From an uncultured Gammaproteobacteria bacterium (GTDB taxonomy: Bacteria > Pseudomonadota > Gammaproteobacteria > Steroidobacterales > Foliamicaceae), in contig OX639965.1 of assembly GCA_951828235.1 (NCBI GenBank), forward strand, positions 1,199,191-1,263,190: DNA of 64,000 nt. Direction: 5' to 3'. The notes below the pieces were generated by a model that was not told where the DNA came from, ran no database searches, and was given only the letters and a program-made list of their open reading frames with translations. The position numbers and the translations under genes were made by a program. The first letter of the stretch is position 1. The number at the start of each line of letters is the position of its first letter. Shown here piece after piece: positions 1-64,000 of the stretch.

Positions 1-1156
1 GCGGCAACAGGCAGTAGGGCGACAGGGCCAGGAGCTGGCGGTGACGCGGACTGCGTCGCGAGATGATCCGGCGCGCGCGATCGTCGCCGTAGCGCGGGGC
101 GAGCGCGCACACCAGTTGTTCAGTATTCAATGCTGGGTAGGGTCCGCGTTCCGCGGCCAGGCGCAGCGATTCGCGCAGCAACTGGCGCTTGAAGAGCGTC
201 AGCCAGCGTTGCAGCAGCCGCAGGGTGGAAAAGTTCGCCGGATCCAGCCCATGGCGCAGCACCAGGTCGCCGATGCCGGTGACGTGGGCGGCAAGCCGGC
301 GGTTGGCCAGGGCGTCCTGTCGCAGTTCCTCCGAAGGCCAAGTCACGGAATCGATCAGGTTGTCGGCCAGCCGTACGCCGACGCGAACGAGCTTCTTCAG
401 GTGGCCCACGCCCCTCTCGATCTGTTCCGCCGGGATCGTGCTCAAATCAAACTGCATTCCCAGCCAGGCGGTGTAGGCGGGCGCCTCGAACAGGCTGAGT
501 GGCATGATCGCGTCCGGCCTCTCGCTTCCCGCAAGGTCCGTCAGGGGCTGCCTTTCGCCCGCGGGGACCAGTTCGATTCGCGGGTTGGCGTGACTGCAGC
601 GAACCAGTTCGTCCCAGAGCGCACTGTCGCCGAACGACATTGCATCCACCCGCAACGCCGCCCGCGTGTCTTTCCAGCCGGTATCCCGGGCGGCCTTCAG
701 CAGGCTGCGGCAGGCCGGATGCTCGGCGCGCAGCGTAAAAACCACCGGTGGAACTGCAGAGCGGATTTCCGCCTGCCTCCGGATCTCGACGGCCAGGGCG
801 TCAAACCAGGCGTTGAATTGATTCGCGCCGATCGCGGAAAGATCAACTCCGATCGCGACGTCCCGCTCCGTCGGTCGCGCCAGGCAGTCTCGAAAGCGCC
901 GCAGCGCGGGGCTTCCGGAATCGGGCGCTTCATCGCGCCCGACATCGAGCCGAAAGGCATATTGTCCGGAAACGGCATGGCCCGCCGCGGGGCGATCAAC
1001 GGCATCGAAAGGCAGCGGTCCGATGGTTTCGCCGCTGAGCAAACGCTCGAAGTAGCCGCGCCAGCGTTGCGGCTCCGGTTCCGCGCGTACGGCAAGCGCG
1101 GCCAGCGCGCGCGCCTGCGCCAGACGCTCGACATTGCCAATCCTCCCCGGCTCCAT
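1..1156 (-). CDS. Class II ribonucleotide-reductase-like protein, probably catalytically inactive (3' end outside window)
   Basis: The minus-strand frame is open from the ATG at 1156 to the left edge (385 codons) and looks like the C-terminal half of a NrdJ/NrdA-type large subunit. The block RLADNLIDSVTWPSEELR (about 316-372), then ANRRLAAHVTGIGDL, corresponds to the family's LDNVIDxxxxP...RRIGLGVxGxxD stretch. Near the left edge RESLRLAAERGPYPAL and RHRQLLALSP match the xASxELAxExGxFPLF and xRNSHLxSIAPTGT blocks. The motif normally NPCGExPL reads VPAGERQPL (542-568), so the cysteine is alanine. I see no counterpart of the radical cysteine in the following loop, and PTGT is replaced. No good Shine-Dalgarno precedes the ATG; the frame stays open upstream without an alternative start. 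It follows the flavoprotein gene at 1218. The homology is my reading by eye; the loss of activity is inference. Confidence 0.6.
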   Translation of the reverse strand, partial: MEPGRIGNVERLAQARALAALAVRAEPEPQRWRGYFERLLSGETIGPLPFDAVDRPAAGHAVSGQYAFRLDVGRDEAPDSGSPALRRFRDCLARPTERDVAIGVDLSAIGANQFNAWFDALAVEIRRQAEIRSAVPPVVFTLRAEHPACRSLLKAARDTGWKDTRAALRVDAMSFGDSALWDELVRCSHANPRIELVPAGERQPLTDLAGSERPDAIMPLSLFEAPAYTAWLGMQFDLSTIPAEQIERGVGHLKKLVRVGVRLADNLIDSVTWPSEELRQDALANRRLAAHVTGIGDLVLRHGLDPANFSTLRLLQRWLTLFKRQLLRESLRLAAERGPYPALNTEQLVCALAPRYGDDRARRIISRRSPRHRQLLALSPYCLLP

Positions 1157-1217
1157 GACATGAATTTGCTCGGCGCCGAAATGTCCGGCAAGCCGGAAAT
1201 CGGCCGCGTTCGCACTG

Positions 1218-2480
1218 TTATGGGTCCGGGCCGTGGAGGGTCGGGATTCCGTGTCGGGACTGAATCAGGTCCGTGAGCGCAACGGACTCGTCCATCAAGC
1301 GCGCGGGATCGGGGGCGGCGCGGGCGGCAATCAATTTTTTGCCCATCATGAAGTCCCGCGGGCTGGACACCGCTTCCACCGCGGTCAGCCTGCCTTCACG
1401 CAAGCGGAAAGCCGCAAACGCTCCGGCTGATGGGTCCCCGCGCAGGACAGTCTCGTCCTCGGGCCGGGCGAGCCCCGCGATCTGCAGTTTTACGTGGAAC
1501 TGGTCCGACCAGAACCACGGGATGCTGGAATAGGGCCTGGGGTCGCCCAGGATTACCGAGGCGGCCACCTGTCCGTGATCCACTGCGTTCTGGACCGATT
1601 CCAGGCGCACGGCGGCTCCAAGGGCCGTATTGATCGTGCGGGCGCAGTCGCCTGCGGCCAGCACCGATTCATCCTCGGTGCGGCAGTACTCATCGGTCAG
1701 GATGCCGTCGTTTTCGCCGAGACCGCATTCGCGGGCAAGATCCGCCGCGGGCAGCACGCCGATGCCCACCAGCACGGCGTCCGCGGGCAACGGGCCATTG
1801 CCGGTTTCGACCGCCTCGACACGCTCCTGCCCCGTGAAACCCCGAACCTGCTCCCCGACTCGTACGTGCACGCCGGATTGCCGATGCAAATCCGTAAGCC
1901 ACTCGGCGAGCGGCGCGCTGAGCACGCGGCTCATCACCCGCTCCTCGGCCTCCAGGACGGCGACGTCGGCGCCTGCCTTGGCCGCCGTCGCCGCCACTTC
2001 CAGCCCGATATAGCCTCCGCCCACGACGACGACCCGCCGACCGGCTCCGAGCTCCTCCTGCAGCCGGTCGGCGTCGGCCAGCGACCGCAGGTAGTGGATG
2101 CCGGGCAGATCCGCGCCGGGAACATCCAGGCGCCGCAGTATGCTGCCCGTGGCGAGCACCAGCCGGTCGTAGCCAAGCTGCTCGCCGCCGTCCAGCACTG
2201 CGCAATGGCCGGCGCGATCGATCGACAATACGCGCCGGCCAAGGCGCAGTTCCACGTCCCTCGACTCGTAATAGGCCGCCTTGCGAAGCAGCAGCCGCTC
2301 GCGCCCCAGCTCGCCTGCCAGGTATTGCTTGGAAAGCGGCGGACGCTGGTAGGGAGGCTCGTCCTCGTCGCCGACCAGCGTTATCCGGCCCTCGTGACCG
2401 CCCAGTCGAAGCGACACGACAAGCTGCGCCGCTGCCTGGCCTCCGCCGACAACCAGCACCGAATCGCCCGAAGCAGCCAC
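1218..2480 (-). CDS. FAD/NAD(P)H-dependent ferredoxin (rubredoxin) reductase family protein
   Basis: A 420-residue flavoprotein of the BphA4/AlkT/rhodocoxin-reductase type, which passes electrons from NAD(P)H to a small iron-sulfur or rubredoxin partner. The FAD-binding VLVVGGGQAAAQ lies at the N-terminus with the family's YQRPPLSKQYL segment after it. A second Rossmann motif, VVVVGGGYIGLE, lies near residue 150, and an AGDCA flavin motif in the C-terminal half. The GTG start at 2480 is chosen because it shares its G with the stop codon of the upstream transporter (TAGTG), which implies translational coupling. No ferredoxin gene is adjacent, so the electron acceptor is unknown. The next gene downstream encodes the ribonucleotide-reductase-like protein. 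Confidence 0.85.
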   Translation of the reverse strand: MAASGDSVLVVGGGQAAAQLVVSLRLGGHEGRITLVGDEDEPPYQRPPLSKQYLAGELGRERLLLRKAAYYESRDVELRLGRRVLSIDRAGHCAVLDGGEQLGYDRLVLATGSILRRLDVPGADLPGIHYLRSLADADRLQEELGAGRRVVVVGGGYIGLEVAATAAKAGADVAVLEAEERVMSRVLSAPLAEWLTDLHRQSGVHVRVGEQVRGFTGQERVEAVETGNGPLPADAVLVGIGVLPAADLARECGLGENDGILTDEYCRTEDESVLAAGDCARTINTALGAAVRLESVQNAVDHGQVAASVILGDPRPYSSIPWFWSDQFHVKLQIAGLARPEDETVLRGDPSAGAFAAFRLREGRLTAVEAVSSPRDFMMGKKLIAARAAPDPARLMDESVALTDLIQSRHGIPTLHGPDP

Positions 2481-4837
2481 TACGGCGCAACTGCCGGCTG
2501 CAGCGGCCAGAAAACCGGCAGCAGCAGCATCACGATCAGGAACACGAGCAGCGTCAACGGCACGCCGGCCCGGATGTAGTCGGTGAACCGGTAATTGCCG
2601 GGGCCCATGATGAGGATATTGGCCGGGTGGGAAATCGGGCTGGTGAAGCTGGCCGATGCCGCCATGGCCATGGCCATCATCGCCGTCGTGGGCGCGATAC
2701 CCAGCGACGCGCTGGCCGACAGGACCACCGGCGACATCAGCACCACCAAAGCCGCGGTGGGAATGATCATCGTGGCCAGGGCCGTTACGAGGTACAGGCC
2801 GCCGATTACATACCAGGGTCCCAGGGTCCCCAGCAGGTCGACCGCCGTCCCGGCCAGCAGCCGGGCGGCGCCGGTGTTGGCCAGCGCCGTGCCCAGCGGC
2901 AGCATGCCGGCGATGAGAAACACAGCCCGCCAATCAATCGCCCGATAGGCGTCCTCCATGCTCAGGCAGCGGATCAACACCATGAGGGTCGCGCCGATAA
3001 GAGCGGCGATCGAAATCGGCAGCCAGCCGGTCAGAACGGCGCCGATCACACCGATCATGATCAGTCCGGCGTAACGCTTCCTGGGCCGCCGGGGGACAAA
3101 GGGAGTCACCTCGATGAACGAGGGGTCCTTGGCCAGGCGGCGGAGATTGTTCCGCGGTCCCACCAGTAACAATGCGTCGCCGAAGTTCAGTCGTTCCGTC
3201 TGCAGGTCGGTGTGCAGGGTCTGGCCGGCCCGCCGGATCGCCACCAGCTCCAGGCCGTACTTCTCGTTGAAGCCCATTTCCGCCGCCGTGCGGCCCCCAA
3301 GGCGCGATAGCGGAGCCAGCGTGACTTCCTCGGTGGCCAGCCGGTCGGTGGCGTAAAGGTTGAGAGCCGGCGTCATTTCCTCTTCGATTTCCAGTTCCTG
3401 GACCGCCCGCAGCGTTTCCAGGTCTTCATTGCGGGTCTGCAGCAGCAGGCGATCGTCCTCGCGCAGCACCTCATCGGGGTCCGGGATGAAATTGACTTCG
3501 TCCTCGCGGTTGATGGCCAGCAGCCTGAATTCCAGCGCCTCGGCCAGGCGGGATTGGCCGAAGGCCATGCCGACCAGTCGCGAACCGGCCGGGACGCGAA
3601 TGGTGATCAGCCGCTCGTTGGGGCGGTACAGTTTCTCCAGCGTCTCCTGGCCGAGTTCGATCACTTCGTCGAACTCCTCCATGCGCCGGGCCAGGTCGAC
3701 CGTTTCCACCCGACCCTGCAGCAAAACGTAGTCGCCCGCGCGCAGCGGCACCCGGCTGAGTCCGGAGCGCCGCACCCGGGTCCCGCGCCGCAGCGCTATG
3801 GCCAGGCCGCGCGTCTTCAGTTGCAGGTCCTGCCGGTTTACGGGATTCTGGATAAGCGGGGAGCCCTCGGCGACACGCGCCTGCACCATCCGGAGGTTCT
3901 CGGTCAAGGGGAGGTTGGCAGGCACTGTCTCGCCTCTTCCGATCAGTTCTTGCCAGGCGCGCAATTCTTCGATGTACTCGCGCTTGCCCTGCACCAGCAG
4001 CCGGTCGCCGGGCCTCAGCGCCGTCTGGCGCGCGGGCAGCCGGATGATGCGCCGTCCCCGTTCAATGGCGATCACGATCAGCCCCAGGGCCGCTATCCGG
4101 CTCTCGGCCAGCGTGCGCCCGGCCAGCGTGGAAGCGGCGCTCAGGGAAACCGTGAACATGAATTCCCGCAGCCCGTAAAGGGCCCGCAGGTTCCGCTGGC
4201 TGCGGGTCCGGGTGAACTCGCCCGCCTCGCGGGTCGGCAGCATCCGGCGGCCGAAGAGCACGAAGAACAGCACGCCTCCGACCAGGGCGGCGACGCCCAC
4301 CGGCAGGAAGTCGAACAGTTCGAAGCGGAAATCACCCTGTTCCGCCAGCGCCGCGCTTACCAGCAGGTTCGGCGGGGTGCCGATCTGGGTGGTAAGGCCC
4401 CCGAGCAGGCAGCCGAAAGACAGCGGCATGAGCAGGCGGGAAGGCGGCAGGCGCGCGCGCCGCGCCAGTCCCATGACGACTGGCAGCATCAGCACCGCCA
4501 CGCCGATGTTGTTCATGAACGCCGACAGCCCGCCGGACGCCAGCATGATCACCGCCACCAGCGCCGCTTCGTTGCGCCCGGCCAGGCGCATGACGTAGCG
4601 CCCGATGAGGTCGCCTACGCCGGTGCGCAGCAGGCCCTCGCTGATGATGAACATGGCCCAAAGCGTGATGACCGCCTCGTTGCTGAAGCCGGCAACCGCC
4701 TCGGCCGGCGTAACCAGGCCGGTGACGGTGAGCGCGCCCACCACCAGCAGCGCCACGATGTCCATGCGCAAGGCCTCGGTGACGAACAGCACCAGCGCGA
4801 TCACAAGGATCGTGATGACCAGCGCAATGTCAAACAT
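2480..4837 (-). CDS. SLC13/DASS-type anion transporter with internal TrkA_C domains
   Basis: A 785-residue inner-membrane protein. An N-terminal bundle of hydrophobic helices (about residues 1-210) contains the FMNNIGVAVLMLP stretch typical of the ArsB/SLC13 fold. A long soluble middle part (about 230-565) has TrkA_C-like repeats with recurring GDRLLVQG/RAGDYVLLQG/EDDRLLLQ motifs. A second membrane bundle follows from about residue 585. This architecture is common in bacterial transporters annotated for sulfate, dicarboxylates or citrate; the substrate cannot be read here. The ATG at 4837 follows the 5-oxoprolinase stop by 11 bases, suggesting one transcript, and the end overlaps the reductase start by one base. 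Confidence 0.85.
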   Translation of the reverse strand: MFDIALVITILVIALVLFVTEALRMDIVALLVVGALTVTGLVTPAEAVAGFSNEAVITLWAMFIISEGLLRTGVGDLIGRYVMRLAGRNEAALVAVIMLASGGLSAFMNNIGVAVLMLPVVMGLARRARLPPSRLLMPLSFGCLLGGLTTQIGTPPNLLVSAALAEQGDFRFELFDFLPVGVAALVGGVLFFVLFGRRMLPTREAGEFTRTRSQRNLRALYGLREFMFTVSLSAASTLAGRTLAESRIAALGLIVIAIERGRRIIRLPARQTALRPGDRLLVQGKREYIEELRAWQELIGRGETVPANLPLTENLRMVQARVAEGSPLIQNPVNRQDLQLKTRGLAIALRRGTRVRRSGLSRVPLRAGDYVLLQGRVETVDLARRMEEFDEVIELGQETLEKLYRPNERLITIRVPAGSRLVGMAFGQSRLAEALEFRLLAINREDEVNFIPDPDEVLREDDRLLLQTRNEDLETLRAVQELEIEEEMTPALNLYATDRLATEEVTLAPLSRLGGRTAAEMGFNEKYGLELVAIRRAGQTLHTDLQTERLNFGDALLLVGPRNNLRRLAKDPSFIEVTPFVPRRPRKRYAGLIMIGVIGAVLTGWLPISIAALIGATLMVLIRCLSMEDAYRAIDWRAVFLIAGMLPLGTALANTGAARLLAGTAVDLLGTLGPWYVIGGLYLVTALATMIIPTAALVVLMSPVVLSASASLGIAPTTAMMAMAMAASASFTSPISHPANILIMGPGNYRFTDYIRAGVPLTLLVFLIVMLLLPVFWPLQPAVAP

Positions 4838-4848
4838 CAGGGCGTACC

Positions 4849-7800
4849 TTAGCCCGCATTCCCCGGGGCGCCATAACCGCCGCCGCCCGGCGTTTCGATT
4901 ACGAACCGGTCGCCGGGCTCCACGCGGGTCCTGTCGCGCGCGGTCAGCTCGCTGACGCTGCCGTCGGAGCGCAGCACCCGGGCGCACCCGGGCGCGCCTT
5001 GCCCGCCACCTTCCAGTCCGAACGGGGCGGTCCGCCGCCGGTTCGACAGGATGGCCAGTTCCATCGGCTCCAGGAACTCGATGCAGCGAACCGCGCCGTC
5101 GCCGCCGCGGCGACGGCCGTTCCCGCCGCTGCCGCTGCGAACGCGGAATTCGCGCAGCAGCACCGGGAAGCGCAACTCCAGGACTTCGGGGTCGGTAAGC
5201 CGCGAATTGGTCATGTGCGTGTGCACCGCGGAGGCGCCGTCAAAGTCCCTTCCCGCCCCGCTGCCTCCGCAAACGGTTTCGTAGTACTGGTACCGGTCAT
5301 TGCCGAAGGTGACGTTGTTCATGGTTCCCTGGGCCGCCGCCATTACCCGCAGGGCGCCGTAAAGCGTGTCCACCACGCACTGCGAGGTCTCCACGTTGCC
5401 GGCGACCACCGGGGCGGGCCAGCGGGGATTCAGCAGGCTGCCTTCGGGAAGGATAATGTGCAGCGGCTTCATGCATCCCGAATTCATGGGAATGTCCGCG
5501 CCCACCAGCGAGCGGAACACGTAGAGAACGCAGGCCCGGCAAATCGGCGAGGGCGCATTGAAGTTGCCCTCGGACTGTCCGCTGGACCCGCTGAAGTCGA
5601 TCACGGCCTCCCGCGCTCGCCGGTCAATGCGGATATCCGCGGCAATCCGCTCGTCGCCATCCATCGTGCATTCAAACCGCCCGTCCTCGAGCCGGTCGAT
5701 CACGCGCCGCACCGACTCCTCGGCGTTATCGCGAACATGCGTCATGTAGGCGCGAACCGTCGATGCGCCGTAATGCGACACCAGCGCCTTCAGTTCCCTT
5801 GCTCCCTTGGCGTTGGCGGCCAGTTGCGCCTTGAGGTCGGCCAGGTTTCGGTCCGGATTGCGGGCCGGCCAGGGCCCTTGCGTCAGCGCGGCCCTGAGGC
5901 GCGCTTCCTCGAGTCGGCCCTCCGACACCAGCAGGAAGTTGTCGAACAGCACGCCCTCTTCGTCGATGTGCCCGCTGTCGGGAGGCATGGAGCCCGGCGT
6001 GATCCCGCCGATGTCGGCGTGATGGGCCCGGGCGGCCACGAAAAAGTCCGCTGTCCCGGCGTCTTGCAGGAACACCGGCGAAATCACCGTCAGGTCGGGC
6101 AGATGTGTGCCTCCGTTATACGGCGCATTGACCAGGTAGGCTTCGCCGGGACGCGGTCCGGATTTGCGGACATTGAGGGTCGCCTTGACGCTGGCGTCCA
6201 TCGATCCGAGGTGTACCGGCATGTGCGGCGCATTGGCGACCAGCTCGCCGTTCGAATCGAACAGGGCGCAGGAAAAATCCAGCCGCTCCTTGATGTTGAC
6301 CGAGTGCGCGGTGTTCTCCAGCACCGCGCCCATCTGCTCGGCAATGTGCATGAAGCGGTTGTTGAATACTTCCAGGAGCACCGGATCCGGAATTTCGCCG
6401 ACGGCTTCGACGCGACCCTCGCGCGCCTGGCGAGCAAGAAACAGGTGCCCCCCGGGCTGCGCCGAAGCGGTCCAGCCGGGCGGCACGATCGTGGTGGCGT
6501 GGTCCTCGGAAATAATCGCCGGACCCTTGATTGCCTGTCCCTGGCCCAGGTCACGGCGCAGGTACGCCGGCGTGTCATGCGCAGCGCCGTCGAATACCGT
6601 CTTCGCCGTGAACACCGGCCGCGGCTCGCACGACGGATCCGAATCGCTGCCGGCCTCCCAGCTATATTCCTCGCCGGTATCGCCGCTGGCCTGCACGCGC
6701 ATTGCCTCCACCACGAGTTCCGCGGCGGGCGGCTCAATACCGAAGCGGGCCCTGTGGGCTTCGGAGAACCGCCGCCGCAGATCCGCCAGCCCAATCTCCG
6801 GGAGCGACGGCGTCCCGCCCTCCACGGAAATCGGCAGCGTGTTGTCGGAGTCCTTCACGCGAATCTCGGCCACGTATTCGAAGGACAGGTTCCCGGGCTC
6901 GATGTCCGCGTCCAGGAGTTCCCGGCGGCACTCGCCCGCCAGCCGCGCAAAGTCGGCCCGAAGGCGATCGATGGCGCCCGCGTCCAACTCCGCTTCCAGC
7001 GCCTCCTGGCGGTATGCACGCAGGGGCGCCAGTCCCAGTCCCAGCGCCGACAGCACCCCCGCCAGCGGGTGAAGCAGCACGGTGTCCATGCCCAGCTCCT
7101 CGGCGATGGCGCAGGCGTGCTGACCGCCGGCCCCGCCGAAAGAGCACAGGGCGAACTCTGCGGGGTTCTCGCCCCGCTGCACGGAAATCTTTTCGATCGC
7201 GGAAGCCATCTGGTTGATGGTGACCCTGAGGAAGCCCTCGGCCACCTCTTCGACGCTCATGCGTCTTCCGCTTTCCCTGAACACGTCCTCGGCCAGTTTC
7301 GCGAATCCCGCCCGCGATGCCTGCTCGTCCAACGGCTGCCGTCCGTCGGGACCGAAAACCGCGGGAAACATGCGCGGCTGTATGCGCCCCAGCACGAGGT
7401 TGGCGTCGGTCACGGTCAGTGGACCGCCGTTGCGGTAGCAGGCCGGTCCGGGGTTGGCGCCCGCCGACAGTGGCCCTGAGAGGAACCTTCCGGATTGATA
7501 GCGCAGGACGGAACCGCCGCCCGCAGCCACCGTGTGGACCTTGAGCATCGGCGCGCGCAGGCGCACGCCCGCGATTTCGTTATGGGTGACGTACTCGTAG
7601 GCGCCTGCGTACAGGGCAACGTCGGTGGACGTCCCTCCCATGTCGAAGCAGATCAGCCTGTCATGGCTCGCCTGCCGCGCGGTGCGCACCGCGCCCACCA
7701 CGCCGCCCGCCGGCCCGGAGAGGATCGCGTCCTTGCCCCGGAACCTCCCGGCTTCGACCAGTCCGCCGTTGCTCTGCATGAACGCCAGGTTGCGCGGCGC

Positions 7801-8490
7801 GATCCGCTCGCTCCTGAGCCCGGTCTCCAGTCCGCGGATATAGCGCCGCAGCACGGGCGAGAGGTACGCGTCGACAAGCGTGGTGTCGCCGCGGCTGACC
7901 AGTTTGATAAGGGGCGAGACTTCATGCGAGAGCGACACCTGGTCGAAGCCGGCCTGCTCCGCCAGCCTGCCGGCCAGCAATTCGTGTTCCGGGTTACGCC
8001 AGGCATGCATGAAACAGATCGCGACGGACTTCAGTCCGCGCCCGCGGGCCGCCTTCAGCCCGACGAGAAGCGCGCCCCTGTCCAAAGGAGTAAGTTCCTT
8101 TCCGGCGGCATCGATCCGCCCTTCGGTCTCCAGCACCTCGGCGTAGAGTGGCGGCGGGCGCCTGATCTCCAGGGCGAAGAGGTCCGGCCGGTTCTGGTAG
8201 CCGATCAGCAGCGCATCCGCGTAGCCGCCGTTCACCACCAGCAGCGTCGGCTCTCCCTGCCTTTCCAGGAGGGCGTTGGTGGCCACCGTGGTGCCCATTT
8301 TGAGGTCGCGGACGGCACCCCGGGAGCCGCTCTCCGCCAACAGCGTGCGGATGGCGTGCACGGCTGCGTCGCTGTAGTGGGAAGGACTTTCGGACAGCAG
8401 CTTGCGGACTTTCAGCTTCCCTTCGGGAGTGCGTGCCACTACGTCCGTGAACGTGCCGCCGCGATCGATCCAGAATCGCCAATCGGACAT
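4849..8490 (-). CDS. oplAH: 5-oxoprolinase (ATP-hydrolysing), fused HyuA/HyuB subunits
   Basis: A 1213-residue cytoplasmic enzyme matching full-length fused 5-oxoprolinases, which open 5-oxo-L-proline to L-glutamate using ATP. The N-terminal HyuA half begins with the phosphate-binding DRGGTFTDV (residues 9-17) and carries MGTTVATNALLER and the GGTSTDVAL motif. The HyuB half starts near residue 697 and ends with the glycine-rich GGGGYGAPG typical of the family. The ATG at 8490 gives exactly the family N-terminus. The gene is divergent from two sodium symporters with only 66 bases between them, so imported 5-oxoproline or a related hydantoin or amide is a reasonable but unproven substrate. The related N-methylhydantoinases share the fold. 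Confidence 0.88.
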   Translation of the reverse strand: MSDWRFWIDRGGTFTDVVARTPEGKLKVRKLLSESPSHYSDAAVHAIRTLLAESGSRGAVRDLKMGTTVATNALLERQGEPTLLVVNGGYADALLIGYQNRPDLFALEIRRPPPLYAEVLETEGRIDAAGKELTPLDRGALLVGLKAARGRGLKSVAICFMHAWRNPEHELLAGRLAEQAGFDQVSLSHEVSPLIKLVSRGDTTLVDAYLSPVLRRYIRGLETGLRSERIAPRNLAFMQSNGGLVEAGRFRGKDAILSGPAGGVVGAVRTARQASHDRLICFDMGGTSTDVALYAGAYEYVTHNEIAGVRLRAPMLKVHTVAAGGGSVLRYQSGRFLSGPLSAGANPGPACYRNGGPLTVTDANLVLGRIQPRMFPAVFGPDGRQPLDEQASRAGFAKLAEDVFRESGRRMSVEEVAEGFLRVTINQMASAIEKISVQRGENPAEFALCSFGGAGGQHACAIAEELGMDTVLLHPLAGVLSALGLGLAPLRAYRQEALEAELDAGAIDRLRADFARLAGECRRELLDADIEPGNLSFEYVAEIRVKDSDNTLPISVEGGTPSLPEIGLADLRRRFSEAHRARFGIEPPAAELVVEAMRVQASGDTGEEYSWEAGSDSDPSCEPRPVFTAKTVFDGAAHDTPAYLRRDLGQGQAIKGPAIISEDHATTIVPPGWTASAQPGGHLFLARQAREGRVEAVGEIPDPVLLEVFNNRFMHIAEQMGAVLENTAHSVNIKERLDFSCALFDSNGELVANAPHMPVHLGSMDASVKATLNVRKSGPRPGEAYLVNAPYNGGTHLPDLTVISPVFLQDAGTADFFVAARAHHADIGGITPGSMPPDSGHIDEEGVLFDNFLLVSEGRLEEARLRAALTQGPWPARNPDRNLADLKAQLAANAKGARELKALVSHYGASTVRAYMTHVRDNAEESVRRVIDRLEDGRFECTMDGDERIAADIRIDRRAREAVIDFSGSSGQSEGNFNAPSPICRACVLYVFRSLVGADIPMNSGCMKPLHIILPEGSLLNPRWPAPVVAGNVETSQCVVDTLYGALRVMAAAQGTMNNVTFGNDRYQYYETVCGGSGAGRDFDGASAVHTHMTNSRLTDPEVLELRFPVLLREFRVRSGSGGNGRRRGGDGAVRCIEFLEPMELAILSNRRRTAPFGLEGGGQGAPGCARVLRSDGSVSELTARDRTRVEPGDRFVIETPGGGGYGAPGNAG

Positions 8491-8543
8491 GAAGAAATTG
8501 TATGTCGCATGGACTTGTGGGGCATCACGCCAGCCTGCGCCGC

Positions 8544-8549
8544 TATAGT
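8544..8549 (+). promoter_or_regulatory. Possible -10 element (TATAGT) of the symporter pair, suggesting a leaderless or very short 5' UTR
   Basis: TATAGT lies only 7 bases before the ATG at 8557, and no Shine-Dalgarno sequence precedes that ATG. If it is the -10 element, transcription would begin at or next to the start codon. No convincing -35 hexamer lies 17 bases upstream (TTGTGG at 8515-8520 is too far), so this is a weak prediction. Confidence 0.25.
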
Positions 8550-8556
8550 TGCCCGG

Positions 8557-9975
8557 ATGAACAGCACCACCACCGTAATCGTCACCCTCGTCCTGTACAA
8601 GCTGGTCCTGCTCTCGATCGGCCTGTGGGCGCACCGGCGCAGCCACGACCAGGGCGAGTTCCTGTTGGGCGGAAGGCGCATTGGCGCCTGGGTGACGTCG
8701 CTCAGCGCCTGCGCCAGTACCACGTCTGCCTGGACGTTGCTGGGCGTGAGCGGGTTCGCCTTTGCCGTCGGCCCGCCGGCCATATGGTTGACTCTGGGCA
8801 TAGTCGGCGGGTTCGTGATCAACTGGTGCTGGGTGGCGCCGCGCATCCACCGGGCCGCCGGCCAGACCGGCGCGCTGACCCTGACCGAGCTGCTGCTCGG
8901 CGGCGACGATGTATACGCGCGCCTGGCCCGGCGCGTCGCGTCCGTCATCATCCTCGTGTGCTTCATGTTCTACGTGGCGGCCCAGTTCCAGGCGGCCGCC
9001 AATGCCTTCAACGAGTCGCTGGGCCTTTCGGTGGAATCCGGGATCGTGGTGGGCGCCGCGGTGATCCTCGCCTACACGCTGCTCGGCGGCTTCCTGGCGG
9101 TGAGCCTCACGGACAGCGTGCAGGGCGCATTGATGCTGCTGGTCTCGATACTCCTTCCGCTGGTCGTGGTGCTGACGGTGATTGCGCTGACCGGGACGCA
9201 ACACGTGTTCAGCGTTCGCGGGGAGGCATTCAGCATCGCGCCTCCGCAGGCAGGGCTTGCGGCGATCGGCTTTGTTATCGGTTCGCTGAGCCCGGCCCTG
9301 GGGCAGCCGGGTCAGCCGCATGTCGTCAATCGCTTCATGGCGGCCCGCGACAACCAGGCGGTGCGCCGGGGACGGATCATCGCGCTGGTGTGGGTAGGTT
9401 TCGTGTTTACCGGCATGACCGTGCTCGGACTGGCGGGGAGGGTGCTGTACTCCGACATTGGAAACCCCGAGGACCTGTTCTTTGTCGCGACCCAGCGGCT
9501 GTTGCCCCCGGTCCTGGCCGGCATCGTGATCGCGGCGGTCCTGAGCGCCATCATGTCCACCGCGGACAGCCAGTTGCTGACCGGGGCGGCGGCCATCTCG
9601 CGCGACTGGAACCTGAGGCGGGCGCGGCGGTCGGTCGGGCTCAAGTTCACCTACGCCGCCGTAACGGCGATCACCATCGGCGCAACGCTTCTCGCATTGT
9701 TCGCGCCGCAATCGATTTTCCTGCGCGTCCTTTTCGCCTGGCATGCGCTGGGCGCTTCGCTCGCCCCGCTGGTCTACATGGCCGTGCTGGGAAGACAGGT
9801 CAGATCGGGCTACGCGCTGGCGGTGCTGCTCTGCGGCTTCACCTTCACGGTCCTGCTTCACCAGCAGCCGGACACGCCGGGTGACTGGTTGGAGCGCCTG
9901 CTGCCCTTCATCGTCACCATGAGCATTGCGATAGCCGGGTCACGGCGGATCGCCGCAAAAGCGGATCGCCCGTAA
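8557..9975 (+). CDS. Sodium:solute symporter (SSS family, PutP-like), copy 1
   Basis: A 472-residue polytopic membrane protein of the SSS family, which couples uptake of small organic solutes to sodium. The signature region [21 protein letters not shown] near residues 33-55 and the following [13 protein letters not shown] block are typical of the PutP branch; about 12-13 hydrophobic segments can be seen. The ATG at 8557 gives a first helix directly after MNSTTTV. It ends 2 bases before a second, closely similar symporter, so the two were probably duplicated in tandem. Divergence from the 5-oxoprolinase gene suggests a nitrogenous substrate such as 5-oxoproline, proline or a hydantoin; this is inference from context. 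Confidence 0.85.
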
Positions 9976-9977
9976 AG

Positions 9978-11393
9978 ATGACCAGCAACGCAACCGTCAT
10001 CACGACGCTGATCTGCTACAAGCTGGTCCTGCTGGGCATCGGCCTGTGGGCCTACCGCCGCTCGCAGGACCAGGGCGAGTTCTTCCTGGGCGGCCGGAGC
10101 ATCGGCGCCTGGGTCACGTCCATCAGTTCATCGGCCAGCGCGGCGTCGGCCTGGACCCTGCTTGGAGTCAGCGGTTTTGCCCTGACCCAGGGACTCCCCG
10201 CCGTATGGCTCTGCGGCGGCGTGATACTGGGATACATCATCAACTGGTTCTGGGTGGGACCGCGGCTGCGCGTCATCGCACTCCGGACCGGCGCCCTGAC
10301 CCTTACCGAGCTGCTGCTGGGCGACGGCGACGATGCCCTCCGGCGCGCCTCCCGCAAGCTCGCCTCGCTGATCATCCTCGTGTCATTCGTGTTCTATGTC
10401 GCCGCGCAGTTTCAGGCGGCCGGCGACGCCTTCAGCCAGGCGCTGGGCCTGCCCGGCGACACCAGCATCATTCTGGGGGCCGCGATCATCCTGGCCTACA
10501 CGCTGCTCGGGGGCTTTCTGGCGGTGAGCGTTACCGACACGCTGCAGGGCCTGCTGATGGTGTTCGTGGCGGTTGCCCTGCCGATCGTCGCCCTGTTCGC
10601 CCTGGCGGAAGTTCAGGGTTCGGCGCAGGCCTTTCTTGCCGACGACGGGACGCTGCGCTTCACGCCCGCAAACGCCGGTATTGCCGGCGTGGGTTTCGTA
10701 ATCGGCTGCCTTTCCGTGGGTCTTGCCCAGCCCGGACAGCCGCACGTGGTCAACCGCTACATGGCCGCCAGGGACGACAAGGCCATCCGCCAGGGCCGGA
10801 TTATCGCCCTTTCCTGGGTCGTGCTGGTGCTTTCCGGCATGACCGCGCTGGGGCTTGCCGGACGCGTCCTGTTTTCCGATCTCGGCAACCCGGAGACTGT
10901 CCTGTTCCGGACCGCCGCGGGCTTTCTGCCGCCGGTGCTGTCGGGACTGGTGATCGCGGCGGTCCTGAGCGCCATAATGTCCACCGCCGACAGCCAGCTT
11001 CTGGCCGGAGCCGCAGCCGCCTCGCGCGACTGGCGGCTGGAGCGCGTGCGCGAGCGCAAGGGTCTCAAGTCCACATACATAGTGGTTGCCGTCATTACCG
11101 CCGGCGCCACCCTGATCGCCCTGTTTGCGCCCGAGGCCATCTTCACGCGGGTGCTGTTCGCTTGGCACGCCCTGGGCGCATCGTTCGCCCCGCTGGTGGT
11201 CATGACGGTGCTGCGCCGCCCGGTGCGGCCCGCCTATGCGCTGGCCGTGCTCGCCTGCGGCTTTGCGTTTACCGTGCTGCTGAACTGGCAGGAAAACACG
11301 CCGGGCGACTGGGCGGAGCGGCTGCTTCCGTTGATCCTGACCATGGCGATCGCATTCTTCGGTTCGCGCCGCACGTCGAAAGTCGCACACTAG
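9978..11393 (+). CDS. Sodium:solute symporter (SSS family, PutP-like), copy 2
   Basis: A 471-residue symporter that can be aligned end to end with the preceding gene without large gaps. Shared blocks include [15 protein letters not shown], the [11 protein letters not shown] helix, [12 protein letters not shown], the [17 protein letters not shown] loop and [12 protein letters not shown]. Its start lies 2 bases after the stop of copy 1, so translation is very likely coupled. Differences are concentrated in the loop after [11 protein letters not shown] and at the C-terminus, which may alter substrate choice. The substrate is unknown; the neighbouring 5-oxoprolinase suggests an amino-acid derivative. 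Confidence 0.85.
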
Positions 11394-11484
11394 CAGGCCG
11401 TGGCAGAAGCCCCGCTGCGGGCGGACCGGCGATCCATCCCGCCTGGACTGCGTTGGGCGCGCGCTCCGGAAACCGGCGTCTTGC

Positions 11485-11490
11485 TATAAA
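11485..11490 (+). promoter_or_regulatory. Possible -10 element (TATAAA) for rpmB-rpmG
   Basis: TATAAA lies 37 bases before the rpmB ATG in the 134-base gap after the symporter genes. The spacing is reasonable for a ribosomal protein promoter, but no clear -35 box precedes it. Confidence 0.35.
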
Positions 11491-11527
11491 ATGCCGCGCT
11501 CAGTCGGCGCTCGCCGGGGAAAGAGCC

Positions 11528-11764
11528 ATGTCACGCGTATGCCAGGTAACGGGGAAACGGCCCATGTCGGGAAACACCGTTTCGCACGCGCATAACAAGC
11601 GCCGCCGCCGTTTTCTGCCCAATCTCCACACGCATCGCTTCTGGGTGGAGAGCGAAAAGCGTTATGTGACCCTGCGGGTCTCGCGCAAGGGGTTGAAGAT
11701 CATCGACCGCGACGGCATCGAAACGGTCCTGGCGAACCTGCGCGCGGCAGGCGAGCGGGTATAA
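11528..11764 (+). CDS. rpmB: 50S ribosomal protein L28
   Basis: 78 residues beginning [20 protein letters not shown], followed by [20 protein letters not shown], the standard bacterial L28 sequence and length. L28 is a small basic protein of the large ribosomal subunit. A purine-rich GGGGAAAGAG lies just before the ATG. rpmG follows after 25 bases, the usual rpmB-rpmG pair of proteobacteria, and a possible -10 box (TATAAA, 11485) lies upstream. The form lacks the zinc-binding cysteines that some L28 proteins carry. Confidence 0.97.
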
Positions 11765-11789
11765 GGCGCCGCTCAAGGGAGTCAGCGAA

Positions 11790-11945
11790 ATGCGGGAAAA
11801 AATCAGGTTGGTTTCCAGCGCCGGAACGGGTCACTTCTATACCACCACCAAGAACCGCAGGACGCACCCGGAAAAGGTGGAAGTGAAGAAATACGATCCG
11901 CGCGCACGCAAGCACGTCATCTACAAGGAAGCGAAGATCAAGTAG
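11790..11945 (+). CDS. rpmG: 50S ribosomal protein L33
   Basis: 51 codons starting [20 protein letters not shown], then [20 protein letters not shown] and ending in KEAKIK: a complete L33 of usual length. It has no CXXC zinc motifs, so it is of the zinc-independent type. AGGGAG lies about 8 bases before the ATG as ribosome-binding site. It is the second gene of the rpmB-rpmG unit; a GC hairpin follows within 20 bases of the stop. Confidence 0.95.
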
Positions 11946-11963
11946 CTCCAGCGCGCAAGGCGC

Positions 11964-11984
11964 GACGCGGCTTCCGTCCGCGTC
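11964..11984 (+). terminator. Candidate terminator hairpin after rpmG
   Basis: A perfect 7-bp stem, GACGCGG/CCGCGTC, with a 7-base loop begins 19 bases after the rpmG stop. Only a weak T-rich stretch follows (CTTTCTCC), so it may be an inefficient or Rho-assisted terminator. Confidence 0.4.
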
Positions 11985-12116
11985 CAGTAGCTTTCTCCGT
12001 CCTTCCCGCCCGGGCGCGCAGCACTGCGTATCGGGTGCGTCTCCGCCGAAGGCAGGCCGGGCTTTCCGGGTGCTAGAATGCGGGAAGAGTCGGCTTTGTG
12101 GGTAGCCACTGCTTCG

Positions 12117-12452
12117 ATGCGAATCCGCACCGAGACTCACAGCGAAACGCTGATCGCCTACGCGGCGGGCCGCATCGACGGATCGAATGCTTTCGATTTC
12201 ACGCGTTCAATGCAGGCATTGTTCGGCGACGAAAGCGCGGTCGTCGTCGATTGCCACCAAGTCACTGAAGTCAGCAGCGCCGGACTGAGCGCATTTCTGA
12301 TGATCGCCCGGGAATTGCAGGAGCAGGGCGTGAGATTCGCGCTTTGTTGCCTGGAGCCGCGCATCCGGTACGTTTTTGAAATGACCGGATTCGACAGGAT
12401 CATCCCGGTGCATGCCTCGCGCGAGGGGGCGCTGGACTCGAGCGGAGACTGA
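12117..12452 (+). CDS. STAS-domain protein (anti-sigma-factor antagonist type)
   Basis: About 111 residues forming a single STAS domain like SpoIIAA/RsbV or the lipid-transport MlaB. The N-terminal strand MRIRTETHSETLIAYAAGRI, the central VVVDCHQVTEVSSAGLSAFL around the usual phosphorylatable serine, and the C-terminal FEMTGFDRIIPV all fit. Such proteins normally bind a partner kinase or anti-sigma factor; none is encoded nearby, so the partner is unknown. I prefer the ATG at 12117 because it puts the first strand at the N-terminus as in relatives; a longer version from 12078 is possible. It stands alone between rpmG and the convergent radC. Confidence 0.75.
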   Translation: MRIRTETHSETLIAYAAGRIDGSNAFDFTRSMQALFGDESAVVVDCHQVTEVSSAGLSAFLMIARELQEQGVRFALCCLEPRIRYVFEMTGFDRIIPVHASREGALDSSGD

Positions 12453-12504
12453 AGCAGCATTGCCCTTGGCCTCCCGGCCGAAACCGCTGCGGAAATGCCG
12501 GCAT

Positions 12505-13188
12505 TCACAGCGCGCCCAGGCGCGCGAGCGAGGCGCATCCGTCGTGCCCGACGATGAAATGGTCCAGCACCCGCACGTCGATGAGTTCCAGCGCCTTGCG
12601 GATGCGCTCGGTAATGAGATGGTCCGCCTGGCTGGGCTCGGCCACGCCCGAGGGATGGTTGTGGGCAAGAATGACCGCGGCGGCGTTTCGTTCCATGGCG
12701 CGGCGCACGATTTCCCGCGGATAGACCATGGCGCTGTCGAGGGTGCCGTGAAAAATCTCCTCAAAGGCCAGGACCCGGTTGCGGCAATCCAGGAACATGC
12801 AGCAGAAGGTCTCATAGCGGCGGTCCCGCAGCCGGGCCAGAAGAAAGCGCTCGCTGTCGGCCGAGTTGCTCAGCCGGCGGCCTGTCCTGAGCTTTTCCTT
12901 CAGCGACCGGGCGTAGCACTCCCGCGCGGCCGTGATCGCGGTGGCCTTGGCCGCTCCGATGCCGCGCACCCCGGCGAGTTCCCGTGGCGTGGCCGCGAAT
13001 ATTCCGCGCAGGCTGCCGAAGCGCAGCAGCAACTCCCGGGCCAGTTCCAGCGCGGACATGCCGGCGGAACCCGATCCCAGCAGAATGCACAGCAGTTCGG
13101 CATCCGAGACGCTGTGGACCCCTTCGCTCAGGAACCGTTCCCGGGGTCGCTGAGCGCTCGGCCACTGGTTAATCCTTGAACCGGCCAT
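12505..13188 (-). CDS. radC: RadC family protein (JAB1/MPN metalloprotease-like domain)
   Basis: 227 residues. The N-terminal part has a helix-hairpin-helix-like stretch (LAGVRGIGAAKATAITAA). The C-terminal half carries the zinc-binding JAMM signature HNHPSG...EPSQAD after VILA. The E. coli gene is also next to coaBC and rpmB-rpmG, as here. The biochemical role of RadC is unsettled; its old assignment to DNA repair was withdrawn. The ATG at 13188 is preferred over an upstream ATG at 13260 because family members begin close to the PRERF motif. It is divergent from coaBC. Confidence 0.92.
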   Translation of the reverse strand: MAGSRINQWPSAQRPRERFLSEGVHSVSDAELLCILLGSGSAGMSALELARELLLRFGSLRGIFAATPRELAGVRGIGAAKATAITAARECYARSLKEKLRTGRRLSNSADSERFLLARLRDRRYETFCCMFLDCRNRVLAFEEIFHGTLDSAMVYPREIVRRAMERNAAAVILAHNHPSGVAEPSQADHLITERIRKALELIDVRVLDHFIVGHDGCASLARLGAL

Positions 13189-13295
13189 GCGTTGAGTGTG
13201 CAAGCCGCCCGGCGCGCCGCAAAGGGCGAATGGCGGCGCGTTTGCAAAGAAATGCAGCAACGGCGCGGTGTTTGCGGGGATAATGGGCGGCGGAA

Positions 13296-14531
13296 ATGCA
13301 TATTCTCGGCAACAGGAAAATCCTGCTGGGCGTGAGCGGAAGCGTCGCGGCCTACCGTGCGCCGGAGCTGGCGCGACGGCTGGCCGACCACGGCGCCGAG
13401 GTTCGCTCGGTACTGACGGAAGGCGGCGCGAAGCTGATTTCTCCGCTTCTGATGCAGGCGGTTACGGGTGCGCCGGCGCGCAGTTCGCTTTGGGACGCGG
13501 AAGCGGAAGCGGCGATGAGCCATATCGAGTTGGCCAGATGGGCGGACTGCATCGTTGTGGCGCCGGCTACCGCCGGCACGCTTGCGCGCCTGGCGCGTGG
13601 TGAGGCTTCCGACCTCCTGAGCACGCTGTGCCTGGCGAGCACAGCGCCTGTGCTGGTGGCGCCGGCGATGAACCGCAACATGTGGAGCAACCAGGCCACG
13701 CAGGACAACTGCGCCACGCTGCGCCGCCGGGGGTGTGTCGTGGTGGGCCCCGATCACGGCGAGCAGGCCTGCGGGGACGTGGGCGAGGGACGCATGAGCG
13801 CCGTGCCCGACATCATCGCCGCCGTCGAGCGCGCAATCGACGTATCCGATCAATTGGCCGGGCAGAGTGTGCTTATCACTGCCGGGCCGACCAGGGAACC
13901 CATTGACCCGGTGCGATTCCTGTCGAACCGGAGCACGGGAACGATGGGGTTTGCACTGGCGGACGCTGCGGCCAGGGCCGGCGCAAACGTTCAGTTGGTG
14001 ACCGGGCCTACGGCCTTGCCGACGCCGCCTAAGGTGGGGCGCGTCGACGTGATCACCGCCGGGGAAATGCTGGATGCGGTAATGAAGCGTGTCCCCGAGT
14101 CCCATATCTTTATCGCCTGCGCCGCCGTGTCGGACTACACTCCGGCGAATTACAGTCCGAAAAAGCTGAAACGCGGGAAATCCGCCGGCTCGCTGGAACT
14201 TAAGACGTCGCCCGACATTCTGGCCAGCGTCGCCGAATTGCCCGGGCGGCCATTCCTGGTCGGCTTCGCCGCCGAGACCCAGCAGGTGGAAAAGAACGCC
14301 CGCGCCAAGTTGCATGCCAAGGGCGTGGACATGGTCGTCGGCAACCAGGTCGGCAAAGGCCGGGGGTTCGGTGATGTGGAGACTTCCGCCCGGGTCGTAT
14401 GGGAAGGCGGTGGACAGCAGATCGGGCCATGCGACAAGCCGGAAATGGCGCGCCTTTTGATCGGCCTGATCGCCGAACGCTGCGGCCTGGAGAAAGTGAC
14501 CCTGCTGCGCGCCCGGAGTTCGGCGCAGTGA
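13296..14531 (+). CDS. coaBC: Bifunctional phosphopantothenoylcysteine decarboxylase / phosphopantothenate-cysteine ligase
   Basis: 411 residues covering two steps of coenzyme A synthesis: ligation of cysteine to 4'-phosphopantothenate and decarboxylation to 4'-phosphopantetheine. The N-terminal CoaC flavoprotein domain has [10 protein letters not shown], the catalytic-histidine region [10 protein letters not shown] and the substrate-binding APAMNRNMW. The CoaB domain starts near residue 190 with [22 protein letters not shown] and contains CAAVSDYTP and the lysine-rich [14 protein letters not shown] 11 bases before the ATG may be a -10 element. Its TGA overlaps the dut GTG start by four bases, the common coaBC-dut arrangement. 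Confidence 0.96.
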
Positions 14532-15004
14532 GCCCTCCAGCGCGGCCCGCGGACAAGCCGGGTCGCGCGATTCAGTTACGCATTCTCGACGAAAGAGCCC
14601 GGCTGCCGCGCTACGAAACGCGGGGATCGGCCGGCATGGACCTTCGCGCCTGCCTGGACGGGCCGCTCACGCTTCAGCCGGGCGAGACCCGCCTGGTGCA
14701 TACCGGCATCGCCTTGCATATCGCCGATCCCGAACTGGCCGCGGTAATCCTTCCGCGCTCCGGACTCGGCCACAAGCACGGCGTGGTGCTCGGCAACCTG
14801 GTCGGCCTGATCGACTCCGACTACCAGGGCGAGATCATGATGTCGTGCTGGAACCGCGGCGACAAACGGTTCGTGCTCGAGGACGGCATGCGGGTGGCGC
14901 AGCTGGTCCTCTTGCCGGTAGCGCGTGCGCACTTCGATGTGGTCGAGGAATTTAGCGCGTCCGCACGGGGCGACGGCGGGTTCGGGCACACCGGCCGCGA
15001 CTAG
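14528..15004 (+). CDS. dut: Deoxyuridine 5'-triphosphate nucleotidohydrolase
   Basis: 158 residues; hydrolyses dUTP to dUMP and pyrophosphate, keeping uracil out of DNA and feeding thymidylate synthesis. All five trimeric-dUTPase motifs can be seen: [43 protein letters not shown] and the C-terminal arm [10 protein letters not shown]. The GTG start at 14528 overlaps the coaBC stop (GTGA), so translation is probably coupled. Other starts would be inside coaBC. It is followed by a palindromic repeat that separates it from convergent pyrE. Confidence 0.95.
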
Positions 15005-15006
15005 CT

Positions 15007-15047
15007 AGGGTGTCCCGCCCTCGTCGAAGGCGAGACGCCTTCGCTCC
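15007..15047. repeat. Dispersed GC palindromic repeat, copy A
   Basis: Two nested hairpins fill the gap between convergent dut and pyrE. AGGGTGTCCCGCCCT is followed by GAAGGCGAGACGCCTTC, and the whole element can fold as one long hairpin around CTCGTCGAA. The same consensus recurs at 28254, 35287, 36536, 52911 and 53845. Here it could also serve as a bidirectional terminator. Confidence 0.7.
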
Positions 15048-15049
15048 AG

Positions 15050-15703
15050 TCAGGACGCGCCGTACTGCTTGCGGTAGGCCGCAATCCTCTTCTGGGCCTC
15101 GGGCTCCATTCCGGTCGCGCGCATCGCACTGAGCAGACTGTCCAGTCCGAATACGCAGCAGACGCTGATGCCGTGCCGGCCCGCCAGTTCGCCGGCCGCG
15201 CTGAGCTGGCTGGAGCCGCGCTCCTGCCGATCCAGCAACAACAGCAGGCCCACGGGCTCGGCCCCGGCGTCCCGTACCAGACCGATCGCCTCGCGTGCGG
15301 AAGTTCCCGCGGTCAGCACGTCGTCCACGATCAGTACCCGCCCGCCCAGTTCGGCGCCGACCACCGCTCCGCCTTCGCCGTGGTCCTTGCGCTCCTTGCG
15401 GTTGTAGGCGTACGGGACATCCAGGCCGTAGCCCTGTACCAGGGCCAGGGAGGTGATGGCGGCCAGCGGAATGCCCTTGTAGGCCGCACCGAACAGCATG
15501 TTGAATCTCAAGCCCGAAGCGATAGCCACCTCGGCCAGGGCCTGGCCGGCCACCAGCGATCCGCGCCCGCTGTTCAATTTCGAGGAATTGAAGAAATAGG
15601 GCGTTGTGCGGCCACCCTTGGTGATGAACTCGCCGAACTGCAAGGCGCCGGTCTCCATTGCAAGACGCAGCAGATCCGCATGGCTGGGCCGCAGTACGCT
15701 CAT
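15050..15703 (-). CDS. pyrE: Orotate phosphoribosyltransferase
   Basis: 217 residues, the normal bacterial length. The enzyme joins orotate and PRPP to make OMP in pyrimidine synthesis. The PRPP-binding loop VLIVDDVLTAGTS is near residue 125. The substrate loop FFNSSKLNSG, the KGIPLAAIT segment and RKERKDHGEGG (the flexible catalytic loop) are all present. It lies in the coaBC-dut-pyrE neighbourhood known from gammaproteobacteria. The start ATG at 15703 directly precedes SVLRPSHADLL. The hydratase gene upstream ends 6 bases before it, so they may be co-transcribed. Confidence 0.95.
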   Translation of the reverse strand: MSVLRPSHADLLRLAMETGALQFGEFITKGGRTTPYFFNSSKLNSGRGSLVAGQALAEVAIASGLRFNMLFGAAYKGIPLAAITSLALVQGYGLDVPYAYNRKERKDHGEGGAVVGAELGGRVLIVDDVLTAGTSAREAIGLVRDAGAEPVGLLLLLDRQERGSSQLSAAGELAGRHGISVCCVFGLDSLLSAMRATGMEPEAQKRIAAYRKQYGAS

Positions 15704-15709
15704 TGCCGG

Positions 15710-16510
15710 TCAGTCCCCCATGAATTCCGGTTTCTCGCGCCGCACGAATGCTTCGTAGGCGCGGCGGAAATCGTTGGTTTGCATGCAGATGGCCTGGGCC
15801 TGCGCTTCCGACTCGATGGCCTCGTCCAGGGGCATGTCCCACTCCAGGTTGAGTTGGTTCTTGGTCACGGCATGCGCGAAGTTGGGTCCGGCTGCGAGCT
15901 GTCCGGCCCATTCAAGGCTTGTCTCCAGCAGTTGTCGGGGTTCCACGAGGCGGTTGAAGAAACCCGTCTCGCTCGCCTCTTCGCCGCCCATGGAGCGGCC
16001 GGTAAGCAACAATTCCGTTGCCCGGCCCTGTCCGATGAGGCGGGGCAGCAGCGCGCAGGCCCCCATGTCGCAGCCCGCCAGCCCCACCCGGGCGAAAAGG
16101 AAGGCGGTGCGGCTGCGCGCCGTGCCGACTCTCAGGTCGGCGGCCATGGCAATCGCCGCCCCGGCCCCGGCGCAGACACCGTCGACGGCGGCGATGACCG
16201 GCAGGGGGCAGCTTCGCATGGCCTTGACCAGGTCGCCGGTCATGCGGGTGAATTCCAGCAGGCCGACGCCGTCCATTTCCAGCAGCGGTCCGATGATCTC
16301 GTGCACGTCCCCGCCCGAGCAGAAGTTGTCGGCGGCGCCGCTGATCACGACCGCGCGCGCGGGACCCTCGCGATCTACTGCCCTGAAAGTGTCGCGAAGT
16401 TCCGCGTACGAATCGAAGGTCAGCGGGTTCTTGCGTTCCGGCCTGTTCAGCGTGATGACGGCGACGCGCCCGCGCAGTTCCATGAGGAAATGCTCGGGAC
16501 TGAAGGTCAT
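15710..16510 (-). CDS. Enoyl-CoA hydratase/isomerase family protein
   Basis: 266 residues of crotonase fold. The CoA-binding and oxyanion-hole segments are visible: [32 protein letters not shown] and [20 protein letters not shown]. The conserved region after [20 protein letters not shown] resembles hydratases found with aerobic aminobenzoyl-CoA or benzoyl-CoA breakdown. Its ATG overlaps the stop of the upstream fused monooxygenase by four bases (ATGA), so the two proteins are probably made together and act in one pathway. Exact substrate unknown; ring-derived CoA esters are the best guess from context. Confidence 0.85.
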
Positions 16511-18792
16511 ATGTTTGCTTCCTGCAACGCCGCTGCTCGTGCCGCCAAGCGCTCGGCCTGTTCTTTGCCTGAAAGGTATTGTATCGGCCAGTGTTGCCGG
16601 CCGTAACCCAGGGAGGTGGAGGCGTGCAGCGTCCAGTACGGATCGCTGAGATGCGGTCTTGCCAGCGCGCACAGGTCGGCGCGGCCGGCGGCCAGGATGC
16701 TGTTGACGTGGTCGGTTTCGTAGATGTTGCCGACCGCGATCGTCGGCACGCCGGCTTCGTTGCGGATCCGGTCCGAGAACGGCGTCTGGAACATGCGGCC
16801 GTAGACGGGCCGCGCGCGGGTGGTGGTCTGTCCCGCCGATACGTGGATGATGTCCGCTCCGGCTGCGGTCATGGCGCGGGCGATCCGGACCGAGTCTTCG
16901 CCGCTGATGCCGCTCTTGACCCAGTCGGTGGCGGAAATGCGTACCGAAAGCGGACGGTCTTCCGGCCAGATTTCGCGCACCGCCTCCAGAACTTCGAGCG
17001 GATATCGCAGGCGCGCATTCAATGACCCGCCGTACCCGTCGCGCCGCCGGTTGGACAGCGGCGAAATGAACGAGGACAGCAGGTAGCCGTGGGCGCAATG
17101 CAGCTCCAGCCAGTCGAATCCCGCTTCGAGCCCGAGCCGCGCGGCCTGCTGGAACTGCTCCACGACCTCGTCCATGTCCTCCCGGGTCATGGGGCGGGGA
17201 ACCTGGCCGCCTCGGCGGTAGGTCTTCTCCGAAGGCCCCATGATCGGCCAGTTTCCGGACTCAAGCGGCTGGTCCATGCCCTCCCACATCAGGCGGGTGG
17301 AGCCCTTGGGGCCGGAGTGGCCGATCTGCAGCGCCATCCGCGCCTGGCTGTGCTCATGCACGAAGTCGACGATGCGCCGGTAGGCTTGGGCATGCTCCCG
17401 CCGGTAGATGCCGGCGCAGCCCGGTGTAATCCGGCCCTCGGGCGAGACGCAGCTCATTTCGGTGAACACCAGGCCTGCGCCGCCCTGCGCGCGCGACCCC
17501 AGGTGCACCAGGTGAAAGTCGCCGACGGTTCCGTCTGCCGCGCTGTACATGTCCATGGGCGCCACCACCACGCGGTTGGACAGCTCCAGACCCTTGATCC
17601 GATAAGGCACGAACATCGGCGCGACCGCGCGGGCGCTTCCCGTTTCCCGCCGGCTGTACCAGCGCTCCATGCGCTTGAGCCAGCGGCTGTCGCGCAGCCG
17701 AAGGTTCTCGTGGCTGACCCGCTGGCTGCGGGTCAGCAGGGAATAGTTGAATTGCTGCGGTGCGAAGCGCGCGTAACGGGGCACGTTCTCGAACCATTCG
17801 GTGGAATTGCGTGCCGCCGATTGCAGCTTGATCACCTCCAGCCGCCGGCTTTCCTCGTACTCCTGCAGCGCCTCGTCGGTGGCGTCGCCGCCGTTGAGCG
17901 CCTCGGCCAGTTCGATCGCGTCCTCAAGGCCCAGCTTGGTGCCCGAACCGATAGAGAAGTGCGCCGTGTGCGCTGCGTCGCCGGCCAGGATCAGGTTGCG
18001 GTAGCGCCACTTCCCGCAATGCACCCGCCGGAAGTTCAGCCAGGCATGGCCCTTGATGTGATCGGCGTTGCTCATCAGGCGGTGCCCGTCGAGATGGGGG
18101 GCGAAGATTTTTTCCAGCGCCCGGCAGTTTTCCTGCTGGCCCATTTCGCCGAACTGCAGCCGCTCCCAGGTGTGGGGGCCGCACTCCGGGATGAAAGTCG
18201 AAAGGCCGTTCTCGAAGCGGTAGGCGTGCGCCCAGATCCAGCCCTCCTCAAGCTCCTTGAAGATGAAATTGAACGCCTCGAAGTGTTTGCGCGTCCCGAG
18301 CCACTGGAAGCGGTTGGCGCGGGTCTGAATCTCCACGTCGAAGTGCGGAGCGTAGGCCTGCCGGAAGCGGCTGTTGCCGCCGTCGACCGCGATGACCAGG
18401 TCGTAATCGCCATAAAGGTCCAGGTCGGGTTCCGCCTCGCTCTCGAAGCGCAATTCCGCGCCCAGCTCGGAGGCCCGCCGCTGTAGTATGCGCAGCAGCC
18501 GCTTGCGGCCGATTCCGCAGAAACCGTGTCCCCCGGACAGCAGTCTGCGACCACGAAAATGCACCTCGATGTCGTCCCAGTGGGTGAACCGGCCGCGGAT
18601 TTCCTCGGCGGTCTTCGGGTCGTTCTCGGTCAGGTTATCCAGCGTGGCGTCGGAAAACACTACGCCCCAGCCGAAGGTGTCTCCCGCCCGATTGCGTTCC
18701 AGCACGGTAATGCGGTGGCTCGGCGACCGTCGCAACATGGATATGGCCAGGTACAGCCCGGTGGGCCCGCCGCCCGCAATCAATAAGCGCAT
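16507..18792 (-). CDS. Fused FAD monooxygenase / NADH:flavin oxidoreductase (2-aminobenzoyl-CoA monooxygenase/reductase or salicylyl-CoA 5-hydroxylase type)
   Basis: 761 residues in two parts. Residues 1 to about 375 form an aromatic-hydroxylase flavoprotein with N-terminal [19 protein letters not shown] and the second FAD motif [18 protein letters not shown]. From about residue 395 an Old-Yellow-Enzyme-like TIM barrel follows ([18 protein letters not shown], then [15 protein letters not shown]). This fusion is known from aerobic 2-aminobenzoyl-CoA metabolism, where the ring is hydroxylated and reduced as a CoA thioester; relatives hydroxylate salicylyl-CoA. The enoyl-CoA hydratase downstream overlaps by 4 bases. 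No CoA ligase for the acid substrate is in the window. Confidence 0.85.
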
Positions 18793-18884
18793 ACGCTCAG
18801 TTTATCCGCTGTGCGGTCTCGGGCGGGCCGCTTCGAGGGCCTTATACTCTTGCGTCCATCCTTGGCAGGAGGAGGTGGGAGATA

Positions 18885-20327
18885 GTGACCAGACTGAATC
18901 GGCGCGAGGCGCTAATGGGGATCGGCGCTGCCGCGGCAGTGCTCGCGGGGTGCGGTCGTCGGCCGACTACCGACAGTGACGCAATCGTGATCGGCGCCGG
19001 GCTGTCCGGGCTGCAGGCGGCGCGGCTGCTCGAGTCGGAAGGCTTGAGCGTCACCGTGCTGGAGTCGCGCAACCGTGTGGGCGGCAGGATCCTGTCCTAC
19101 CGGCACATTCCCGGGTCGCCCGAAGCCGGGGGTACCAGTTTCGGGGCCGGTTATGCGCGCCTCATGCAGGTCGCGCAGGAACTGGGCGTAGGGCTCGTAA
19201 ATCTGGATCCGATTCGTGAATCTTTCAATGTGCGCACACTTGCCCTGAGCGGCGAGATCATCCCCACCGCGGAATGGCCCACGCACGAACTGAACGTGTT
19301 GCCGGAGCAGGCGCGCCAGTTCCCGCCCTGGGCGTATCTGGGTTTCAAGATGTTCACGAACAACCCCTATCCCACCCCGCCGGATTGGGTATCGCCCGAG
19401 TTCGCCCACCTGGACGTGTCGCTTCGGGAGTACCTGACCGGCCAGGGCGAGACCGACGCCGTGGTGGACCTCTGCTACGACAACAATCCGGGCTGGGGAA
19501 ACAATGCCGACGAGGTGTCCGCAGCCCTGGTGTTGTTCGCCATGCGGTTCGCGGCCGCGCAGGACGGGTTTACGGGACCGGACGGCGGATCCGCGTACAC
19601 GGCGGTGAACGGTAACCAGTCGATACCGGAAGCCATGGCCGCGTCGCTGAATACGGAGGTGTTGCTGGAGCGCCGTGTCACGGGCATAAGCGATACCGGC
19701 TCCCGCGTTGAAGTGCATTGCGAGGACGGCAGCCGCCATCACGCCGACCGCGTGATCAGCTCGCTCCCGTGCTCCCTGCTGCGTCATCTGAACCTGGAAC
19801 CGGGGCTTGAGGGCTTGCAGGCCGAGGCGGCCCGCAATGTCGATTCGCAGATACTCAACCAGCTGCACATGGTGGCCAAGCGTCCCTTCTGGGAAGACGA
19901 CGGCATGTCGGCCCACATGTGGACCGATTCCCTGGCCGGAATGGTGATCGCCGAGCGCAAGGGCGATACGCCGGACGAAGTCACCAGCCTCACGAGCTGG
20001 ACGCGCGGCGCGCTGGCGGTGGAGCAGGACAAGCTGTCCGATGAAGAAGCCGCCGCTCGCATCGTCGCGGACATCGAACGCCTGCGCCCCGCAGCCAAGG
20101 GTCAGCTTGAGGTCATGGCCTACCAGTCCTGGTTCAACGACCCCGACTCGGCGGGCGACTGGGCGGTCTGGAAGCCTGGCCAGGTCATGAAATATGCGCC
20201 CGAGGTGGGTAAACAGCATGGCCGCGTGCACTTCTGCGGGGAACACACGGCCGTGGCCAACCGCGGCATGGAAGGGGCGCTGGAATCCGGCGACCGCGTC
20301 GCCTTCGAAGTGCTCGACCTGATCTAG
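18885..20327 (+). CDS. FAD-dependent amine oxidase family protein with Tat-type lipoprotein signal
   Basis: 480 residues. The N-terminus MTRLNRREALMGIG has a twin-arginine pattern and continues to a lipobox-like VLAGC, so export as a folded, lipid-anchored flavoprotein is likely. The dinucleotide-binding VIGAGLSGLQAARLLE, then ESRNRVGGRI, and the C-terminal VHFCGEHTAVANRGMEGALESG match flavin monoamine oxidases. The substrate amine is unknown. The GTG start is fixed by a strong GGAGGAGGTGGGAG just upstream; TATACT at 18843 is a candidate -10. It leads a row of five same-strand genes with short gaps. DUF1838 in this row also has a Tat-like signal. Confidence 0.82.
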   Translation: MTRLNRREALMGIGAAAAVLAGCGRRPTTDSDAIVIGAGLSGLQAARLLESEGLSVTVLESRNRVGGRILSYRHIPGSPEAGGTSFGAGYARLMQVAQELGVGLVNLDPIRESFNVRTLALSGEIIPTAEWPTHELNVLPEQARQFPPWAYLGFKMFTNNPYPTPPDWVSPEFAHLDVSLREYLTGQGETDAVVDLCYDNNPGWGNNADEVSAALVLFAMRFAAAQDGFTGPDGGSAYTAVNGNQSIPEAMAASLNTEVLLERRVTGISDTGSRVEVHCEDGSRHHADRVISSLPCSLLRHLNLEPGLEGLQAEAARNVDSQILNQLHMVAKRPFWEDDGMSAHMWTDSLAGMVIAERKGDTPDEVTSLTSWTRGALAVEQDKLSDEEAAARIVADIERLRPAAKGQLEVMAYQSWFNDPDSAGDWAVWKPGQVMKYAPEVGKQHGRVHFCGEHTAVANRGMEGALESGDRVAFEVLDLI

Positions 20328-20346
20328 CACACTAGCCGCCCCCGCA

Positions 20347-21606
20347 ATGAGTTCTCCCGGCGAAGTGCCCGGCGCGTTCCGGGTAGCGCCCTTCACTGCG
20401 CTTCGTCCCGCGGCGGGCCGGGCCGGGGAAACCATCGCTCCGCCCTACGACGTTGTCAGTGTCGCCGAGGCCCGCGCGCGTATCGCCGATCGCAGCAACG
20501 ATTTCCTGCGACTGTCGCTCCCTGACGCTGCTCTACCTGAAGCGCCGAAGCCCACGCCGCGGGAACGCTATGCGGCGGCGCGACAAACCTTGGATGACTT
20601 CCTTTCGACCGGAGTGGTCGCACGCGATTCGAAGCCGGCCTATTACATATACCGTGTCCGGAGCGGGGACCATACGCAGACCGGCATTGTCCTGTTGGTT
20701 TCGGTCGAAAGCTACCGGGCGGGCACGCTGCGCCGCCACGAGCTGACCCGGCCGGACAAGGAAACCGACCGCTCACGGCTCATCCAGGCGCTTGAATCGC
20801 AGACCGGACTGGTCATGCTGGCGCACCGCGCGCATGCGGGCCTGGCCACGCTGATTGCCGAAGCCTCGCAAGATGCGCCCGATTGCGAAGCGAGCCTGCA
20901 TGAGGGCGGCGCCGTCACCGGGCACAGCGTCTGGGTGGTGGACGACGAATCCGCCCTGGAGCGGATCACGCAGGCGTTCGGCGAACTGGGCGAATTGTTT
21001 ATCGCCGACGGCCATCACCGCGTGGCTGCAGGCAACCGGGCCGCCGCGGCGAATGCCGACCGGCCCGAAGCGCAGTGGCTGATCGGGGCCACCTTTCCCG
21101 CCGACGAGCTCAGAATCCTCGACTACAACCGCGTGGTGTCGGGCCTGAACGGGCACAGCCCCGCAGCCTTCCTTGAAGCGCTTTCGGGCAGCTTCGAAGT
21201 GACTCCTTCGGCGAAGGCGGCGCGCCCCAAACAGCCCCGCGAATACGGCCTTTATCTCGACGGCGGCTGGCACAGCGCGCGGCTGCGTCCGGGACTTGCC
21301 CCGGAGGACGACCCGGTCGGCAGCCTCGATGTAAGCCTGCTTGGCGAGCATCTGCTGGCGCGGCTGTTGGGAATCGAGGATTCACGCACCGATCCGCGCA
21401 TCGACTTCGTGGGCGGCGCCCGCGGTCTTCAGGAACTTGAAAGGCGCGTGGACAGCGGTGACGCATCGGTCGCCATCGCGCTGTACCCCACGCCCATGCA
21501 GGCGCTGATGGAGGTGGCCGGCGCCGGCGAGATCATGCCGCCCAAGTCCACCTGGTTCGAGCCCAAGCTCGCCGACGGACTGTTGGCCTATAGTTGGGCA
21601 GGTTAG
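20347..21606 (+). CDS. DUF1015 family protein
   Basis: 419 residues matching the DUF1015 family: N-terminal APFTALRP, then APPYDVVS, the SFLRLSLPD-like NDFLRLSLPD, YYIYRV, and the central FIADGHHRVAAG motif with its histidine pair. Relatives are soluble and widespread; their biochemical role is not established, though the histidine motif suggests a nucleotide or phospho-ligand. It begins 19 bases after the amine oxidase stop and precedes the PCP_red gene by 25 bases, so it is likely in the same transcript. No signal peptide. Confidence 0.85.
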   Translation: MSSPGEVPGAFRVAPFTALRPAAGRAGETIAPPYDVVSVAEARARIADRSNDFLRLSLPDAALPEAPKPTPRERYAAARQTLDDFLSTGVVARDSKPAYYIYRVRSGDHTQTGIVLLVSVESYRAGTLRRHELTRPDKETDRSRLIQALESQTGLVMLAHRAHAGLATLIAEASQDAPDCEASLHEGGAVTGHSVWVVDDESALERITQAFGELGELFIADGHHRVAAGNRAAAANADRPEAQWLIGATFPADELRILDYNRVVSGLNGHSPAAFLEALSGSFEVTPSAKAARPKQPREYGLYLDGGWHSARLRPGLAPEDDPVGSLDVSLLGEHLLARLLGIEDSRTDPRIDFVGGARGLQELERRVDSGDASVAIALYPTPMQALMEVAGAGEIMPPKSTWFEPKLADGLLAYSWAG

Positions 21607-21631
21607 ATCAGTATCCTGGAGGTGACTGAAA

Positions 21632-21832
21632 ATGTCAGACGACAACACACTGGCGGAAGCCAACGAGATGGATGACGAGGTGAAGTTCGCAGCGGATGCG
21701 GTGCCGTATATCGAACAGGTTCCCGGCTTTGTGCGAAACGTGGCGCTCAAGGCCATGATCGCCAAGGCCAAGGAAAAGGGAGTGACCCTCATCGACGGCG
21801 CATTCATGGACGAAAACAACCCGATGAAATAG
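21632..21832 (+). CDS. Stand-alone PCP_red-domain protein
   Basis: A 66-residue protein consisting almost wholly of one PCP_red-like domain (AADAVPYIEQVPGFVRNVAL...KAKEKGVTLIDG). This domain normally forms the C-terminus of the light-independent protochlorophyllide reductase subunit B and is also known as a free-standing small protein of unknown role. No chlorophyll synthesis genes are in the window. A clear GGAGGT lies 9 bases before the ATG. Position between DUF1015 and DUF1838, with gaps of 25 and 33 bases, suggests a shared function with the neighbouring oxidoreductases. Confidence 0.75.
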   Translation: MSDDNTLAEANEMDDEVKFAADAVPYIEQVPGFVRNVALKAMIAKAKEKGVTLIDGAFMDENNPMK

Positions 21833-21865
21833 GCCGCATACTCCACGATCAGGAGGGGAGGGAAC

Positions 21866-22759
21866 ATGGGAAAACTCACTTTGACCAGGCGAGACGCCAT
21901 ACTGGTGGGCGCCGGAACCGCGCTGACGGGCGGCGTACTTACCGCATCGGCGGCCACGCCGGCGCTGGACCTGGAAGACCCTGCCGTACGCGCCCGCGTT
22001 CGCGCGAAGGTTTCGGGGTCCGCCGCGGAGGAAACGGTTTACAGGTTCTACCGCCTGCACCTCTACGCTTACATGCATGACGCCAACCTGATCCCGCTGT
22101 TCACCATGAACAACCTGAACGTGACGCAGTGCCGTCCTTTGGAGGACAACCAGTACGCATTCAAGGTGTTTGAGTGCGGCGTCTATTGCAAGTTCGACAC
22201 GGATGAGGTGCTGGAATCCTGGGAAAACCCAGTTACGGGCGAAGTCAGGGAGCCCTGGACGTTCCTCGGCGGCCCTCTGAACGTGAAGCTCGGCGCCGAC
22301 GGGGTGGAAACGCCGCCGGAGGCAACGGTGCATCCCGATACCCTGCGCATGGAAGCGTACGGCGGCATGGTGTTCGTGCCGGTCGCCTCGCATTTCTCCT
22401 ATCCCAGCCCCTTCGACCCGGAAGAGTGGCCGAAGGAATCCCCCGGTCGCACCCACTACTGGGATTCCCTGTTCGTTCACGCCTCCAAGGTGGAGGACGT
22501 GGTCAATCCGGACATCGACAACGCGCCGGCCTTCTGCCAGTTCCAGAACCTGGTGAGCTGGGGCCCGTGGGTCGGCATGGGCGGCCACGAGGGCCGCAGC
22601 TACGGCCGGGCTTACGGCACCAAGCTGGCCAGTATCGATGATCTGCCGGCCGGCGCCCGGAAGTCGCTGGAATTGAAGGCGCCGAAGATCTTTGATGTCG
22701 AGAACTGGACGGAGTACCACGACTACATAGAGGAATACAAGGACACCTACGGGTCATAG
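21866..22759 (+). CDS. DUF1838 family protein with Tat-type signal
   Basis: 297 residues. The N-terminus MGKLTLTRRDAILVGAG is a twin-arginine-like signal with a hydrophobic stretch ending near ASAATPA, so the mature protein is probably periplasmic. The body (VYRFYRLHLYAYMHD, WENPVTGE, PWVGMGGHEGRSYGRAYG) matches DUF1838, a family of unknown function common in marine and soil proteobacteria. AGGAGGGGAGG before the ATG is a strong ribosome-binding site. It follows PCP_red by 33 bases and precedes an MDR dehydrogenase by 23, all on one strand. Confidence 0.8.
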   Translation: MGKLTLTRRDAILVGAGTALTGGVLTASAATPALDLEDPAVRARVRAKVSGSAAEETVYRFYRLHLYAYMHDANLIPLFTMNNLNVTQCRPLEDNQYAFKVFECGVYCKFDTDEVLESWENPVTGEVREPWTFLGGPLNVKLGADGVETPPEATVHPDTLRMEAYGGMVFVPVASHFSYPSPFDPEEWPKESPGRTHYWDSLFVHASKVEDVVNPDIDNAPAFCQFQNLVSWGPWVGMGGHEGRSYGRAYGTKLASIDDLPAGARKSLELKAPKIFDVENWTEYHDYIEEYKDTYGS

Positions 22760-22782
22760 CCGCGCTGAGAGGGGCGCGCGCC

Positions 22783-23823
22783 ATGAAAGTCTTTGAAATA
22801 GGGGACTACAGCAAGGGTCTCAACCTGCATGCGGTCGAGCGGCCCGAGCCCGTTCCCGGCCATGGCGAAGCGGTTATGCGGGTGCGCGCCACAGGCATCA
22901 ACGCCCGCGACCTCACCATCATGCACGGCAGTCTGGGCAAGACTGTCATGCCGCACACCCGCATCCCGCTGAGCGACAATGCCGGCGACATCATCGCGGT
23001 CGGCGCCGGCGTCGAGAACGTCCGCGAGGGCGACCGTGTGACCATGAGTCATTACTGGCAATGGCTGGACGGCGACTGGCACGCGTCCATGGCGGAGCAG
23101 GACTACTCCGCGACCCTCGACGGCTTTCTGGCGGAGCAGGTCGTGGTGCCGGCGGCAGCGCTGATCAGGCTGCCCGACAGCCTGAGCTACGAACAGGCCA
23201 GCACCCTGCAGAGCCCCGGCCTCACCGCCTGGAACGCCGTGGTTGAAGCGGGCGCGGCCAGGGCCAGCGATACGGTACTGACACTGGGTTCCGGCGCCGT
23301 GTCCGTGTTCGGAATGCAATGGGCGAAGATGCTGGGCGCGCGATGCATCATCACGTCATCAAGCGATGAAAAACTTGCTCGCCTGAAGGAACTCGGCGCG
23401 GATTTCGGCGTGAATTACCGCACCAATGCGGATTGGCCCGCGGAGGTCCTGGAGCTCACCCACGGCGAGGGGGCGGACATCATTCTCAACAACGTGGGCT
23501 TGAGCGAAATGGAGAACTGCCTGATGGCCGCCGCCTCCAACGGCCGCATCATGCATATCGGCGCCAACCCCGTGGTCCACAACCAGCCGCCGCAGGAGCC
23601 ACCGTCCCTGACCAAGCTGCCGAACCTCATTCTCAAGAACCTCACCGTGCGAGGCATCATCGTCGGCAGCCGGCGAATGTTCGTGGACCTCATCCAGGCC
23701 ATGGTCCGCAACGACATCCGGCCCGTCATCGACCGGGTCTTCGACTGGGACGACGTCTACGACGCGATCGAGTACATGCAAAGCGGCGAGAAGATCGGCA
23801 AGATCGTCATTCGGGTAACGTAG
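22783..23823 (+). CDS. Zinc-independent MDR family alcohol dehydrogenase / quinone oxidoreductase
   Basis: 346 residues with the medium-chain dehydrogenase layout: an N-terminal GroES-like half (GHGEAVMRVRATGINARDL, then PLSDNAGDIIAVG) and a C-terminal NAD(P)-binding half. The usual GxGxxG is seen as TLGSGAVSVFG. The zinc-ligand cysteine and histidine of true alcohol dehydrogenases are not apparent, so it is probably a zinc-independent reductase. It is the last gene of the five-gene run starting at 18885. Beyond its stop the base composition changes to the AT-richer cassette. Confidence 0.85.
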   Translation: MKVFEIGDYSKGLNLHAVERPEPVPGHGEAVMRVRATGINARDLTIMHGSLGKTVMPHTRIPLSDNAGDIIAVGAGVENVREGDRVTMSHYWQWLDGDWHASMAEQDYSATLDGFLAEQVVVPAAALIRLPDSLSYEQASTLQSPGLTAWNAVVEAGAARASDTVLTLGSGAVSVFGMQWAKMLGARCIITSSSDEKLARLKELGADFGVNYRTNADWPAEVLELTHGEGADIILNNVGLSEMENCLMAAASNGRIMHIGANPVVHNQPPQEPPSLTKLPNLILKNLTVRGIIVGSRRMFVDLIQAMVRNDIRPVIDRVFDWDDVYDAIEYMQSGEKIGKIVIRVT

Positions 23824-23944
23824 CCTGGCAGTGCCAAGTGCTACACAAGGAGACCATTTGCCCGAGTCAACAGAGAAAACGGAATCAATTCACGAGTTGC
23901 CCTACAGAGGCGGGTGTCCATGGATATGTGGAATAAACGGAAAG

Positions 23945-24817
23945 CTATCGCTGGGTTGGCAATGTCAGGTGATCCAAATCGAGATGATCGCTCTCCACAT
24001 AATCTTGTGCCGTAATGTCTTGAAGCCGACATACGATTTGAGAATTAACCAGAAATCGCCCCGATTGAAGAAATCGGCCAATCCATTGTTCCACCAGGGC
24101 AGACCAGTCGGCTGGAATGTCTAGCGGATCATTTTCCTTAATGAACCACCAATCTAACTCCACGGTTGTGTTGTCCCATGAAGGCGCCGCGCGAACTCTA
24201 ACTTCACGAAGGACACGCAGATGCGCCCCTTCGGCGGTATTTTTCGAGGTCGCCGCTACGATATGGCGCTGGAAGTCCTTGGCGGCTTGCACGAAGTCAT
24301 CCGGAAAAGCAAACCGGCTGCGTTTTCGGCTGAGTGCAGTCGCGAAATCACGAGCCTCTTGGTCTGTTCTACAGCCACGATGCCGGGTCCAAGAAGCAAC
24401 TACAGCCTTTTGGACTGTCATCGTCCTATCAAGGTCAGCAACTAGGCCCTCCGGCGCTGTCGCAGGCACGTAAGCAAAGCCTGGTCTCTTCAGGCGGCGC
24501 ACTTCCTCAACCACATGCGCCTCTAGTCTCACCAAGGGTGCAACCTCAACAAAAGGGCGTGTTTGACAGTCACGAATTACGTCGCAAGTTTGAGTAAGCA
24601 CTGCGGCGCCGCGGATTTCATCAGAGACCGGCACGACCTCTGACATCTCGTCCTCGGTTTTCGGAGAAAGTGCTGGTTTGTCATCAGGTTCTTGCCTTGC
24701 CGAGATATGAGCTCTATCGGCGAGATATATGAATTCCAGCCCTTCGTCTAAGGTTACGTCTCCCTGTCGCCATTGGCGTAATACTCTATTGATCGCTCCT
24801 TCGGTTCTGCTAGCCAT
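23945..24817 (-). CDS. Uncharacterised protein, third gene of the tRNA-Met-linked cassette
   Basis: 290 residues from the ATG at 24817; a start at 24847 would overlap the HTH gene by 23 bases. I do not recognise a named family. The N-terminal part (INRVLRQWRQGDVTL) is followed by acidic linker sequence. A conserved-looking core then reads AAVLTQTCDVIRD...RPFVEVAPLV, with later blocks SRKRSRFAFPDDFVQAAKDF and LRVLREVRVRAAPSWD. No signal peptide or membrane helix is visible. The C-terminus is acidic (YVESDHLDLDHL). AT-richer composition than flanking genes and the position after TIGR04255 and HTH genes suggest a horizontally acquired operon. Confidence 0.7.
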   Translation of the reverse strand: MASRTEGAINRVLRQWRQGDVTLDEGLEFIYLADRAHISARQEPDDKPALSPKTEDEMSEVVPVSDEIRGAAVLTQTCDVIRDCQTRPFVEVAPLVRLEAHVVEEVRRLKRPGFAYVPATAPEGLVADLDRTMTVQKAVVASWTRHRGCRTDQEARDFATALSRKRSRFAFPDDFVQAAKDFQRHIVAATSKNTAEGAHLRVLREVRVRAAPSWDNTTVELDWWFIKENDPLDIPADWSALVEQWIGRFLQSGRFLVNSQIVCRLQDITAQDYVESDHLDLDHLTLPTQR

Positions 24818-24824
24818 TGAAGAG

Positions 24825-25499
24825 TCATGTCGCTTTCTTTTTTGCAATCCTCACGACATTCGCGATGCGAGTCCTGGAGGAGGGAGTATGGGGTGGATCT
24901 TGTATTGCCTCAAGAAAATACGCGGGGGATGGAGGGCGTCGAGCGGCTTGCGCGCTGGGTGCCAGGGGAAGCGGCCGCTGCATTGCTCGCGATGGGGAAA
25001 GTAGCTCGGCTGCTTCCTTGAAACGGTTGGCTCGTAGTATCTCAAACAAAGACTGCCCCGAAGAATTCTGCGTAAGCAATTGGCTTCGATTTTGTTCCTG
25101 GCTGCCGGTGTCAATACGCCGAATTATTTTGAGCGCCTGCCGAATGCTCTGTTCATGAATAGCGGTAGTCGGCTGACCGTTTGCCCAATTGTGGACGCTA
25201 CGGCGCGAAACTCGAAAGAGATTGCCAATTTCTTCCCACTTAAGTCCGCCTAGTCTCCGTATTTCAAGAATTGCCTCGGCTGTAGTTTCGTTGGGGACCA
25301 ACTGCAATTGTGGCCGTGGGTAGGAACTTGTTGCGTCGGTCGCGCGAGGAATGTAATAGCTCGCTACGGTTCCCGATTCGGGGATTCCTCCGAGGGTTCG
25401 ATTCAAGGCAATAGAGTGGTAGCGAGGTTCGTCTTGAATGAGGGTTGCCAGGATGCCCTTTTCTTCTTTTGTGTAGCTACGTGCGCACGTTGCGATCAT
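24825..25499 (-). CDS. Helix-turn-helix protein, second gene of the cassette
   Basis: 224 residues. Around residues 75-112 a helix-turn-helix can be read (TAEAILEIRRLGGLKWEEIG followed by NLFRVSRRSVHNWANG), typical of DNA-binding antitoxins or regulators. A second block, SLFEILRANRFKEAAELL near residues 150-167, resembles the C-terminal partner-binding region of some Xre/MbcA-type antitoxins. The tail is proline-rich and basic. The ATG at 25499 overlaps the TIGR04255 stop (ATGA), showing tight coupling. It could repress its own operon through the direct repeats at 26343-26362. Role as antitoxin or regulator is inference. Confidence 0.72.
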   Translation of the reverse strand: MIATCARSYTKEEKGILATLIQDEPRYHSIALNRTLGGIPESGTVASYYIPRATDATSSYPRPQLQLVPNETTAEAILEIRRLGGLKWEEIGNLFRVSRRSVHNWANGQPTTAIHEQSIRQALKIIRRIDTGSQEQNRSQLLTQNSSGQSLFEILRANRFKEAAELLSPSRAMQRPLPLAPSAQAARRPPSPAYFLEAIQDPPHTPSSRTRIANVVRIAKKKAT

Positions 25500-26314
25500 A
25501 ATTCCGCCCCGTAAAAGGCCAAGAAATTGTCGGTAGTCATTTCCCGAAACACACTGTAAATTCGCTTGGCGAAGCTCCCAACGGTGGAAATTACCAGTTC
25601 CGTATCGTAAGGCATCGAATTGGGTGTAAACATGTCCAGATCAAGAAACCAACTTTCACTATCTAGTGGCTCCAATAAGTTAGGATCGTGAGTTGAATTT
25701 GGCGGCAACTTGCCCCATGTGCCTTGGATCAGTCCCTCTTCGGCAAGGAATTGGGCGTTTGTAATCAAATGCACCGCCGCTTGGCCAAGCGTTTGCGGGT
25801 CGGCATGATTGGAATTCAAGATGCCTAGCACCTCGGGATGAATGAGATCTCGCAGTTTTTCTGTTGCCTCGCCCTTCATCCGATCGATATACCGCAATCC
25901 AACTCTCTGAGCACTCGCCGGATTAAAGGCCTCCGCGAGACTGGAAACAATGTGATTAAGTCTTGTCAAGAAGTCGTTACGGCTCTCATAGTTTGTAGTC
26001 TCAAGGGCAACGAAATCCACGCCCAACGAAACTAGCCAAGAAGGTGATTCTCGGCTACCGGAAAACCTCCAAATCAGCGAGCGTTCGCTAATCTCCGGCG
26101 TTTCCCGGCTTAAGTCGACATTCCGTCCTTGCTCTTTGCTTAGTTCCGGATATGTGTCGCGAATCAACTCCTGAAAATCTGCAACTCGATCCGGATTGCG
26201 AATCGCAAGAATCTGAGGAAATCGAATCTGGGCGATAACGCGTTCGAGCGGTGCCCTTGGTAAGGGAACCTCAGCAGGGGACTCGCCGGTCAGTGGTTGA
26301 GGTTGAGCCCACAT
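25496..26314 (-). CDS. TIGR04255 family protein, first gene of the cassette
   Basis: 272 residues matching the sporadically distributed TIGR04255 family: an N-terminal LPRAPLERVIAQIRFPQIL, an internal RVGLRYIDRM, and a C-terminal LDLDMFTPN...DTELVISTV...FREMTTDNFLAFYG. The biochemical function of the family is unknown; its members are usually found in accessory regions. I choose the ATG at 26314 because GGGAAAG lies just upstream, rather than the longer frame to 26407, which would include the putative operator repeats. The operon reads toward the MDR gene and begins about 600 bases from tRNA-Met. Confidence 0.8.
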   Translation of the reverse strand: MWAQPQPLTGESPAEVPLPRAPLERVIAQIRFPQILAIRNPDRVADFQELIRDTYPELSKEQGRNVDLSRETPEISERSLIWRFSGSRESPSWLVSLGVDFVALETTNYESRNDFLTRLNHIVSSLAEAFNPASAQRVGLRYIDRMKGEATEKLRDLIHPEVLGILNSNHADPQTLGQAAVHLITNAQFLAEEGLIQGTWGKLPPNSTHDPNLLEPLDSESWFLDLDMFTPNSMPYDTELVISTVGSFAKRIYSVFREMTTDNFLAFYGAEL

Positions 26315-26342
26315 GTTTGTCTTTCCCGTCACAATATGGGAT

Positions 26343-26362
26343 GTGAAGTATAGCGTGAAGTA
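26343..26362. promoter_or_regulatory. Direct repeat GTGAAGTA x2, candidate operator of the TIGR04255-HTH operon
   Basis: GTGAAGTA occurs twice (26343-26350 and 26355-26362) with starts 12 bases apart, so nearly one helical turn. The pair lies 29-48 bases before the TIGR04255 ATG in the promoter region. The second gene of the operon encodes a helix-turn-helix protein that could bind here. Confidence 0.4.
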
Positions 26363-26920
26363 GATGCAACATGGGGCCACGACTTGTGCCCGGAACCCAT
26401 CGACCATGGGGCCATATCTCTGTTACGACTACTTGCAATGGTTTTTAATAGACAAAGGAAAGCCAAGAGTATTGGAACGTTACAAGTCTGATCGAGTTGA
26501 TTAGGTGTGGCAGCAGCTGCTGTTCTTGTGTTGGGCGATGGTCTGCCGGTATTGATGGTTGCGCATGGTCTTCCAGCGGCAGCAATTCCGAGTAAGTGAC
26601 CGAGTTTGCGTTGTTCGGACGCTTGGTTTGCGCCCCCCACGCTGGACGCTGTGATCGGCAACCTCCCACTCCCCGGCTACGATTTGTTCCATTTCCTCGA
26701 TGGCCCGCGAGAATTTCCTTGTCAGAGCGCCGCGACTGTAGTGAGCGTTTTCCTCAATAAAGCCGGAGTGAATTTGGGCTAGTAGGCCAGCGGTGGACTC
26801 ATCTGGATGCTTAGGTTCCAAATTTGGCACGCGCTTCTTAATGCGCTATGTGGTGTAACCAAAGTAATCTGGAATGCACGAATTGTTGATCGCACCTCAG
26901 TCAGTTAAAAGTTCGGAAAG
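26363..26920. other. Gene-poor stretch between the cassette and tRNA-Met
   Basis: This AT-richer stretch contains no gene I can support firmly. One weak minus-strand reading frame (26501-26830) is listed separately. No integrase, no direct repeat of the tRNA 3' end and no insertion-sequence ends were found by eye. Part of it may be decayed mobile DNA. Confidence 0.5.
26501..26830 (-). CDS. Doubtful hypothetical protein
   Basis: A 109-codon minus-strand frame with a GTG start. The first 60 residues (HPDESTAGLLAQIHSG, HYSRGALTRKFSRAIEEMEQ) look like a plausible amphipathic-helix protein. The rest is rich in arginine, threonine and cysteine and looks non-coding, as if a frameshift had occurred near 26640. 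No ribosome-binding site is obvious. It may be the remnant of a small gene brought in with the cassette. Confidence 0.25.
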   Translation of the reverse strand: MPNLEPKHPDESTAGLLAQIHSGFIEENAHYSRGALTRKFSRAIEEMEQIVAGEWEVADHSVQRGGRKPSVRTTQTRSLTRNCCRWKTMRNHQYRQTIAQHKNSSCCHT

Positions 26921-26997
26921 TGGTGGTGATGGGTGGGCTTGAACCACCGACCTGCGGGTTATGAGTCCGCCGCTCTAACCAGCTGAGCTACATCACC
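26921..26997 (-). tRNA. tRNA-Met (anticodon CAT, elongator type)
   Basis: The reverse complement folds as a full cloverleaf. The acceptor stem is GGTGATG/CATCACC, the D-arm AGCTCAGCTGGTTAGAGC, the anticodon loop CTCATAA and the T-arm GGTGG TTCAAGC CCACC, followed by A and an encoded CCA. The G1:C72 pair rules out a bacterial initiator. A CAT anticodon could also be tRNA-Ile2, but the overall sequence resembles elongator tRNA-Met. Its 3' end faces the accessory cassette; tRNA-Thr lies 3 bases upstream. Confidence 0.93.
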
Positions 26998-27000
26998 ACA

Positions 27001-27076
27001 TGGTGCCGGAAGAGGGACTTGAACCCGCAACCTTCCGCTTACAAGGCGGATGCTCTACCAGTTGAGCTATTCCGGC
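27001..27076 (-). tRNA. tRNA-Thr (anticodon TGT)
   Basis: The reverse complement begins GCCGGAATAGCTCAACTGG and has acceptor stem GCCGGAA/TTCCGGC, anticodon loop CTTGTAA (anticodon TGT), T-arm GCGGG TTCAAGT CCCTC (one mismatch) and encoded ACCA. The first 10 bases overlap the 3' end of coaX: the TAG stop of coaX lies inside the tRNA at GGAATAG. Confidence 0.95.
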
Positions 27077-27855
27077 CCGGCCCGTAATTCTACCGCGAGA
27101 GCGGCCAGACCACGCAGCACCAGGTCCGGGGCGACTTGAGCTTCCGGCAGCTCGCCGGTGGCGACCAGGTCGTCGGCGCCTCCGCCGGTCAGCAACAGGA
27201 CCGGGGAACCCCCTCCCTCGCCTGCCAGCGTTTGCATGCCCGTGCGGATCATTCCCAACTGCGCCGCCAGCGTGCCCATTTCCATCGCCTCGGCGCTTTC
27301 GGTGGCGGGCGCGAGATTTCGCGGCTTGTGCGAATGATCCTTCAGCCTCGAGGCCAGTTCGGCGGTTCCCTTCGCCATGGCGGCCAGACTCATCTCCCGG
27401 CCCGGCGCGATGTAGCCGCCGAGATGGCGTCCATCGGCCAGCAGCAGGTCCATGGTCACCGTGCTCCCGGCGTCGACGATGCAATAGTCCCTGGGGCCCA
27501 GCGCGTGCGCGCCGACCAGCGCCGCCCAGCGGTCCGCGCCCAGATTCAGGGGATTGGCGTAGGCGGCGGTCACGCCGCAGGCACAAGCGCGCGCTCGCAC
27601 GAACACGAGTTCTACGGCCAGTCGTTCCAACACCAGTCCCGCAAGCTTGCGACCGATTTCCACGCCCGCGACGTTGCAGGCCAATGCACCGGCCGATGCC
27701 TCCCCGCGGTCCAGGAACGGCAGAGCGGGCAGCCCGTCCGAGGTGCGCGCGGCGCCGGCGCCTTGAAGTTCCTTCCCCGCACCCGAAAGCCAGGCCCACT
27801 TGATCCGCGTGTTCCCCACGTCGATGAGCAGGATGCGCGAAGCAGCAGCGTTCAC
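27067..27855 (-). CDS. coaX: Type III pantothenate kinase
   Basis: 262 residues; phosphorylates pantothenate, the first step of coenzyme A synthesis. The ASKHA-fold motifs are present: LLIDVGNTRIKWAWL at the N-terminus, NPLNLGADRWAALVGA, VDAGSTVTMDLL and the GGYIAPG loop. The start overlaps the birA stop by four bases, the familiar birA-coaX pair. The last codons GPE-stop lie inside the tRNA-Thr gene, so the coaX stop codon is supplied by the tRNA sequence. Together with coaBC elsewhere in the window, much of the CoA pathway is represented. Confidence 0.95.
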   Translation of the reverse strand: MNAAASRILLIDVGNTRIKWAWLSGAGKELQGAGAARTSDGLPALPFLDRGEASAGALACNVAGVEIGRKLAGLVLERLAVELVFVRARACACGVTAAYANPLNLGADRWAALVGAHALGPRDYCIVDAGSTVTMDLLLADGRHLGGYIAPGREMSLAAMAKGTAELASRLKDHSHKPRNLAPATESAEAMEMGTLAAQLGMIRTGMQTLAGEGGGSPVLLLTGGGADDLVATGELPEAQVAPDLVLRGLAALAVELRAGPE

Positions 27856-28673
27856 AAGCGAATCTCCGCCGACAGTATGCGCCGTTCGCCGCCCGATTCC
27901 TTAAGCAGCAGGGCGCCCGACGAATCGACTCCCGCCGCCACGCCCACGTGCCTGTCGGCGCCGCAGAGGGCCTCTATGCGCCGTCCGGCTAGCCAATCGC
28001 GCTGCCGCCACGCGTCCGCCCAGCCGGTGAAACCGTATGCGGGATGCCTTTCCAGCACTGCGGCGATCGCCGTGATCATGGCGCCCGCCAGCGCGTTGTG
28101 CTCAGCGGAATTGCGCTGGTCAAGCTCAGCAAGGCCGGCCGGGTTCATGCCGCCCTCCCTGGCGACTCGATTGCGTTGTTCGTCGCTGACCCGGATATTG
28201 ACGCCCAGGCCCGCGACCACGCGAGTGTCCGCAGCGCCCTGCGAGGAACGTGCGGGAGCGAAGGCGTCTCCCCTTCGTGGAGGGCGGGACGCCCTCCCTC
28301 CCGGGATGCTGGACGTGGAGGTCTCCACCAGGATTCCGCCCAGTTTGCGGTCTTGAGCTACCAGATCGTTGGGCCATTTCAATTCCACCCGGTCCGCCAC
28401 GAACGCCTCCAGGCCCTCGGCAATCGCGACGCCCAGCGCCAGCGAAAGCGAGCCGTCCGGAGGCCTGGGCGCGGTCCTGCTCACGCTGAGCAGCAGTCCG
28501 GCGCCGGCCGGCGAATGCCAGCTCTTGCCGTTTCTCCCGCGCCCGGCGCTCTGATGGCCGGCCAGGCAGACCGCCAGGCTGTCCCCTGGCGCCATGGCGG
28601 GAACCTGCAGCAATCGCTCGTTGGTGGACGGCAACGAATCATGGATTTCGAGCAGCTTTATTCGCCGGAGCAA
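27852..28673 (-). CDS. birA: Biotin-[acetyl-CoA-carboxylase] ligase, with in-frame palindromic repeat insertion
   Basis: 273 residues. The catalytic core is recognisable: STNERLL, the biotinyl-AMP loop AGHQSAGRGRNGKSWHSPAG, KWPNDLV and KLGGILVE. The N-terminal winged-helix DNA-binding domain of E. coli BirA is absent, so it is a ligase without repressor function. Between GILVE and VVAGLGVNIRV, normally about ten residues apart, lie some 34 residues beginning TSTSSIPGGRASRPPRRGDA. These are encoded by a copy of the dispersed palindromic repeat (28254-28303), inserted without breaking the frame. The insertion is in a loop, so the enzyme is probably still active. It is followed by coaX with a 4-base overlap. 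Confidence 0.92.
   Translation of the reverse strand: MLRRIKLLEIHDSLPSTNERLLQVPAMAPGDSLAVCLAGHQSAGRGRNGKSWHSPAGAGLLLSVSRTAPRPPDGSLSLALGVAIAEGLEAFVADRVELKWPNDLVAQDRKLGGILVETSTSSIPGGRASRPPRRGDAFAPARSSQGAADTRVVAGLGVNIRVSDEQRNRVAREGGMNPAGLAELDQRNSAEHNALAGAMITAIAAVLERHPAYGFTGWADAWRQRDWLAGRRIEALCGADRHVGVAAGVDSSGALLLKESGGERRILSAEIRL
28254..28303. repeat. Dispersed GC palindromic repeat, copy B, inside birA
   Basis: GGGAGCGAAGGCGTCTCC and AGGGCGGGACGCCCTCCCTC form the two arms of a hairpin, with the same consensus as the intergenic copies. It is read through in frame in the birA coding sequence and encodes an arginine-, glycine- and proline-rich loop. Confidence 0.7.
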
Positions 28674-28718
28674 TGCCGGATCGAGCGCTTCCAGCAGTGC
28701 GCGCCGGTCGTACAGAGT

Positions 28719-29369
28719 TCAGCCGCCGCTCTTGAACCAGTGATCGACCCGCACGCGCACGAAACAATGTTCCGATCCGTCGAGCAGGTTGCGGATATTG
28801 CTGCGGTGCGTCAATACCGTGAATGCGCCCGCCGCGGCGGCCAGCCAGAACAGTTCCGGCAGCGCATCGGGCATGAAGAAAGCAAGGAAAATCGGCGCCG
28901 AGACGGCCGCCACCATGGTTGCCAGCCCCACGTAGCCGCTGAAGATCATGACCAGCACCCACACGGCCAGCACCGCGCCCACCAGCGGCGCGTGCAACAT
29001 CAGGTACGAGCCGAGCAACGTGGCGAATCCTTTGCCGCCCCGGAACTCGTGCCACAGCGGGTAGCAATGCGCCGCGGTAACGGAGGCGCCCGCCGCCACC
29101 TGGACCCAGGCCATGGAAAAGGTCGGTTCTTCCGCTAAGGAGTACGCCAGCGACGCGAGGGGGCCCACGGCCAGTATCGCCTTGCCCACGTCGCCGATCA
29201 TGACCGCGAGCGCAAACCAGAAGCCCGCGGCGCGCAGCGCATTGGTGGCGCCGGCGTTGCCGCTGCCCGTTTCGCGAACGTCCAGGTTCCTGAACTTGCC
29301 GAGCGCCAGGCTGAAGTTGATCGAGCCGATCAGGTAGGCGAATACCAGTGAAAGGCCGAGTTCCAGCAT
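28719..29369 (-). CDS. plsY: Glycerol-3-phosphate acyltransferase PlsY
   Basis: 216 residues with five or more hydrophobic segments; transfers acyl groups from acyl-phosphate to glycerol-3-phosphate in the inner membrane. The three PlsY signature motifs are visible: GSGNAGATNALR, then the AHCYPLWHEFRGGKGFAT segment, and HRSNIRNLLDGSE near the C-terminus. The ATG at 29369 gives the usual N-terminus running straight into the first membrane helix; upstream codons to 29444 look non-coding. birA follows 45 bases downstream. Confidence 0.94.
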   Translation of the reverse strand: MLELGLSLVFAYLIGSINFSLALGKFRNLDVRETGSGNAGATNALRAAGFWFALAVMIGDVGKAILAVGPLASLAYSLAEEPTFSMAWVQVAAGASVTAAHCYPLWHEFRGGKGFATLLGSYLMLHAPLVGAVLAVWVLVMIFSGYVGLATMVAAVSAPIFLAFFMPDALPELFWLAAAAGAFTVLTHRSNIRNLLDGSEHCFVRVRVDHWFKSGG

Positions 29370-29376
29370 GGTTGGT

Positions 29377-30021
29377 CTAGGTGGCCTGCGTGCTGGGGCG
29401 CTCGGAGACTCGGGCGTGCCAGGCCGCCAGGGCGGGACGTTCATCCAGTACCCTGAGCTCGAACTTGTTGGCCATGCGCGCGGCCATGTCCACGGCCACC
29501 CGCAGCGTGATGTCGGCGATGGTGAAGCGATCGAGCGCCAGGTAGCCGCGCCCGGTCAGCCGCCGGTCCATGAAGTCCAGAAAGTGCCCGGCGCGCTTGC
29601 GGCCCCGCTCCACCAGCTCGGGAATCTGGGCGTAGGGCACGGGTCCCGGCAATGCATGGTCCCTGAAGTTGTTGATCCGGTTACGCAAGGCTTCGGCAAG
29701 TCCCGGCATGCCTTCCTGCTCCACGATGTGGTTCCACATCAGCACCTGCGCGCGGTCATCGGGGCCCGATCCGAACAGGTTGGGTTCCGGGTGCAGGTCC
29801 TCCAGGTAGCGGCAGATCGCCAGGCATTCGCTGATGCGGGCGCCGTCGTCGGTCTCCAGCACCGGAACCTGGCAGAGCGGATTGACCTCGCGGTACTCGG
29901 GGCTCAGCTGCTCCTTTTTGGTCAGGTCAATCTGAACCCGTTCCATCTCCAGGCCTTTCTCCGCCAGAAAAATATGCAGCCGCCTGGGGTTGGGCGCATG
30001 GGCGTAGTCGTAGAGCTTCAT
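29377..30021 (-). CDS. Glutathione S-transferase family protein
   Basis: 214 residues with an N-terminal thioredoxin fold (MKLYDYAHAPNPRRLHIFLAEKG), the cis-proline VPVLE and the ISECLAICRYLE segment that binds the glutathione gamma-glutamyl group. An all-helical C-terminal domain with the FTIADITLRV capping motif follows. The start overlaps the stop of an upstream GST-type gene by four bases. The reaction is not predictable. Convergence of two different GST-like genes suggests a detoxification or stress role. Confidence 0.88.
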   Translation of the reverse strand: MKLYDYAHAPNPRRLHIFLAEKGLEMERVQIDLTKKEQLSPEYREVNPLCQVPVLETDDGARISECLAICRYLEDLHPEPNLFGSGPDDRAQVLMWNHIVEQEGMPGLAEALRNRINNFRDHALPGPVPYAQIPELVERGRKRAGHFLDFMDRRLTGRGYLALDRFTIADITLRVAVDMAARMANKFELRVLDERPALAAWHARVSERPSTQAT

Positions 30022-30716
30022 GCCTTTTCCAGTGTCTTTTTGGCGGTCTGACCATAAAGCATCTTGCGCTGCTCTTCGGTCATCGGCTTGTCGGAGCGCA
30101 GGTCCTTGCCGACTTCCATTCCGCGCTGCACTGCCCCACGCGCGCCCAGCCTTTCAATCCAGCCGGCGACATGGGGCAACTCGTCGACGCTCTGGCCAAG
30201 CCTCTCGTGAGGAGCCACCCAGGGGTAGCAGGCCATGTCCGCGATCGAATACTCGCCGGCAAGGTATTCGCGGTCCCTGAGCCTGCGCTCCATGACCGCC
30301 AGCAATCGCCCGTACTCGTTGGAGTAGCGCTCGGTGGCGTAGGCATGCTTGCCTTCCTGGTAGATGAGGAAGTGCCCCGCCTGGCCGGCCATGGGCCCCA
30401 GCCCGGCCATCTGCCAGAACAGCCATTGCATCGCGTCGTAGCGCTGGTGCGTTTCGCTGGACAGAAAGCGCCCGGTCTTGTCGGCCAGGTAAACCAGGAT
30501 GGCGCCGGACTCGAACACCGAAAGCGGGCCTCCGTCCGCGTCGTTGTCCACGATCACCGGCATGCGGTGATTGGGGTTCAGCGCCAGGAACTCGGGGGTG
30601 AACTGGTCGCCCGCGCCGATGTTGACCGGCTTGGTTTTGTACGGCAAACCACACTCCTCAAGCATGATGGCGATCTTGAACCCGTTGGGCGTGGGCCAGT
30701 AGTAAAGGTCAATCAA
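30018..30716 (-). CDS. Glutathione S-transferase family protein (YfcG/Ure2-like)
   Basis: 232 residues beginning MIDLYYWPTPNGFKIAIMLE, with the NPNHRMPVIVDND and FESGAILVYLADKTG segments. These, including the asparagine in place of the usual tyrosine or serine, are typical of the Nu/YfcG disulfide-reductase branch. The C-terminal helical domain has YSIADMACYPWV. It ends with a four-base ATGA overlap with the next GST gene, so both are made from one transcript. The putative role is thiol redox or peroxide protection. Confidence 0.88.
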   Translation of the reverse strand: MIDLYYWPTPNGFKIAIMLEECGLPYKTKPVNIGAGDQFTPEFLALNPNHRMPVIVDNDADGGPLSVFESGAILVYLADKTGRFLSSETHQRYDAMQWLFWQMAGLGPMAGQAGHFLIYQEGKHAYATERYSNEYGRLLAVMERRLRDREYLAGEYSIADMACYPWVAPHERLGQSVDELPHVAGWIERLGARGAVQRGMEVGKDLRSDKPMTEEQRKMLYGQTAKKTLEKA

Positions 30717-30746
30717 GTTGCTGCTCCTTTTGCAAGAAAAACGGGA

Positions 30747-31949
30747 CTATTCGGCGCGCAGCGCCACAACGGGGTTCATGCGCGCCGCCCGCACGGCGGG
30801 CGCTACGCCCGCCAGGATTCCGATCAGCACGGCGATCATCAAGGCTGCAATGGTATAGGCCACCGAAATACTGACCGGGATGATCGGGAACAGCGCGCTC
30901 AGCAGCCAGGCCGCGCCCTGGCCCAGGGCCAGCCCGAGCAGGCCGCCGGCAGCTCCAAGCGCCAGCGCTTCGGCCAGGAACAGGCGGCGAACCTCGCGGC
31001 GGCGGGCCCCCAGCGAGCGGAACAGGCCGATCTCGAAAATGCGTTCCTGCACCGAAATCGTCATGATCGTGAAGATGCCCACGCCGCCGACCACCAGCGA
31101 TATGCCCCCCAGGGCCGCGACCGCCGAGGTAATGGTGCTCAGAATCACCCGCATGGTGTTGAGCATCTGGTCCTGGGTGGTGATCGAAAAGTCTTCCGAA
31201 CCGTGTCGCGCGATCAGCAAGCGCGTGATGTCGCCCTCCACTTCGCTGGCCGGCCGGTTCTCGTCGTAGCGCACGTCCACTTCCTGCACACCCAGCATGT
31301 TGTAGATTTCCATGGTGTGCCTGACCGGGACGAAGATAATCTCGTTCATGTCGAAGCCGACCGTGGTACCGGCATCGGCAAGCACTCCGACCACCCGGAA
31401 GCGTTGCCCGGCGACACGGATGTAAGCTCCCAGCGCGTTGTCCGTTCCGAACAGTTCGCGCTTCATTTCGCTGCCCAATACCGCAAGCGGGCGGGAGGAC
31501 TCGAAGTCCTCCTGCGGCAGGAAACGGCCCGACGCGACTTCCAATGAGAAAATCTCGGGAAGGCTGGGGCCGGTTCCAAGCACCGTGACGTCGCGCCTGA
31601 CGCCCTCGCGTTCCGCTTCCGCGAACCCCATGACTGCAGGGGCAACGGCCTTGACCGAATTCAGCCGCCCGATCGCCAGCGCATCGTCCAGGGTCAGCGG
31701 ACGCACGGTATTGGTGTTGAGCCCCGGGGGGCCCCCGATGGTTACGGTCTTCCCCGGCGTAATGACCAGGAAGTGCGTTCCGAAGCGAGTGGCTTCAGTC
31801 TCCATGAAGTCATACATGCCCTCGCCGATGGACGTCAGCAGAATCACGGCGGCCACGCCGATCCCCGTTCCGAGTGCGGTCAGCAGCGTACGCAGACGAT
31901 GCATGGACAGCGCGCGCAATGCCAGGCGCAACAGATCCAGGGCTTTCAT
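30747..31949 (-). CDS. ABC transporter permease (MacB/FtsX type), copy 1
   Basis: 400 residues in the MacB layout: an N-terminal helix (RTLLTALGTGIGVAAVILL), a large periplasmic domain (about residues 50-270) and three C-terminal helices. The ISVQERIFEIGLFRSLGARR cytoplasmic coupling loop and the closing APAVRAARMNPVVALRAE motif are typical. The ATG at 31949 overlaps the stop of the other permease gene by one base. The two unlike permeases probably form a heterodimer; no fused ATPase domain is present. The matching ATPase and periplasmic adaptor are at 34.6-36.5 kb on the same strand. Confidence 0.9.
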   Translation of the reverse strand: MKALDLLRLALRALSMHRLRTLLTALGTGIGVAAVILLTSIGEGMYDFMETEATRFGTHFLVITPGKTVTIGGPPGLNTNTVRPLTLDDALAIGRLNSVKAVAPAVMGFAEAEREGVRRDVTVLGTGPSLPEIFSLEVASGRFLPQEDFESSRPLAVLGSEMKRELFGTDNALGAYIRVAGQRFRVVGVLADAGTTVGFDMNEIIFVPVRHTMEIYNMLGVQEVDVRYDENRPASEVEGDITRLLIARHGSEDFSITTQDQMLNTMRVILSTITSAVAALGGISLVVGGVGIFTIMTISVQERIFEIGLFRSLGARRREVRRLFLAEALALGAAGGLLGLALGQGAAWLLSALFPIIPVSISVAYTIAALMIAVLIGILAGVAPAVRAARMNPVVALRAE

Positions 31950-33160
31950 CAGACGCGTCCTCTCAGCGCCTGCACCGGGTCCAGGCGGGCCGCCTTGCGC
32001 GCCGGCAACGCCCCGAAAACCAGGCCGCTGCCCACGGCGGTAACCACCGCTGCGACCACGGCCCACCAGGGCGGCCGGATCTCAATCGCCGGAAACAGTT
32101 GCTGCGCGATCCAGATCAGCAGGTAACCCAGTCCCAGCCCGCACACGGTACCGATCACTGCGAGCAGGGCCGCCTCGCCGATGAACAGTCGCATGATCTG
32201 GCGGCGGGCCGCCCCGATGGCCATGTAGAGACCGATCTCCGAAGTCCGCTGGCTGACCGCCACCAGCATCACGTTCATGATCAGGACGCCGGCCACGATC
32301 AGGCTGATCCCGGCTATGCCGCCGAGGGCGGCCGTAATCGCGTTGAAGATGCCGTCGAATACCGACAGGACCGCGTCCTGGGTAATGGTCACGAAGTCCT
32401 GCTTGCCGTAATGCTGCTCGGTCAGACGTTCGGTAAGCCGGCTGATTACTCCCGGCACCGACTCCCGGTCGCGCGCCTTGACCATGATGTTGGTCAGGGC
32501 TTCGGTATTGAACATGGTGGCGGCGAAAGCAACGGGAACCACCACGATCTCGCCCACGTTGATTCCGATGCTCTGTCCCGTATCGGCCAGCAGCCCCACG
32601 ATTCGGCAGCGCGAGTCTCCCAGCCGCAGCCAGGTACCCAGGGCCGGTTTGGAGCCATACAGTTCCTTGACCAGTAACTCCCCCGCCACGCACACCGGGG
32701 AAATGCGGTCCATGTCCATGCGCGGAAAGTAAGTCCCCGCGCTCAGGTCGAGATCCCGGATGTGGAAATAATCCCGGGTGGTACCCATCACGAACGTTTC
32801 CCGTTCCTTTCCGCCGCGCGAGGCGGGAAGGGCGCCCATCATCATGGGCGCCGCTTGCACCACGCCGGGTACGCGCGAAACCAGTTCGGCGTCGCGATAG
32901 GTCAGGTCACGCGGTGCCTCGCCCGAAAAGCCGAACGGGTTGGACCCGGATTCGCCGGGATTGCCGGGCTGCACGATGATGAGTTCGGTCCCCAGGATCC
33001 GGAATTCGCCGGTAACGAAGAGGCGGCCTGCTTCGCCCAGGGCGGTCAGCAGCAGCACCGACACGATCCCTATGGATGTGGCGAGCATCATCATGACGGC
33101 GCGCAGCCGATGGCGAAACATCGAGCGCGTGGCCATCAGCAGCAGGTCGTTGGTTCTCAT
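31949..33160 (-). CDS. ABC transporter permease (MacB/FtsX type), copy 2
   Basis: 403 residues with the same topology as its neighbour: one helix near residue 20 (MMLATSIGIVSVLLLTALGE), a periplasmic domain with VVQAAPMMMG and EFRILGTELIIV stretches, and three final helices preceded by VSQRTSEIGLYMAIGAARR. The end reads PARKAARLDPVQALRGRV. Such paired permeases export peptides, macrolides or lipids with a HlyD-like adaptor. The gene is divergent from the queuosine-precursor transporter at 33264, which separates it from the ATPase and adaptor genes. Confidence 0.9.
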   Translation of the reverse strand: MRTNDLLLMATRSMFRHRLRAVMMMLATSIGIVSVLLLTALGEAGRLFVTGEFRILGTELIIVQPGNPGESGSNPFGFSGEAPRDLTYRDAELVSRVPGVVQAAPMMMGALPASRGGKERETFVMGTTRDYFHIRDLDLSAGTYFPRMDMDRISPVCVAGELLVKELYGSKPALGTWLRLGDSRCRIVGLLADTGQSIGINVGEIVVVPVAFAATMFNTEALTNIMVKARDRESVPGVISRLTERLTEQHYGKQDFVTITQDAVLSVFDGIFNAITAALGGIAGISLIVAGVLIMNVMLVAVSQRTSEIGLYMAIGAARRQIMRLFIGEAALLAVIGTVCGLGLGYLLIWIAQQLFPAIEIRPPWWAVVAAVVTAVGSGLVFGALPARKAARLDPVQALRGRV

Positions 33161-33263
33161 CGGCGTGGATCTTCGTGGGCGCTTGAATTGTGCCTCAAGT
33201 TGCTTAACCCGATGGCGGCGGTGCGGTTACAGTAACGGACTTCCGCCGAACCGGGGCCCGCCC

Positions 33264-34010
33264 ATGTTTTCCGGACTCGAACAATTTCTGCTGGAACACC
33301 AGGCCTGGCTGTGGTTCCTCACCGTGCTCCTGGACCTCGGCTTCGCCGTGTTGCTGTATCGGCTGTTCGGCCGCTACGGCCTTTACGCCGCCATCATTTT
33401 CAGTCTCGTGATGGCCAATATCCAGGGGCCCAAGCTGACCACCGTGCTGGGCCTGCAGACCAGCATGGGGGTGATCCTCTATTCCAGCATCTTCTTCGCC
33501 ACCGACCTCCTGAGCGAAAAATTCGGCAAGCGGGAGGCGCAGCGGGCCGTGATGCTGGGCTTCGCGGTCAGCATCATGGTCGTGGTGATCAGCCGCGTGG
33601 GGCTGTTCTACGCACCGTCGCCCGAGCCGGAAACGGCCGAGCACGCGCTCAGGATGCACGAGGCCATGGCCGCGCTGTTCGACTACACGCCGCGGTTCGT
33701 GTTCGGGTCGCTGCTGGCCTACCTGTTGAGCCAGAGCTTCGACGTGTGGGTGTTTCACCGCATCCGCAACGCCACCGGCGGCAAACACCTGTGGTTGCGC
33801 AACACGGGATCGACCCTGCTATCGCAGGTCATCGATACGCTGATTTACGGCCTCGTGGTGTGGTGGGGAATCGTCGATCTTGTAACCGCCCTTCAGCTGG
33901 CGGCGGCGAAGTACGTATTCAAGTTCCTCATTGCGGTGCTGGACACGCCCTTCATCTACTGGGCCAGGAACTGGAAGCGGCCGGGCCCATCGGCTCAGGC
34001 TGTCGGATAG
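33264..34010 (+). CDS. Queuosine-precursor transporter (VUT/YhhQ family)
   Basis: 248 residues with six or seven membrane helices, matching the YhhQ/DUF165 family that imports queuosine precursors for tRNA modification. Visible landmarks are YAAIIFSLVMANIQGPKLT, GVILYSSIFFATDLLSEKFG and QSFDVWVFHRIRNATGGKHLWLR with the final STLLSQVIDTLIY. The ATG at 33264 follows a short leader. It is transcribed against the flanking ABC exporter genes and splits them, so it probably does not belong to that system. Confidence 0.88.
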   Translation: MFSGLEQFLLEHQAWLWFLTVLLDLGFAVLLYRLFGRYGLYAAIIFSLVMANIQGPKLTTVLGLQTSMGVILYSSIFFATDLLSEKFGKREAQRAVMLGFAVSIMVVVISRVGLFYAPSPEPETAEHALRMHEAMAALFDYTPRFVFGSLLAYLLSQSFDVWVFHRIRNATGGKHLWLRNTGSTLLSQVIDTLIYGLVVWWGIVDLVTALQLAAAKYVFKFLIAVLDTPFIYWARNWKRPGPSAQAVG

Positions 34011-34143
34011 ACCATGGCGTACAGCCATGCCGCCGGAGGGACCCCCGGCGGCATGGGCGGCGCGAAGCGGTTGCCGCTATGCGCCCTTGATGTGATTCAA
34101 GGCGTGCGAATGCCCTCTGGCGCCCGCCGCCCCGTGAATCGTG

Positions 34144-34479
34144 TTACACGCTTCCCTTGGATATCAGGTTGAACGCCCGCACTCCCAGTATGGCTGCGCC
34201 GCCTGAGAGATAAACGACGGCCACCTGGTCGATAATGGCGTCGAGAAAACCGCCGATGGCAGGGACGTTAGAAAGAACGTCGGCCCCGCCCGCGGCGGCC
34301 ACTACCAGGGCGGTAGTCAAGAAGGCCTGCGGACTTGCGGCGTCAATGTTCATCACGGCATAGGCCACTCCGAGCACGACCATGACCAGCGGAAGAAGAC
34401 CGCCGGGGACCGCGCCGGGCGCGACGCCCTCTATGACAGCAGCAAGTATTGCAAGCCCGTAAACGAGACGTGTCGCCAT
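34144..34479 (-). CDS. Small uncharacterised membrane protein
   Basis: 111 residues with three or four hydrophobic segments (VYGLAILAAVIEGVAPGAVP, LLPLVMVVLGVAYAVMNI, then AFLTTALVVAAAGG), ending in SGGAAILGVRAFNLISKGSV. No family recognised. The start at 34479 is set by GGAGG seven bases upstream; the ATG six bases earlier overlaps that site. The gene stands between queuosine transport and the ABC ATPase, 108 bases downstream of the latter, and may be expressed with it. Confidence 0.65.
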   Translation of the reverse strand: MATRLVYGLAILAAVIEGVAPGAVPGGLLPLVMVVLGVAYAVMNIDAASPQAFLTTALVVAAAGGADVLSNVPAIGGFLDAIIDQVAVVYLSGGAAILGVRAFNLISKGSV

Positions 34480-34587
34480 TTTCATTCCTCCCAAGTTGGT
34501 TAAACAAGCATTCCAACCATATCACGCTCGCTTTTTTGAGGATTCCAGCCGGGTCCGGCGGCGGCGAATCAAATCCGCCGGCAGGAA

Positions 34588-35262
34588 TCAGAGGCGTTCG
34601 TCACCGCCGATGCGGCCGTCCAGCATGGTCAGCCGCCGCCGGGCGCGGCGTCCGAGCTCCGGGTCGTGAGTCACGACCACCAGCGTCAGCCCGTCCTCGT
34701 TCAGGGACTCCAGGAGCCGGATGATCTCCATGCTGGAACGCGAATCGAGGTTGCCCGTGGGTTCGTCGGCCAGCAGCAGACTCGGCGACATCACGATGGA
34801 ACGCGCGATGGCGACGCGCTGGAGCTGACCGCCGGAAAGCTGGTTCGGGCGGTGCTCCATGCGGTCGGCCAGTTCGACGCGCTCCAGCGCGCGCCTCACT
34901 TTCTCACGCCGCTTGCGCCGGCGCCAGCCGGCCAGCGTGAGAGGCAGTTCCACGTTTTCGAAGGCGGTCAGCCTGGGAACCAGGTGGAAAAACTGGAACA
35001 CGAAGCCGATCACTTCGCGGCGCGTGCGCGCCAGCTTGTCGTCGGACATCTTCGCGGTGTCCTCGCCCAGCAGCCGGTAGCTGCCGCCGTCGGGCGAGTC
35101 CAGCAGGCCGAGGATGTTCAGCAGCGTGGACTTGCCCGAGCCCGACGGTCCCATGATCGACAGGTATTCGCCGGACTCGACCTCAATCGTGATGTTGCGC
35201 AGCGCATGCACGACCTGGTCGCCCACCGGGTAGTCGCGGAAGACGCTGGTGAGGGTCAACAC
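34588..35262 (-). CDS. ABC transporter ATP-binding protein (MacB/LolD type)
   Basis: 224 residues with the Walker A GPSGSGKSTLLN, the Q-loop GFVFQFFHLVPRLT, the signature LSGGQLQRVAIARS, the Walker B LLLADEPTGNLD and the H-loop VVTHD. It fits the MacB/LolD family, which powers extrusion of substrates from the periplasm with FtsX-type permeases. The adaptor gene lies 84 bases upstream, separated by a palindromic repeat. The cognate permeases are probably the pair at 30.7-33.2 kb. Confidence 0.92.
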   Translation of the reverse strand: MLTLTSVFRDYPVGDQVVHALRNITIEVESGEYLSIMGPSGSGKSTLLNILGLLDSPDGGSYRLLGEDTAKMSDDKLARTRREVIGFVFQFFHLVPRLTAFENVELPLTLAGWRRRKRREKVRRALERVELADRMEHRPNQLSGGQLQRVAIARSIVMSPSLLLADEPTGNLDSRSSMEIIRLLESLNEDGLTLVVVTHDPELGRRARRRLTMLDGRIGGDERL

Positions 35263-35286
35263 CGGGCGATACCCTCAAGCTATGCC

Positions 35287-35332
35287 GGGAGCGAGGGCGT
35301 CCCGCCCTCGACGAAAGCGGGACGATTTCGTT
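35287..35332. repeat. Dispersed GC palindromic repeat, copy C
   Basis: GGGAGCGAGGGCGTCCCGCC, then CTCGACGAA, then AGCGGGACGATTTCG: the best-preserved left arm of the family with a more diverged right arm. It lies between the adaptor and ATPase genes of one operon. Confidence 0.65.
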
Positions 35333-35345
35333 TGTTTCATGCAGG

Positions 35346-36494
35346 CTATTCCGCTGCCCGCACCGCCGGCGCGCCCGGCTCAACGCCCGCCCGGTCCAGG
35401 CTCAATACCACGAGTTCCCCGTTTGTGGCCCCCTTGACGATCTCGGTGAATTCCCAGTTGCCCAGGCCGATCTCGACCGGGCGTTCCTCAAGAAGTCCGG
35501 TACCGGTGTTAAGCACCATGATCCGCTCGTCCTCGACCACCGCCTCCGTCGGCACGCGAAGGGCCTCATCACGCACGTCCACGATCACTTCCACGTCGGC
35601 GCTATAGCCCGGCATGAGTCCATACCGCTCGGGCTCGTTGATCTCCGCCTCGATCTCCACCGTGCGCGCCTGTTTCTCAAGGTCCAGCACGTAGGGGGCA
35701 ACACGGCGCACAAATCCCGGAAAGAACTGGTCCGGGAAAGCGTCCAGCAGGATTCTTGCCTCCTGTCCCGCCTGGACCAATGGCGCGTCCACCTCATCGA
35801 TCGGCGCGGTGATATACAGGCAGGTGTTGTCGATCACGTCCACCGTGGGCAGTGTGGCCACGCCGACGGGCGAGGGCGTCACGTACTCGCCCAGTTCGCC
35901 GTTGATTTCGGCGATGACGCCGTTGAAGGGAGAGCGCAGATAGGTGCGTTCCAGGCGGGCGCGGTTGACTTGAACGCGCGCTTCGGCCGCACTGGCCGAA
36001 TCCCGCGCGGCCTTGCAGGACGCGGCACGCGCCTCGCGTTCCGCTTCGGCCCGCTCCAGCTCCTCCTCGGAAACCAGGTTGTCTTCGTGCAGCCTGGCCA
36101 GCCGCACCGCCTCGCGCGCCGCCAGGTCCGAGCGGGTGCAGCTTTCCGCTGCCCGCGACTGATCGGCGACCAGGTTGCGCTGCGACAGTTCGATTTCCGA
36201 CTTCAGGTCCTCGTTCCAGATTTCCAGCAGCACCTGGCCTTCTTTGACCGCGTCGCCTTCCGCCACCGGCAGGCCGGCGATCTGCCCCGGTGACGAGGGA
36301 GACATTCTCGCCCTCCGGCAGGCATCGACGGTGCCCGCGCGCGTATTGAGCACTGTCTTGCGGATTTCCCCCATGGTCACTTCGGCCACCCGCACTTCAA
36401 CCGCGTTCTCACCGCCCGAAAACAGGCTGAACGCGCCGATGAGCACGACCGCCCCGATGGCGATCCAAATCCCGTACTTGATAGCTGGCCGCAT
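35346..36494 (-). CDS. HlyD/MacA-type periplasmic adaptor protein
   Basis: 382 residues. One N-terminal membrane anchor (YGIWIAIGAVVLIGAFSLFS) is followed by a lipoyl-like half-motif (PGQIAGLPVAEGDAVKEGQVLLEI), a long coiled-coil region rich in Ala, Arg and Glu (about residues 115-200), the second lipoyl half (RLERTYLRSPFNGVIAEINGELG) and beta-barrel domains. It would link inner-membrane permeases to an outer-membrane channel. The ATG at 36494 is the first before the anchor. It is the first gene of the adaptor-ATPase unit. No TolC gene is in the window. Confidence 0.9.
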   Translation of the reverse strand: MRPAIKYGIWIAIGAVVLIGAFSLFSGGENAVEVRVAEVTMGEIRKTVLNTRAGTVDACRRARMSPSSPGQIAGLPVAEGDAVKEGQVLLEIWNEDLKSEIELSQRNLVADQSRAAESCTRSDLAAREAVRLARLHEDNLVSEEELERAEAEREARAASCKAARDSASAAEARVQVNRARLERTYLRSPFNGVIAEINGELGEYVTPSPVGVATLPTVDVIDNTCLYITAPIDEVDAPLVQAGQEARILLDAFPDQFFPGFVRRVAPYVLDLEKQARTVEIEAEINEPERYGLMPGYSADVEVIVDVRDEALRVPTEAVVEDERIMVLNTGTGLLEERPVEIGLGNWEFTEIVKGATNGELVVLSLDRAGVEPGAPAVRAAE

Positions 36495-36535
36495 GGCTGC
36501 GTGAGTATAGCCGCGACCGCCCCCCGGTACCGCCT

Positions 36536-36560
36536 GGGACCGAGGGCGTCCCGCCCTCCC
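36536..36560. repeat. Dispersed GC palindromic repeat, copy D (half element)
   Basis: GGGACCGAGGGCGTCCCGCC followed by CTCC: the left arm of the repeat family without its right half. It lies between the divergent adaptor and radical SAM genes. Confidence 0.6.
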
Positions 36561-36583
36561 CAACCCAAGTAATATCCCTTCAG

Positions 36584-37714
36584 ATGACCAAGCCCATCCG
36601 CGACACCTTCCCCCAACCCGGCCACAACATCCGCGGCCGGGGCGCCCGCGGCAACCTGCCCGGCCGTTTCGAACGCCAGACCTACGAACCCGATCCCGGC
36701 GTCGCCGAACTCGCGCCCCACCCCGACACCGAGCTGATTCCCGAGCTCAGCAAGAGCATCATCAGCCGCAACAAGTCGCCGGACGTCGGCTTCGAACAAT
36801 CCATCAACCCCTACAAGGGCTGCGAGCATGGTTGCATTTACTGCTACGCCCGCCCCTCGCATGCCTACCTCGACTTTTCGCCCGGCCTCGACTTCGAGAC
36901 CAAGATCGTCCACAAGCCCAATGCCGCCGAACTGCTCAAGCGCGAACTCGCGCGCCCGGGCTACAAGTGCAAGTCCATCGCCCTGGGCGTCAACACCGAC
37001 TGCTACCAGCCCTTCGAGAAACAGTTGGGCACTACGCGCGCGCTGCTGGAGATCATGCTGGAAACACGCCACCCGGTGGGCATCGTGACCAAGTCCGCAC
37101 TGGTGGAACGCGACCTCGACCTGTTAAGTGAACTGGCTCGTCTTGGGCTGACGCACGTTTTCCTTAGCATCACCACGCTCGACGATGAGCTGAAGCGCCG
37201 CATGGAGCCGAGGACCGCCTCGCCCCGCCGCCGTCTGGCGACGATCGAACGCCTGACGGAAGCGGGAGTTCCCGCGGGCGTGATGTTCGCGCCCGTCATA
37301 CCCGCGCTCAACGACCACGAACTGGAAGGGATTCTCGAAGCCTCGGCGAAGGCCGGCGCGCTATGGGCCGGCTACACGGTCCTGCGCCTGCCCAACGAAG
37401 TCCGCCCCCTGTTCAAGGACTGGCTGGCCGAGCAATACCCCTTGCGGGCCAAACACGTCATGAGCCGCGTCCGCCAGATCCGCGGCGGCAGGGAAAACGA
37501 CTCGTCCTTCGGCCGGCGCATGCGCGGCCAGGGCCACTACGCCGACCTGCTCCGCCAGCGTTTCGACAAGGCCTGCCGCCGCCACGGCCTCAACGCCGCC
37601 CGCCGTCCATCGCTCAAAACCACCCTGTTCCGCCCACCAGCCGCTCCTCCGAAGCCGCCGCGCCGTTCGCGCCGAAACACCGCGCCCGAAGAACAACTCT
37701 CGCTTCTGCCTTGA
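36584..37714 (+). CDS. SPL-type radical SAM protein (PA0069 family)
   Basis: 376 residues. The [4Fe-4S] cluster-binding motif GCEHGCIYCYAR (CX3CX2C) is near residues 84-95, preceded by FEQSINPYKG, which is typical of the PA0069/spore photoproduct lyase-like group. A radical SAM barrel follows with VNTDCYQPFEKQ and GVPAGVMFAPVIPALND. The C-terminus is basic and proline-rich. The chemical role of this family is not established. Its TGA overlaps the TTG start of the next gene, so they are likely co-translated. Confidence 0.88.
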   Translation: MTKPIRDTFPQPGHNIRGRGARGNLPGRFERQTYEPDPGVAELAPHPDTELIPELSKSIISRNKSPDVGFEQSINPYKGCEHGCIYCYARPSHAYLDFSPGLDFETKIVHKPNAAELLKRELARPGYKCKSIALGVNTDCYQPFEKQLGTTRALLEIMLETRHPVGIVTKSALVERDLDLLSELARLGLTHVFLSITTLDDELKRRMEPRTASPRRRLATIERLTEAGVPAGVMFAPVIPALNDHELEGILEASAKAGALWAGYTVLRLPNEVRPLFKDWLAEQYPLRAKHVMSRVRQIRGGRENDSSFGRRMRGQGHYADLLRQRFDKACRRHGLNAARRPSLKTTLFRPPAAPPKPPRRSRRNTAPEEQLSLLP

Positions 37715-38460
37715 TTGCGAACCTGGTCCTGCTATCCGCGATCTGGGCGGCGCTTGCGGTGCTCGCATTCGCAATGAGCTTCAGGGTTCGCGACATCACG
37801 GGCCGGATCGGCGGACCGGGCCGGGGCAAGCACATTGACGCGCGCTGGGGCTGGTTCTGGATGGAGTTGCCGGCGCTGGCCACGTTCCCCGTCATTTACT
37901 TCGCAAGCGGCAACCTCCATCCCGTCGGCAACGTCGCCGTTGCGCTGTGGCTGGCGCACTACAGCCACCGAACGCTAGCGTGGCCTCTCGCCGTGCTCAA
38001 ACCGGGCGCCACAATCCCGTCCGGCATGTGGATAAGCGGAGCCACCTTCAACGTGATCAACGGCGCCCTGCTGGGGGCCTATCTGGCGTTTGCTCCTCAG
38101 TTGGGAGACGCGTGGCTGTCCGATCCGCGATTCCTCGCGGGCGGGATCCTGATGCTCGCCGGCGCCTGGCTCAACCTGTGGTCGGACTACCGCCTGCTCG
38201 CGCTGCGCCGCCGCAGCGGCCATCAACGCGTAATGCCTGAAGGCGGCGCGTTCAACCTCTGCTGCTGCCCCAACCTCCTGGGCGAGATCATCGAATGGAT
38301 CGGCTTCGCCCTCCTGACCTGGTGCCTGCCCGCCCTGGCCTTCGCCCTCTGGAGCATCGCCAACCTGGTGCCCCGGGCACTCTGGCGCCGGTCCTGGTAC
38401 CGCACGAAGTTCCCCGATTTCCCCAAAAGCCGCGCCGCCCTTGTTCCCGGTCTGCTGTAG
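37711..38460 (+). CDS. Steroid 5-alpha-reductase-like membrane protein (3-oxo-5-alpha-steroid 4-dehydrogenase family)
   Basis: 249 residues with six or so hydrophobic segments. The C-terminal third (NLWSDYRLLALRRRSG, PEGGAFNLCCCPNLLGEIIE, WIGFALLTWCLPALAFALW, KFPDFPKSRAAL) matches the eukaryotic SRD5A/DET2 C-terminal domain closely, including the NADPH-binding Asn-Leu-Gly-Glu region. Bacterial members are poorly characterised; reduction of an enone lipid is the family reaction. The TTG start at 37711 is chosen because it overlaps the preceding stop (TTGA) and leads straight into the first helix. Next comes the cysteine desulfurase of the Ssp island, convergent after 13 bases. Confidence 0.85.
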   Translation: MIANLVLLSAIWAALAVLAFAMSFRVRDITGRIGGPGRGKHIDARWGWFWMELPALATFPVIYFASGNLHPVGNVAVALWLAHYSHRTLAWPLAVLKPGATIPSGMWISGATFNVINGALLGAYLAFAPQLGDAWLSDPRFLAGGILMLAGAWLNLWSDYRLLALRRRSGHQRVMPEGGAFNLCCCPNLLGEIIEWIGFALLTWCLPALAFALWSIANLVPRALWRRSWYRTKFPDFPKSRAALVPGLL

Positions 38461-38473
38461 CAGCTAGCTTCCA

Positions 38474-39664
38474 TCACGCTAAAGCTGCTTGGGGTCTTGC
38501 AGCAGACGATATGGACGCGAGAGCTTCAAGAACGAGCGTCGCTGCTTGCTCAATTTCGTGTTCCGTCGAAAAGCGGCCAAAGCTGAATCGAATTGAGGCC
38601 TCGCTTTCTTCAGTTGATAGTCCTAGAGCTCTGAGAACATGCGAAGGCTCGGGAGTTCCGGATGTGCAGGCTGCTCCAGTGGATGCAGCCAGGCGGGGCT
38701 GCAACACTCCAAGAATATCTTGTGCGTTGTGCCCGACGAAACGAACGTTGGCATTTCCGGGATGACGATGTTCATTGGGCGGCCCATTCAGAGCAACTTC
38801 GATCTCACCAGTCCGCAAGTGCCCTACAAAAGTATCTCTTAGCCTCGCTATCTCCTGCCGTTCAATGCTTGCCTGTTCGCTTGCGCAGAGAGAAGCGGCT
38901 GCACCCATTCCCGCGCAAAGCGGCAAAGGCAGGGTGCCTGACCGAATGCCTCCCTGCTGACCTCCACCGTGAATGAGTGGTTCGATCCTGTCATGCAGAT
39001 CGCGCCTTAGATATAGAGCCCCAATTCCCTGCGGTCCATACATTTTGTGTCCAGAAAGACTTATTAGATCAGCGTGATAGGCGAGATCGTGCAGATCCAT
39101 TGCGCACGGGGCCTGTGCAGCATCTGTGTGCAAGAGGATTCCATATGGAGCGAGCAGTGAGGCAATGGCCGGTATGTCTTGGATTACGCCGACTTCGTTA
39201 TTGACTGCCATGATCGAAACGAGCAACACGGTGTTGTCGAGCATCTCCTTGAGGGTGCCTAAGTCAATTCGGCCTTCTGAATCGACCGGAACGTGCTCAA
39301 CAGTGAACTTCTCACGATCCTCTAATGCTCTCGCAGCAGCCAATACGCACTTGTGCTCTATAGCGCTTACCAAAATGCGCCGTCGTTTGCTTGAGGTATG
39401 CCGCACAAGACCGAAGAGCGCTAAGTTATTGGCTTCCGTGGCGCCGGACGTAAAGATAATTTCGTCGGTATCCGCACCGATTAAGGCAGCCACTAAAGAT
39501 GCACCCTTACGCGTCGCTTTTTCGGCCTGCCAACCGACTACGTGGTCGGTAGAGTGCGGATTGCCGAACGCCTCGTGCCAATGTGGCTCCATGGCTGCTA
39601 AGACACGTGGGTCAAGCGGCGTGGTGGCCTGATAGTCGGCGTACAGACACGTTTCCTTTCGCAT
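38474..39664 (-). CDS. sspA: Cysteine desulfurase, SspA/DndA-like
   Basis: 396 residues, a PLP-dependent enzyme that takes sulfur from cysteine as a persulfide. The N-terminal YADYQATTPLDPRVL, SGATEANNLALFG, HTDAAQA and the PLP-lysine segment SLSGHKMYGPQG are all present. The catalytic cysteine is in STGAACTSGTPEPSHVL. It is divergent from DUF4007, ATPase and ATP-pyrophosphatase genes, the order known for SspA with SspBCD, so it is probably the sulfur donor for DNA phosphorothioation and not the housekeeping IscS. The ATG at 39664 has GGTGGA upstream; the TTG at 39670 is an alternative. Confidence 0.9.
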   Translation of the reverse strand: MRKETCLYADYQATTPLDPRVLAAMEPHWHEAFGNPHSTDHVVGWQAEKATRKGASLVAALIGADTDEIIFTSGATEANNLALFGLVRHTSSKRRRILVSAIEHKCVLAAARALEDREKFTVEHVPVDSEGRIDLGTLKEMLDNTVLLVSIMAVNNEVGVIQDIPAIASLLAPYGILLHTDAAQAPCAMDLHDLAYHADLISLSGHKMYGPQGIGALYLRRDLHDRIEPLIHGGGQQGGIRSGTLPLPLCAGMGAAASLCASEQASIERQEIARLRDTFVGHLRTGEIEVALNGPPNEHRHPGNANVRFVGHNAQDILGVLQPRLAASTGAACTSGTPEPSHVLRALGLSTEESEASIRFSFGRFSTEHEIEQAATLVLEALASISSAARPQAALA

Positions 39665-39675
39665 TGCCAATCCAC

Positions 39676-39692
39676 CTGGACGTTTCGTCCAG
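39676..39692. promoter_or_regulatory. Perfect inverted repeat in the sspA-sspB divergent promoter region
   Basis: CTGGACG TTT CGTCCAG: 7-bp arms around 3 bases. It lies 12-28 bases before the sspA start and within the 91-base divergent region. This is a typical place for an operator controlling both directions, although no regulator gene is encoded in the island. Confidence 0.45.
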
Positions 39693-39755
39693 TATCAAAA
39701 GCACCTTAACGTAACATGGTAGTATTGTCACTTGCTCGTTCACACGGAAGAGCCG

Positions 39756-40694
39756 ATGCGGAGAGGCCCGCTCTATCGAGACGATTACCGGCCGCGCCTA
39801 TCGGGACACGAGACTTTTCCACTGCGCTACGGATGGCTCAAGAAGGCGTTTGACGCAGTCGAGAATTCGGCCGATCCGGCAGGCGCCAAGTCGATTTTTC
39901 GTGCAGACGATGCGATCGCCCGATTTGGGGTGGGCAAGAACATGGTGGCCTCCATTCGCCATTGGGCCACCGTTACCGGCGTGATCGACGATGGGTCTAT
40001 CTTGGGCGGACCGTCAGTAACTCAGTTTGGAGCCACGCTGTTTGGCCAAGGCGGGCTGGATCCTTTTTTCGAGCACCCAGCGACTGCTTGGCTGGTCCAC
40101 TGGCGACTCGCGGGTGTCCCCACTAAGACCACCTGGTTCTGGGCATTCAGCTACTATTCTCGCGACTTTTTTGATCGGGAGCAGCTCGTTTCGGGGCTTA
40201 CGGCGCTTGCACGTGATCGCGGTTGGCGCCGTGCTGCTCCCACGACGCTAAAGGCAGACGTCGCCTGTTTCGTGCGAACATACGTTTCGATGTCTCCTTC
40301 GGGCAAGGCAAGTCATGAGGACACACTTGAGTCGCCGCTTACTGAGTTGGGACTGGTGAGGCTTGTTGGAAAGCGCGACGGATTTCGGTTTGTGCGCGGA
40401 CGTAAACCTTCATTAGGCGATGGCGTGTTTTCCTATGCGGTTACAGATTTCTGGTCTCGATTCTCGGCCGGTAAGACCCTTTCGTTCGAGTTGCTGGCCC
40501 ACGAGCCGGGATCGCCAGGCCGCGTTTTCCTGCTAAGCGAAGAGGAATTGGCCGACCGTCTATCGCGACTCGAAGAATCGAGCAACGGACTCTTCCGGTG
40601 GTCGGAAACCGCAGGGCTGAAGCAGCTTATGCGTTCGGGAGAACTAAGCGCCGAAAATGCACTGGACTTTGTCAAGGAAGATTACGCCGCGTGA
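39756..40694 (+). CDS. sspB: DUF4007 family protein, SspB-like
   Basis: 312 residues of the DUF4007 family, starting RPRLSGHETFPLRYGWLKKA and containing FRADDAIARFGVGKNMVASI and the FWAFSY and FVRTYV segments. In characterised SspABCD systems the DUF4007 protein SspB is the DNA-nicking component needed to insert phosphorothioate sulfur in one strand. The ATG at 39756 with GGAAGAG upstream gives the usual N-terminus; a longer start from a TTG at 39732 is unlikely. The ATPase gene begins 22 bases after its stop. Confidence 0.88.
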   Translation: MRRGPLYRDDYRPRLSGHETFPLRYGWLKKAFDAVENSADPAGAKSIFRADDAIARFGVGKNMVASIRHWATVTGVIDDGSILGGPSVTQFGATLFGQGGLDPFFEHPATAWLVHWRLAGVPTKTTWFWAFSYYSRDFFDREQLVSGLTALARDRGWRRAAPTTLKADVACFVRTYVSMSPSGKASHEDTLESPLTELGLVRLVGKRDGFRFVRGRKPSLGDGVFSYAVTDFWSRFSAGKTLSFELLAHEPGSPGRVFLLSEEELADRLSRLEESSNGLFRWSETAGLKQLMRSGELSAENALDFVKEDYAA

Positions 40695-40716
40695 TGATCA
40701 GGGAGGATCAGAGCTA

Positions 40717-43700
40717 GTGTCGCTTGCCGATAGCGTTCGTGTTGTGCGGCGTTTTCAGCGCTCTGTGCGGATCGATACGGACCTGACCGACGACTCCGCC
40801 CTTGCGGGCTTCGTTTGCCCGCGCTCATCCGCTAATGCGCTGGAGACGATGGCTGGCCACATGGCGGGCGACGGTCAGGCCGCGTTCACCTGGACGGGAC
40901 CTTACGGCACTGGCAAGTCCAGTCTGTTGATTGCGCTCGGCGCCGCGCTAAGTGGCGATGAGCAACGGCGACGGCAGGCTGAATCGATTCTCGGGCAGGA
41001 AACTGCGTCTCGCTTATGGGAAGCGATGCCGCCCCGCAAGAGGGGCTGGCGTGTCTTGCCTGTTGTAGGTCGCCGGGAGAGCCCCATAGCTGTCCTCGGA
41101 GAGGCCATCGAGAACGTCCGCTTGGCCGGCAAAGAAAAGCCGCAAGTGTGGGATGAGTCCGGCATTTTGCAAACCCTTCAAGAGCAGGCAAGGCGTTACC
41201 CACGAGTGGGCGGTGGCTTGATCGTGTTCATTGATGAGATGGGCAAGCTGCTTGAGGCTGCCGCTGAACAAGGCGAGGACATCTATCTTTTTCAGCAGAT
41301 GGCGGAGGTAGCATCCCGAAGCGGTGGCCGCCTAGTAGTTATCGGCATCCTCCACCAAGCATTCGAGGAATACGCCAACCGGTTGTCCCGCGAGATGCGC
41401 GACGAATGGGCCAAGATTCAGGGCCGTTTTGTAGATCTGGTCATCAATGCGGCGGGCGATGAACAGATTGATCTGCTTTCCCGCGCCATTGAAAGTGATC
41501 GTGGCGACGTACGCCCCGGTAATGTCGCCCGCAGGGTTTCGGGATCGATGCAACGAGCTACTTCTTCGCAGCTACCGCGCACCCTGGAGAATTGCTGGCC
41601 GCTCCACCCCATCGTTGCGTGTTTGCTAGGCCCCGTTTCGCGTCGGCGTTTTGGGCAAAACCAGCGCAGCGTCTTCAGCTTTCTGAATTCTGCGGAGCCA
41701 TACGGGTTTCAGGACTTTCTCCGTTCCGCAGGCGACGATGAGCTGTACGGTGTCGAGCAATTTTGGGATTATCTGCGGACTAATCTGGAACCGGCCATTC
41801 TGGCTTCGCCCGATGGCCACCGTTGGGCACTGGCCGTGAATGTGCTGGATCGCTGCGAAGCGATGGATGGAGAAGATCTGCACTCTCGCCTGCTTAAGGT
41901 GATTGCAGCGATTGACATGCTCAAGGATCGTTCCGGTTTGCCGGCCAGCCGCGAGTTGCTTGCATTGGCGCTTGCGGATTTCGGAACTGAGAAGATCGAC
42001 GCGGCGTTGGATGATCTGCAGAGATGGCGCCTTATCGTTTTCAGAAAGTTTAAGAACGCATATGCTGTATTTGAAGGCAGCGATTTTGACATTGACCTAG
42101 CCACGGAGCGCGCGTTGGAGGAGTCGCGTGAGGTAGATTTTTCTTTCTTCGAAACGCTTTCCAGGTTACAGCCGATCGTGGCCAAGAGACATTACTACGA
42201 GACTGGCGCGCTTCGCTGGTTTGACGTGGTCGTGACTTCTGCTGCCAAAGTTGAGACGGTTGCTGGCAAATACGCACCCAAGCACGGTGCCATCGGCACG
42301 TTCTTGCTGGCAATTCCAACAGAGGGTGAATCCATGGAAGAGGCGCAAGTAGCCTGCCGCAACGCTTCGCGGAGCGTTAACGGCTGGGAAATTGTCATTG
42401 GCTTATCTCAAAGCTCCTGGAACATTCCTCCACTATTGCGAGAACTGTTGGCGCTTCAGAAAGTGCGCGAGCACACACCGGAGTTGCAGGGCGATCGGGT
42501 AGCCCGGCTTGAGGTACGCGCACGTATTGCCGAGCTGCAAGGACGACTGGAGGCCGAAGTCTCCGAGGCGTTCGACGGAGCAGATTGGTATTACAGGGAT
42601 CAACCGCAAAAGCGCCTGCATCACGCCGAATTGAACGGCCTTGCATCGAGTCTCGCAGGGCGAAGGTTCGAAAGTGCGCCTCGGCTTAGAAACGAACTTG
42701 TGGTGCGAGACAAGCCGTCAAGCAGCGCGGTCGCCGCGCGTAATGCGCTGCTCCGACGGATGGCCCTTAACGAAAGTGAGCCGCGTCTTGGCATCAGCGG
42801 CTTCCCGGCGGAGGGGGGTCTGTACGCATCGCTCTTGGAGGCCACTGGATTACACGCCAGCACGAAGGAAGGATGGCAATTTGTATCCCCGCGCGACGTA
42901 TCCGAAGACCACTACAATCTGGCCCCTACTTGGCGAGCAGCAACCGACTTCCTCGAAGAGAATGCCCATCGCGCCGTGTTGCTTTCGGAAATATATGAAA
43001 TCTGGAGCGCACCCCCCTTCGGAATCAAGAAGGGTTTGCTGCCGGTGCTTGGCGTCGCGTTTGTGTTGTCGCAAAGCCGCAGTCTCGCCTTTTATCGTGA
43101 CGGTATCTTCCAGGCGCGAATTTCCGATCTGGACATTGACTTCCTTGTACGAGACCCACGGGACATTCAGCTTCGCTGGATGGACCTGTCGCAGGAAGCT
43201 CGGCGACTCCTGTCCGCAATGGCCGGCATCGTGCGTGACTTGGACGCACACAACACGCTGCCCCATCTTCAGCCTATCGATGTCGCAAAGGGCCTGGTAG
43301 CGATCTATGACCAACTGCCGCCATGGGTTGGCCGCACGCAACGCCTGTCCGCTACGGCAAAGCGGTTGCGGCAACTGTTCAAGCAGGCGAATGATCCGAA
43401 CAAACTGGTTTTTGACGATATTCCCCAAGTCATGCGGTCCATGGACATCACCGGCGGCCAGGACACGTCAGAAAGCCTTTCGCAGAACGTGCGCGGCGCG
43501 ATCGAGGAACTACAACAAGCCTATCCGGTCATGCTCAATCGGCTAAAGGACTTGCTTCTGGTTGAACTGGAGGTCCCGAATGCTTCGCTCGCTACTCTCG
43601 CGGAATTGCGCGCCCGTGCCGATAACGTGCGAGAACTGGGGGGTGATCACAGATTGGAAGCGTTTATCGTGCGCATTGCGGAATTCCAAGGGAGCGACGC

Positions 43701-44109
43701 TGACATTGAAGGCTTGGCAAGCATGGCCGTAAGCAAGCCGGCGCAGCTTTGGGTGGATACGGACATTGATCGCGCGGAGGTCGAACTTGCCGAGTTGGCG
43801 CAGAGGTTCAAGCGAGCCGAGGCGTTTGCGCGAGTCAAGGGCCGCCGCGACAAGCGCCATGCCATGGCCGTAATTGTCGGAATGGACGGTCGCCCCGCCG
43901 CGCTGCACGATGAATTTCACATTTCCGATCAGGACCACAAGGAAGTAGACTCGCTGATCGAAAAGGTCGATTCGACTCTGCGGGAGAGTGGTGAAGAGAG
44001 GCGTAACATTATTCTTGCCGCACTAGCTGAATTGAGTGCACGGTACCTCGATCCTCGCAAGCGGTCGGACTCAAAGCCTTCAGATGACGAGAGGAAGGCG
44101 GCAAGCTAA
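40717..44109 (+). CDS. sspC: Large P-loop ATPase, SspC-like
   Basis: 1130 residues. Walker A GPYGTGKSS lies at about residues 61-69 and Walker B LIVFIDEMGK at about 168-177. The long C-terminal part has mixed helical sequence and no other recognised domain. It matches the large ATPase SspC of the SspABCD phosphorothioation system in position, orientation and size class. The GTG at 40717 is preferred: GGGAGG lies upstream and it follows the sspB stop. An ATG at 40657 would overlap sspB. It ends 4 bases before sspD, giving a tight operon. Composition is less GC-rich than flanking backbone genes. Confidence 0.85.
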   Translation: MSLADSVRVVRRFQRSVRIDTDLTDDSALAGFVCPRSSANALETMAGHMAGDGQAAFTWTGPYGTGKSSLLIALGAALSGDEQRRRQAESILGQETASRLWEAMPPRKRGWRVLPVVGRRESPIAVLGEAIENVRLAGKEKPQVWDESGILQTLQEQARRYPRVGGGLIVFIDEMGKLLEAAAEQGEDIYLFQQMAEVASRSGGRLVVIGILHQAFEEYANRLSREMRDEWAKIQGRFVDLVINAAGDEQIDLLSRAIESDRGDVRPGNVARRVSGSMQRATSSQLPRTLENCWPLHPIVACLLGPVSRRRFGQNQRSVFSFLNSAEPYGFQDFLRSAGDDELYGVEQFWDYLRTNLEPAILASPDGHRWALAVNVLDRCEAMDGEDLHSRLLKVIAAIDMLKDRSGLPASRELLALALADFGTEKIDAALDDLQRWRLIVFRKFKNAYAVFEGSDFDIDLATERALEESREVDFSFFETLSRLQPIVAKRHYYETGALRWFDVVVTSAAKVETVAGKYAPKHGAIGTFLLAIPTEGESMEEAQVACRNASRSVNGWEIVIGLSQSSWNIPPLLRELLALQKVREHTPELQGDRVARLEVRARIAELQGRLEAEVSEAFDGADWYYRDQPQKRLHHAELNGLASSLAGRRFESAPRLRNELVVRDKPSSSAVAARNALLRRMALNESEPRLGISGFPAEGGLYASLLEATGLHASTKEGWQFVSPRDVSEDHYNLAPTWRAATDFLEENAHRAVLLSEIYEIWSAPPFGIKKGLLPVLGVAFVLSQSRSLAFYRDGIFQARISDLDIDFLVRDPRDIQLRWMDLSQEARRLLSAMAGIVRDLDAHNTLPHLQPIDVAKGLVAIYDQLPPWVGRTQRLSATAKRLRQLFKQANDPNKLVFDDIPQVMRSMDITGGQDTSESLSQNVRGAIEELQQAYPVMLNRLKDLLLVELEVPNASLATLAELRARADNVRELGGDHRLEAFIVRIAEFQGSDADIEGLASMAVSKPAQLWVDTDIDRAEVELAELAQRFKRAEAFARVKGRRDKRHAMAVIVGMDGRPAALHDEFHISDQDHKEVDSLIEKVDSTLRESGEERRNIILAALAELSARYLDPRKRSDSKPSDDERKAAS

Positions 44110-44113
44110 AGCA

Positions 44114-44950
44114 ATGTCTCAAGCCGAACGACATGTGCTGGGTTTGTCTGGCGGCCGCGATAGCGCGGCGCTTGCCGTATTCATGCGCCAGAACCATCCC
44201 GAACTGGATATTGAGTACTTTTTCACCGATACCGGCAAGGAACTGCCCGAAGTCTATGAATACCTCGTCAAGCTTGAGGGATTCCTCGGCAAGCCCATAC
44301 TACGCCTGAACCCTGATCGCGACTTCGACTTCTGGCTGAAGCAATACAACGACTTCCTTCCCTCGCCACAAACCCGCTGGTGCACCCGGCAGTTGAAGCT
44401 GCGACCGTTCGAGCAATGGGTGCACCCCATGCTGGACGAAGGAATTCGCGTTTACAGCTACGTAGCCATCCGTGCCGATGAGCAATACCGCGAAGGTTAT
44501 GCTTCAAAGAAGGAAAACTTGCTGGTGCGGTTGCCGCTGAAGGAGGCCGGGATTGACAAGGCTGGCGTCCTGGAGATTCTGGAAGGCACAGGCCTCGGCT
44601 TGCCCTCCTACTACGAATGGCGCACCCGCAGCGGCTGCACCTTCTGCTTCTTCCAGCAGAAAATCGAATGGGTTCGACTACGTGAACGTCACCCAAATTA
44701 TTTTAGGGAAGCGCAGGAATATGAGAAGACAGCGCTCGAACAAGGATCGCCTTTTACTTGGTCTCAAGGAGAGTCGCTACAGGAATTAGGGCAACCGGAA
44801 CGCGTTGACCAGATTAGGCAGGATCATGAAATTCGCCTCACTCGTATGCGGTCCAAAGTGCAACACAATCCCCTTAGGCCGGATGTCGATCCTTTGGATA
44901 TGGATGATCTATACGGAAATACAAAAATTTGTCTTTCGTGCCACAAATGA
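44114..44950 (+). CDS. sspD: ATP-pyrophosphatase / PAPS-reductase-like protein, SspD/DndC-like
   Basis: 278 residues. The PP-loop SGGRDS is at residues 12-17 after MSQAERHVLGL. Further on it has the cysteine-containing RWCTRQLK and RSGCTFCFFQQK, and a C-terminal KICLSCHK. Together these fit the DndC/SspD group that activates the DNA backbone with ATP and probably carries an iron-sulfur cluster. It is the last gene of the sspBCD row; the effector follows after 76 bases. Length and motifs are complete, so it appears functional. A PAPS reductase of sulfate assimilation is less likely given its neighbours. Confidence 0.88.
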   Translation: MSQAERHVLGLSGGRDSAALAVFMRQNHPELDIEYFFTDTGKELPEVYEYLVKLEGFLGKPILRLNPDRDFDFWLKQYNDFLPSPQTRWCTRQLKLRPFEQWVHPMLDEGIRVYSYVAIRADEQYREGYASKKENLLVRLPLKEAGIDKAGVLEILEGTGLGLPSYYEWRTRSGCTFCFFQQKIEWVRLRERHPNYFREAQEYEKTALEQGSPFTWSQGESLQELGQPERVDQIRQDHEIRLTRMRSKVQHNPLRPDVDPLDMDDLYGNTKICLSCHK

Positions 44951-45026
44951 CACGGTTTTGCTCTCTTCGAGTGGCCTCACTAGGCTTAAACTGATGCCTG
45001 ATACTTAACAATGAGGTATTAGATCT

Positions 45027-47312
45027 ATGCTCGGAGTGGGGGACATTTTTGTCGCTAAGGTCGAGAGTCTTTGGGACACCCTGAATTGCCACGGTGGTAC
45101 TGTGGGATTCCGAATTCCGGAGTATCAGCGCACATACGATTGGAGCGAAGAAAGGATTAGTCGCCTTCTTGAGGATTGCGCGAATGGTTTCGGCCAGTTA
45201 CGGAAGACTAAGGAGTCATACACGTTCCTTGGCACATTAATCCTCGTTAGAGAAAAGAGTGAAACAACATTCGACGGTGATTCGGTGGCCGTGGTTGACG
45301 GCCAGCAACGACTAACGACTCTTCTCCTGACGTGTTGTGCGTTAGTGGAAAAAATTAGCGCAAATCTCGGATTGGCCGAGAATCTACATGCTGACGCAAA
45401 AGATGTGATCATTAGGGAGGCGGAGCGTCACATTGGGCAACTGTGCCGGTGTATCGTTGGCGAGTTGCGGAGTTTCCAGCAAACCGGCAGGTATCCACGT
45501 ATCATCCGTCATCAGGACAAGAGGGCTGCAGACAAAACCAAAGCTCATTACAAGTCGACAATAGCCAACTTCCTGACGGATTTCACGGATCACTACAGCA
45601 GTGCAAGTCTAGTAAGGCCGGAGTTTAGTTTCCAGCACCGGCGCGATGACGACGCAACAAGCAAGAGGCTGGTCGAAAACTATGATTTCATCAAGCGGCA
45701 GATAGCCCACATTGTGGGGCTGACAGCGCAGAAGACCAATAGCGACGAAGCACCGGATTATGAGGTGGTGCCCTGCCAAGATTTCAAACTCAAAAGCTTC
45801 ACGAATTTACTGCCGAAGATTCGTCGAGGCAGGAACGAGAGAGTTGTTGCAAATATTTCCCGAGAAGGCCCTTCGAACCAACTCACCCGCCTGATTCTCT
45901 TTGCCTCCTACATAAGTCAGTGTGTTGTTCTGACCCGCGTGGAAGCTAGAAATCAAGACTATGCCTTTGATATTTTTGATGCCCTAAATACCACGGGCGA
46001 GCCTTTGACAGCGATAGAGACATTCAAGCCGCTAGTAATCCAAAGCGAGCAAACGGGCGGAAGGGGTTATACCGGGTGGACATCCGAGCCCGAGTTTTCC
46101 GAAATAGAGGGGGTGTTTGGGAAAATTCTAAAGCCTGCAGATAGGCAGAGTGAAGCTAGAGAAACGGTCATTTCCTTTGCCTTGTACGCAAGCGGAGAGA
46201 AAGTTTCGAAGGATCTTCGTGGGCAAAGGCGTTACCTAAGGCGGTCGTACGATAGGCGTTGCGAAACAGCACAGTCCAAGCAACGTTTCGTCAAGTCTCT
46301 TTCTGAGATGACTCAGTTTCGAGATGAATGTTGGAGCAGAGAGGGCATACGGCAAACACCTAGTCTGGAACCTGATACGAGGTTGTGTCTTCAGGTCATT
46401 CGGGACATGAATTCCAGCCTGGTGTTGCCCGCCATTGCCCGCTACTGGGCGATAGAGCGTTCGCAGGGTAACGAAAAGGACGTAACCAATGCGGTTCGCG
46501 CACTAACCGCTTTCTTGATTCTGAGGCGTTCTGTCACAGGATCGACCGGGGGCATAGATGGCGTCTTTCGCGCAATTATGAAGGAGCGGAGCAGCTACGG
46601 CGACCCATTGTGTTGTGGATTGCAGTCTGAGAATCAACTACTGAGCGTCAGTGAATTAAGGGCTTATTTGCGTGGGCTCTTGGCCGTAAGGCAAATCGGC
46701 GTCACAACCAAGGAAGAATGGATTCAAAGCGCTAAAGACATACCTATAGGCAGGCACACGTCACCGTTGGCCAAGTTTCTCATCCTGGCTGCTTCGCAAT
46801 ATGCGAAACCTGATCCGAATTATCCCGGTTTGCTGACGCGGGAGGACTTTCGTGAAAGCGAAGAGCAGGAGTATTTGACGTATGCAAAATGGATTTCGGC
46901 TGAGTACAAGACAATTGAGCATGTTGCGCCATCTACCAATCCCGGACAGGGTTGGGATCCGGACATTTACGGTCGGCAGCGATTTACTCGGGATACGGTT
47001 GGCAATCTCGCGCTCTTGCCACAGAAGGAAAACGCGAGTCTAGGAAACAGCCCTTGGAAGCGCAAGAGGTTGTTCTATTTGGCCCTCACAGCACCAGATA
47101 GTGCGGAGCAAGAACACTGGTTGCATGAGGCAGATGCGGCTGGTCTTGAGTTTCCAAAGACCACTAGGACCCTCCTCAAGAAAGGGCGGCGCCTTCATCT
47201 ATTGGATCCCTTGCGCGAGGTAGAGGAGTGGGATGAGAAACTGATTCGTGCGCGCACGGAAAACATACTAAGTCTCGCTTGGGATACGATCAAACCGTGG
47301 CTGTGGGATTGA
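45027..47312 (+). CDS. sspE: SspE-like restriction effector with DUF262 and DUF1524 domains
   Basis: 761 residues. The N-terminal DUF262 domain shows FRIPEYQRTYDWSEERI and FLGTLILV, and the VVDGQQRLTTLLL motif near residues 88-100. The C-terminal DUF1524 HNH-type nuclease shows TIEHVAPSTNPGQGW near residue 632 and DTVGNLALLPQKENASLGNS near 655. This two-domain build is that of SspE, which senses phosphorothioate-marked self DNA and nicks unmarked phage DNA; similar proteins serve other systems (GmrSD), but context decides. It is AT-richer than the backbone. Beyond its stop lies truncated toxin DNA. Confidence 0.88.
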   Translation: MLGVGDIFVAKVESLWDTLNCHGGTVGFRIPEYQRTYDWSEERISRLLEDCANGFGQLRKTKESYTFLGTLILVREKSETTFDGDSVAVVDGQQRLTTLLLTCCALVEKISANLGLAENLHADAKDVIIREAERHIGQLCRCIVGELRSFQQTGRYPRIIRHQDKRAADKTKAHYKSTIANFLTDFTDHYSSASLVRPEFSFQHRRDDDATSKRLVENYDFIKRQIAHIVGLTAQKTNSDEAPDYEVVPCQDFKLKSFTNLLPKIRRGRNERVVANISREGPSNQLTRLILFASYISQCVVLTRVEARNQDYAFDIFDALNTTGEPLTAIETFKPLVIQSEQTGGRGYTGWTSEPEFSEIEGVFGKILKPADRQSEARETVISFALYASGEKVSKDLRGQRRYLRRSYDRRCETAQSKQRFVKSLSEMTQFRDECWSREGIRQTPSLEPDTRLCLQVIRDMNSSLVLPAIARYWAIERSQGNEKDVTNAVRALTAFLILRRSVTGSTGGIDGVFRAIMKERSSYGDPLCCGLQSENQLLSVSELRAYLRGLLAVRQIGVTTKEEWIQSAKDIPIGRHTSPLAKFLILAASQYAKPDPNYPGLLTREDFRESEEQEYLTYAKWISAEYKTIEHVAPSTNPGQGWDPDIYGRQRFTRDTVGNLALLPQKENASLGNSPWKRKRLFYLALTAPDSAEQEHWLHEADAAGLEFPKTTRTLLKKGRRLHLLDPLREVEEWDEKLIRARTENILSLAWDTIKPWLWD

Positions 47313-47337
47313 GAACCGTATGCCTTACTTGCGGGAC

Positions 47338-47464
47338 AGAATACTGGTAGCGTAAAGACCATGTTTTCCGGATTGCCCAAAACAAGGGTTTCCCGAACCT
47401 TCAATGCCCATGCTGCTTGTCTGGTGAAACCAAGTAACAATCCGGTGTCGAGGAGGTACCGCAT
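47338..47464 (-). pseudogene. Truncated PIN-domain (VapC-like) toxin
   Basis: From the ATG at 47464 the frame reads MRYLLDTGLLLGFTRQAAWA and LVLGNPENMVFT, the first 38 or so residues of a PIN toxin including its first metal-binding aspartate. Homology then stops near 47350, and the frame runs into the sspE 3' region, so the rest of the domain and its other acidic residues are lost. It follows the antitoxin gene at 47480 as a normal toxin would. The ATG at 47479 is an alternative start. Confidence 0.6.
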
Positions 47465-47479
47465 CGTTATTGGATCCAT

Positions 47480-47821
47480 TCAGTCGAGTTGCGCCAAGAG
47501 ATCTTCAAGCGGTTCGTTACCAGGCCAGGCACCTGCGAGTTCGATAGGGTCGAACGCCTGGAATTTAGTGTCGTATTGCGGAAACGGGCCATGAGGTTCC
47601 TGGCTTGCGACCGAAGGGACTTCCTCAAAAGCGCTATCTCCCTTGAGTTGAGTACCAATCCGCGAGCCTCGACCCGTGCCTGCTCCGGTCGCGAGCAGGC
47701 GTGTAGCGCGCTCGGCCGTCTTGATGAGCGCACCCAGCGTGTGCATGAATGCCGCGGCCTTGATCTTCCCTGGCGCTTCCTTAAGGCCACGGATCCGCAA
47801 TTCGTAGTTTTGCAAATTCAC
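47480..47821 (-). CDS. Probable antitoxin partner of the truncated PIN toxin
   Basis: 113 residues from a GTG at 47821, which has GGGAGGG seven bases upstream; a longer frame to 47905 is less likely. The N-terminal MNLQNYELRIRGLKEAPGKI is followed by KAAAFMHTLGALIKTAERAT and a hydrophilic tail ending LEDLLAQLD. I read it as the antitoxin of a PIN-type pair from its position immediately before the toxin remnant; sequence family not recognised with certainty. With the toxin broken it has no target here. Confidence 0.55.
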   Translation of the reverse strand: MNLQNYELRIRGLKEAPGKIKAAAFMHTLGALIKTAERATRLLATGAGTGRGSRIGTQLKGDSAFEEVPSVASQEPHGPFPQYDTKFQAFDPIELAGAWPGNEPLEDLLAQLD

Positions 47822-48037
47822 GATTAGGCCCTCCCGATAGAGGCGGGGCTGGCTGAAGTCTGAACCCGCCGTTCGGCAAGAGTCCCCCGCGCTTGGAGTG
47901 TGCATCTTACTCTGTCAAGGCCGCGCCCAAAGCTTCTTCCCCGCTACGCAGCGGAAGATTCCGCGGCGACGAAGGGGACCGGTTCGACTCTGCCGGCCTT
48001 TGCGGTTTTGTTCAAGAATTGGGAGTTGGCTGCGTGT

Positions 48038-48223
48038 TCACTTTCCAGGTTGGAATAGCGCTTTGATCTCTTCGGCAGCCATGCGATCGAAGTCGCGGGG
48101 CACGGAAATTTTTCCCGCCAGAAATCCAAGTCGTCGCGGAGGCTGCCTGGTTCGAGATTCGCTCGTGGAAGCCGCAGGCGCCTTGGCTTTTTTGTCCGAT
48201 GCTGATTGACGAGGGTTGCGCAT
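48038..48223 (-). CDS. Lone antitoxin-like small protein
   Basis: 61 residues: a basic, disordered N-terminal half followed by RLGFLAGKISVPRDFDRM and AAEEIKALF. This is the C-terminal toxin-wrapping motif common to short antitoxins of PIN toxins (GxxxGxIxVPxDFD). No toxin gene follows downstream as expected, so it is an orphan or a remnant. It lies between the antitoxin gene at 47480 and putA, in the disturbed flank of the Ssp island. Confidence 0.5.
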   Translation of the reverse strand: MRNPRQSASDKKAKAPAASTSESRTRQPPRRLGFLAGKISVPRDFDRMAAEEIKALFQPGK

Positions 48224-48293
48224 TTCGTCCGTAGTTATAGCGCATTTTTTGGAGTCGGCGTCAGGTAGCTGCGCGCCTTGGCAGAATCCTGGA

Positions 48294-51200
48294 TCAGGCG
48301 CTGACTTCTCGCAGCAGTTCGACGTTGCCGCCCTTGGCGGTGGTGTTCACGGTGATGGTCTTCTCGACAGCGAAGCGGTGCAGGTAGTGGGGGCCGCCGG
48401 CCTTGGGGCCGGTGCCGGACAGGCCCATGCCGCCGAAGGGCTGCACGCCGACCACGGCGCCGACCATGTCGCGGTTTACATATATGTTTCCCACGCGTGC
48501 GCGCGCGATGATTTCGTTTACGCGGGCGTCGATGCGGCTCTGCACGCCCAGGGTCAGCCCGAATTCCAGCCGGTTGATCGAGTCCACCAGGCCGGCCAGC
48601 TCGGCGGCGTCGAAACGCAGCGCGTGCATGACCGGGCCGAAGCATTCGCTCTCAAGCTGCGCAAGGCTGTCGATCCCGATGATGTGGGGCGTGATGTAAG
48701 GGCCGTCCAGTGACTCGTCCGGCCGTCCGCCGGTCCACACGTCGCAGCCCAGCGCGCGCATCCGCTCGATATGCGCTTCGATCCGCTCAAGCGACGGTTG
48801 GTCGATGATCGGCCCGATGTCGGTGGAGGGCTCGTGCGGGTCGCCGATCGCCAGTTCGGCGGCCGCGCCGCGGATCGATTCAAGCAGGGTGTCGGCCACT
48901 TCGTCCTGCACGCACAGCACGCGCAGCGCCGAGCAACGCTGACCGGCGCTTAAGAAAGCCGAACGGAGGACATCGTCGGTGGTCTGTTCGACCAGCGCCG
49001 ACGAGTCCGCGATCATCACGTTCTGACCGCCGGTCTCGGCGATGAACGGCACGATGGGGCGCATGGACTTTTCCGCCAGCGCCGTCTGGATCCTGGCCGC
49101 GGTGTCGGTGCTGCCGGTGAACGCCACCCCGGCGATTCCCGGGTGTTTAACGAGCGCGGCGCCCACGTCGCCCGCGCCGGCCGCGAGATGCAGCACGTCC
49201 GACGGCACGCCGCAGTCATGCAGCAGGTCCAGCGCCATCTTCGCGATGCGCGGTGTCTGCTCGGCGGGCTTGGCCACCACCGAATTGCCGGCGAGCAGGG
49301 AGGCCGAAACCTGCCCCATGAAGATCGCCAGCGGGAAATTCCACGGGCTGATGCAGACGAACACGCCGCGCCCGTGCAGGCTCAGGTCGTTGGACTCGCC
49401 GGTGGGCCCGTCCTGGCGCATGGGCGTGTCGAAATCGCTTTCGGCCCGGCGGGCGTAATAGCGCATGAAGTCCACGGCCTCGCGCACTTCCGCCACCGAG
49501 TCGTCCACCGTCTTGCCGGCTTCGGTGGCCAGCACCCGGAAGAACTCGTCGCGTGCGTCTTCCAGCGCGTCGGCCGCCGAACGCAGGATCTTCGCGCGCT
49601 CGGCGCCACCGCGCGCGTCCCAGGCCGGCTGGGCTCCGGCGGCTATCGCCACGCACTCGTTGATCCAGTCCGATTTCGGATCCACCGCTTCCGGTTCCGG
49701 CGCCTCGGACCGCTTCGATAGCAGCGCCGACAGGCGTTCCAGGCCGACACCGGATGCCAGGTCGAAACCGGCGGAGTTGGGCCGCTCGGGCCCGTACAGC
49801 AGTTCGGGACTGGGCAGCGTGGGGGCTTCGCGGGCCAGCGCCGTGTCAAGCGGATCGGCAACGATGGCCTCGGGTTTCAGCGCCTCGTCGTAGAGCCGGT
49901 TGACGAAGCTGGAGTTGGCGCCATTCTCCAGCAGCCGCCGAACCAGGTAGGCGAGCAGGTCTTCGTAAAGGCCGGCCGGCGCATAGACACGGACCGGCGG
50001 AAAGTCGTCGAACATCTCGCGCGCGGTCTCGTGCAGCCGCTCGCCCATCCCGTGAATGCGCTGCAGCTCCATGTTCGAACGGTCCCCGTCCGAAAGGGTC
50101 AGCACGGTTGTCAGCGTGTGGGCGTTGTGGGTGGCGAAGGCGCAAAACAGGTGCGGCCTCTCGGCCAGCATGGCCTGGGCGCAGGAGAGATAGGAGGTGT
50201 CGGTGTTGTCCTTTGCGGTGAAGACGGGATAGTCGGGCAGTCCCGCGACCTGCGAGCGCTTGATTTCCGCGTCCCAGTAGGCGCCCTTCACCAACCGCAC
50301 CGAGATCTGCCGGCGCGTGCGCCGGGCCAGTTCGCCCAGCCAGTGAATGACCCGCTTGGCGCGCCTGCCGTAGCCCTGCACGGCAAGGCCGAGACCGCCC
50401 CAGCCGGCCAGCGACGGCGCCTCGCACAGGCGCTCGGTCAGTTCCAGCGAGAGGATCAGCCGGTCGGCCTCCTCGGCGTCCAGGCACAGCGGGATGTCGT
50501 GCTCGTGAGCCAGCTCGCAGAGCTTGAGCAGGCGCGGATACATCTCCGCGTGAACGCGTGCGGACTGCCGGGCTTCGTAACGCGGGTGCAGCGCGGTCAG
50601 CTTGATTGACATGCCGGAGCGCCGTTCGGCGTTCGCCGCCTGGCTTCGCGCCACCATGGGAATGGCCTCGCGGTAGGCCTGGAAATAGTCCTCGGCGACC
50701 TGTGCCGTGCGCGCTCCTTCGCCGAGAATATCGAAGGAGTACTCGACGCTGTCGTCCATCCTGTAGGCGCGCCTGATGGCCGCTTCCATGGTCTCGCCCA
50801 TCACGAATTCCTGGCCGAGGATGCTCATGGCCTGGCGCACGGCTGCCCGGATCACCGGCTCGCCGAGCCGACCGGCCAGCGACTGCAGCACGGCGCCGCC
50901 AGATTTGTCCTCGAAGCGGCCCATCGAAACCGCCCGTCCGGTCAGCATCAGCGCCCAGGTGGAAGCGTTCACCAGCAGGGAACCGGAATGCCCCAGGTGC
51001 TCGTCCCAGTGCGCGGGTCCCAGCTTGTCGGCGATCAGTTCGTCGGCGGTCTGCGGATCGGGCACCCGCAACAGGGATTCGGCCAGGCACATGAGCGCCA
51101 CGCCTTCGTCGTTGTGCAGTCCGAACTCGTTCAGAAAGGCGTCCAGCATGGTGGGGCCCTTCGGCGAGGTTCGTACCCGGTGGACCAGTTCCGCGGCCTG

Positions 51201-51317
51201 CTTCACGATCGACTCCCGGGTCGCTTCGTCGAGGGTGAATTCTTTCGCCAGCCGCCGTACAAGCGGGATTTCACTCGCAAACTTGTGTTTGTCGATTCGA
51301 TTCAATGCGCTGCTCAT
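48294..51317 (-). CDS. putA: Bifunctional proline dehydrogenase / delta-1-pyrroline-5-carboxylate dehydrogenase
   Basis: 1007 residues; oxidises proline to glutamate in two steps. The PRODH barrel (about residues 130-430) shows ISVRLVKGAYWDAEIKRSQ and the LFCAFATHNAHTL segment. The aldehyde dehydrogenase half (about 530-1000) shows VCISPWNFPLAIF, VAFTGSTDTAARI, the general-base glutamate in ETGGQN near 760 and the catalytic cysteine in SAGQRCSALRVL near 797. The ribbon-helix-helix repressor domain of E. coli PutA is absent, so it is an enzyme only. It may relate to the PutP-like symporters at 8.5 kb, but they are not linked. Confidence 0.95.
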   Translation of the reverse strand: MSSALNRIDKHKFASEIPLVRRLAKEFTLDEATRESIVKQAAELVHRVRTSPKGPTMLDAFLNEFGLHNDEGVALMCLAESLLRVPDPQTADELIADKLGPAHWDEHLGHSGSLLVNASTWALMLTGRAVSMGRFEDKSGGAVLQSLAGRLGEPVIRAAVRQAMSILGQEFVMGETMEAAIRRAYRMDDSVEYSFDILGEGARTAQVAEDYFQAYREAIPMVARSQAANAERRSGMSIKLTALHPRYEARQSARVHAEMYPRLLKLCELAHEHDIPLCLDAEEADRLILSLELTERLCEAPSLAGWGGLGLAVQGYGRRAKRVIHWLGELARRTRRQISVRLVKGAYWDAEIKRSQVAGLPDYPVFTAKDNTDTSYLSCAQAMLAERPHLFCAFATHNAHTLTTVLTLSDGDRSNMELQRIHGMGERLHETAREMFDDFPPVRVYAPAGLYEDLLAYLVRRLLENGANSSFVNRLYDEALKPEAIVADPLDTALAREAPTLPSPELLYGPERPNSAGFDLASGVGLERLSALLSKRSEAPEPEAVDPKSDWINECVAIAAGAQPAWDARGGAERAKILRSAADALEDARDEFFRVLATEAGKTVDDSVAEVREAVDFMRYYARRAESDFDTPMRQDGPTGESNDLSLHGRGVFVCISPWNFPLAIFMGQVSASLLAGNSVVAKPAEQTPRIAKMALDLLHDCGVPSDVLHLAAGAGDVGAALVKHPGIAGVAFTGSTDTAARIQTALAEKSMRPIVPFIAETGGQNVMIADSSALVEQTTDDVLRSAFLSAGQRCSALRVLCVQDEVADTLLESIRGAAAELAIGDPHEPSTDIGPIIDQPSLERIEAHIERMRALGCDVWTGGRPDESLDGPYITPHIIGIDSLAQLESECFGPVMHALRFDAAELAGLVDSINRLEFGLTLGVQSRIDARVNEIIARARVGNIYVNRDMVGAVVGVQPFGGMGLSGTGPKAGGPHYLHRFAVEKTITVNTTAKGGNVELLREVSA

Positions 51318-51440
51318 CTCACACCGGTTCTTGTTCGTTCCTGAACGCTTATTTCACCACTTTTTGCCAGGGTCGTGGCCCGCCAGAAAGAGTAGTATGC
51401 GCGCGCCCTGCGTGTCCGCCTCGTCACCCGGAAAAGGATC

Positions 51441-52157
51441 TCACGCCGCCCTTGCCGCCGCCCATACCTGGACATGCTCCGCGCCCGCGGAAATCAGCGC
51501 TGCCGCCATCGCGTCGGCCGTCGCCCCGGTGGTGACCACATCGTCGACTATGGCCGGCCGCAGCGGTGATTCCGAGCAGGCAAACGCATCCGCCACGTTC
51601 AAGCGGCGTTCCTCGTCGCTCAGGCGGCTCTGCATGCGCGTATGCCGCACCCGGAGGCATACGCCGGGCAGCACCGGCAGGCCAATCGCGCGACCGATGA
51701 AGCGGGCGATTTCCTCCGCCTGGTTAAAGCCGCGCTTCGCCATCCGGCGTGGATGCAGCGGAACGGGGACCAGCACTTCGGGCATTTCCATTCGGCCCCG
51801 CTGGACTTCCGATCGAACGCCTTCGGCTATGGCGTGGCCAAGCGCACGCGCCAGGTGCATGCGCCGGCCGAATTTCAGCCCCAACAGCAATCGGTCCACC
51901 GGATATTCATAGGCAAGCGGAACAACCGTTCGGTGGAAGCGGGGCGGCCGGGCCATGCAGCGCCCGCACATGCCGGTGAAATCGGTCTTTCCCATTCGGA
52001 TTCCGCAGCGGGGGCAGGCCTGCCCGGCTCGGGGAAGGCCGGCGTCGCACTCCTCGCACAATTCCCGTGCGTCCGGTGCCCGCCCGGCGCATAGCGCGCA
52101 ACGCCAGGGCAGAAGAAGTCGCGCCACGCCCTTTCCGCCAATGAATCCGGGGGTCAT
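51441..52157 (-). CDS. comF: ComF family protein (phosphoribosyltransferase domain)
   Basis: 238 residues. The N-terminus has a zinc-finger-like set of cysteines (CALCAGRAPDARELCEECD and CPRCGIRMGK...CGRC). The C-terminal half carries the PRPP-binding loop AIVDDVVTTGATADAM and the LVPVPLHPRRMAKRGFNQA segment that defines ComF. ComF takes part in natural transformation in some species; in others its role is unknown. It is divergent from an SDR gene with 41 bases between. putA ends about 120 bases on the other side. Confidence 0.9.
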   Translation of the reverse strand: MTPGFIGGKGVARLLLPWRCALCAGRAPDARELCEECDAGLPRAGQACPRCGIRMGKTDFTGMCGRCMARPPRFHRTVVPLAYEYPVDRLLLGLKFGRRMHLARALGHAIAEGVRSEVQRGRMEMPEVLVPVPLHPRRMAKRGFNQAEEIARFIGRAIGLPVLPGVCLRVRHTRMQSRLSDEERRLNVADAFACSESPLRPAIVDDVVTTGATADAMAAALISAGAEHVQVWAAARAA

Positions 52158-52198
52158 TGCGGTTATGCTAACGCTCCCACCGATTTACTGGAATCCAT

Positions 52199-52909
52199 AT
52201 GCCACGCATCCTGATCACGGGCGCTTCGCGGGGTCTTGGCCTGGAGTACGCCAGACAATACCTGGAAAAGGACTGGGACGTGATCGCCACGGCCCGCAAC
52301 CCGGAAGCCGCGCCCGGTCTGAAGGCGCTTGAAGCAGTTGATTCCGGCCGGCTGCGCCCGATGGCCATGGACGTCACCGACCACGCGCGGGTTGAGGCAG
52401 TCGCCGAGGAACTCGCGGGCGAGTCGCTGGACATTCTGTTGAACAATGCCGGCACCTACGGACCCAAGTCGGCGTTCGAGGGCATGCATTACCAGTCGCT
52501 CGAGAGCATGGACTACGAGTTGTGGCGCGAGATGCACGAAATCAACGTGATGGCTGCGTTCAAGGTGGCGGTTTGTTTCAAGCCGCACCTGGAAGCCGCC
52601 GCGAATCCTCTGCTGGTGAACATGTCCAGCGACATGGGGTCGATCGCCAACAACTCGATGGGACATGCCTACGCTTATCGCAGCAGCAAGTCGGCCCTCA
52701 ACATGCTGACCAGGGGCATGGCGATCGAGTGGAAGAACATTACCGTCATTTCCATGGCGCCGGGCTGGTGCCGCACCGACCTGGGCGGGCCGGAGGCGCC
52801 GGTGGACCCGATGGAAAGCGTGCGCATGCAGCAAGAGCTGTTCGAACGGCTGGAGTCCTCCCGATCAGGCGAATTCATAAACCGCTTCGGAGAAAGCGTC
52901 GACTGGTAA
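52199..52909 (+). CDS. Short-chain dehydrogenase/reductase
   Basis: 236 residues of the classical SDR fold. The cofactor motif TGASRGLGLEYA is at residues 7-18, NNAG near 82-85, the catalytic serine in VNMSSDMGS, and tyrosine and lysine in YAYRSSKSALN. The PGWCRTDLGGPEAP stretch matches the group of short SDRs with a mobile substrate loop. The substrate is not predictable. It is followed by a palindromic half-repeat and a DUF1295 gene on the same strand. Confidence 0.88.
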   Translation: MPRILITGASRGLGLEYARQYLEKDWDVIATARNPEAAPGLKALEAVDSGRLRPMAMDVTDHARVEAVAEELAGESLDILLNNAGTYGPKSAFEGMHYQSLESMDYELWREMHEINVMAAFKVAVCFKPHLEAAANPLLVNMSSDMGSIANNSMGHAYAYRSSKSALNMLTRGMAIEWKNITVISMAPGWCRTDLGGPEAPVDPMESVRMQQELFERLESSRSGEFINRFGESVDW

Positions 52910-52910
52910 G

Positions 52911-52934
52911 CCCGGGAGAGAGGGCGTGCCGCCT
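52911..52934. repeat. Dispersed GC palindromic repeat, copy F (half element)
   Basis: CCGGGAGAGAGGGCGTGCCGCC, close to the family's left arm with two mismatches. It sits between the SDR stop and the DUF1295 start and might affect translation or mRNA stability there. Confidence 0.5.
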
Positions 52935-52939
52935 GACCC

Positions 52940-53782
52940 ATGCTGAGTTTCATCAACCATCCCTTGACGGGTACGCCGTACGGAACGGCGCTCGATCTGT
53001 GCATTGTCCTGACCGCCCTGGCCTGGCTGACGTCGGTGATTACCCGCGAGTACTCCTGGGTCGACCGCCTGTGGGCTCTGTGCCCGACGGTCTATTGCCT
53101 GATGGTTGCCGCCAACGTGGATTTCGCTTCGCCGCGGCTGAACCTCATGACGGCGCTGGTCACGCTTTGGGGATTGCGGCTCACCTTCGGCTTTGCGCGC
53201 AAGGGGGGCTTCTCCAGCGGAGGCGAAGACTACCGCTGGGCCGCGATCCGCAAGAAAATCGGCGAGGCCGGCTTTCAGGTCCTGAACCTGGTTTTCACTG
53301 CCGTGGGCCAGATGCTGATCGTCTGGCTGTTCACATCCCCCGTGCACCAGGCATGGCAGTGGCTGGAAACGCCGTTGACCTTCCTCGACGGCATTGCCGC
53401 CGCCATATTCCTTGTGCTGTTCATTGGCGAATGGGTGGCCGACGAGCAGATGTGGAGATTCCAGCAAGGCAAGAAGCGAAAGATCGAAGCGGGCGAGGAA
53501 GTGACCGAGCCATTCATCACAACCGGCCTGTTCGCGTATTGCCGCCACCCCAATTACTTCTGCGAGATGGGCCTGTGGTGGGTGTTCTACCTGTTTGCGG
53601 TCGGCGCATCCGGGGAGTGGCTCAACTGGACCGGACTCGGGTTCGTGGTGCTGACGCTCATGTTCCAGGGCTCAACGCAATTCACGGAATCGCTGACCTT
53701 GTCGAAGTATCCCGCTTACCGCGAGTATCAGGCCACCACGCTCCGCATCATTCCTCTGCCTTTTTTGCGCCGCGCGAAATAG
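52940..53782 (+). CDS. DUF1295 family membrane protein (steroid-reductase/isoprenylcysteine methyltransferase-like)
   Basis: 280 residues with about six hydrophobic segments. The landmarks EYSWVDRLWALCPTVYCL, FGFARKGGFSSGGEDYRW and the C-terminal FAYCRHPNYFCEMGLWWVFY, with SKYPAYREYQATTLRIIPLP, match DUF1295. This family is related to steroid 5-alpha-reductases and isoprenylcysteine carboxyl methyltransferases; its reaction is undefined. This is the second such membrane protein in the window (the first at 37.7 kb). The ATG at 52940 is the first in frame before the helix. Confidence 0.85.
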   Translation: MLSFINHPLTGTPYGTALDLCIVLTALAWLTSVITREYSWVDRLWALCPTVYCLMVAANVDFASPRLNLMTALVTLWGLRLTFGFARKGGFSSGGEDYRWAAIRKKIGEAGFQVLNLVFTAVGQMLIVWLFTSPVHQAWQWLETPLTFLDGIAAAIFLVLFIGEWVADEQMWRFQQGKKRKIEAGEEVTEPFITTGLFAYCRHPNYFCEMGLWWVFYLFAVGASGEWLNWTGLGFVVLTLMFQGSTQFTESLTLSKYPAYREYQATTLRIIPLPFLRRAK

Positions 53783-53825
53783 TCTGGGAGGGAGGCCGTT
53801 AAGCCCTCACAGCGTCTCTCCGGGA

Positions 53826-53844
53826 GTAGGGGCACTGCCCCTAC
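53826..53844. terminator. Perfect hairpin GTAGGGGCA-C-TGCCCCTAC between convergent genes
   Basis: Two 9-base arms around one base, without a T-run, lying between the convergent DUF1295 and MFS-acyltransferase genes. It could end transcripts from both sides or be another small repeat unit; the main repeat family follows directly. Confidence 0.35.
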
Positions 53845-53888
53845 GGCGTCCCCGCCCTCCGCGAAGGCGGGACGCCTTCGTTCCCGGG
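53845..53888. repeat. Dispersed GC palindromic repeat, copy E
   Basis: GGCGTCCCCGCC, then CTCCGCGAA, then GGCGGGACGCCTTCG: nearly complete element of the family, in the gap between convergent genes. Confidence 0.65.
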
Positions 53889-53903
53889 CAGGCCTCCCGG
53901 GCC

Positions 53904-55814
53904 TCAAGCGTGTTCGCCGCGCAGCCGGCCGACTTCCTCGAACAGCTGGTCGGTGGTAATGCCTTCAGGCTCCATGGGCTTGCCGACCCGCAGTTCCACC
54001 GGCGCCCGCAGCCACTTCAGGCTGCCGCGGAACGTGCCCCGTCCCTGGTGCGAGAACAGGCTGCCCCACAAACCGCGCAGCGCCATCGGAACCACCGGAA
54101 CGGGCACCTGCCCGAGCAGCTTGAGCACCCCGGGGCGGAACTCGTGCATCTTTCCGTCGCGGGTCAGATGGCCTTCCGGGAATATGCACACCAGTTCGCG
54201 GTTGCGCAGCGCCTCCGCCAGCGATTCAAAGGCCTTGCGGTAAACCTCCGGGTCGTCCTTGTGCGCCGTGATCGGAACGGCGCTGACGCTGCGGAAGATG
54301 AAATTGAGCAGCGGAAGGTCGTATATGCGCCTGATCATGACGAAACGCACGGGCCGGCGAAGCACGCCCAGGATCAGCAGCGCATCGACATAACTTACAT
54401 GGTTGCAGACCAGCACCGCCGCGCCGCGTTCCGGCACGCGGTCGAGGTTGCGGAAGCGCAGCCGGTAGAGACTGCGCATCAGGCACCAGATCAGGAAGCG
54501 CGAAACGAACTCCGGAACTTCCCAGAAGACGAATGTCGAGACACCCAGGTTGATCACCGCCAGCACCAGGAACAGCTGCGGGATACTCGCTTCCAGGACT
54601 ACCAGCAACAGGATGCTCAGCCCCGCGCCGATCACCATGAACAGCGCATTGATGATGTTGTTGAAGGCGATAACCCGGGCGCGGGTCTCCTGGCGCGTTC
54701 GCTGCTGGATCACCGAGTACATCGGCACCACGTAGAGTCCGCCGAAGAATCCGATAAGGAACAGGTCCACCATCGGGTTCCAGCCACCGGCGCCAAGAAA
54801 CTGCGCGATTCCCGCGTCCGGCGTAACCGGGCTCATGGTGGTCAGCGCGAAATGCGCCGCGAACGCCGACAGCCCCAGGCTGCCGATGGGCGTAAGGCCG
54901 ATTTCCACGCGACGCCCCGAAAGCCATTCGCAGACCATGGACCCCACGCCGATACCCACGGCCAGCGTCGCCATCAGCGATGTCGTTACCGTTTCGTTGG
55001 CGTTGAGGACCTCCTTGCCATAATTGGGCATCTGCGTGAGGACCACCGACCCCAACAGCCAGAACCAGGAAATGCCCATGATCGAGAGCAGCACCGAACG
55101 CTTGGCGGCCGCGGCCCGCCCCATGCGGGCAATGACGGTGACGGGGTTCCAGCAGATCCTGCCGGCGCCGACGGCGGGCGGGGCGGGGGGAATGAAGCGG
55201 CTGGCCAGGTATCCTGTCGCCGCCAGTCCCACGACGGTGACCGCGATCAGCAACGGCCGCGAGGCTGCAGGTTCCGCCGCCGCCAGCGCGCCGCCGAGCA
55301 AGAGTCCGGCAGGAATGGCAACGAAGGTGCCCATCTGCACCAGCCCGTTGCCGCCCACCAGTTCCGCCTGTCCCAGGTGCTGGGGGATGATGGCGTACTT
55401 GATCGGACCGAAAAAGGTGGACTGCGTGCCCGTCAGGAACAGCACCGCCAACACCGCCCACACTGAGCCGGAGGCCACCGCCAGGCCGCCCAGCAGCATG
55501 ATGCAGATTTCGGCTATCTTGATCCGCCGCGCCAGGGTCGCTTTGTCGCCGTGGTCGGCGAGTTCGCCGGCCCATGCGGAAAAAAGGAAAAACGGCAAGG
55601 CGAACAGGCCGGCGCCGATGTTGGCCAGCGTGTTTGCATTGACCGCGCCGGCGCCGAACACGATCAGCACGATCACGGCGTTGCGGTACACGTTGTCGTT
55701 GAACGCGCCCAGCGCCTGGGTGAAGAAGAAAGGCGAGAACCGGCGGGTGAGCAGCAGTGAGAACTGCCCGCGTTCCCGGGTGGATGTTGCCGGTCCTTCG
55801 CCGCTTGCGCTCAT
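53904..55814 (-). CDS. MFS transporter fused to a PlsC-type acyltransferase
   Basis: 636 residues. An N-terminal LplT-like major-facilitator part has 12 helices (ALGAFNDNVYRNAVIVLIVF, FGPIKYAIIPQHLG). From about residue 430 a PlsC domain carries the HX4D motif NHVSYVD and the FPEGHLTRDG block. Similar proteins of about 1140 residues have a third domain, an acyl-ACP synthetase (Aas); it is missing here and not found nearby. A function in lysophospholipid flipping and reacylation in the inner membrane is likely. The start at 55814 is preferred over the ATG at 55847. Confidence 0.85.
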   Translation of the reverse strand: MSASGEGPATSTRERGQFSLLLTRRFSPFFFTQALGAFNDNVYRNAVIVLIVFGAGAVNANTLANIGAGLFALPFFLFSAWAGELADHGDKATLARRIKIAEICIMLLGGLAVASGSVWAVLAVLFLTGTQSTFFGPIKYAIIPQHLGQAELVGGNGLVQMGTFVAIPAGLLLGGALAAAEPAASRPLLIAVTVVGLAATGYLASRFIPPAPPAVGAGRICWNPVTVIARMGRAAAAKRSVLLSIMGISWFWLLGSVVLTQMPNYGKEVLNANETVTTSLMATLAVGIGVGSMVCEWLSGRRVEIGLTPIGSLGLSAFAAHFALTTMSPVTPDAGIAQFLGAGGWNPMVDLFLIGFFGGLYVVPMYSVIQQRTRQETRARVIAFNNIINALFMVIGAGLSILLLVVLEASIPQLFLVLAVINLGVSTFVFWEVPEFVSRFLIWCLMRSLYRLRFRNLDRVPERGAAVLVCNHVSYVDALLILGVLRRPVRFVMIRRIYDLPLLNFIFRSVSAVPITAHKDDPEVYRKAFESLAEALRNRELVCIFPEGHLTRDGKMHEFRPGVLKLLGQVPVPVVPMALRGLWGSLFSHQGRGTFRGSLKWLRAPVELRVGKPMEPEGITTDQLFEEVGRLRGEHA

Positions 55815-55882
55815 CAGCCGTCTTTCCCGCGCTTCGGAGCGCGCCATGTTAACCGGCGTGCCGGCGTAGGCGCGGCTGCGCG

Positions 55883-56728
55883 ATGGCTCGTCCCCGCCCT
55901 CAGCTTGTTCGGCGCGCCTTTGACCGTGCAGCGGCCGGCTTTGTCCGGCACGATTTCCTCCACGCCGAGATTCGCCGCCGGATGCTGGAACAGTTGCAGT
56001 GGGTGCGCGTCGAGCCCGCCTGCATCGTCGATGCCGGCGCCGGTACCGGGGGCGCGCGGGACGAATTACTGCGGCGCTTTCCTAAAGCCCGGGTCCTGTC
56101 GCTGGACAGCTCGCTCGGAATGTTGCGCGCCGGAGCCGGGGAGCGCATTTGCGGGGACATGCAGCAGATGCCGCTGGCTGACCGCTGCGCCGAACTCGTA
56201 CTCTCGAACCTGGCGCTGCATTGGTGTCCGGCCATAGGCGCCGCGCTGGCCGAGTTTCGCCGGGTGCTGGGCTCGCCCGGCTTGCTTTTCTTCTCGATGT
56301 TCGGCCCCGACACGCTTCGGGAATTGCGCCGGGCGCGGAGCGTCGCGGGTTTCGCGGACGAGCCGGAAACGCTGCTCGACATGCACCATCTGGGCGACGC
56401 CCTGGTGCGAGCGGGTTTTGCCGACCCGGTAATGAGCGCCGAGCGGTTTCCGGTGCCGTACGCGGACTATGCGGCCCTGGAAGGCGACTTGCGCCGTTGC
56501 GGGGCGAGCCGCGCCATGATGCCCCGGGATGCGGGTCTGGCCGGCCGCGGGCGCCGGCGGGCCGTGCAGGAGGCCTTTGAATCGCAACGCGGCTCCGACG
56601 GAATGGTGGCAGTCAGTATTGAAGTCGTCTACGGCCAGGCCTGGGTCGCGCCGCCGAAGGGCCGCGAGGAGCCGGCGGAAGTTCCCCTGGAAGAGATCAG
56701 TTTGCGGAGTAAAGCGAAGCCGCCTTGA
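55883..56728 (+). CDS. BioC-like SAM-dependent methyltransferase
   Basis: 281 residues. The N-terminal VRRAFDRAAAGFVRHDFLH is characteristic of BioC and NdufaF5-like enzymes. The SAM-binding loop VDAGAGTGGARDELL is near residue 50, followed by LSNLALHWCPAIGAALAEF and FSMFGPDTLRELRRA, both typical of BioC (malonyl-ACP O-methyltransferase of biotin synthesis). No other bio gene is adjacent, so the assignment rests on sequence. Its 3' end overlaps that of the convergent modC by 32 bases. Confidence 0.78.
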   Translation: MARPRPQLVRRAFDRAAAGFVRHDFLHAEIRRRMLEQLQWVRVEPACIVDAGAGTGGARDELLRRFPKARVLSLDSSLGMLRAGAGERICGDMQQMPLADRCAELVLSNLALHWCPAIGAALAEFRRVLGSPGLLFFSMFGPDTLRELRRARSVAGFADEPETLLDMHHLGDALVRAGFADPVMSAERFPVPYADYAALEGDLRRCGASRAMMPRDAGLAGRGRRRAVQEAFESQRGSDGMVAVSIEVVYGQAWVAPPKGREEPAEVPLEEISLRSKAKPP

Positions 56729-57779
56729 TTGTGGCGTAGACCTCGACGCCTGGCGCCAGCGCCAGCTCCCGCACCGAGCGCCGGGTAACGCGCGCCCAAA
56801 GCGTCTGGCCCACGTTCACGACGACGTCGGCAAGCGCGCTGTCCTCCTGCACGACCCGCTCCACCGTGCCCCTCATCACGTTCAGCACGCTACTGCGGCG
56901 GGGCCGCTCCAGGGACAGTGAAACGTCGCCGGCGCGCACCTGGAGCACAACATCGGCGCCCGGGGGAAGGCCCAGCCGCGCCAGGAAAAGGGAGTGTCCC
57001 GCGCAGGACAGCCGGCTCAGGCCGTCGCCGTCGTCGGCCTGCTCGATGCGGCAGGACAGCAGCGCTCCCGCGGTCCGCTGCCCGGTGAGCGCCTGCAGTT
57101 CCGGGCGTCCCAGCAGGTCCTGAAGCCCCCCGGCCGACTGAACCACGCCGCGGTCGATCAGGACCAGGCGGTCGGCCAGCCGCACCACCTCCTCCATGCG
57201 ATGGGTGACGTAGACGATCACCCGGTCGCGGTCCTGCTTGAGCCGCTCAAGAAAACCCAGTACCTCACCGCGGCGCTCTCCGTCCAGCCCGGCGAGCGGT
57301 TCGTCGAGCAACAGGACGTCGGGCGCGGTACGCAACGCCCTTCCGATCGCCACGCGCTGCTGTTCGCCGCCGGACAGGCTCATCGGCCGGCGGTCGAGCA
57401 ACGACTCGAGCTCCAAAAGTTCGACGAGTTCCTCAAGGGCGGGCGCGGACCCTTTGCCACGCCGCCGCCCGTACTGGAGGTTGCCGCGCACGGTCAGATG
57501 CGGAAACAGGCGGCCGTCCTGAAAGACGACCCCCACCGGGCGTTGCTCGGGAGGCAGGTTCACGCCCTTGCGGCTCGCGAACACGCAGGTCCCGCCGATG
57601 GCGATCTCGCCTTCGTCCGGCGTGAGCAGGCCGGCGATCATGTTCACCAGCGAAGTCTTGCCCGCTCCGGACTGGCCGTACAGGGCGGTTACGCCGGGCT
57701 GTAGCTCGAGCCGCCCTTGCCACTCGAATTCGGCCAGTTTCCTGCGTGCGTCGAATTGCAGCATCGTGCGCGGGTTCAA
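56697..57779 (-). CDS. modC: Molybdate ABC transporter ATP-binding protein
   Basis: 360 residues. The ATPase half has Walker A YGQSGAGKTSLVN, signature LSGGEQQRVAIGRAL, Walker B LLLDEPLAG and switch histidine YVTHR. The C-terminal MOP/TOBE domain (about residues 290-355) binds molybdate (VLNVMRGTVERVVQE, ARVTRRSVRELAL). It powers high-affinity molybdate import with ModB and ModA. Its ATG overlaps the modB stop by 4 bases. The 3' end overlaps convergent bioC. No ModE repressor or Moco riboswitch was seen. Confidence 0.94.
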   Translation of the reverse strand: MNPRTMLQFDARRKLAEFEWQGRLELQPGVTALYGQSGAGKTSLVNMIAGLLTPDEGEIAIGGTCVFASRKGVNLPPEQRPVGVVFQDGRLFPHLTVRGNLQYGRRRGKGSAPALEELVELLELESLLDRRPMSLSGGEQQRVAIGRALRTAPDVLLLDEPLAGLDGERRGEVLGFLERLKQDRDRVIVYVTHRMEEVVRLADRLVLIDRGVVQSAGGLQDLLGRPELQALTGQRTAGALLSCRIEQADDGDGLSRLSCAGHSLFLARLGLPPGADVVLQVRAGDVSLSLERPRRSSVLNVMRGTVERVVQEDSALADVVVNVGQTLWARVTRRSVRELALAPGVEVYATIKAASLYSAN

Positions 57780-58453
57780 CTCAGGCGCTTGCGGACCGCG
57801 CGCGCGGCCATCTCGGATGCCGCCAGCGCGACGATGGCCAGCGCCAGCGATACTCCGGCCAGCCAGGCGGCGGCGGTTTCGCCTTCGGGCGTCTGCAGCA
57901 GCGTGTAGATCGCCAGGGGCAGGGTCCGCGTCTGCCCGGGAACATTGGAAACGAAGGTGATCGTGGCGCCGAACTCGCCCAGGCAGCGCGCGAAAGCCAG
58001 CAGTGCGCCGGTGAGCAGGCCCGGCGCCGCCAGCGGCAAGGTAACGGTAAACAGCGAACGCGCCGGGGTCGCGCCCAGCGTTCGGGCCGCCTCCTCAAGA
58101 CGGCGGTCCACCGACTCGATTCCCAGGCGGATTGCCCGGACCATGAGCGGGAAGGCCATGACCGCCGCGGCCACCGCCGCGCCCCTCCAGGTGAACGTGA
58201 AAGTGAGGCCGAGCCAGTCGTAAAGGAGCCGCCCCAGCCAGCCGTTGCGCCCCAGCACGATCAACAGCAGGTAGCCCACCACCACCGGGGGCGTGACCAG
58301 CGGCAGGTGCACCAGGCCGTCCAGGAGGATTTTTCCCGGAAAGCGGCAGCGCGCCAGTACCCAGGCGCAGGCGATGCCGGCCGGGAGCGAACAGGCCACC
58401 GCCCATAGCGAGACCTTCAGCGACAGCGCCGCGATTTCCCACACCGGCGTCAT
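57776..58453 (-). CDS. modB: Molybdate ABC transporter permease
   Basis: 225 residues with five or six helices and the EAA loop EEAARTLGATPARSLFTVTLPLA that binds ModC. The FPLMVRAIRLGIESVDRRL segment and GEFGATITFVSNVPG are typical ModB. Both ends overlap neighbours by 4 bases (ATGA with modC and modA), so the three proteins are translated as a unit. Confidence 0.94.
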   Translation of the reverse strand: MTPVWEIAALSLKVSLWAVACSLPAGIACAWVLARCRFPGKILLDGLVHLPLVTPPVVVGYLLLIVLGRNGWLGRLLYDWLGLTFTFTWRGAAVAAAVMAFPLMVRAIRLGIESVDRRLEEAARTLGATPARSLFTVTLPLAAPGLLTGALLAFARCLGEFGATITFVSNVPGQTRTLPLAIYTLLQTPEGETAAAWLAGVSLALAIVALAASEMAARAVRKRLS

Positions 58454-59301
58454 CGTTGCTCCCCGGGAGCGCCCTCGCTAAGCGGCGTGAAGCCGTGCTC
58501 CCAAAATACGCTCTGCGCCTCCCCGGTAAACAGGTACTCGTAGAAGGAGGGCGCCGCCGGGCTCTCGGCCGGCCCGAGCAGGGCCAGTTCGTAACGGATC
58601 GGCGAGTGGCTTTCCGCCGGCAGCCAGGCCGCCGCAGCCAGGCTGGCGTCCGCGTCCAGCTCGCTGGCATAGGTGATGCCGAGCGGCGCCTCACCCTGCG
58701 CCACTCGCACCGTCACCGCCCGAGCGTTGGCGGCGAACGCCAGGCGTCCCGCGAGCGGCCCCCACAGCTCGAGGTGTTCAAGCGCCTCGCGCGCATATAT
58801 GCCGGCCGGCACGTGCGCGGGGTCCGCCAGCACCAGCGGGAAGTCCGCAAGCGCCGCCAGCAGCGTCGCAGGCCGGCTGAGGGTCACCTGCGCGCCCCCG
58901 TGGGCAAGCCAGATCAGGGCAAGCCGGTTGCCAATCAATGGGCGCCGCGAGCCCGGCTCCAGCAAGCCCGCCTGCTCGAGTCGATCCAGCCACTGGCGAT
59001 TGGCGGACAGGAACAGGTCCGCACGCGCGCCGTGAATGACCTGCCGGGCCAGGGTCGAAGAGGCGGCAAAGGAAAACCGGACACGTTGCCCGTGTTCCTG
59101 CTCAAATGACTGCGCCAGGGCATTCAGGGGAACCATCGTGCTGGCCGCTGCGAATACCAGGACCGAAGGGCCGGGCTGGGCGGGCGCCGGCAGGCTCCCG
59201 GCGCAGAGCATCGCGCCGAGCGCAAGGGCCTGCAGGGCCTTGCCTAACGGCCGCGCCGATTCATTCCGCCTCCCGCCTGCAAGACGCATGCATGCCAGCA
59301 T
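58450..59301 (-). CDS. modA: Molybdate ABC transporter substrate-binding protein
   Basis: 283 residues. A signal peptide with the hydrophobic core ALQALALGAMLCAGSLPAPA precedes a mature part beginning VLVFAAASTMVPLNAL. The ligand-binding serines are in AAAST and the FAASSTLARQV segment, with TYASELDA near the C-terminus as in ModA. It captures molybdate in the periplasm for ModBC. The ATG at 59301 has GGTGGA upstream, so I prefer it to a longer frame reaching 59436. modB overlaps by 4 bases. Confidence 0.92.
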   Translation of the reverse strand: MLACMRLAGGRRNESARPLGKALQALALGAMLCAGSLPAPAQPGPSVLVFAAASTMVPLNALAQSFEQEHGQRVRFSFAASSTLARQVIHGARADLFLSANRQWLDRLEQAGLLEPGSRRPLIGNRLALIWLAHGGAQVTLSRPATLLAALADFPLVLADPAHVPAGIYAREALEHLELWGPLAGRLAFAANARAVTVRVAQGEAPLGITYASELDADASLAAAAWLPAESHSPIRYELALLGPAESPAAPSFYEYLFTGEAQSVFWEHGFTPLSEGAPGEQR

Positions 59302-59413
59302 AGCCAATTCCACCCGGATTGCACACAAGCGAATCCTTTGAACCCATGCGGCACGGATACTCCATGTAGGATGGCTGAAACGAGTTGAACCGCGCCGGCG
59401 AACGGGATCGAGC

Positions 59414-60880
59414 TTGAGGCAAGACGGCACGAACAAACGCTACCCGGGTTACGACCATGACCGCCGCTGGCGGGAACTGGTGTTTCCCGATAACTACCGC
59501 AATCCGGAGCCTCGCCGGCGGTACCACCTGGTGGTGATCGGGGCCGGGCCCGCCGGCCTCGTGGCCTCGATCGCGGCGGCGGGACTCGGCGCGCGCGTCG
59601 CCCTCGTCGAGAAGCAGGCCATGGGCGGCGATTGCCTCAATGCGGGATGCGTTCCGTCAAAGTCCCTTCTCGAGTTCACGCGGCGCAACCCGGGCGCCGA
59701 TTTCGATGAGGCATTTGCCTGGCTGCGACAGGTCCGCTCCGACATCGCGGCGCATGATTCGGTGGAGCGCTATCGTCAGATGGGCGTGGACGTTTTTCTC
59801 GGGCCCGCCCGGTTCGCAGACGGCAAGAGCGTTGAGGTGGGCGAGAGCCGCCTGTCCGCCCGGCGTTTTCTGATCGCAACCGGCGCACGCGCCGGGCTGC
59901 CGCGGATTCCGGGATTGCAGGATTGCGACGCGCTCACCAACGAGTCCTTCTTCGACCTGGTCGAGCCCCCGCAGCGGCTGGCGATCCTCGGCGCCGGCCC
60001 GGTGGGGTGCGAATTGGCCCAGCCAATGGCCCGGCTCGGTATCGCGGTGCACCTGTTCGAAATGGCCGAGCGGGCGCTGCCCGGTGCGACTGCAGCGGCG
60101 AGCGCCGCGCTCGAAACTGCGCTGGAGGCCGACGGGGTGAGGCTGCACCTGGCCTCGAAGGTGAACCGGATCAGCAACCAGGGCGGCCGGCCCACGATTC
60201 ACGCGGCCGGCGGTTCGGTGACGGTTGATCGCCTGCTTGTCGCGGCGGGCCGGCGCGCCAACGTGGAGGATCTGAATCTCGCGGCCGCCGGCGTTGAGTT
60301 GAGCGGCGGCCGGATCGCCGTGGACCACAGGCTGCGCACGACGAACCGGAAGATTTACGCCGCGGGCGATGTCTGCTCCAGGCTGCCGTTCACGCACAAT
60401 GCCGACGCCCAGGCGCGCATCGTGGTCCGCAACGCGCTGTTTGCGCCTTCCGCGAGTATCCGGGCACTCGTGGTCCCGCAATGCACCTACACCGATCCGG
60501 AAGTGGCCCAGGTGGGCAGAACGGAGGCTGAACTAGCCGAAAAAGGCATCGCATTCGACTCCCGCCAATTGAAGTTCGGCGAGCTTGACCGGGGCAGGAC
60601 TGCCGGCGACCGTGAAGGTCTTGTCGAGCTGTTGACCGCCGCGGGCAGCGACAGGATCCTGGGGGCTACCATCGTGGGGCATGACGCCGGAGAGCAGATC
60701 GCGCCGCTGTGCCTGGCGATGGCCAACGGCCTGGGCCTGGGTGCCGTGGGCAAGGCCGTGTTGCCCTATCCCACCCGCGCCGAATACCTGCGCCGGCTGG
60801 CCGACGAACACGCGCGCACCCGCCTGACGCCCCGCGTTCGCCGCCTGATGAAAGCCTGGTTCCGATATGCCGTCCGGTAG
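59414..60880 (+). CDS. Mercuric-reductase-like pyridine nucleotide-disulfide oxidoreductase
   Basis: 488 residues. An N-terminal extension (RYPGYDHDRRWRELVFPDNY) precedes VVIGAGPAGLVASIAAAGLG. The redox-active pair is in GGDCLNAGCVPSKSLL near residues 72-87, the NAD(P) motif in AILGAGPVGCELAQPM, and the second FAD motif in IYAAGDVCSR. The usual HPTxxE of lipoamide dehydrogenases reads YPTRAE, so the active-site histidine is tyrosine. No metal-binding domain or mer genes accompany it, so mercury reduction is doubtful. The TTG start at 59414 is the first in frame; a radical SAM gene follows after 45 bases. Confidence 0.85.
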   Translation: MRQDGTNKRYPGYDHDRRWRELVFPDNYRNPEPRRRYHLVVIGAGPAGLVASIAAAGLGARVALVEKQAMGGDCLNAGCVPSKSLLEFTRRNPGADFDEAFAWLRQVRSDIAAHDSVERYRQMGVDVFLGPARFADGKSVEVGESRLSARRFLIATGARAGLPRIPGLQDCDALTNESFFDLVEPPQRLAILGAGPVGCELAQPMARLGIAVHLFEMAERALPGATAAASAALETALEADGVRLHLASKVNRISNQGGRPTIHAAGGSVTVDRLLVAAGRRANVEDLNLAAAGVELSGGRIAVDHRLRTTNRKIYAAGDVCSRLPFTHNADAQARIVVRNALFAPSASIRALVVPQCTYTDPEVAQVGRTEAELAEKGIAFDSRQLKFGELDRGRTAGDREGLVELLTAAGSDRILGATIVGHDAGEQIAPLCLAMANGLGLGAVGKAVLPYPTRAEYLRRLADEHARTRLTPRVRRLMKAWFRYAVR

Positions 60881-60925
60881 TTTCCAATCCGGCGTGCCCG
60901 CGGAGCCGGGCTTTCCCGTCCGGTC

Positions 60926-61831
60926 ATGAACGGCGCCTCCGCGGAAATGGCGGAGCCGAGGGCGCCCCGCGGCTATATTCAGCCCGGCGCCTTGCGCGAG
61001 CTGTGGTTTCATACCGGAACGGCCTGCAACCTTGCCTGCCCGTTCTGCCTGGAAGGTTCCCGGCCGGGTGACGACCGCCTTCAGCGAATCACGCTGGCGG
61101 ACGCGAAGCCGCTGCTCGACGAGGCCGCTGCGCTGGGCGTTCGCCAATACTCCTTTACCGGCGGCGAGCCCTTCATCGTCAAGGATTTCATCAGGATCCT
61201 GCGCTATGCCTCAAACCTGGGGCCGTGCCTGGTGCTCACCAACGGGACCGATCCGATGATCCGGCGCCTGGATGAGATCGGGCCGCTGGCCGCGCAACCG
61301 TTTCCGGTCAGTTTTCGGATCAGCATTGACTACGCCGATACCCACCGCCACGAAGCGGCGCGCGGCAAGGGGAATTTCGAAAAGGCCTGGCGCAGCCTCG
61401 CGGCGCTGCACGCGCGCGGCTTTGCGGTATCGCTGGCCCGACAGTCCGATGCCGGGGAGGACAGCGCGGCGGTGGAGGGGGCGTTTCGCGCGCTTTGCGG
61501 CCAGCACGGCCTGCCGCGCGACACGCGCATCGTGTCTTTTCCGGACTTCCTGCCGCCCGGATCGAATCCCACGGTGCGCCGGATCACGGAAGACTGCATG
61601 ACCACGCATCATGACGAGGAGTCGCGCCGTTCTTTCATGTGCTACTTCTCGAAGATGGTTGTCAAGAAACAGGGCCGCATGCGGGTATACGCCTGCACGC
61701 TGGTGGACGACGACGAATCCTTCGACCTCGGCGGCACCCTTGCGGAAAGCCTCGACAAGCGCATCTTTCTGCGCCACCACCGCTGCAACAGCTGCTTCGC
61801 CTTCGGCTCCTCGTGCAGCGAACTGGCATGA
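60926..61831 (+). CDS. Radical SAM protein with C-terminal cysteine cluster
   Basis: 301 residues. The radical SAM cluster motif CNLACPFCLEGS (CX3CX2C) is near residues 33-44, followed by YSFTGGEPFIVKDF. The C-terminal part carries additional cysteines (VYACTLVDDDE, HHRCNSCFAFGSSCSELA) resembling an auxiliary iron-sulfur site as in SPASM-like enzymes. The substrate is unknown. The gene lies 45 bases after the flavoprotein and 34 before a metallophosphoesterase, so the three may form one unit. Confidence 0.85.
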   Translation: MNGASAEMAEPRAPRGYIQPGALRELWFHTGTACNLACPFCLEGSRPGDDRLQRITLADAKPLLDEAAALGVRQYSFTGGEPFIVKDFIRILRYASNLGPCLVLTNGTDPMIRRLDEIGPLAAQPFPVSFRISIDYADTHRHEAARGKGNFEKAWRSLAALHARGFAVSLARQSDAGEDSAAVEGAFRALCGQHGLPRDTRIVSFPDFLPPGSNPTVRRITEDCMTTHHDEESRRSFMCYFSKMVVKKQGRMRVYACTLVDDDESFDLGGTLAESLDKRIFLRHHRCNSCFAFGSSCSELA

Positions 61832-61865
61832 TGCTCGACTTGAAATGACCGCGGAGTAGAGAACG

Positions 61866-62954
61866 ATGATTCAGACCAACAGACGCAAATTCATCCAGCG
61901 GGCGGCCAGCATGGCCGCGGTAGGCACGCTGCCGCTGACCTATGTGAGGCTGGGCAGCAGCGAGCAATCGGCCGGGTTCAGCTTCGCCTTCATTTCCGAC
62001 TCGCACATCCAGCACATCCGCGGCGCCGAGTTTGTCCGCAACTGGGACCGCGGGCTGATACGCGCGGTGGCGGAAACCAATCTCCTGAACCCGAAGCCGG
62101 ATTTCGTGATTTACGGCGGCGACCTGGCCCAGCTGGGAACCAGGCCGGAGCTGGATCACGGCGCGGAACTGCTCTCTGCGCTCAACTGCGACATCTATCC
62201 CATCCTGGGCGAGCACGACTACTACCTCGATCTGGGCGAGTACTGGTCGGATCTGTTCAAGCGCCCGCACTACTACAGCTTCGACCACAAGGGCGTGCAT
62301 TTCGTGCTGCTCAACTCCATCGTGACCAGCGACGAGTGGACGTACGAGCGCTGGCCCACGGCGGAGCAGCGAATGAACGAGATGGCGGGGCTGGACAATG
62401 CGAACGGTTCGCCATTCATAGTCGGCGACGAACAGCGCGAATGGCTGAAGAACGATCTCGCGCAAATGGAAACGAGCACGCCGATCGTGGTGATCTCCCA
62501 CTCGCCGCTGCAGAAGATCTACAAGAGCTGGAATTTCTGGACCGACGACGCCGAGCAGGTGCAGGCCATACTCGCGCCGTTCGACCAAGTCACCGTCCTC
62601 TACGGTCACGTGCATCAGATCCAGTACAACCAGATCGGTAACATCGCCTTCACTTCCGCCATGGCCACCGCCTGGCCCTGGCCCTATCCCGGCAGCTACG
62701 CGCACTCCGAGCAATACTTGCCGGTGCTGACCGTTCCGATGAACCGCGCCGACCCGTTGTTCGCACGCGACGCCACCGGCTGGCAGTTCGTGGACGTGCA
62801 CACCGGTCGCGCCGCGGTTAACTACTACCTTTACGACAATGCGGTGCGGACGGTCGCCTGGAACGCGGAAAACGGACATCCCGAGGACCAACCATTCCAG
62901 GACTCCGTCACAGGTCCCCGGCGAGGCTCCTGCTCACGGGGCCTTGCGGCATAA
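61866..62954 (+). CDS. Tat-exported metallophosphoesterase
   Basis: 362 residues. The N-terminus [20 protein letters not shown] has a twin-arginine signal, so the enzyme should act in the periplasm. Calcineurin-like metal ligands follow in order: [22 protein letters not shown] (in place of GNHD), ISHSPL and the GHVHQIQ motif. The substrate is a phosphoester of unknown kind. It is followed by tRNA-Arg after 22 bases. Confidence 0.86.
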
Positions 62955-62976
62955 TCCTTCAGACACTTTCCAACGG

Positions 62977-63053
62977 CGCGCTCGTAGCTCAGCTGGATAG
63001 AGCGTCGGTCTCCGGAACCGAAGGTCAGGGGTTCGAATCCCTTCGGGCGCGCC
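62977..63053 (+). tRNA. tRNA-Arg (anticodon CCG)
   Basis: Full cloverleaf: acceptor GCGCTCG/CGGGCGC with one G-T pair, D-arm AGCTCAGCTGGATAGAGC, anticodon loop CTCCGGA (anticodon CCG), T-arm AGGGG TTCGAAT CCCTT, discriminator G and encoded CCA. Very close to the E. coli tRNA-Arg for CGG. A DUF3800 gene begins 124 bases downstream. Confidence 0.96.
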
Positions 63054-63176
63054 AATTCCAACTATTGACGACTGTGCATAAGCGCGGTATGTTTCGCATC
63101 ACGGTCGAGAGGGCTGTGGAGTTCACGGTCCGCTGGGGACAGGTTCCCCACTCGGCTGTTCTTATTCAGGGATTGA

Positions 63177-64000
63177 ATGTACCTTCTCTATATAGACGGT
63201 TCGGGTTCGGTCAAGAACCCGAAAGAGCGCCATTTCATTCTCGGAGGCGTCTCGGTTTTTGAGCGCCAGGTCTTTCACCTGATTAGAGAGTTCGATCGAT
63301 TCGTAGATTCGCTCGGTCTCGGCGCACCGGAAGATATTGAACTCCATGCCAGCGTGATCGCGGCGGGACGAGAGAAACCCTGGAAGGGAGTGCCACGCAA
63401 GAGGCGCCTCGAAATCATCGAAGCCGCCCTGGAAATAGTTCGAGCAAGTCATCGAAGTAACGACTTATTCGCCGTTGCGGTTGACAAGGGGCACCGTGCG
63501 CCTCATGACCCAGTCGAATACGCCTTTGAAGAGATATGCAATCGGTTTAACCTCAGGTTGACCCGTCTCTTTAATCGCGCCGGAAGAAGGTTGGACGAAG
63601 CTCAACGCGGGCTCGTCGTAATGGATAAATCCGACAATTATGAGAGCGCGCTGCAAAGCCTTGCTCGAACCTTTCGAGCACAGGGCACTCGTTGGGGCGA
63701 CCTGCACAACATGTCGGAAGTCCCGATGTTCGTTGATTCAAGGGCGTCACGAATTGTGCAGAATCGCTCGCGCACGCATCTTTCAGTTGCCCTTGGCCTG
63801 CTGTGGGCCTTGATCGCTTCTCAGGCAATGGGCCAATTACGAATAGACCTGTCCGTGCAGAACCGGAAACAGGGATCTGCTGCGCTTCTACAAGCAAGGG
63901 AGGGCGTTTACGGTATCCGAAACAGTATTGCGACGGAGAAAATTCGGGCGGTTCATTGCTCGGAAGGCGGCGATTTGTCCACCGTCCAAGGCAAGTTCGT
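63177..64000 (+). CDS. DUF3800 family protein (3' end outside window)
   Basis: The frame from the ATG at 63177 is open for 274 codons to the right edge. It starts MYLLYIDGSGSVKNPKERHF and has the DUF3800 hallmarks: LHASVIAAGREKPWKGVPRK, LVVMDKSDNYESALQSLART, GTRWGDLHNMSEVPMFVDSR and ASRIVQ. DUF3800 proteins are suspected nucleases common in defence islands; activity is not established. After residue 196 (about 63765), where relatives continue with an ADxxAYA block, the reading is unlike the family, which may mark a frameshift or rearrangement. AT-richer than the backbone and just after tRNA-Arg. Confidence 0.72.
   Translation, partial: MYLLYIDGSGSVKNPKERHFILGGVSVFERQVFHLIREFDRFVDSLGLGAPEDIELHASVIAAGREKPWKGVPRKRRLEIIEAALEIVRASHRSNDLFAVAVDKGHRAPHDPVEYAFEEICNRFNLRLTRLFNRAGRRLDEAQRGLVVMDKSDNYESALQSLARTFRAQGTRWGDLHNMSEVPMFVDSRASRIVQNRSRTHLSVALGLLWALIASQAMGQLRIDLSVQNRKQGSAALLQAREGVYGIRNSIATEKIRAVHCSEGGDLSTVQGKF

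Follow-up and report, generated by a model that had tools for sequence, protein, structure and literature searches.

A mobile three-gene operon headed by a TIGR04255 protein and encoding a predicted MazF/CcdB-fold protein: a candidate tripartite toxin-antitoxin-like module

Here we describe a three-gene operon found in the window (the whole stretch of DNA analysed, 64,000 nucleotides), in which genes A, B and C encode a TIGR04255 family protein, a helix-turn-helix (HTH) protein and a protein whose N-terminal domain has a predicted MazF/CcdB fold. Our results support the idea that this trio is one conserved, co-inherited and mobile unit. We give an even chance to the proposal that it is an autoregulated tripartite toxin-antitoxin-like module, acting mainly against phages or other invading DNA. 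If confirmed, the trio would represent a new tripartite toxin-antitoxin or defence family, present in many phyla and on plasmids, and its effector would have the MazF fold without the MazF active site.

The three genes are encoded on the minus strand. Gene A (25496..26314), the first of the operon, encodes a 272-aa protein recognised by the NCBIfam model of the TIGR04255 family. Gene B (24825..25499) encodes the HTH protein, of 224 aa, which we propose to be both autoregulator and antitoxin, and gene C (23945..24817), with an ATG start, encodes the proposed effector, of 290 aa. The stop codon of A overlaps the start codon of B (ATGA) and 7 bases separate B from C; thus, the reading frames, coordinates and gene coupling given in a preliminary description of this cassette are confirmed. 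Since 24 of 29 homologous loci preserve the ATGA overlap, the coupling of A and B is not due to chance. The trio is also AT-richer than its surroundings, as had been noticed before, with a GC content of 0.50-0.56 versus 0.64-0.69 in the flanking DNA.

The preliminary description had proposed a search for the same trio elsewhere, and had taken independent occurrence of the genes as an argument against a functional cassette. Relatives of C were drawn from genome contigs, plasmids, one class-level genome and viral contigs, and 33 of their loci had enough upstream DNA to be testable. The A-B-C order was present in 31 of these 33, which speaks against an independent occurrence of C. The two exceptions were L006, which has no A and whose B merges upstream into unrelated sequence, and L027, whose truncated C is accompanied by neither A nor B. 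Gene A does occur independently: among 398 genomes of the phylum, TIGR04255 was found in 30 and C in just 1, because TIGR04255 also heads operons with different partners. In support of co-inheritance, the pairwise distances between loci measured on A, on B and on C are strongly correlated (Mantel r 0.90-0.92). The trio extends over about seven phyla, plus plasmids and prophage-like contigs; the record titles name Proteobacteria, Chloroflexota, Actinomycetota, Cyanobacteria, Planctomycetes, Acidobacteria and Myxococcales, with the caution that several records are MAGs, whose labels can be wrong. It is rare (at the level of the class, 2 of 369 genomes have C), and no nucleotide match to it was found in E. 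coli genomes.

Besides the branch to which the window copy belongs, there is a diverged second branch, one kind of TIGR04255 operon, composed of TIGR04255, an HTH protein and a protein of about 280 aa. HMM-HMM comparison relates the two branches through all three proteins (E 4e-31 for A, 8e-15 for B and 8e-11 for C). The second branch was found on plasmids of Pseudomonas, Vibrio, Klebsiella, Acinetobacter, Robbsia, Meiothermus and Gloeocapsa, and on an Acinetobacter contig recorded as a phage. Loci L070, L073, L081 and L085 represent a third kind, in which the third protein is C-like (HMM-HMM E 3e-5) and no HTH is recognised in the second gene.

The HTH segment of B (GLKWEEIGNLFRVSRRSVHNWANGQP; 25170..25289, minus strand) covers residues about 71-110, gives weak matches to HTH_23 and sigma-70 region 4, and has seven invariant residues (R81, G85, W88, V97, R100, W105 and G108). 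Alignment of the sequence upstream of A brought up a direct repeat, TTCACA-N6-TTCACA; of the 27 loci of the window branch, 23 match it at 11-12 of 12 positions. The window copy of this operator-like tandem repeat (TTCACGCTATACTTCACA; 26342..26359, minus strand) lies 28 bp ahead of the start codon of A and is the sole exact match in the 3.1-Mb genome. The second branch carries a repeat of other sequence (TGTGTAA/GTGTAAA-type) with the same 12-bp period. Moreover, exact 7-mer tandem repeats of period 12 occur in 18/27 and 8/14 HTH-bearing loci of the two branches; as controls, the other periods from 8 to 18 gave 0-1 HTH-bearing loci each, and among the 19 TIGR04255 loci with no HTH in the second gene, just 1 had a period-12 repeat. 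Since the 12-bp repeat is nearly confined to HTH-bearing operons, B very probably regulates its own operon, as judged from the sequences. A palindromic operator was also considered and rejected, there being no shared inverted repeat upstream of A.

A hydrophobic stretch at the N-terminus is found in about half of the diverged B proteins (10/21 and 7/15). The B protein of the window lacks it, and therefore this segment is not essential to B and was discarded as its defining feature. Note that in the B homologs of L018, L079, L126 and L130 the hydrophobic stretch is followed by G/T/S-rich motifs before the HTH.

Protein C has no match in Pfam, NCBIfam or PADLOC at E<=1, and no housekeeping relative was found among the families searched, a kind of homology that would have spoken against an accessory role according to the preliminary description. 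In the AlphaFold2 model (mean pLDDT 82.9), residues about 8-170 (24308..24796, minus strand) form a MazF/Kid/CcdB-like domain. The best Foldseek match was a chain of a MazF complex (6kyt_H; probability 0.99, E 0.012) and the best VIA-align match was 5hk0_A (Z 9.8, rmsd 2.9 A, 106 aligned of 109). All 50 VIA-align entries listed for C were of the MazF, Kid/PemK or CcdB type (Z 7.7-9.8). Models with no true counterpart usually attain Z 7-8, so that the margin in Z is modest, yet one superfamily fills the whole list and the whole domain is covered, so the model argues for a MazF/CcdB fold in the N-terminal domain. The C-terminal domain (about 171-290) gave no fold match with the C model, and the full length of C exceeds twice that of the solved toxins with this fold. 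The fold is the only link between C and MazF, because their sequence similarity is not significant: C has no match to PF02452 (MazF/PemK) at E<=1, and HMM-HMM comparisons using 7 or 30 MazF sequences and the N-terminal domains of one to three branches were rejected as evidence of homology (P about 0.1-0.6 for C of the window branch). A shared MazF fold by itself demonstrates no function.

The catalytic residues of MazF are Arg25 and Thr48 (PMC7354611). In the corresponding columns of C, which were mapped by motif alignment and not by coordinates, R is present in 7/21 sequences and V, I or L in 21/21, compared to R in 29/30 and T in 25/30 of the MazF sequences. Thus, the MazF Arg/Thr pair does not appear to be conserved in C. 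What C conserves is a QGD motif near the start and an [ST]-x-x-C site. The TQTCDV core pointed out in the preliminary description proved to be strongly conserved, with Q76, T77, C78 and R82 present in 21/21 sequences and D79 in 20/21 (the Cys78 codon is at 24584..24586, minus strand). The cysteine is found in all sequences of three diverged branches (21/21, 15/15 and 4/4; 40/40), and RFAFPDDFV is invariant in the window branch.

Gene A is a clear TIGR04255 member (E 3.1e-42, 145 bits, with a curated cut-off of 30). Its AlphaFold2 model (pLDDT 87.6) resembles duplicated alpha/beta folds. The Foldseek match was weak and near noise (TBP-like, E 5e-4), as was the top of the VIA-align list, guanido kinases (Z 8.4, rmsd 4.4, 190 residues), considering that a top Z of 7-8 is usual even when no true match exists. 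Structural modelling and Foldseek comparison, which had been proposed for these proteins, gave a predicted fold for C and near-noise matches for A. SecB was not among the fold matches listed for A, which does not exclude SecB. Residues Y109, R141-Y142, D225-x-D227, F256 and T261 are conserved in 81-98% of the 59 TIGR04255 proteins compared, regardless of their partners, and this pattern suggests a ligand or phosphate site. TIGR04255 had initially been put forward as the possible effector; in view of its predicted MazF fold, C is the likelier candidate, and not necessarily TIGR04255. The family is named in no paper of the open-access PMC literature searched, outside of which lie subscription papers and preprints, and the accessions of the trio proteins gave no match in open-access PMC.

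The trio is contained in a 3.1-kb insert (23825..26915) located between an oxidoreductase gene and a tRNA-Met(CAT) gene (26921..26997, minus strand), which is its right-hand border. The insert is missing from four genomes of the same genus (G002, G004, G005 and G008), in which about a dozen bases separate the oxidoreductase gene from tRNA-Met. In a further genome of the genus, G003, the same gap is occupied by genes for an NgoMIV-type restriction enzyme, a C5 methylase, a Vsr endonuclease and an HTH protein (locus L056; G003:C25:60700-64200). Since the site is empty in four genomes and carries a restriction-modification system in G003, it is an exchange site for defence-type cargo. Gene C was found in none of the eight other genomes of the genus, and the additional reading frame of the insert (26501-26830) had no match in Pfam or PADLOC.

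The preliminary description had placed the trio at the tRNA-Met 3' end and proposed island entry there. The trio does lie downstream of the tRNA, yet the start of gene A is 607 bp away from it, and the proposed entry was not supported. No integrase was recognised among the reading frames of the insert, the far border does not repeat the tRNA 3' end (it has no word of at least 8 bases in common with the tRNA region), and a tRNA was present in 0/33 homologous loci. A tRNA-directed integrative island was therefore rejected; the tRNA neighbourhood is peculiar to the window genome and is not an entry mechanism.

Outside the insert, a palindromic element of about 52 bp (28253-28306) lies inside a biotin-ligase-like reading frame (27852-28673) and has 44 matches in the genome itself, with numerous others in sister genomes. 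Most sister copies of the biotin-ligase-like gene do not carry it, and it resembles repeats that insert into coding genes.

The preliminary description had proposed to compute enrichment near defence genes, and the trio is found close to such genes. The 114 proteins nearest to homologous trios gave 262 PADLOC model matches at 1e-10, and the same number of proteins from 20 arbitrary stretches gave 4; overlapping models were counted and the control was not taxon-matched, so these numbers give the direction and not the size of the effect. The neighbours include type I restriction-modification (L012), a Gabija helicase (L008), PglW (L017), E1-E2/JAB (L007) and Upx (L025), and in several records the plasmid and prophage-like copies adjoin restriction genes and integrases. 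A, B and C themselves match no system model of PADLOC-DB 2.0.0 at E<=1. Note that the same window also carries, 12 kb from the trio and in AT-rich DNA, a complete phosphorothioate defence system (SspABCD-SspE; 38474-47312), with SspA/DndA on the minus strand and SspB, SspC, SspD and SspE on the plus strand.

These observations agree with the toxin-antitoxin or defence operon suggested from the layout in the preliminary description, since the coupled trio is conserved, has an operator-like repeat and has defence genes as neighbours. By sequence, the operon has the layout of a type II toxin-antitoxin system, namely a coupled pair, a DNA-binding partner and an operator-like repeat upstream. In the mechanism that we propose, B would bind the 12-bp tandem repeats before A and act as an operon-specific repressor, and its flexible C-terminal tail would keep C inactive. 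C would be the effector blocking growth or infection, through a MazF/CcdB-fold domain without the MazF catalytic pair, a QGD plus [ST]-x-x-C site and a C-terminal domain. A would sense or modulate, with a conserved sheet lined by Arg and Asp residues that may bind a ligand or a product of the invader, freeing C. We counted against this mechanism the non-significant sequence similarity between C and MazF, the lack of the MazF Arg/Thr pair in C, the length of C, the existence of TIGR04255 operons with unrelated partners and the limits of the PADLOC comparison.

The same toxin-antitoxin logic for B and C could serve pure addiction, with the trio stabilising plasmids, prophages and islands, and with the nearby defence genes as fellow cargo. 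Type II toxin-antitoxin systems are often addictive, and conjugative and large plasmids, as well as the ends of prophage-like contigs, are common locations of the trio. However, the window trio stands alone at a chromosomal site where a sister genome has a restriction system, and the chromosomal copies adjoin defence genes; for these reasons we consider addiction unlikely, and phage defence the likelier selected function. The roles could also be reversed: A, with an Arg/Asp site like that of a phosphotransferase, would then be the enzyme or toxin, B would repress it, and C would use its MazF fold to sense or to neutralise. The conservation of the A residues despite differing partners, the guanido kinases at the top of its fold list and the lack of the MazF catalytic pair in C would fit such an arrangement, but a Z of 8.4 is scarcely above what is obtained without a true match and the antitoxin-then-toxin order points to B and C as the pair, which makes it, in our opinion, quite improbable. 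Finally, mobile DNA could carry the trio as an accessory operon with a regulatory, non-toxic role, in which B represses and A and C have targets other than growth or infection. That its families have no known function and that C lacks the MazF catalytic residues would accommodate this, but the combination of a MazF/CcdB fold, a toxin-antitoxin-like layout and a defence-gene neighbourhood speaks against it, and we regard it as very improbable. The tripartite toxin-antitoxin-like module thus remains the reading that we prefer.

Other TIGR04255 operons have unrelated partner pairs, some of them with a WDGY-motif second protein. In L065, L076, L080, L088-L091 and L093, TIGR04255 is accompanied by a WDGY-like second protein and an unrelated third protein; these operons are possibly further modules of the same kind. 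In L071 (1483-2858), the genes directly after TIGR04255 encode a small protein and then a true MazF (PF02452, E 1e-18). This MazF was set aside as a third gene and left out of the count because it may belong to an independent antitoxin-MazF pair. A tentative and rather doubtful extension of these observations is that modular immune switches of three genes would form a large undescribed superfamily, with TIGR04255 as the part that stays the same and exchangeable partner-effector pairs behind it, HTH plus a MazF-fold cysteine effector in one branch, and that the MazF-fold branch would use a cysteine chemistry new to the fold. For a family that is widespread and without known function, TIGR04255 gains here a repeating genetic context, the predicted effector fold of a partner, an operator-like site and a conserved cysteine.

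Compared to known systems, the trio resembles MazEF, Kid-Kis and CcdAB in that a toxin-fold gene comes right after its DNA-binding partner, in that the unit is mobile and has an autoregulatory-looking operator, and in the modelled MazF/CcdB fold of the C N-terminal domain. It differs from them in having three genes and a C protein of 290 aa with an extra C-terminal domain and a long first loop. In C, Arg25/Thr48 of MazF are not conserved and a Cys motif is present; C does not match PF02452, and B is an HTH protein dissimilar to MazE or CcdA. CmdTAC illustrates that three-gene toxin-antitoxin systems can sense phage via the third protein (PMC11618068). By analogy with TAC and CmdTAC, the third protein of the trio could sense infection and control the antitoxin, and many diverged B proteins, although not that of the window, share with these systems a hydrophobic N-terminal stretch. 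In contrast to them, the third component is here TIGR04255, encoded by the first gene and not recognised as a SecB-like chaperone, and the proposed effector has a predicted MazF fold and is not an ADP-ribosyltransferase like that of CmdTAC. Within the TIGR04255 family, of which gene A is an unambiguous member, the tandem operator is found only in the branches with an HTH partner. Thus, by its layout the trio is a new variant of the toxin-antitoxin type, and by its sequence families and the missing MazF active site it lies outside MazEF.
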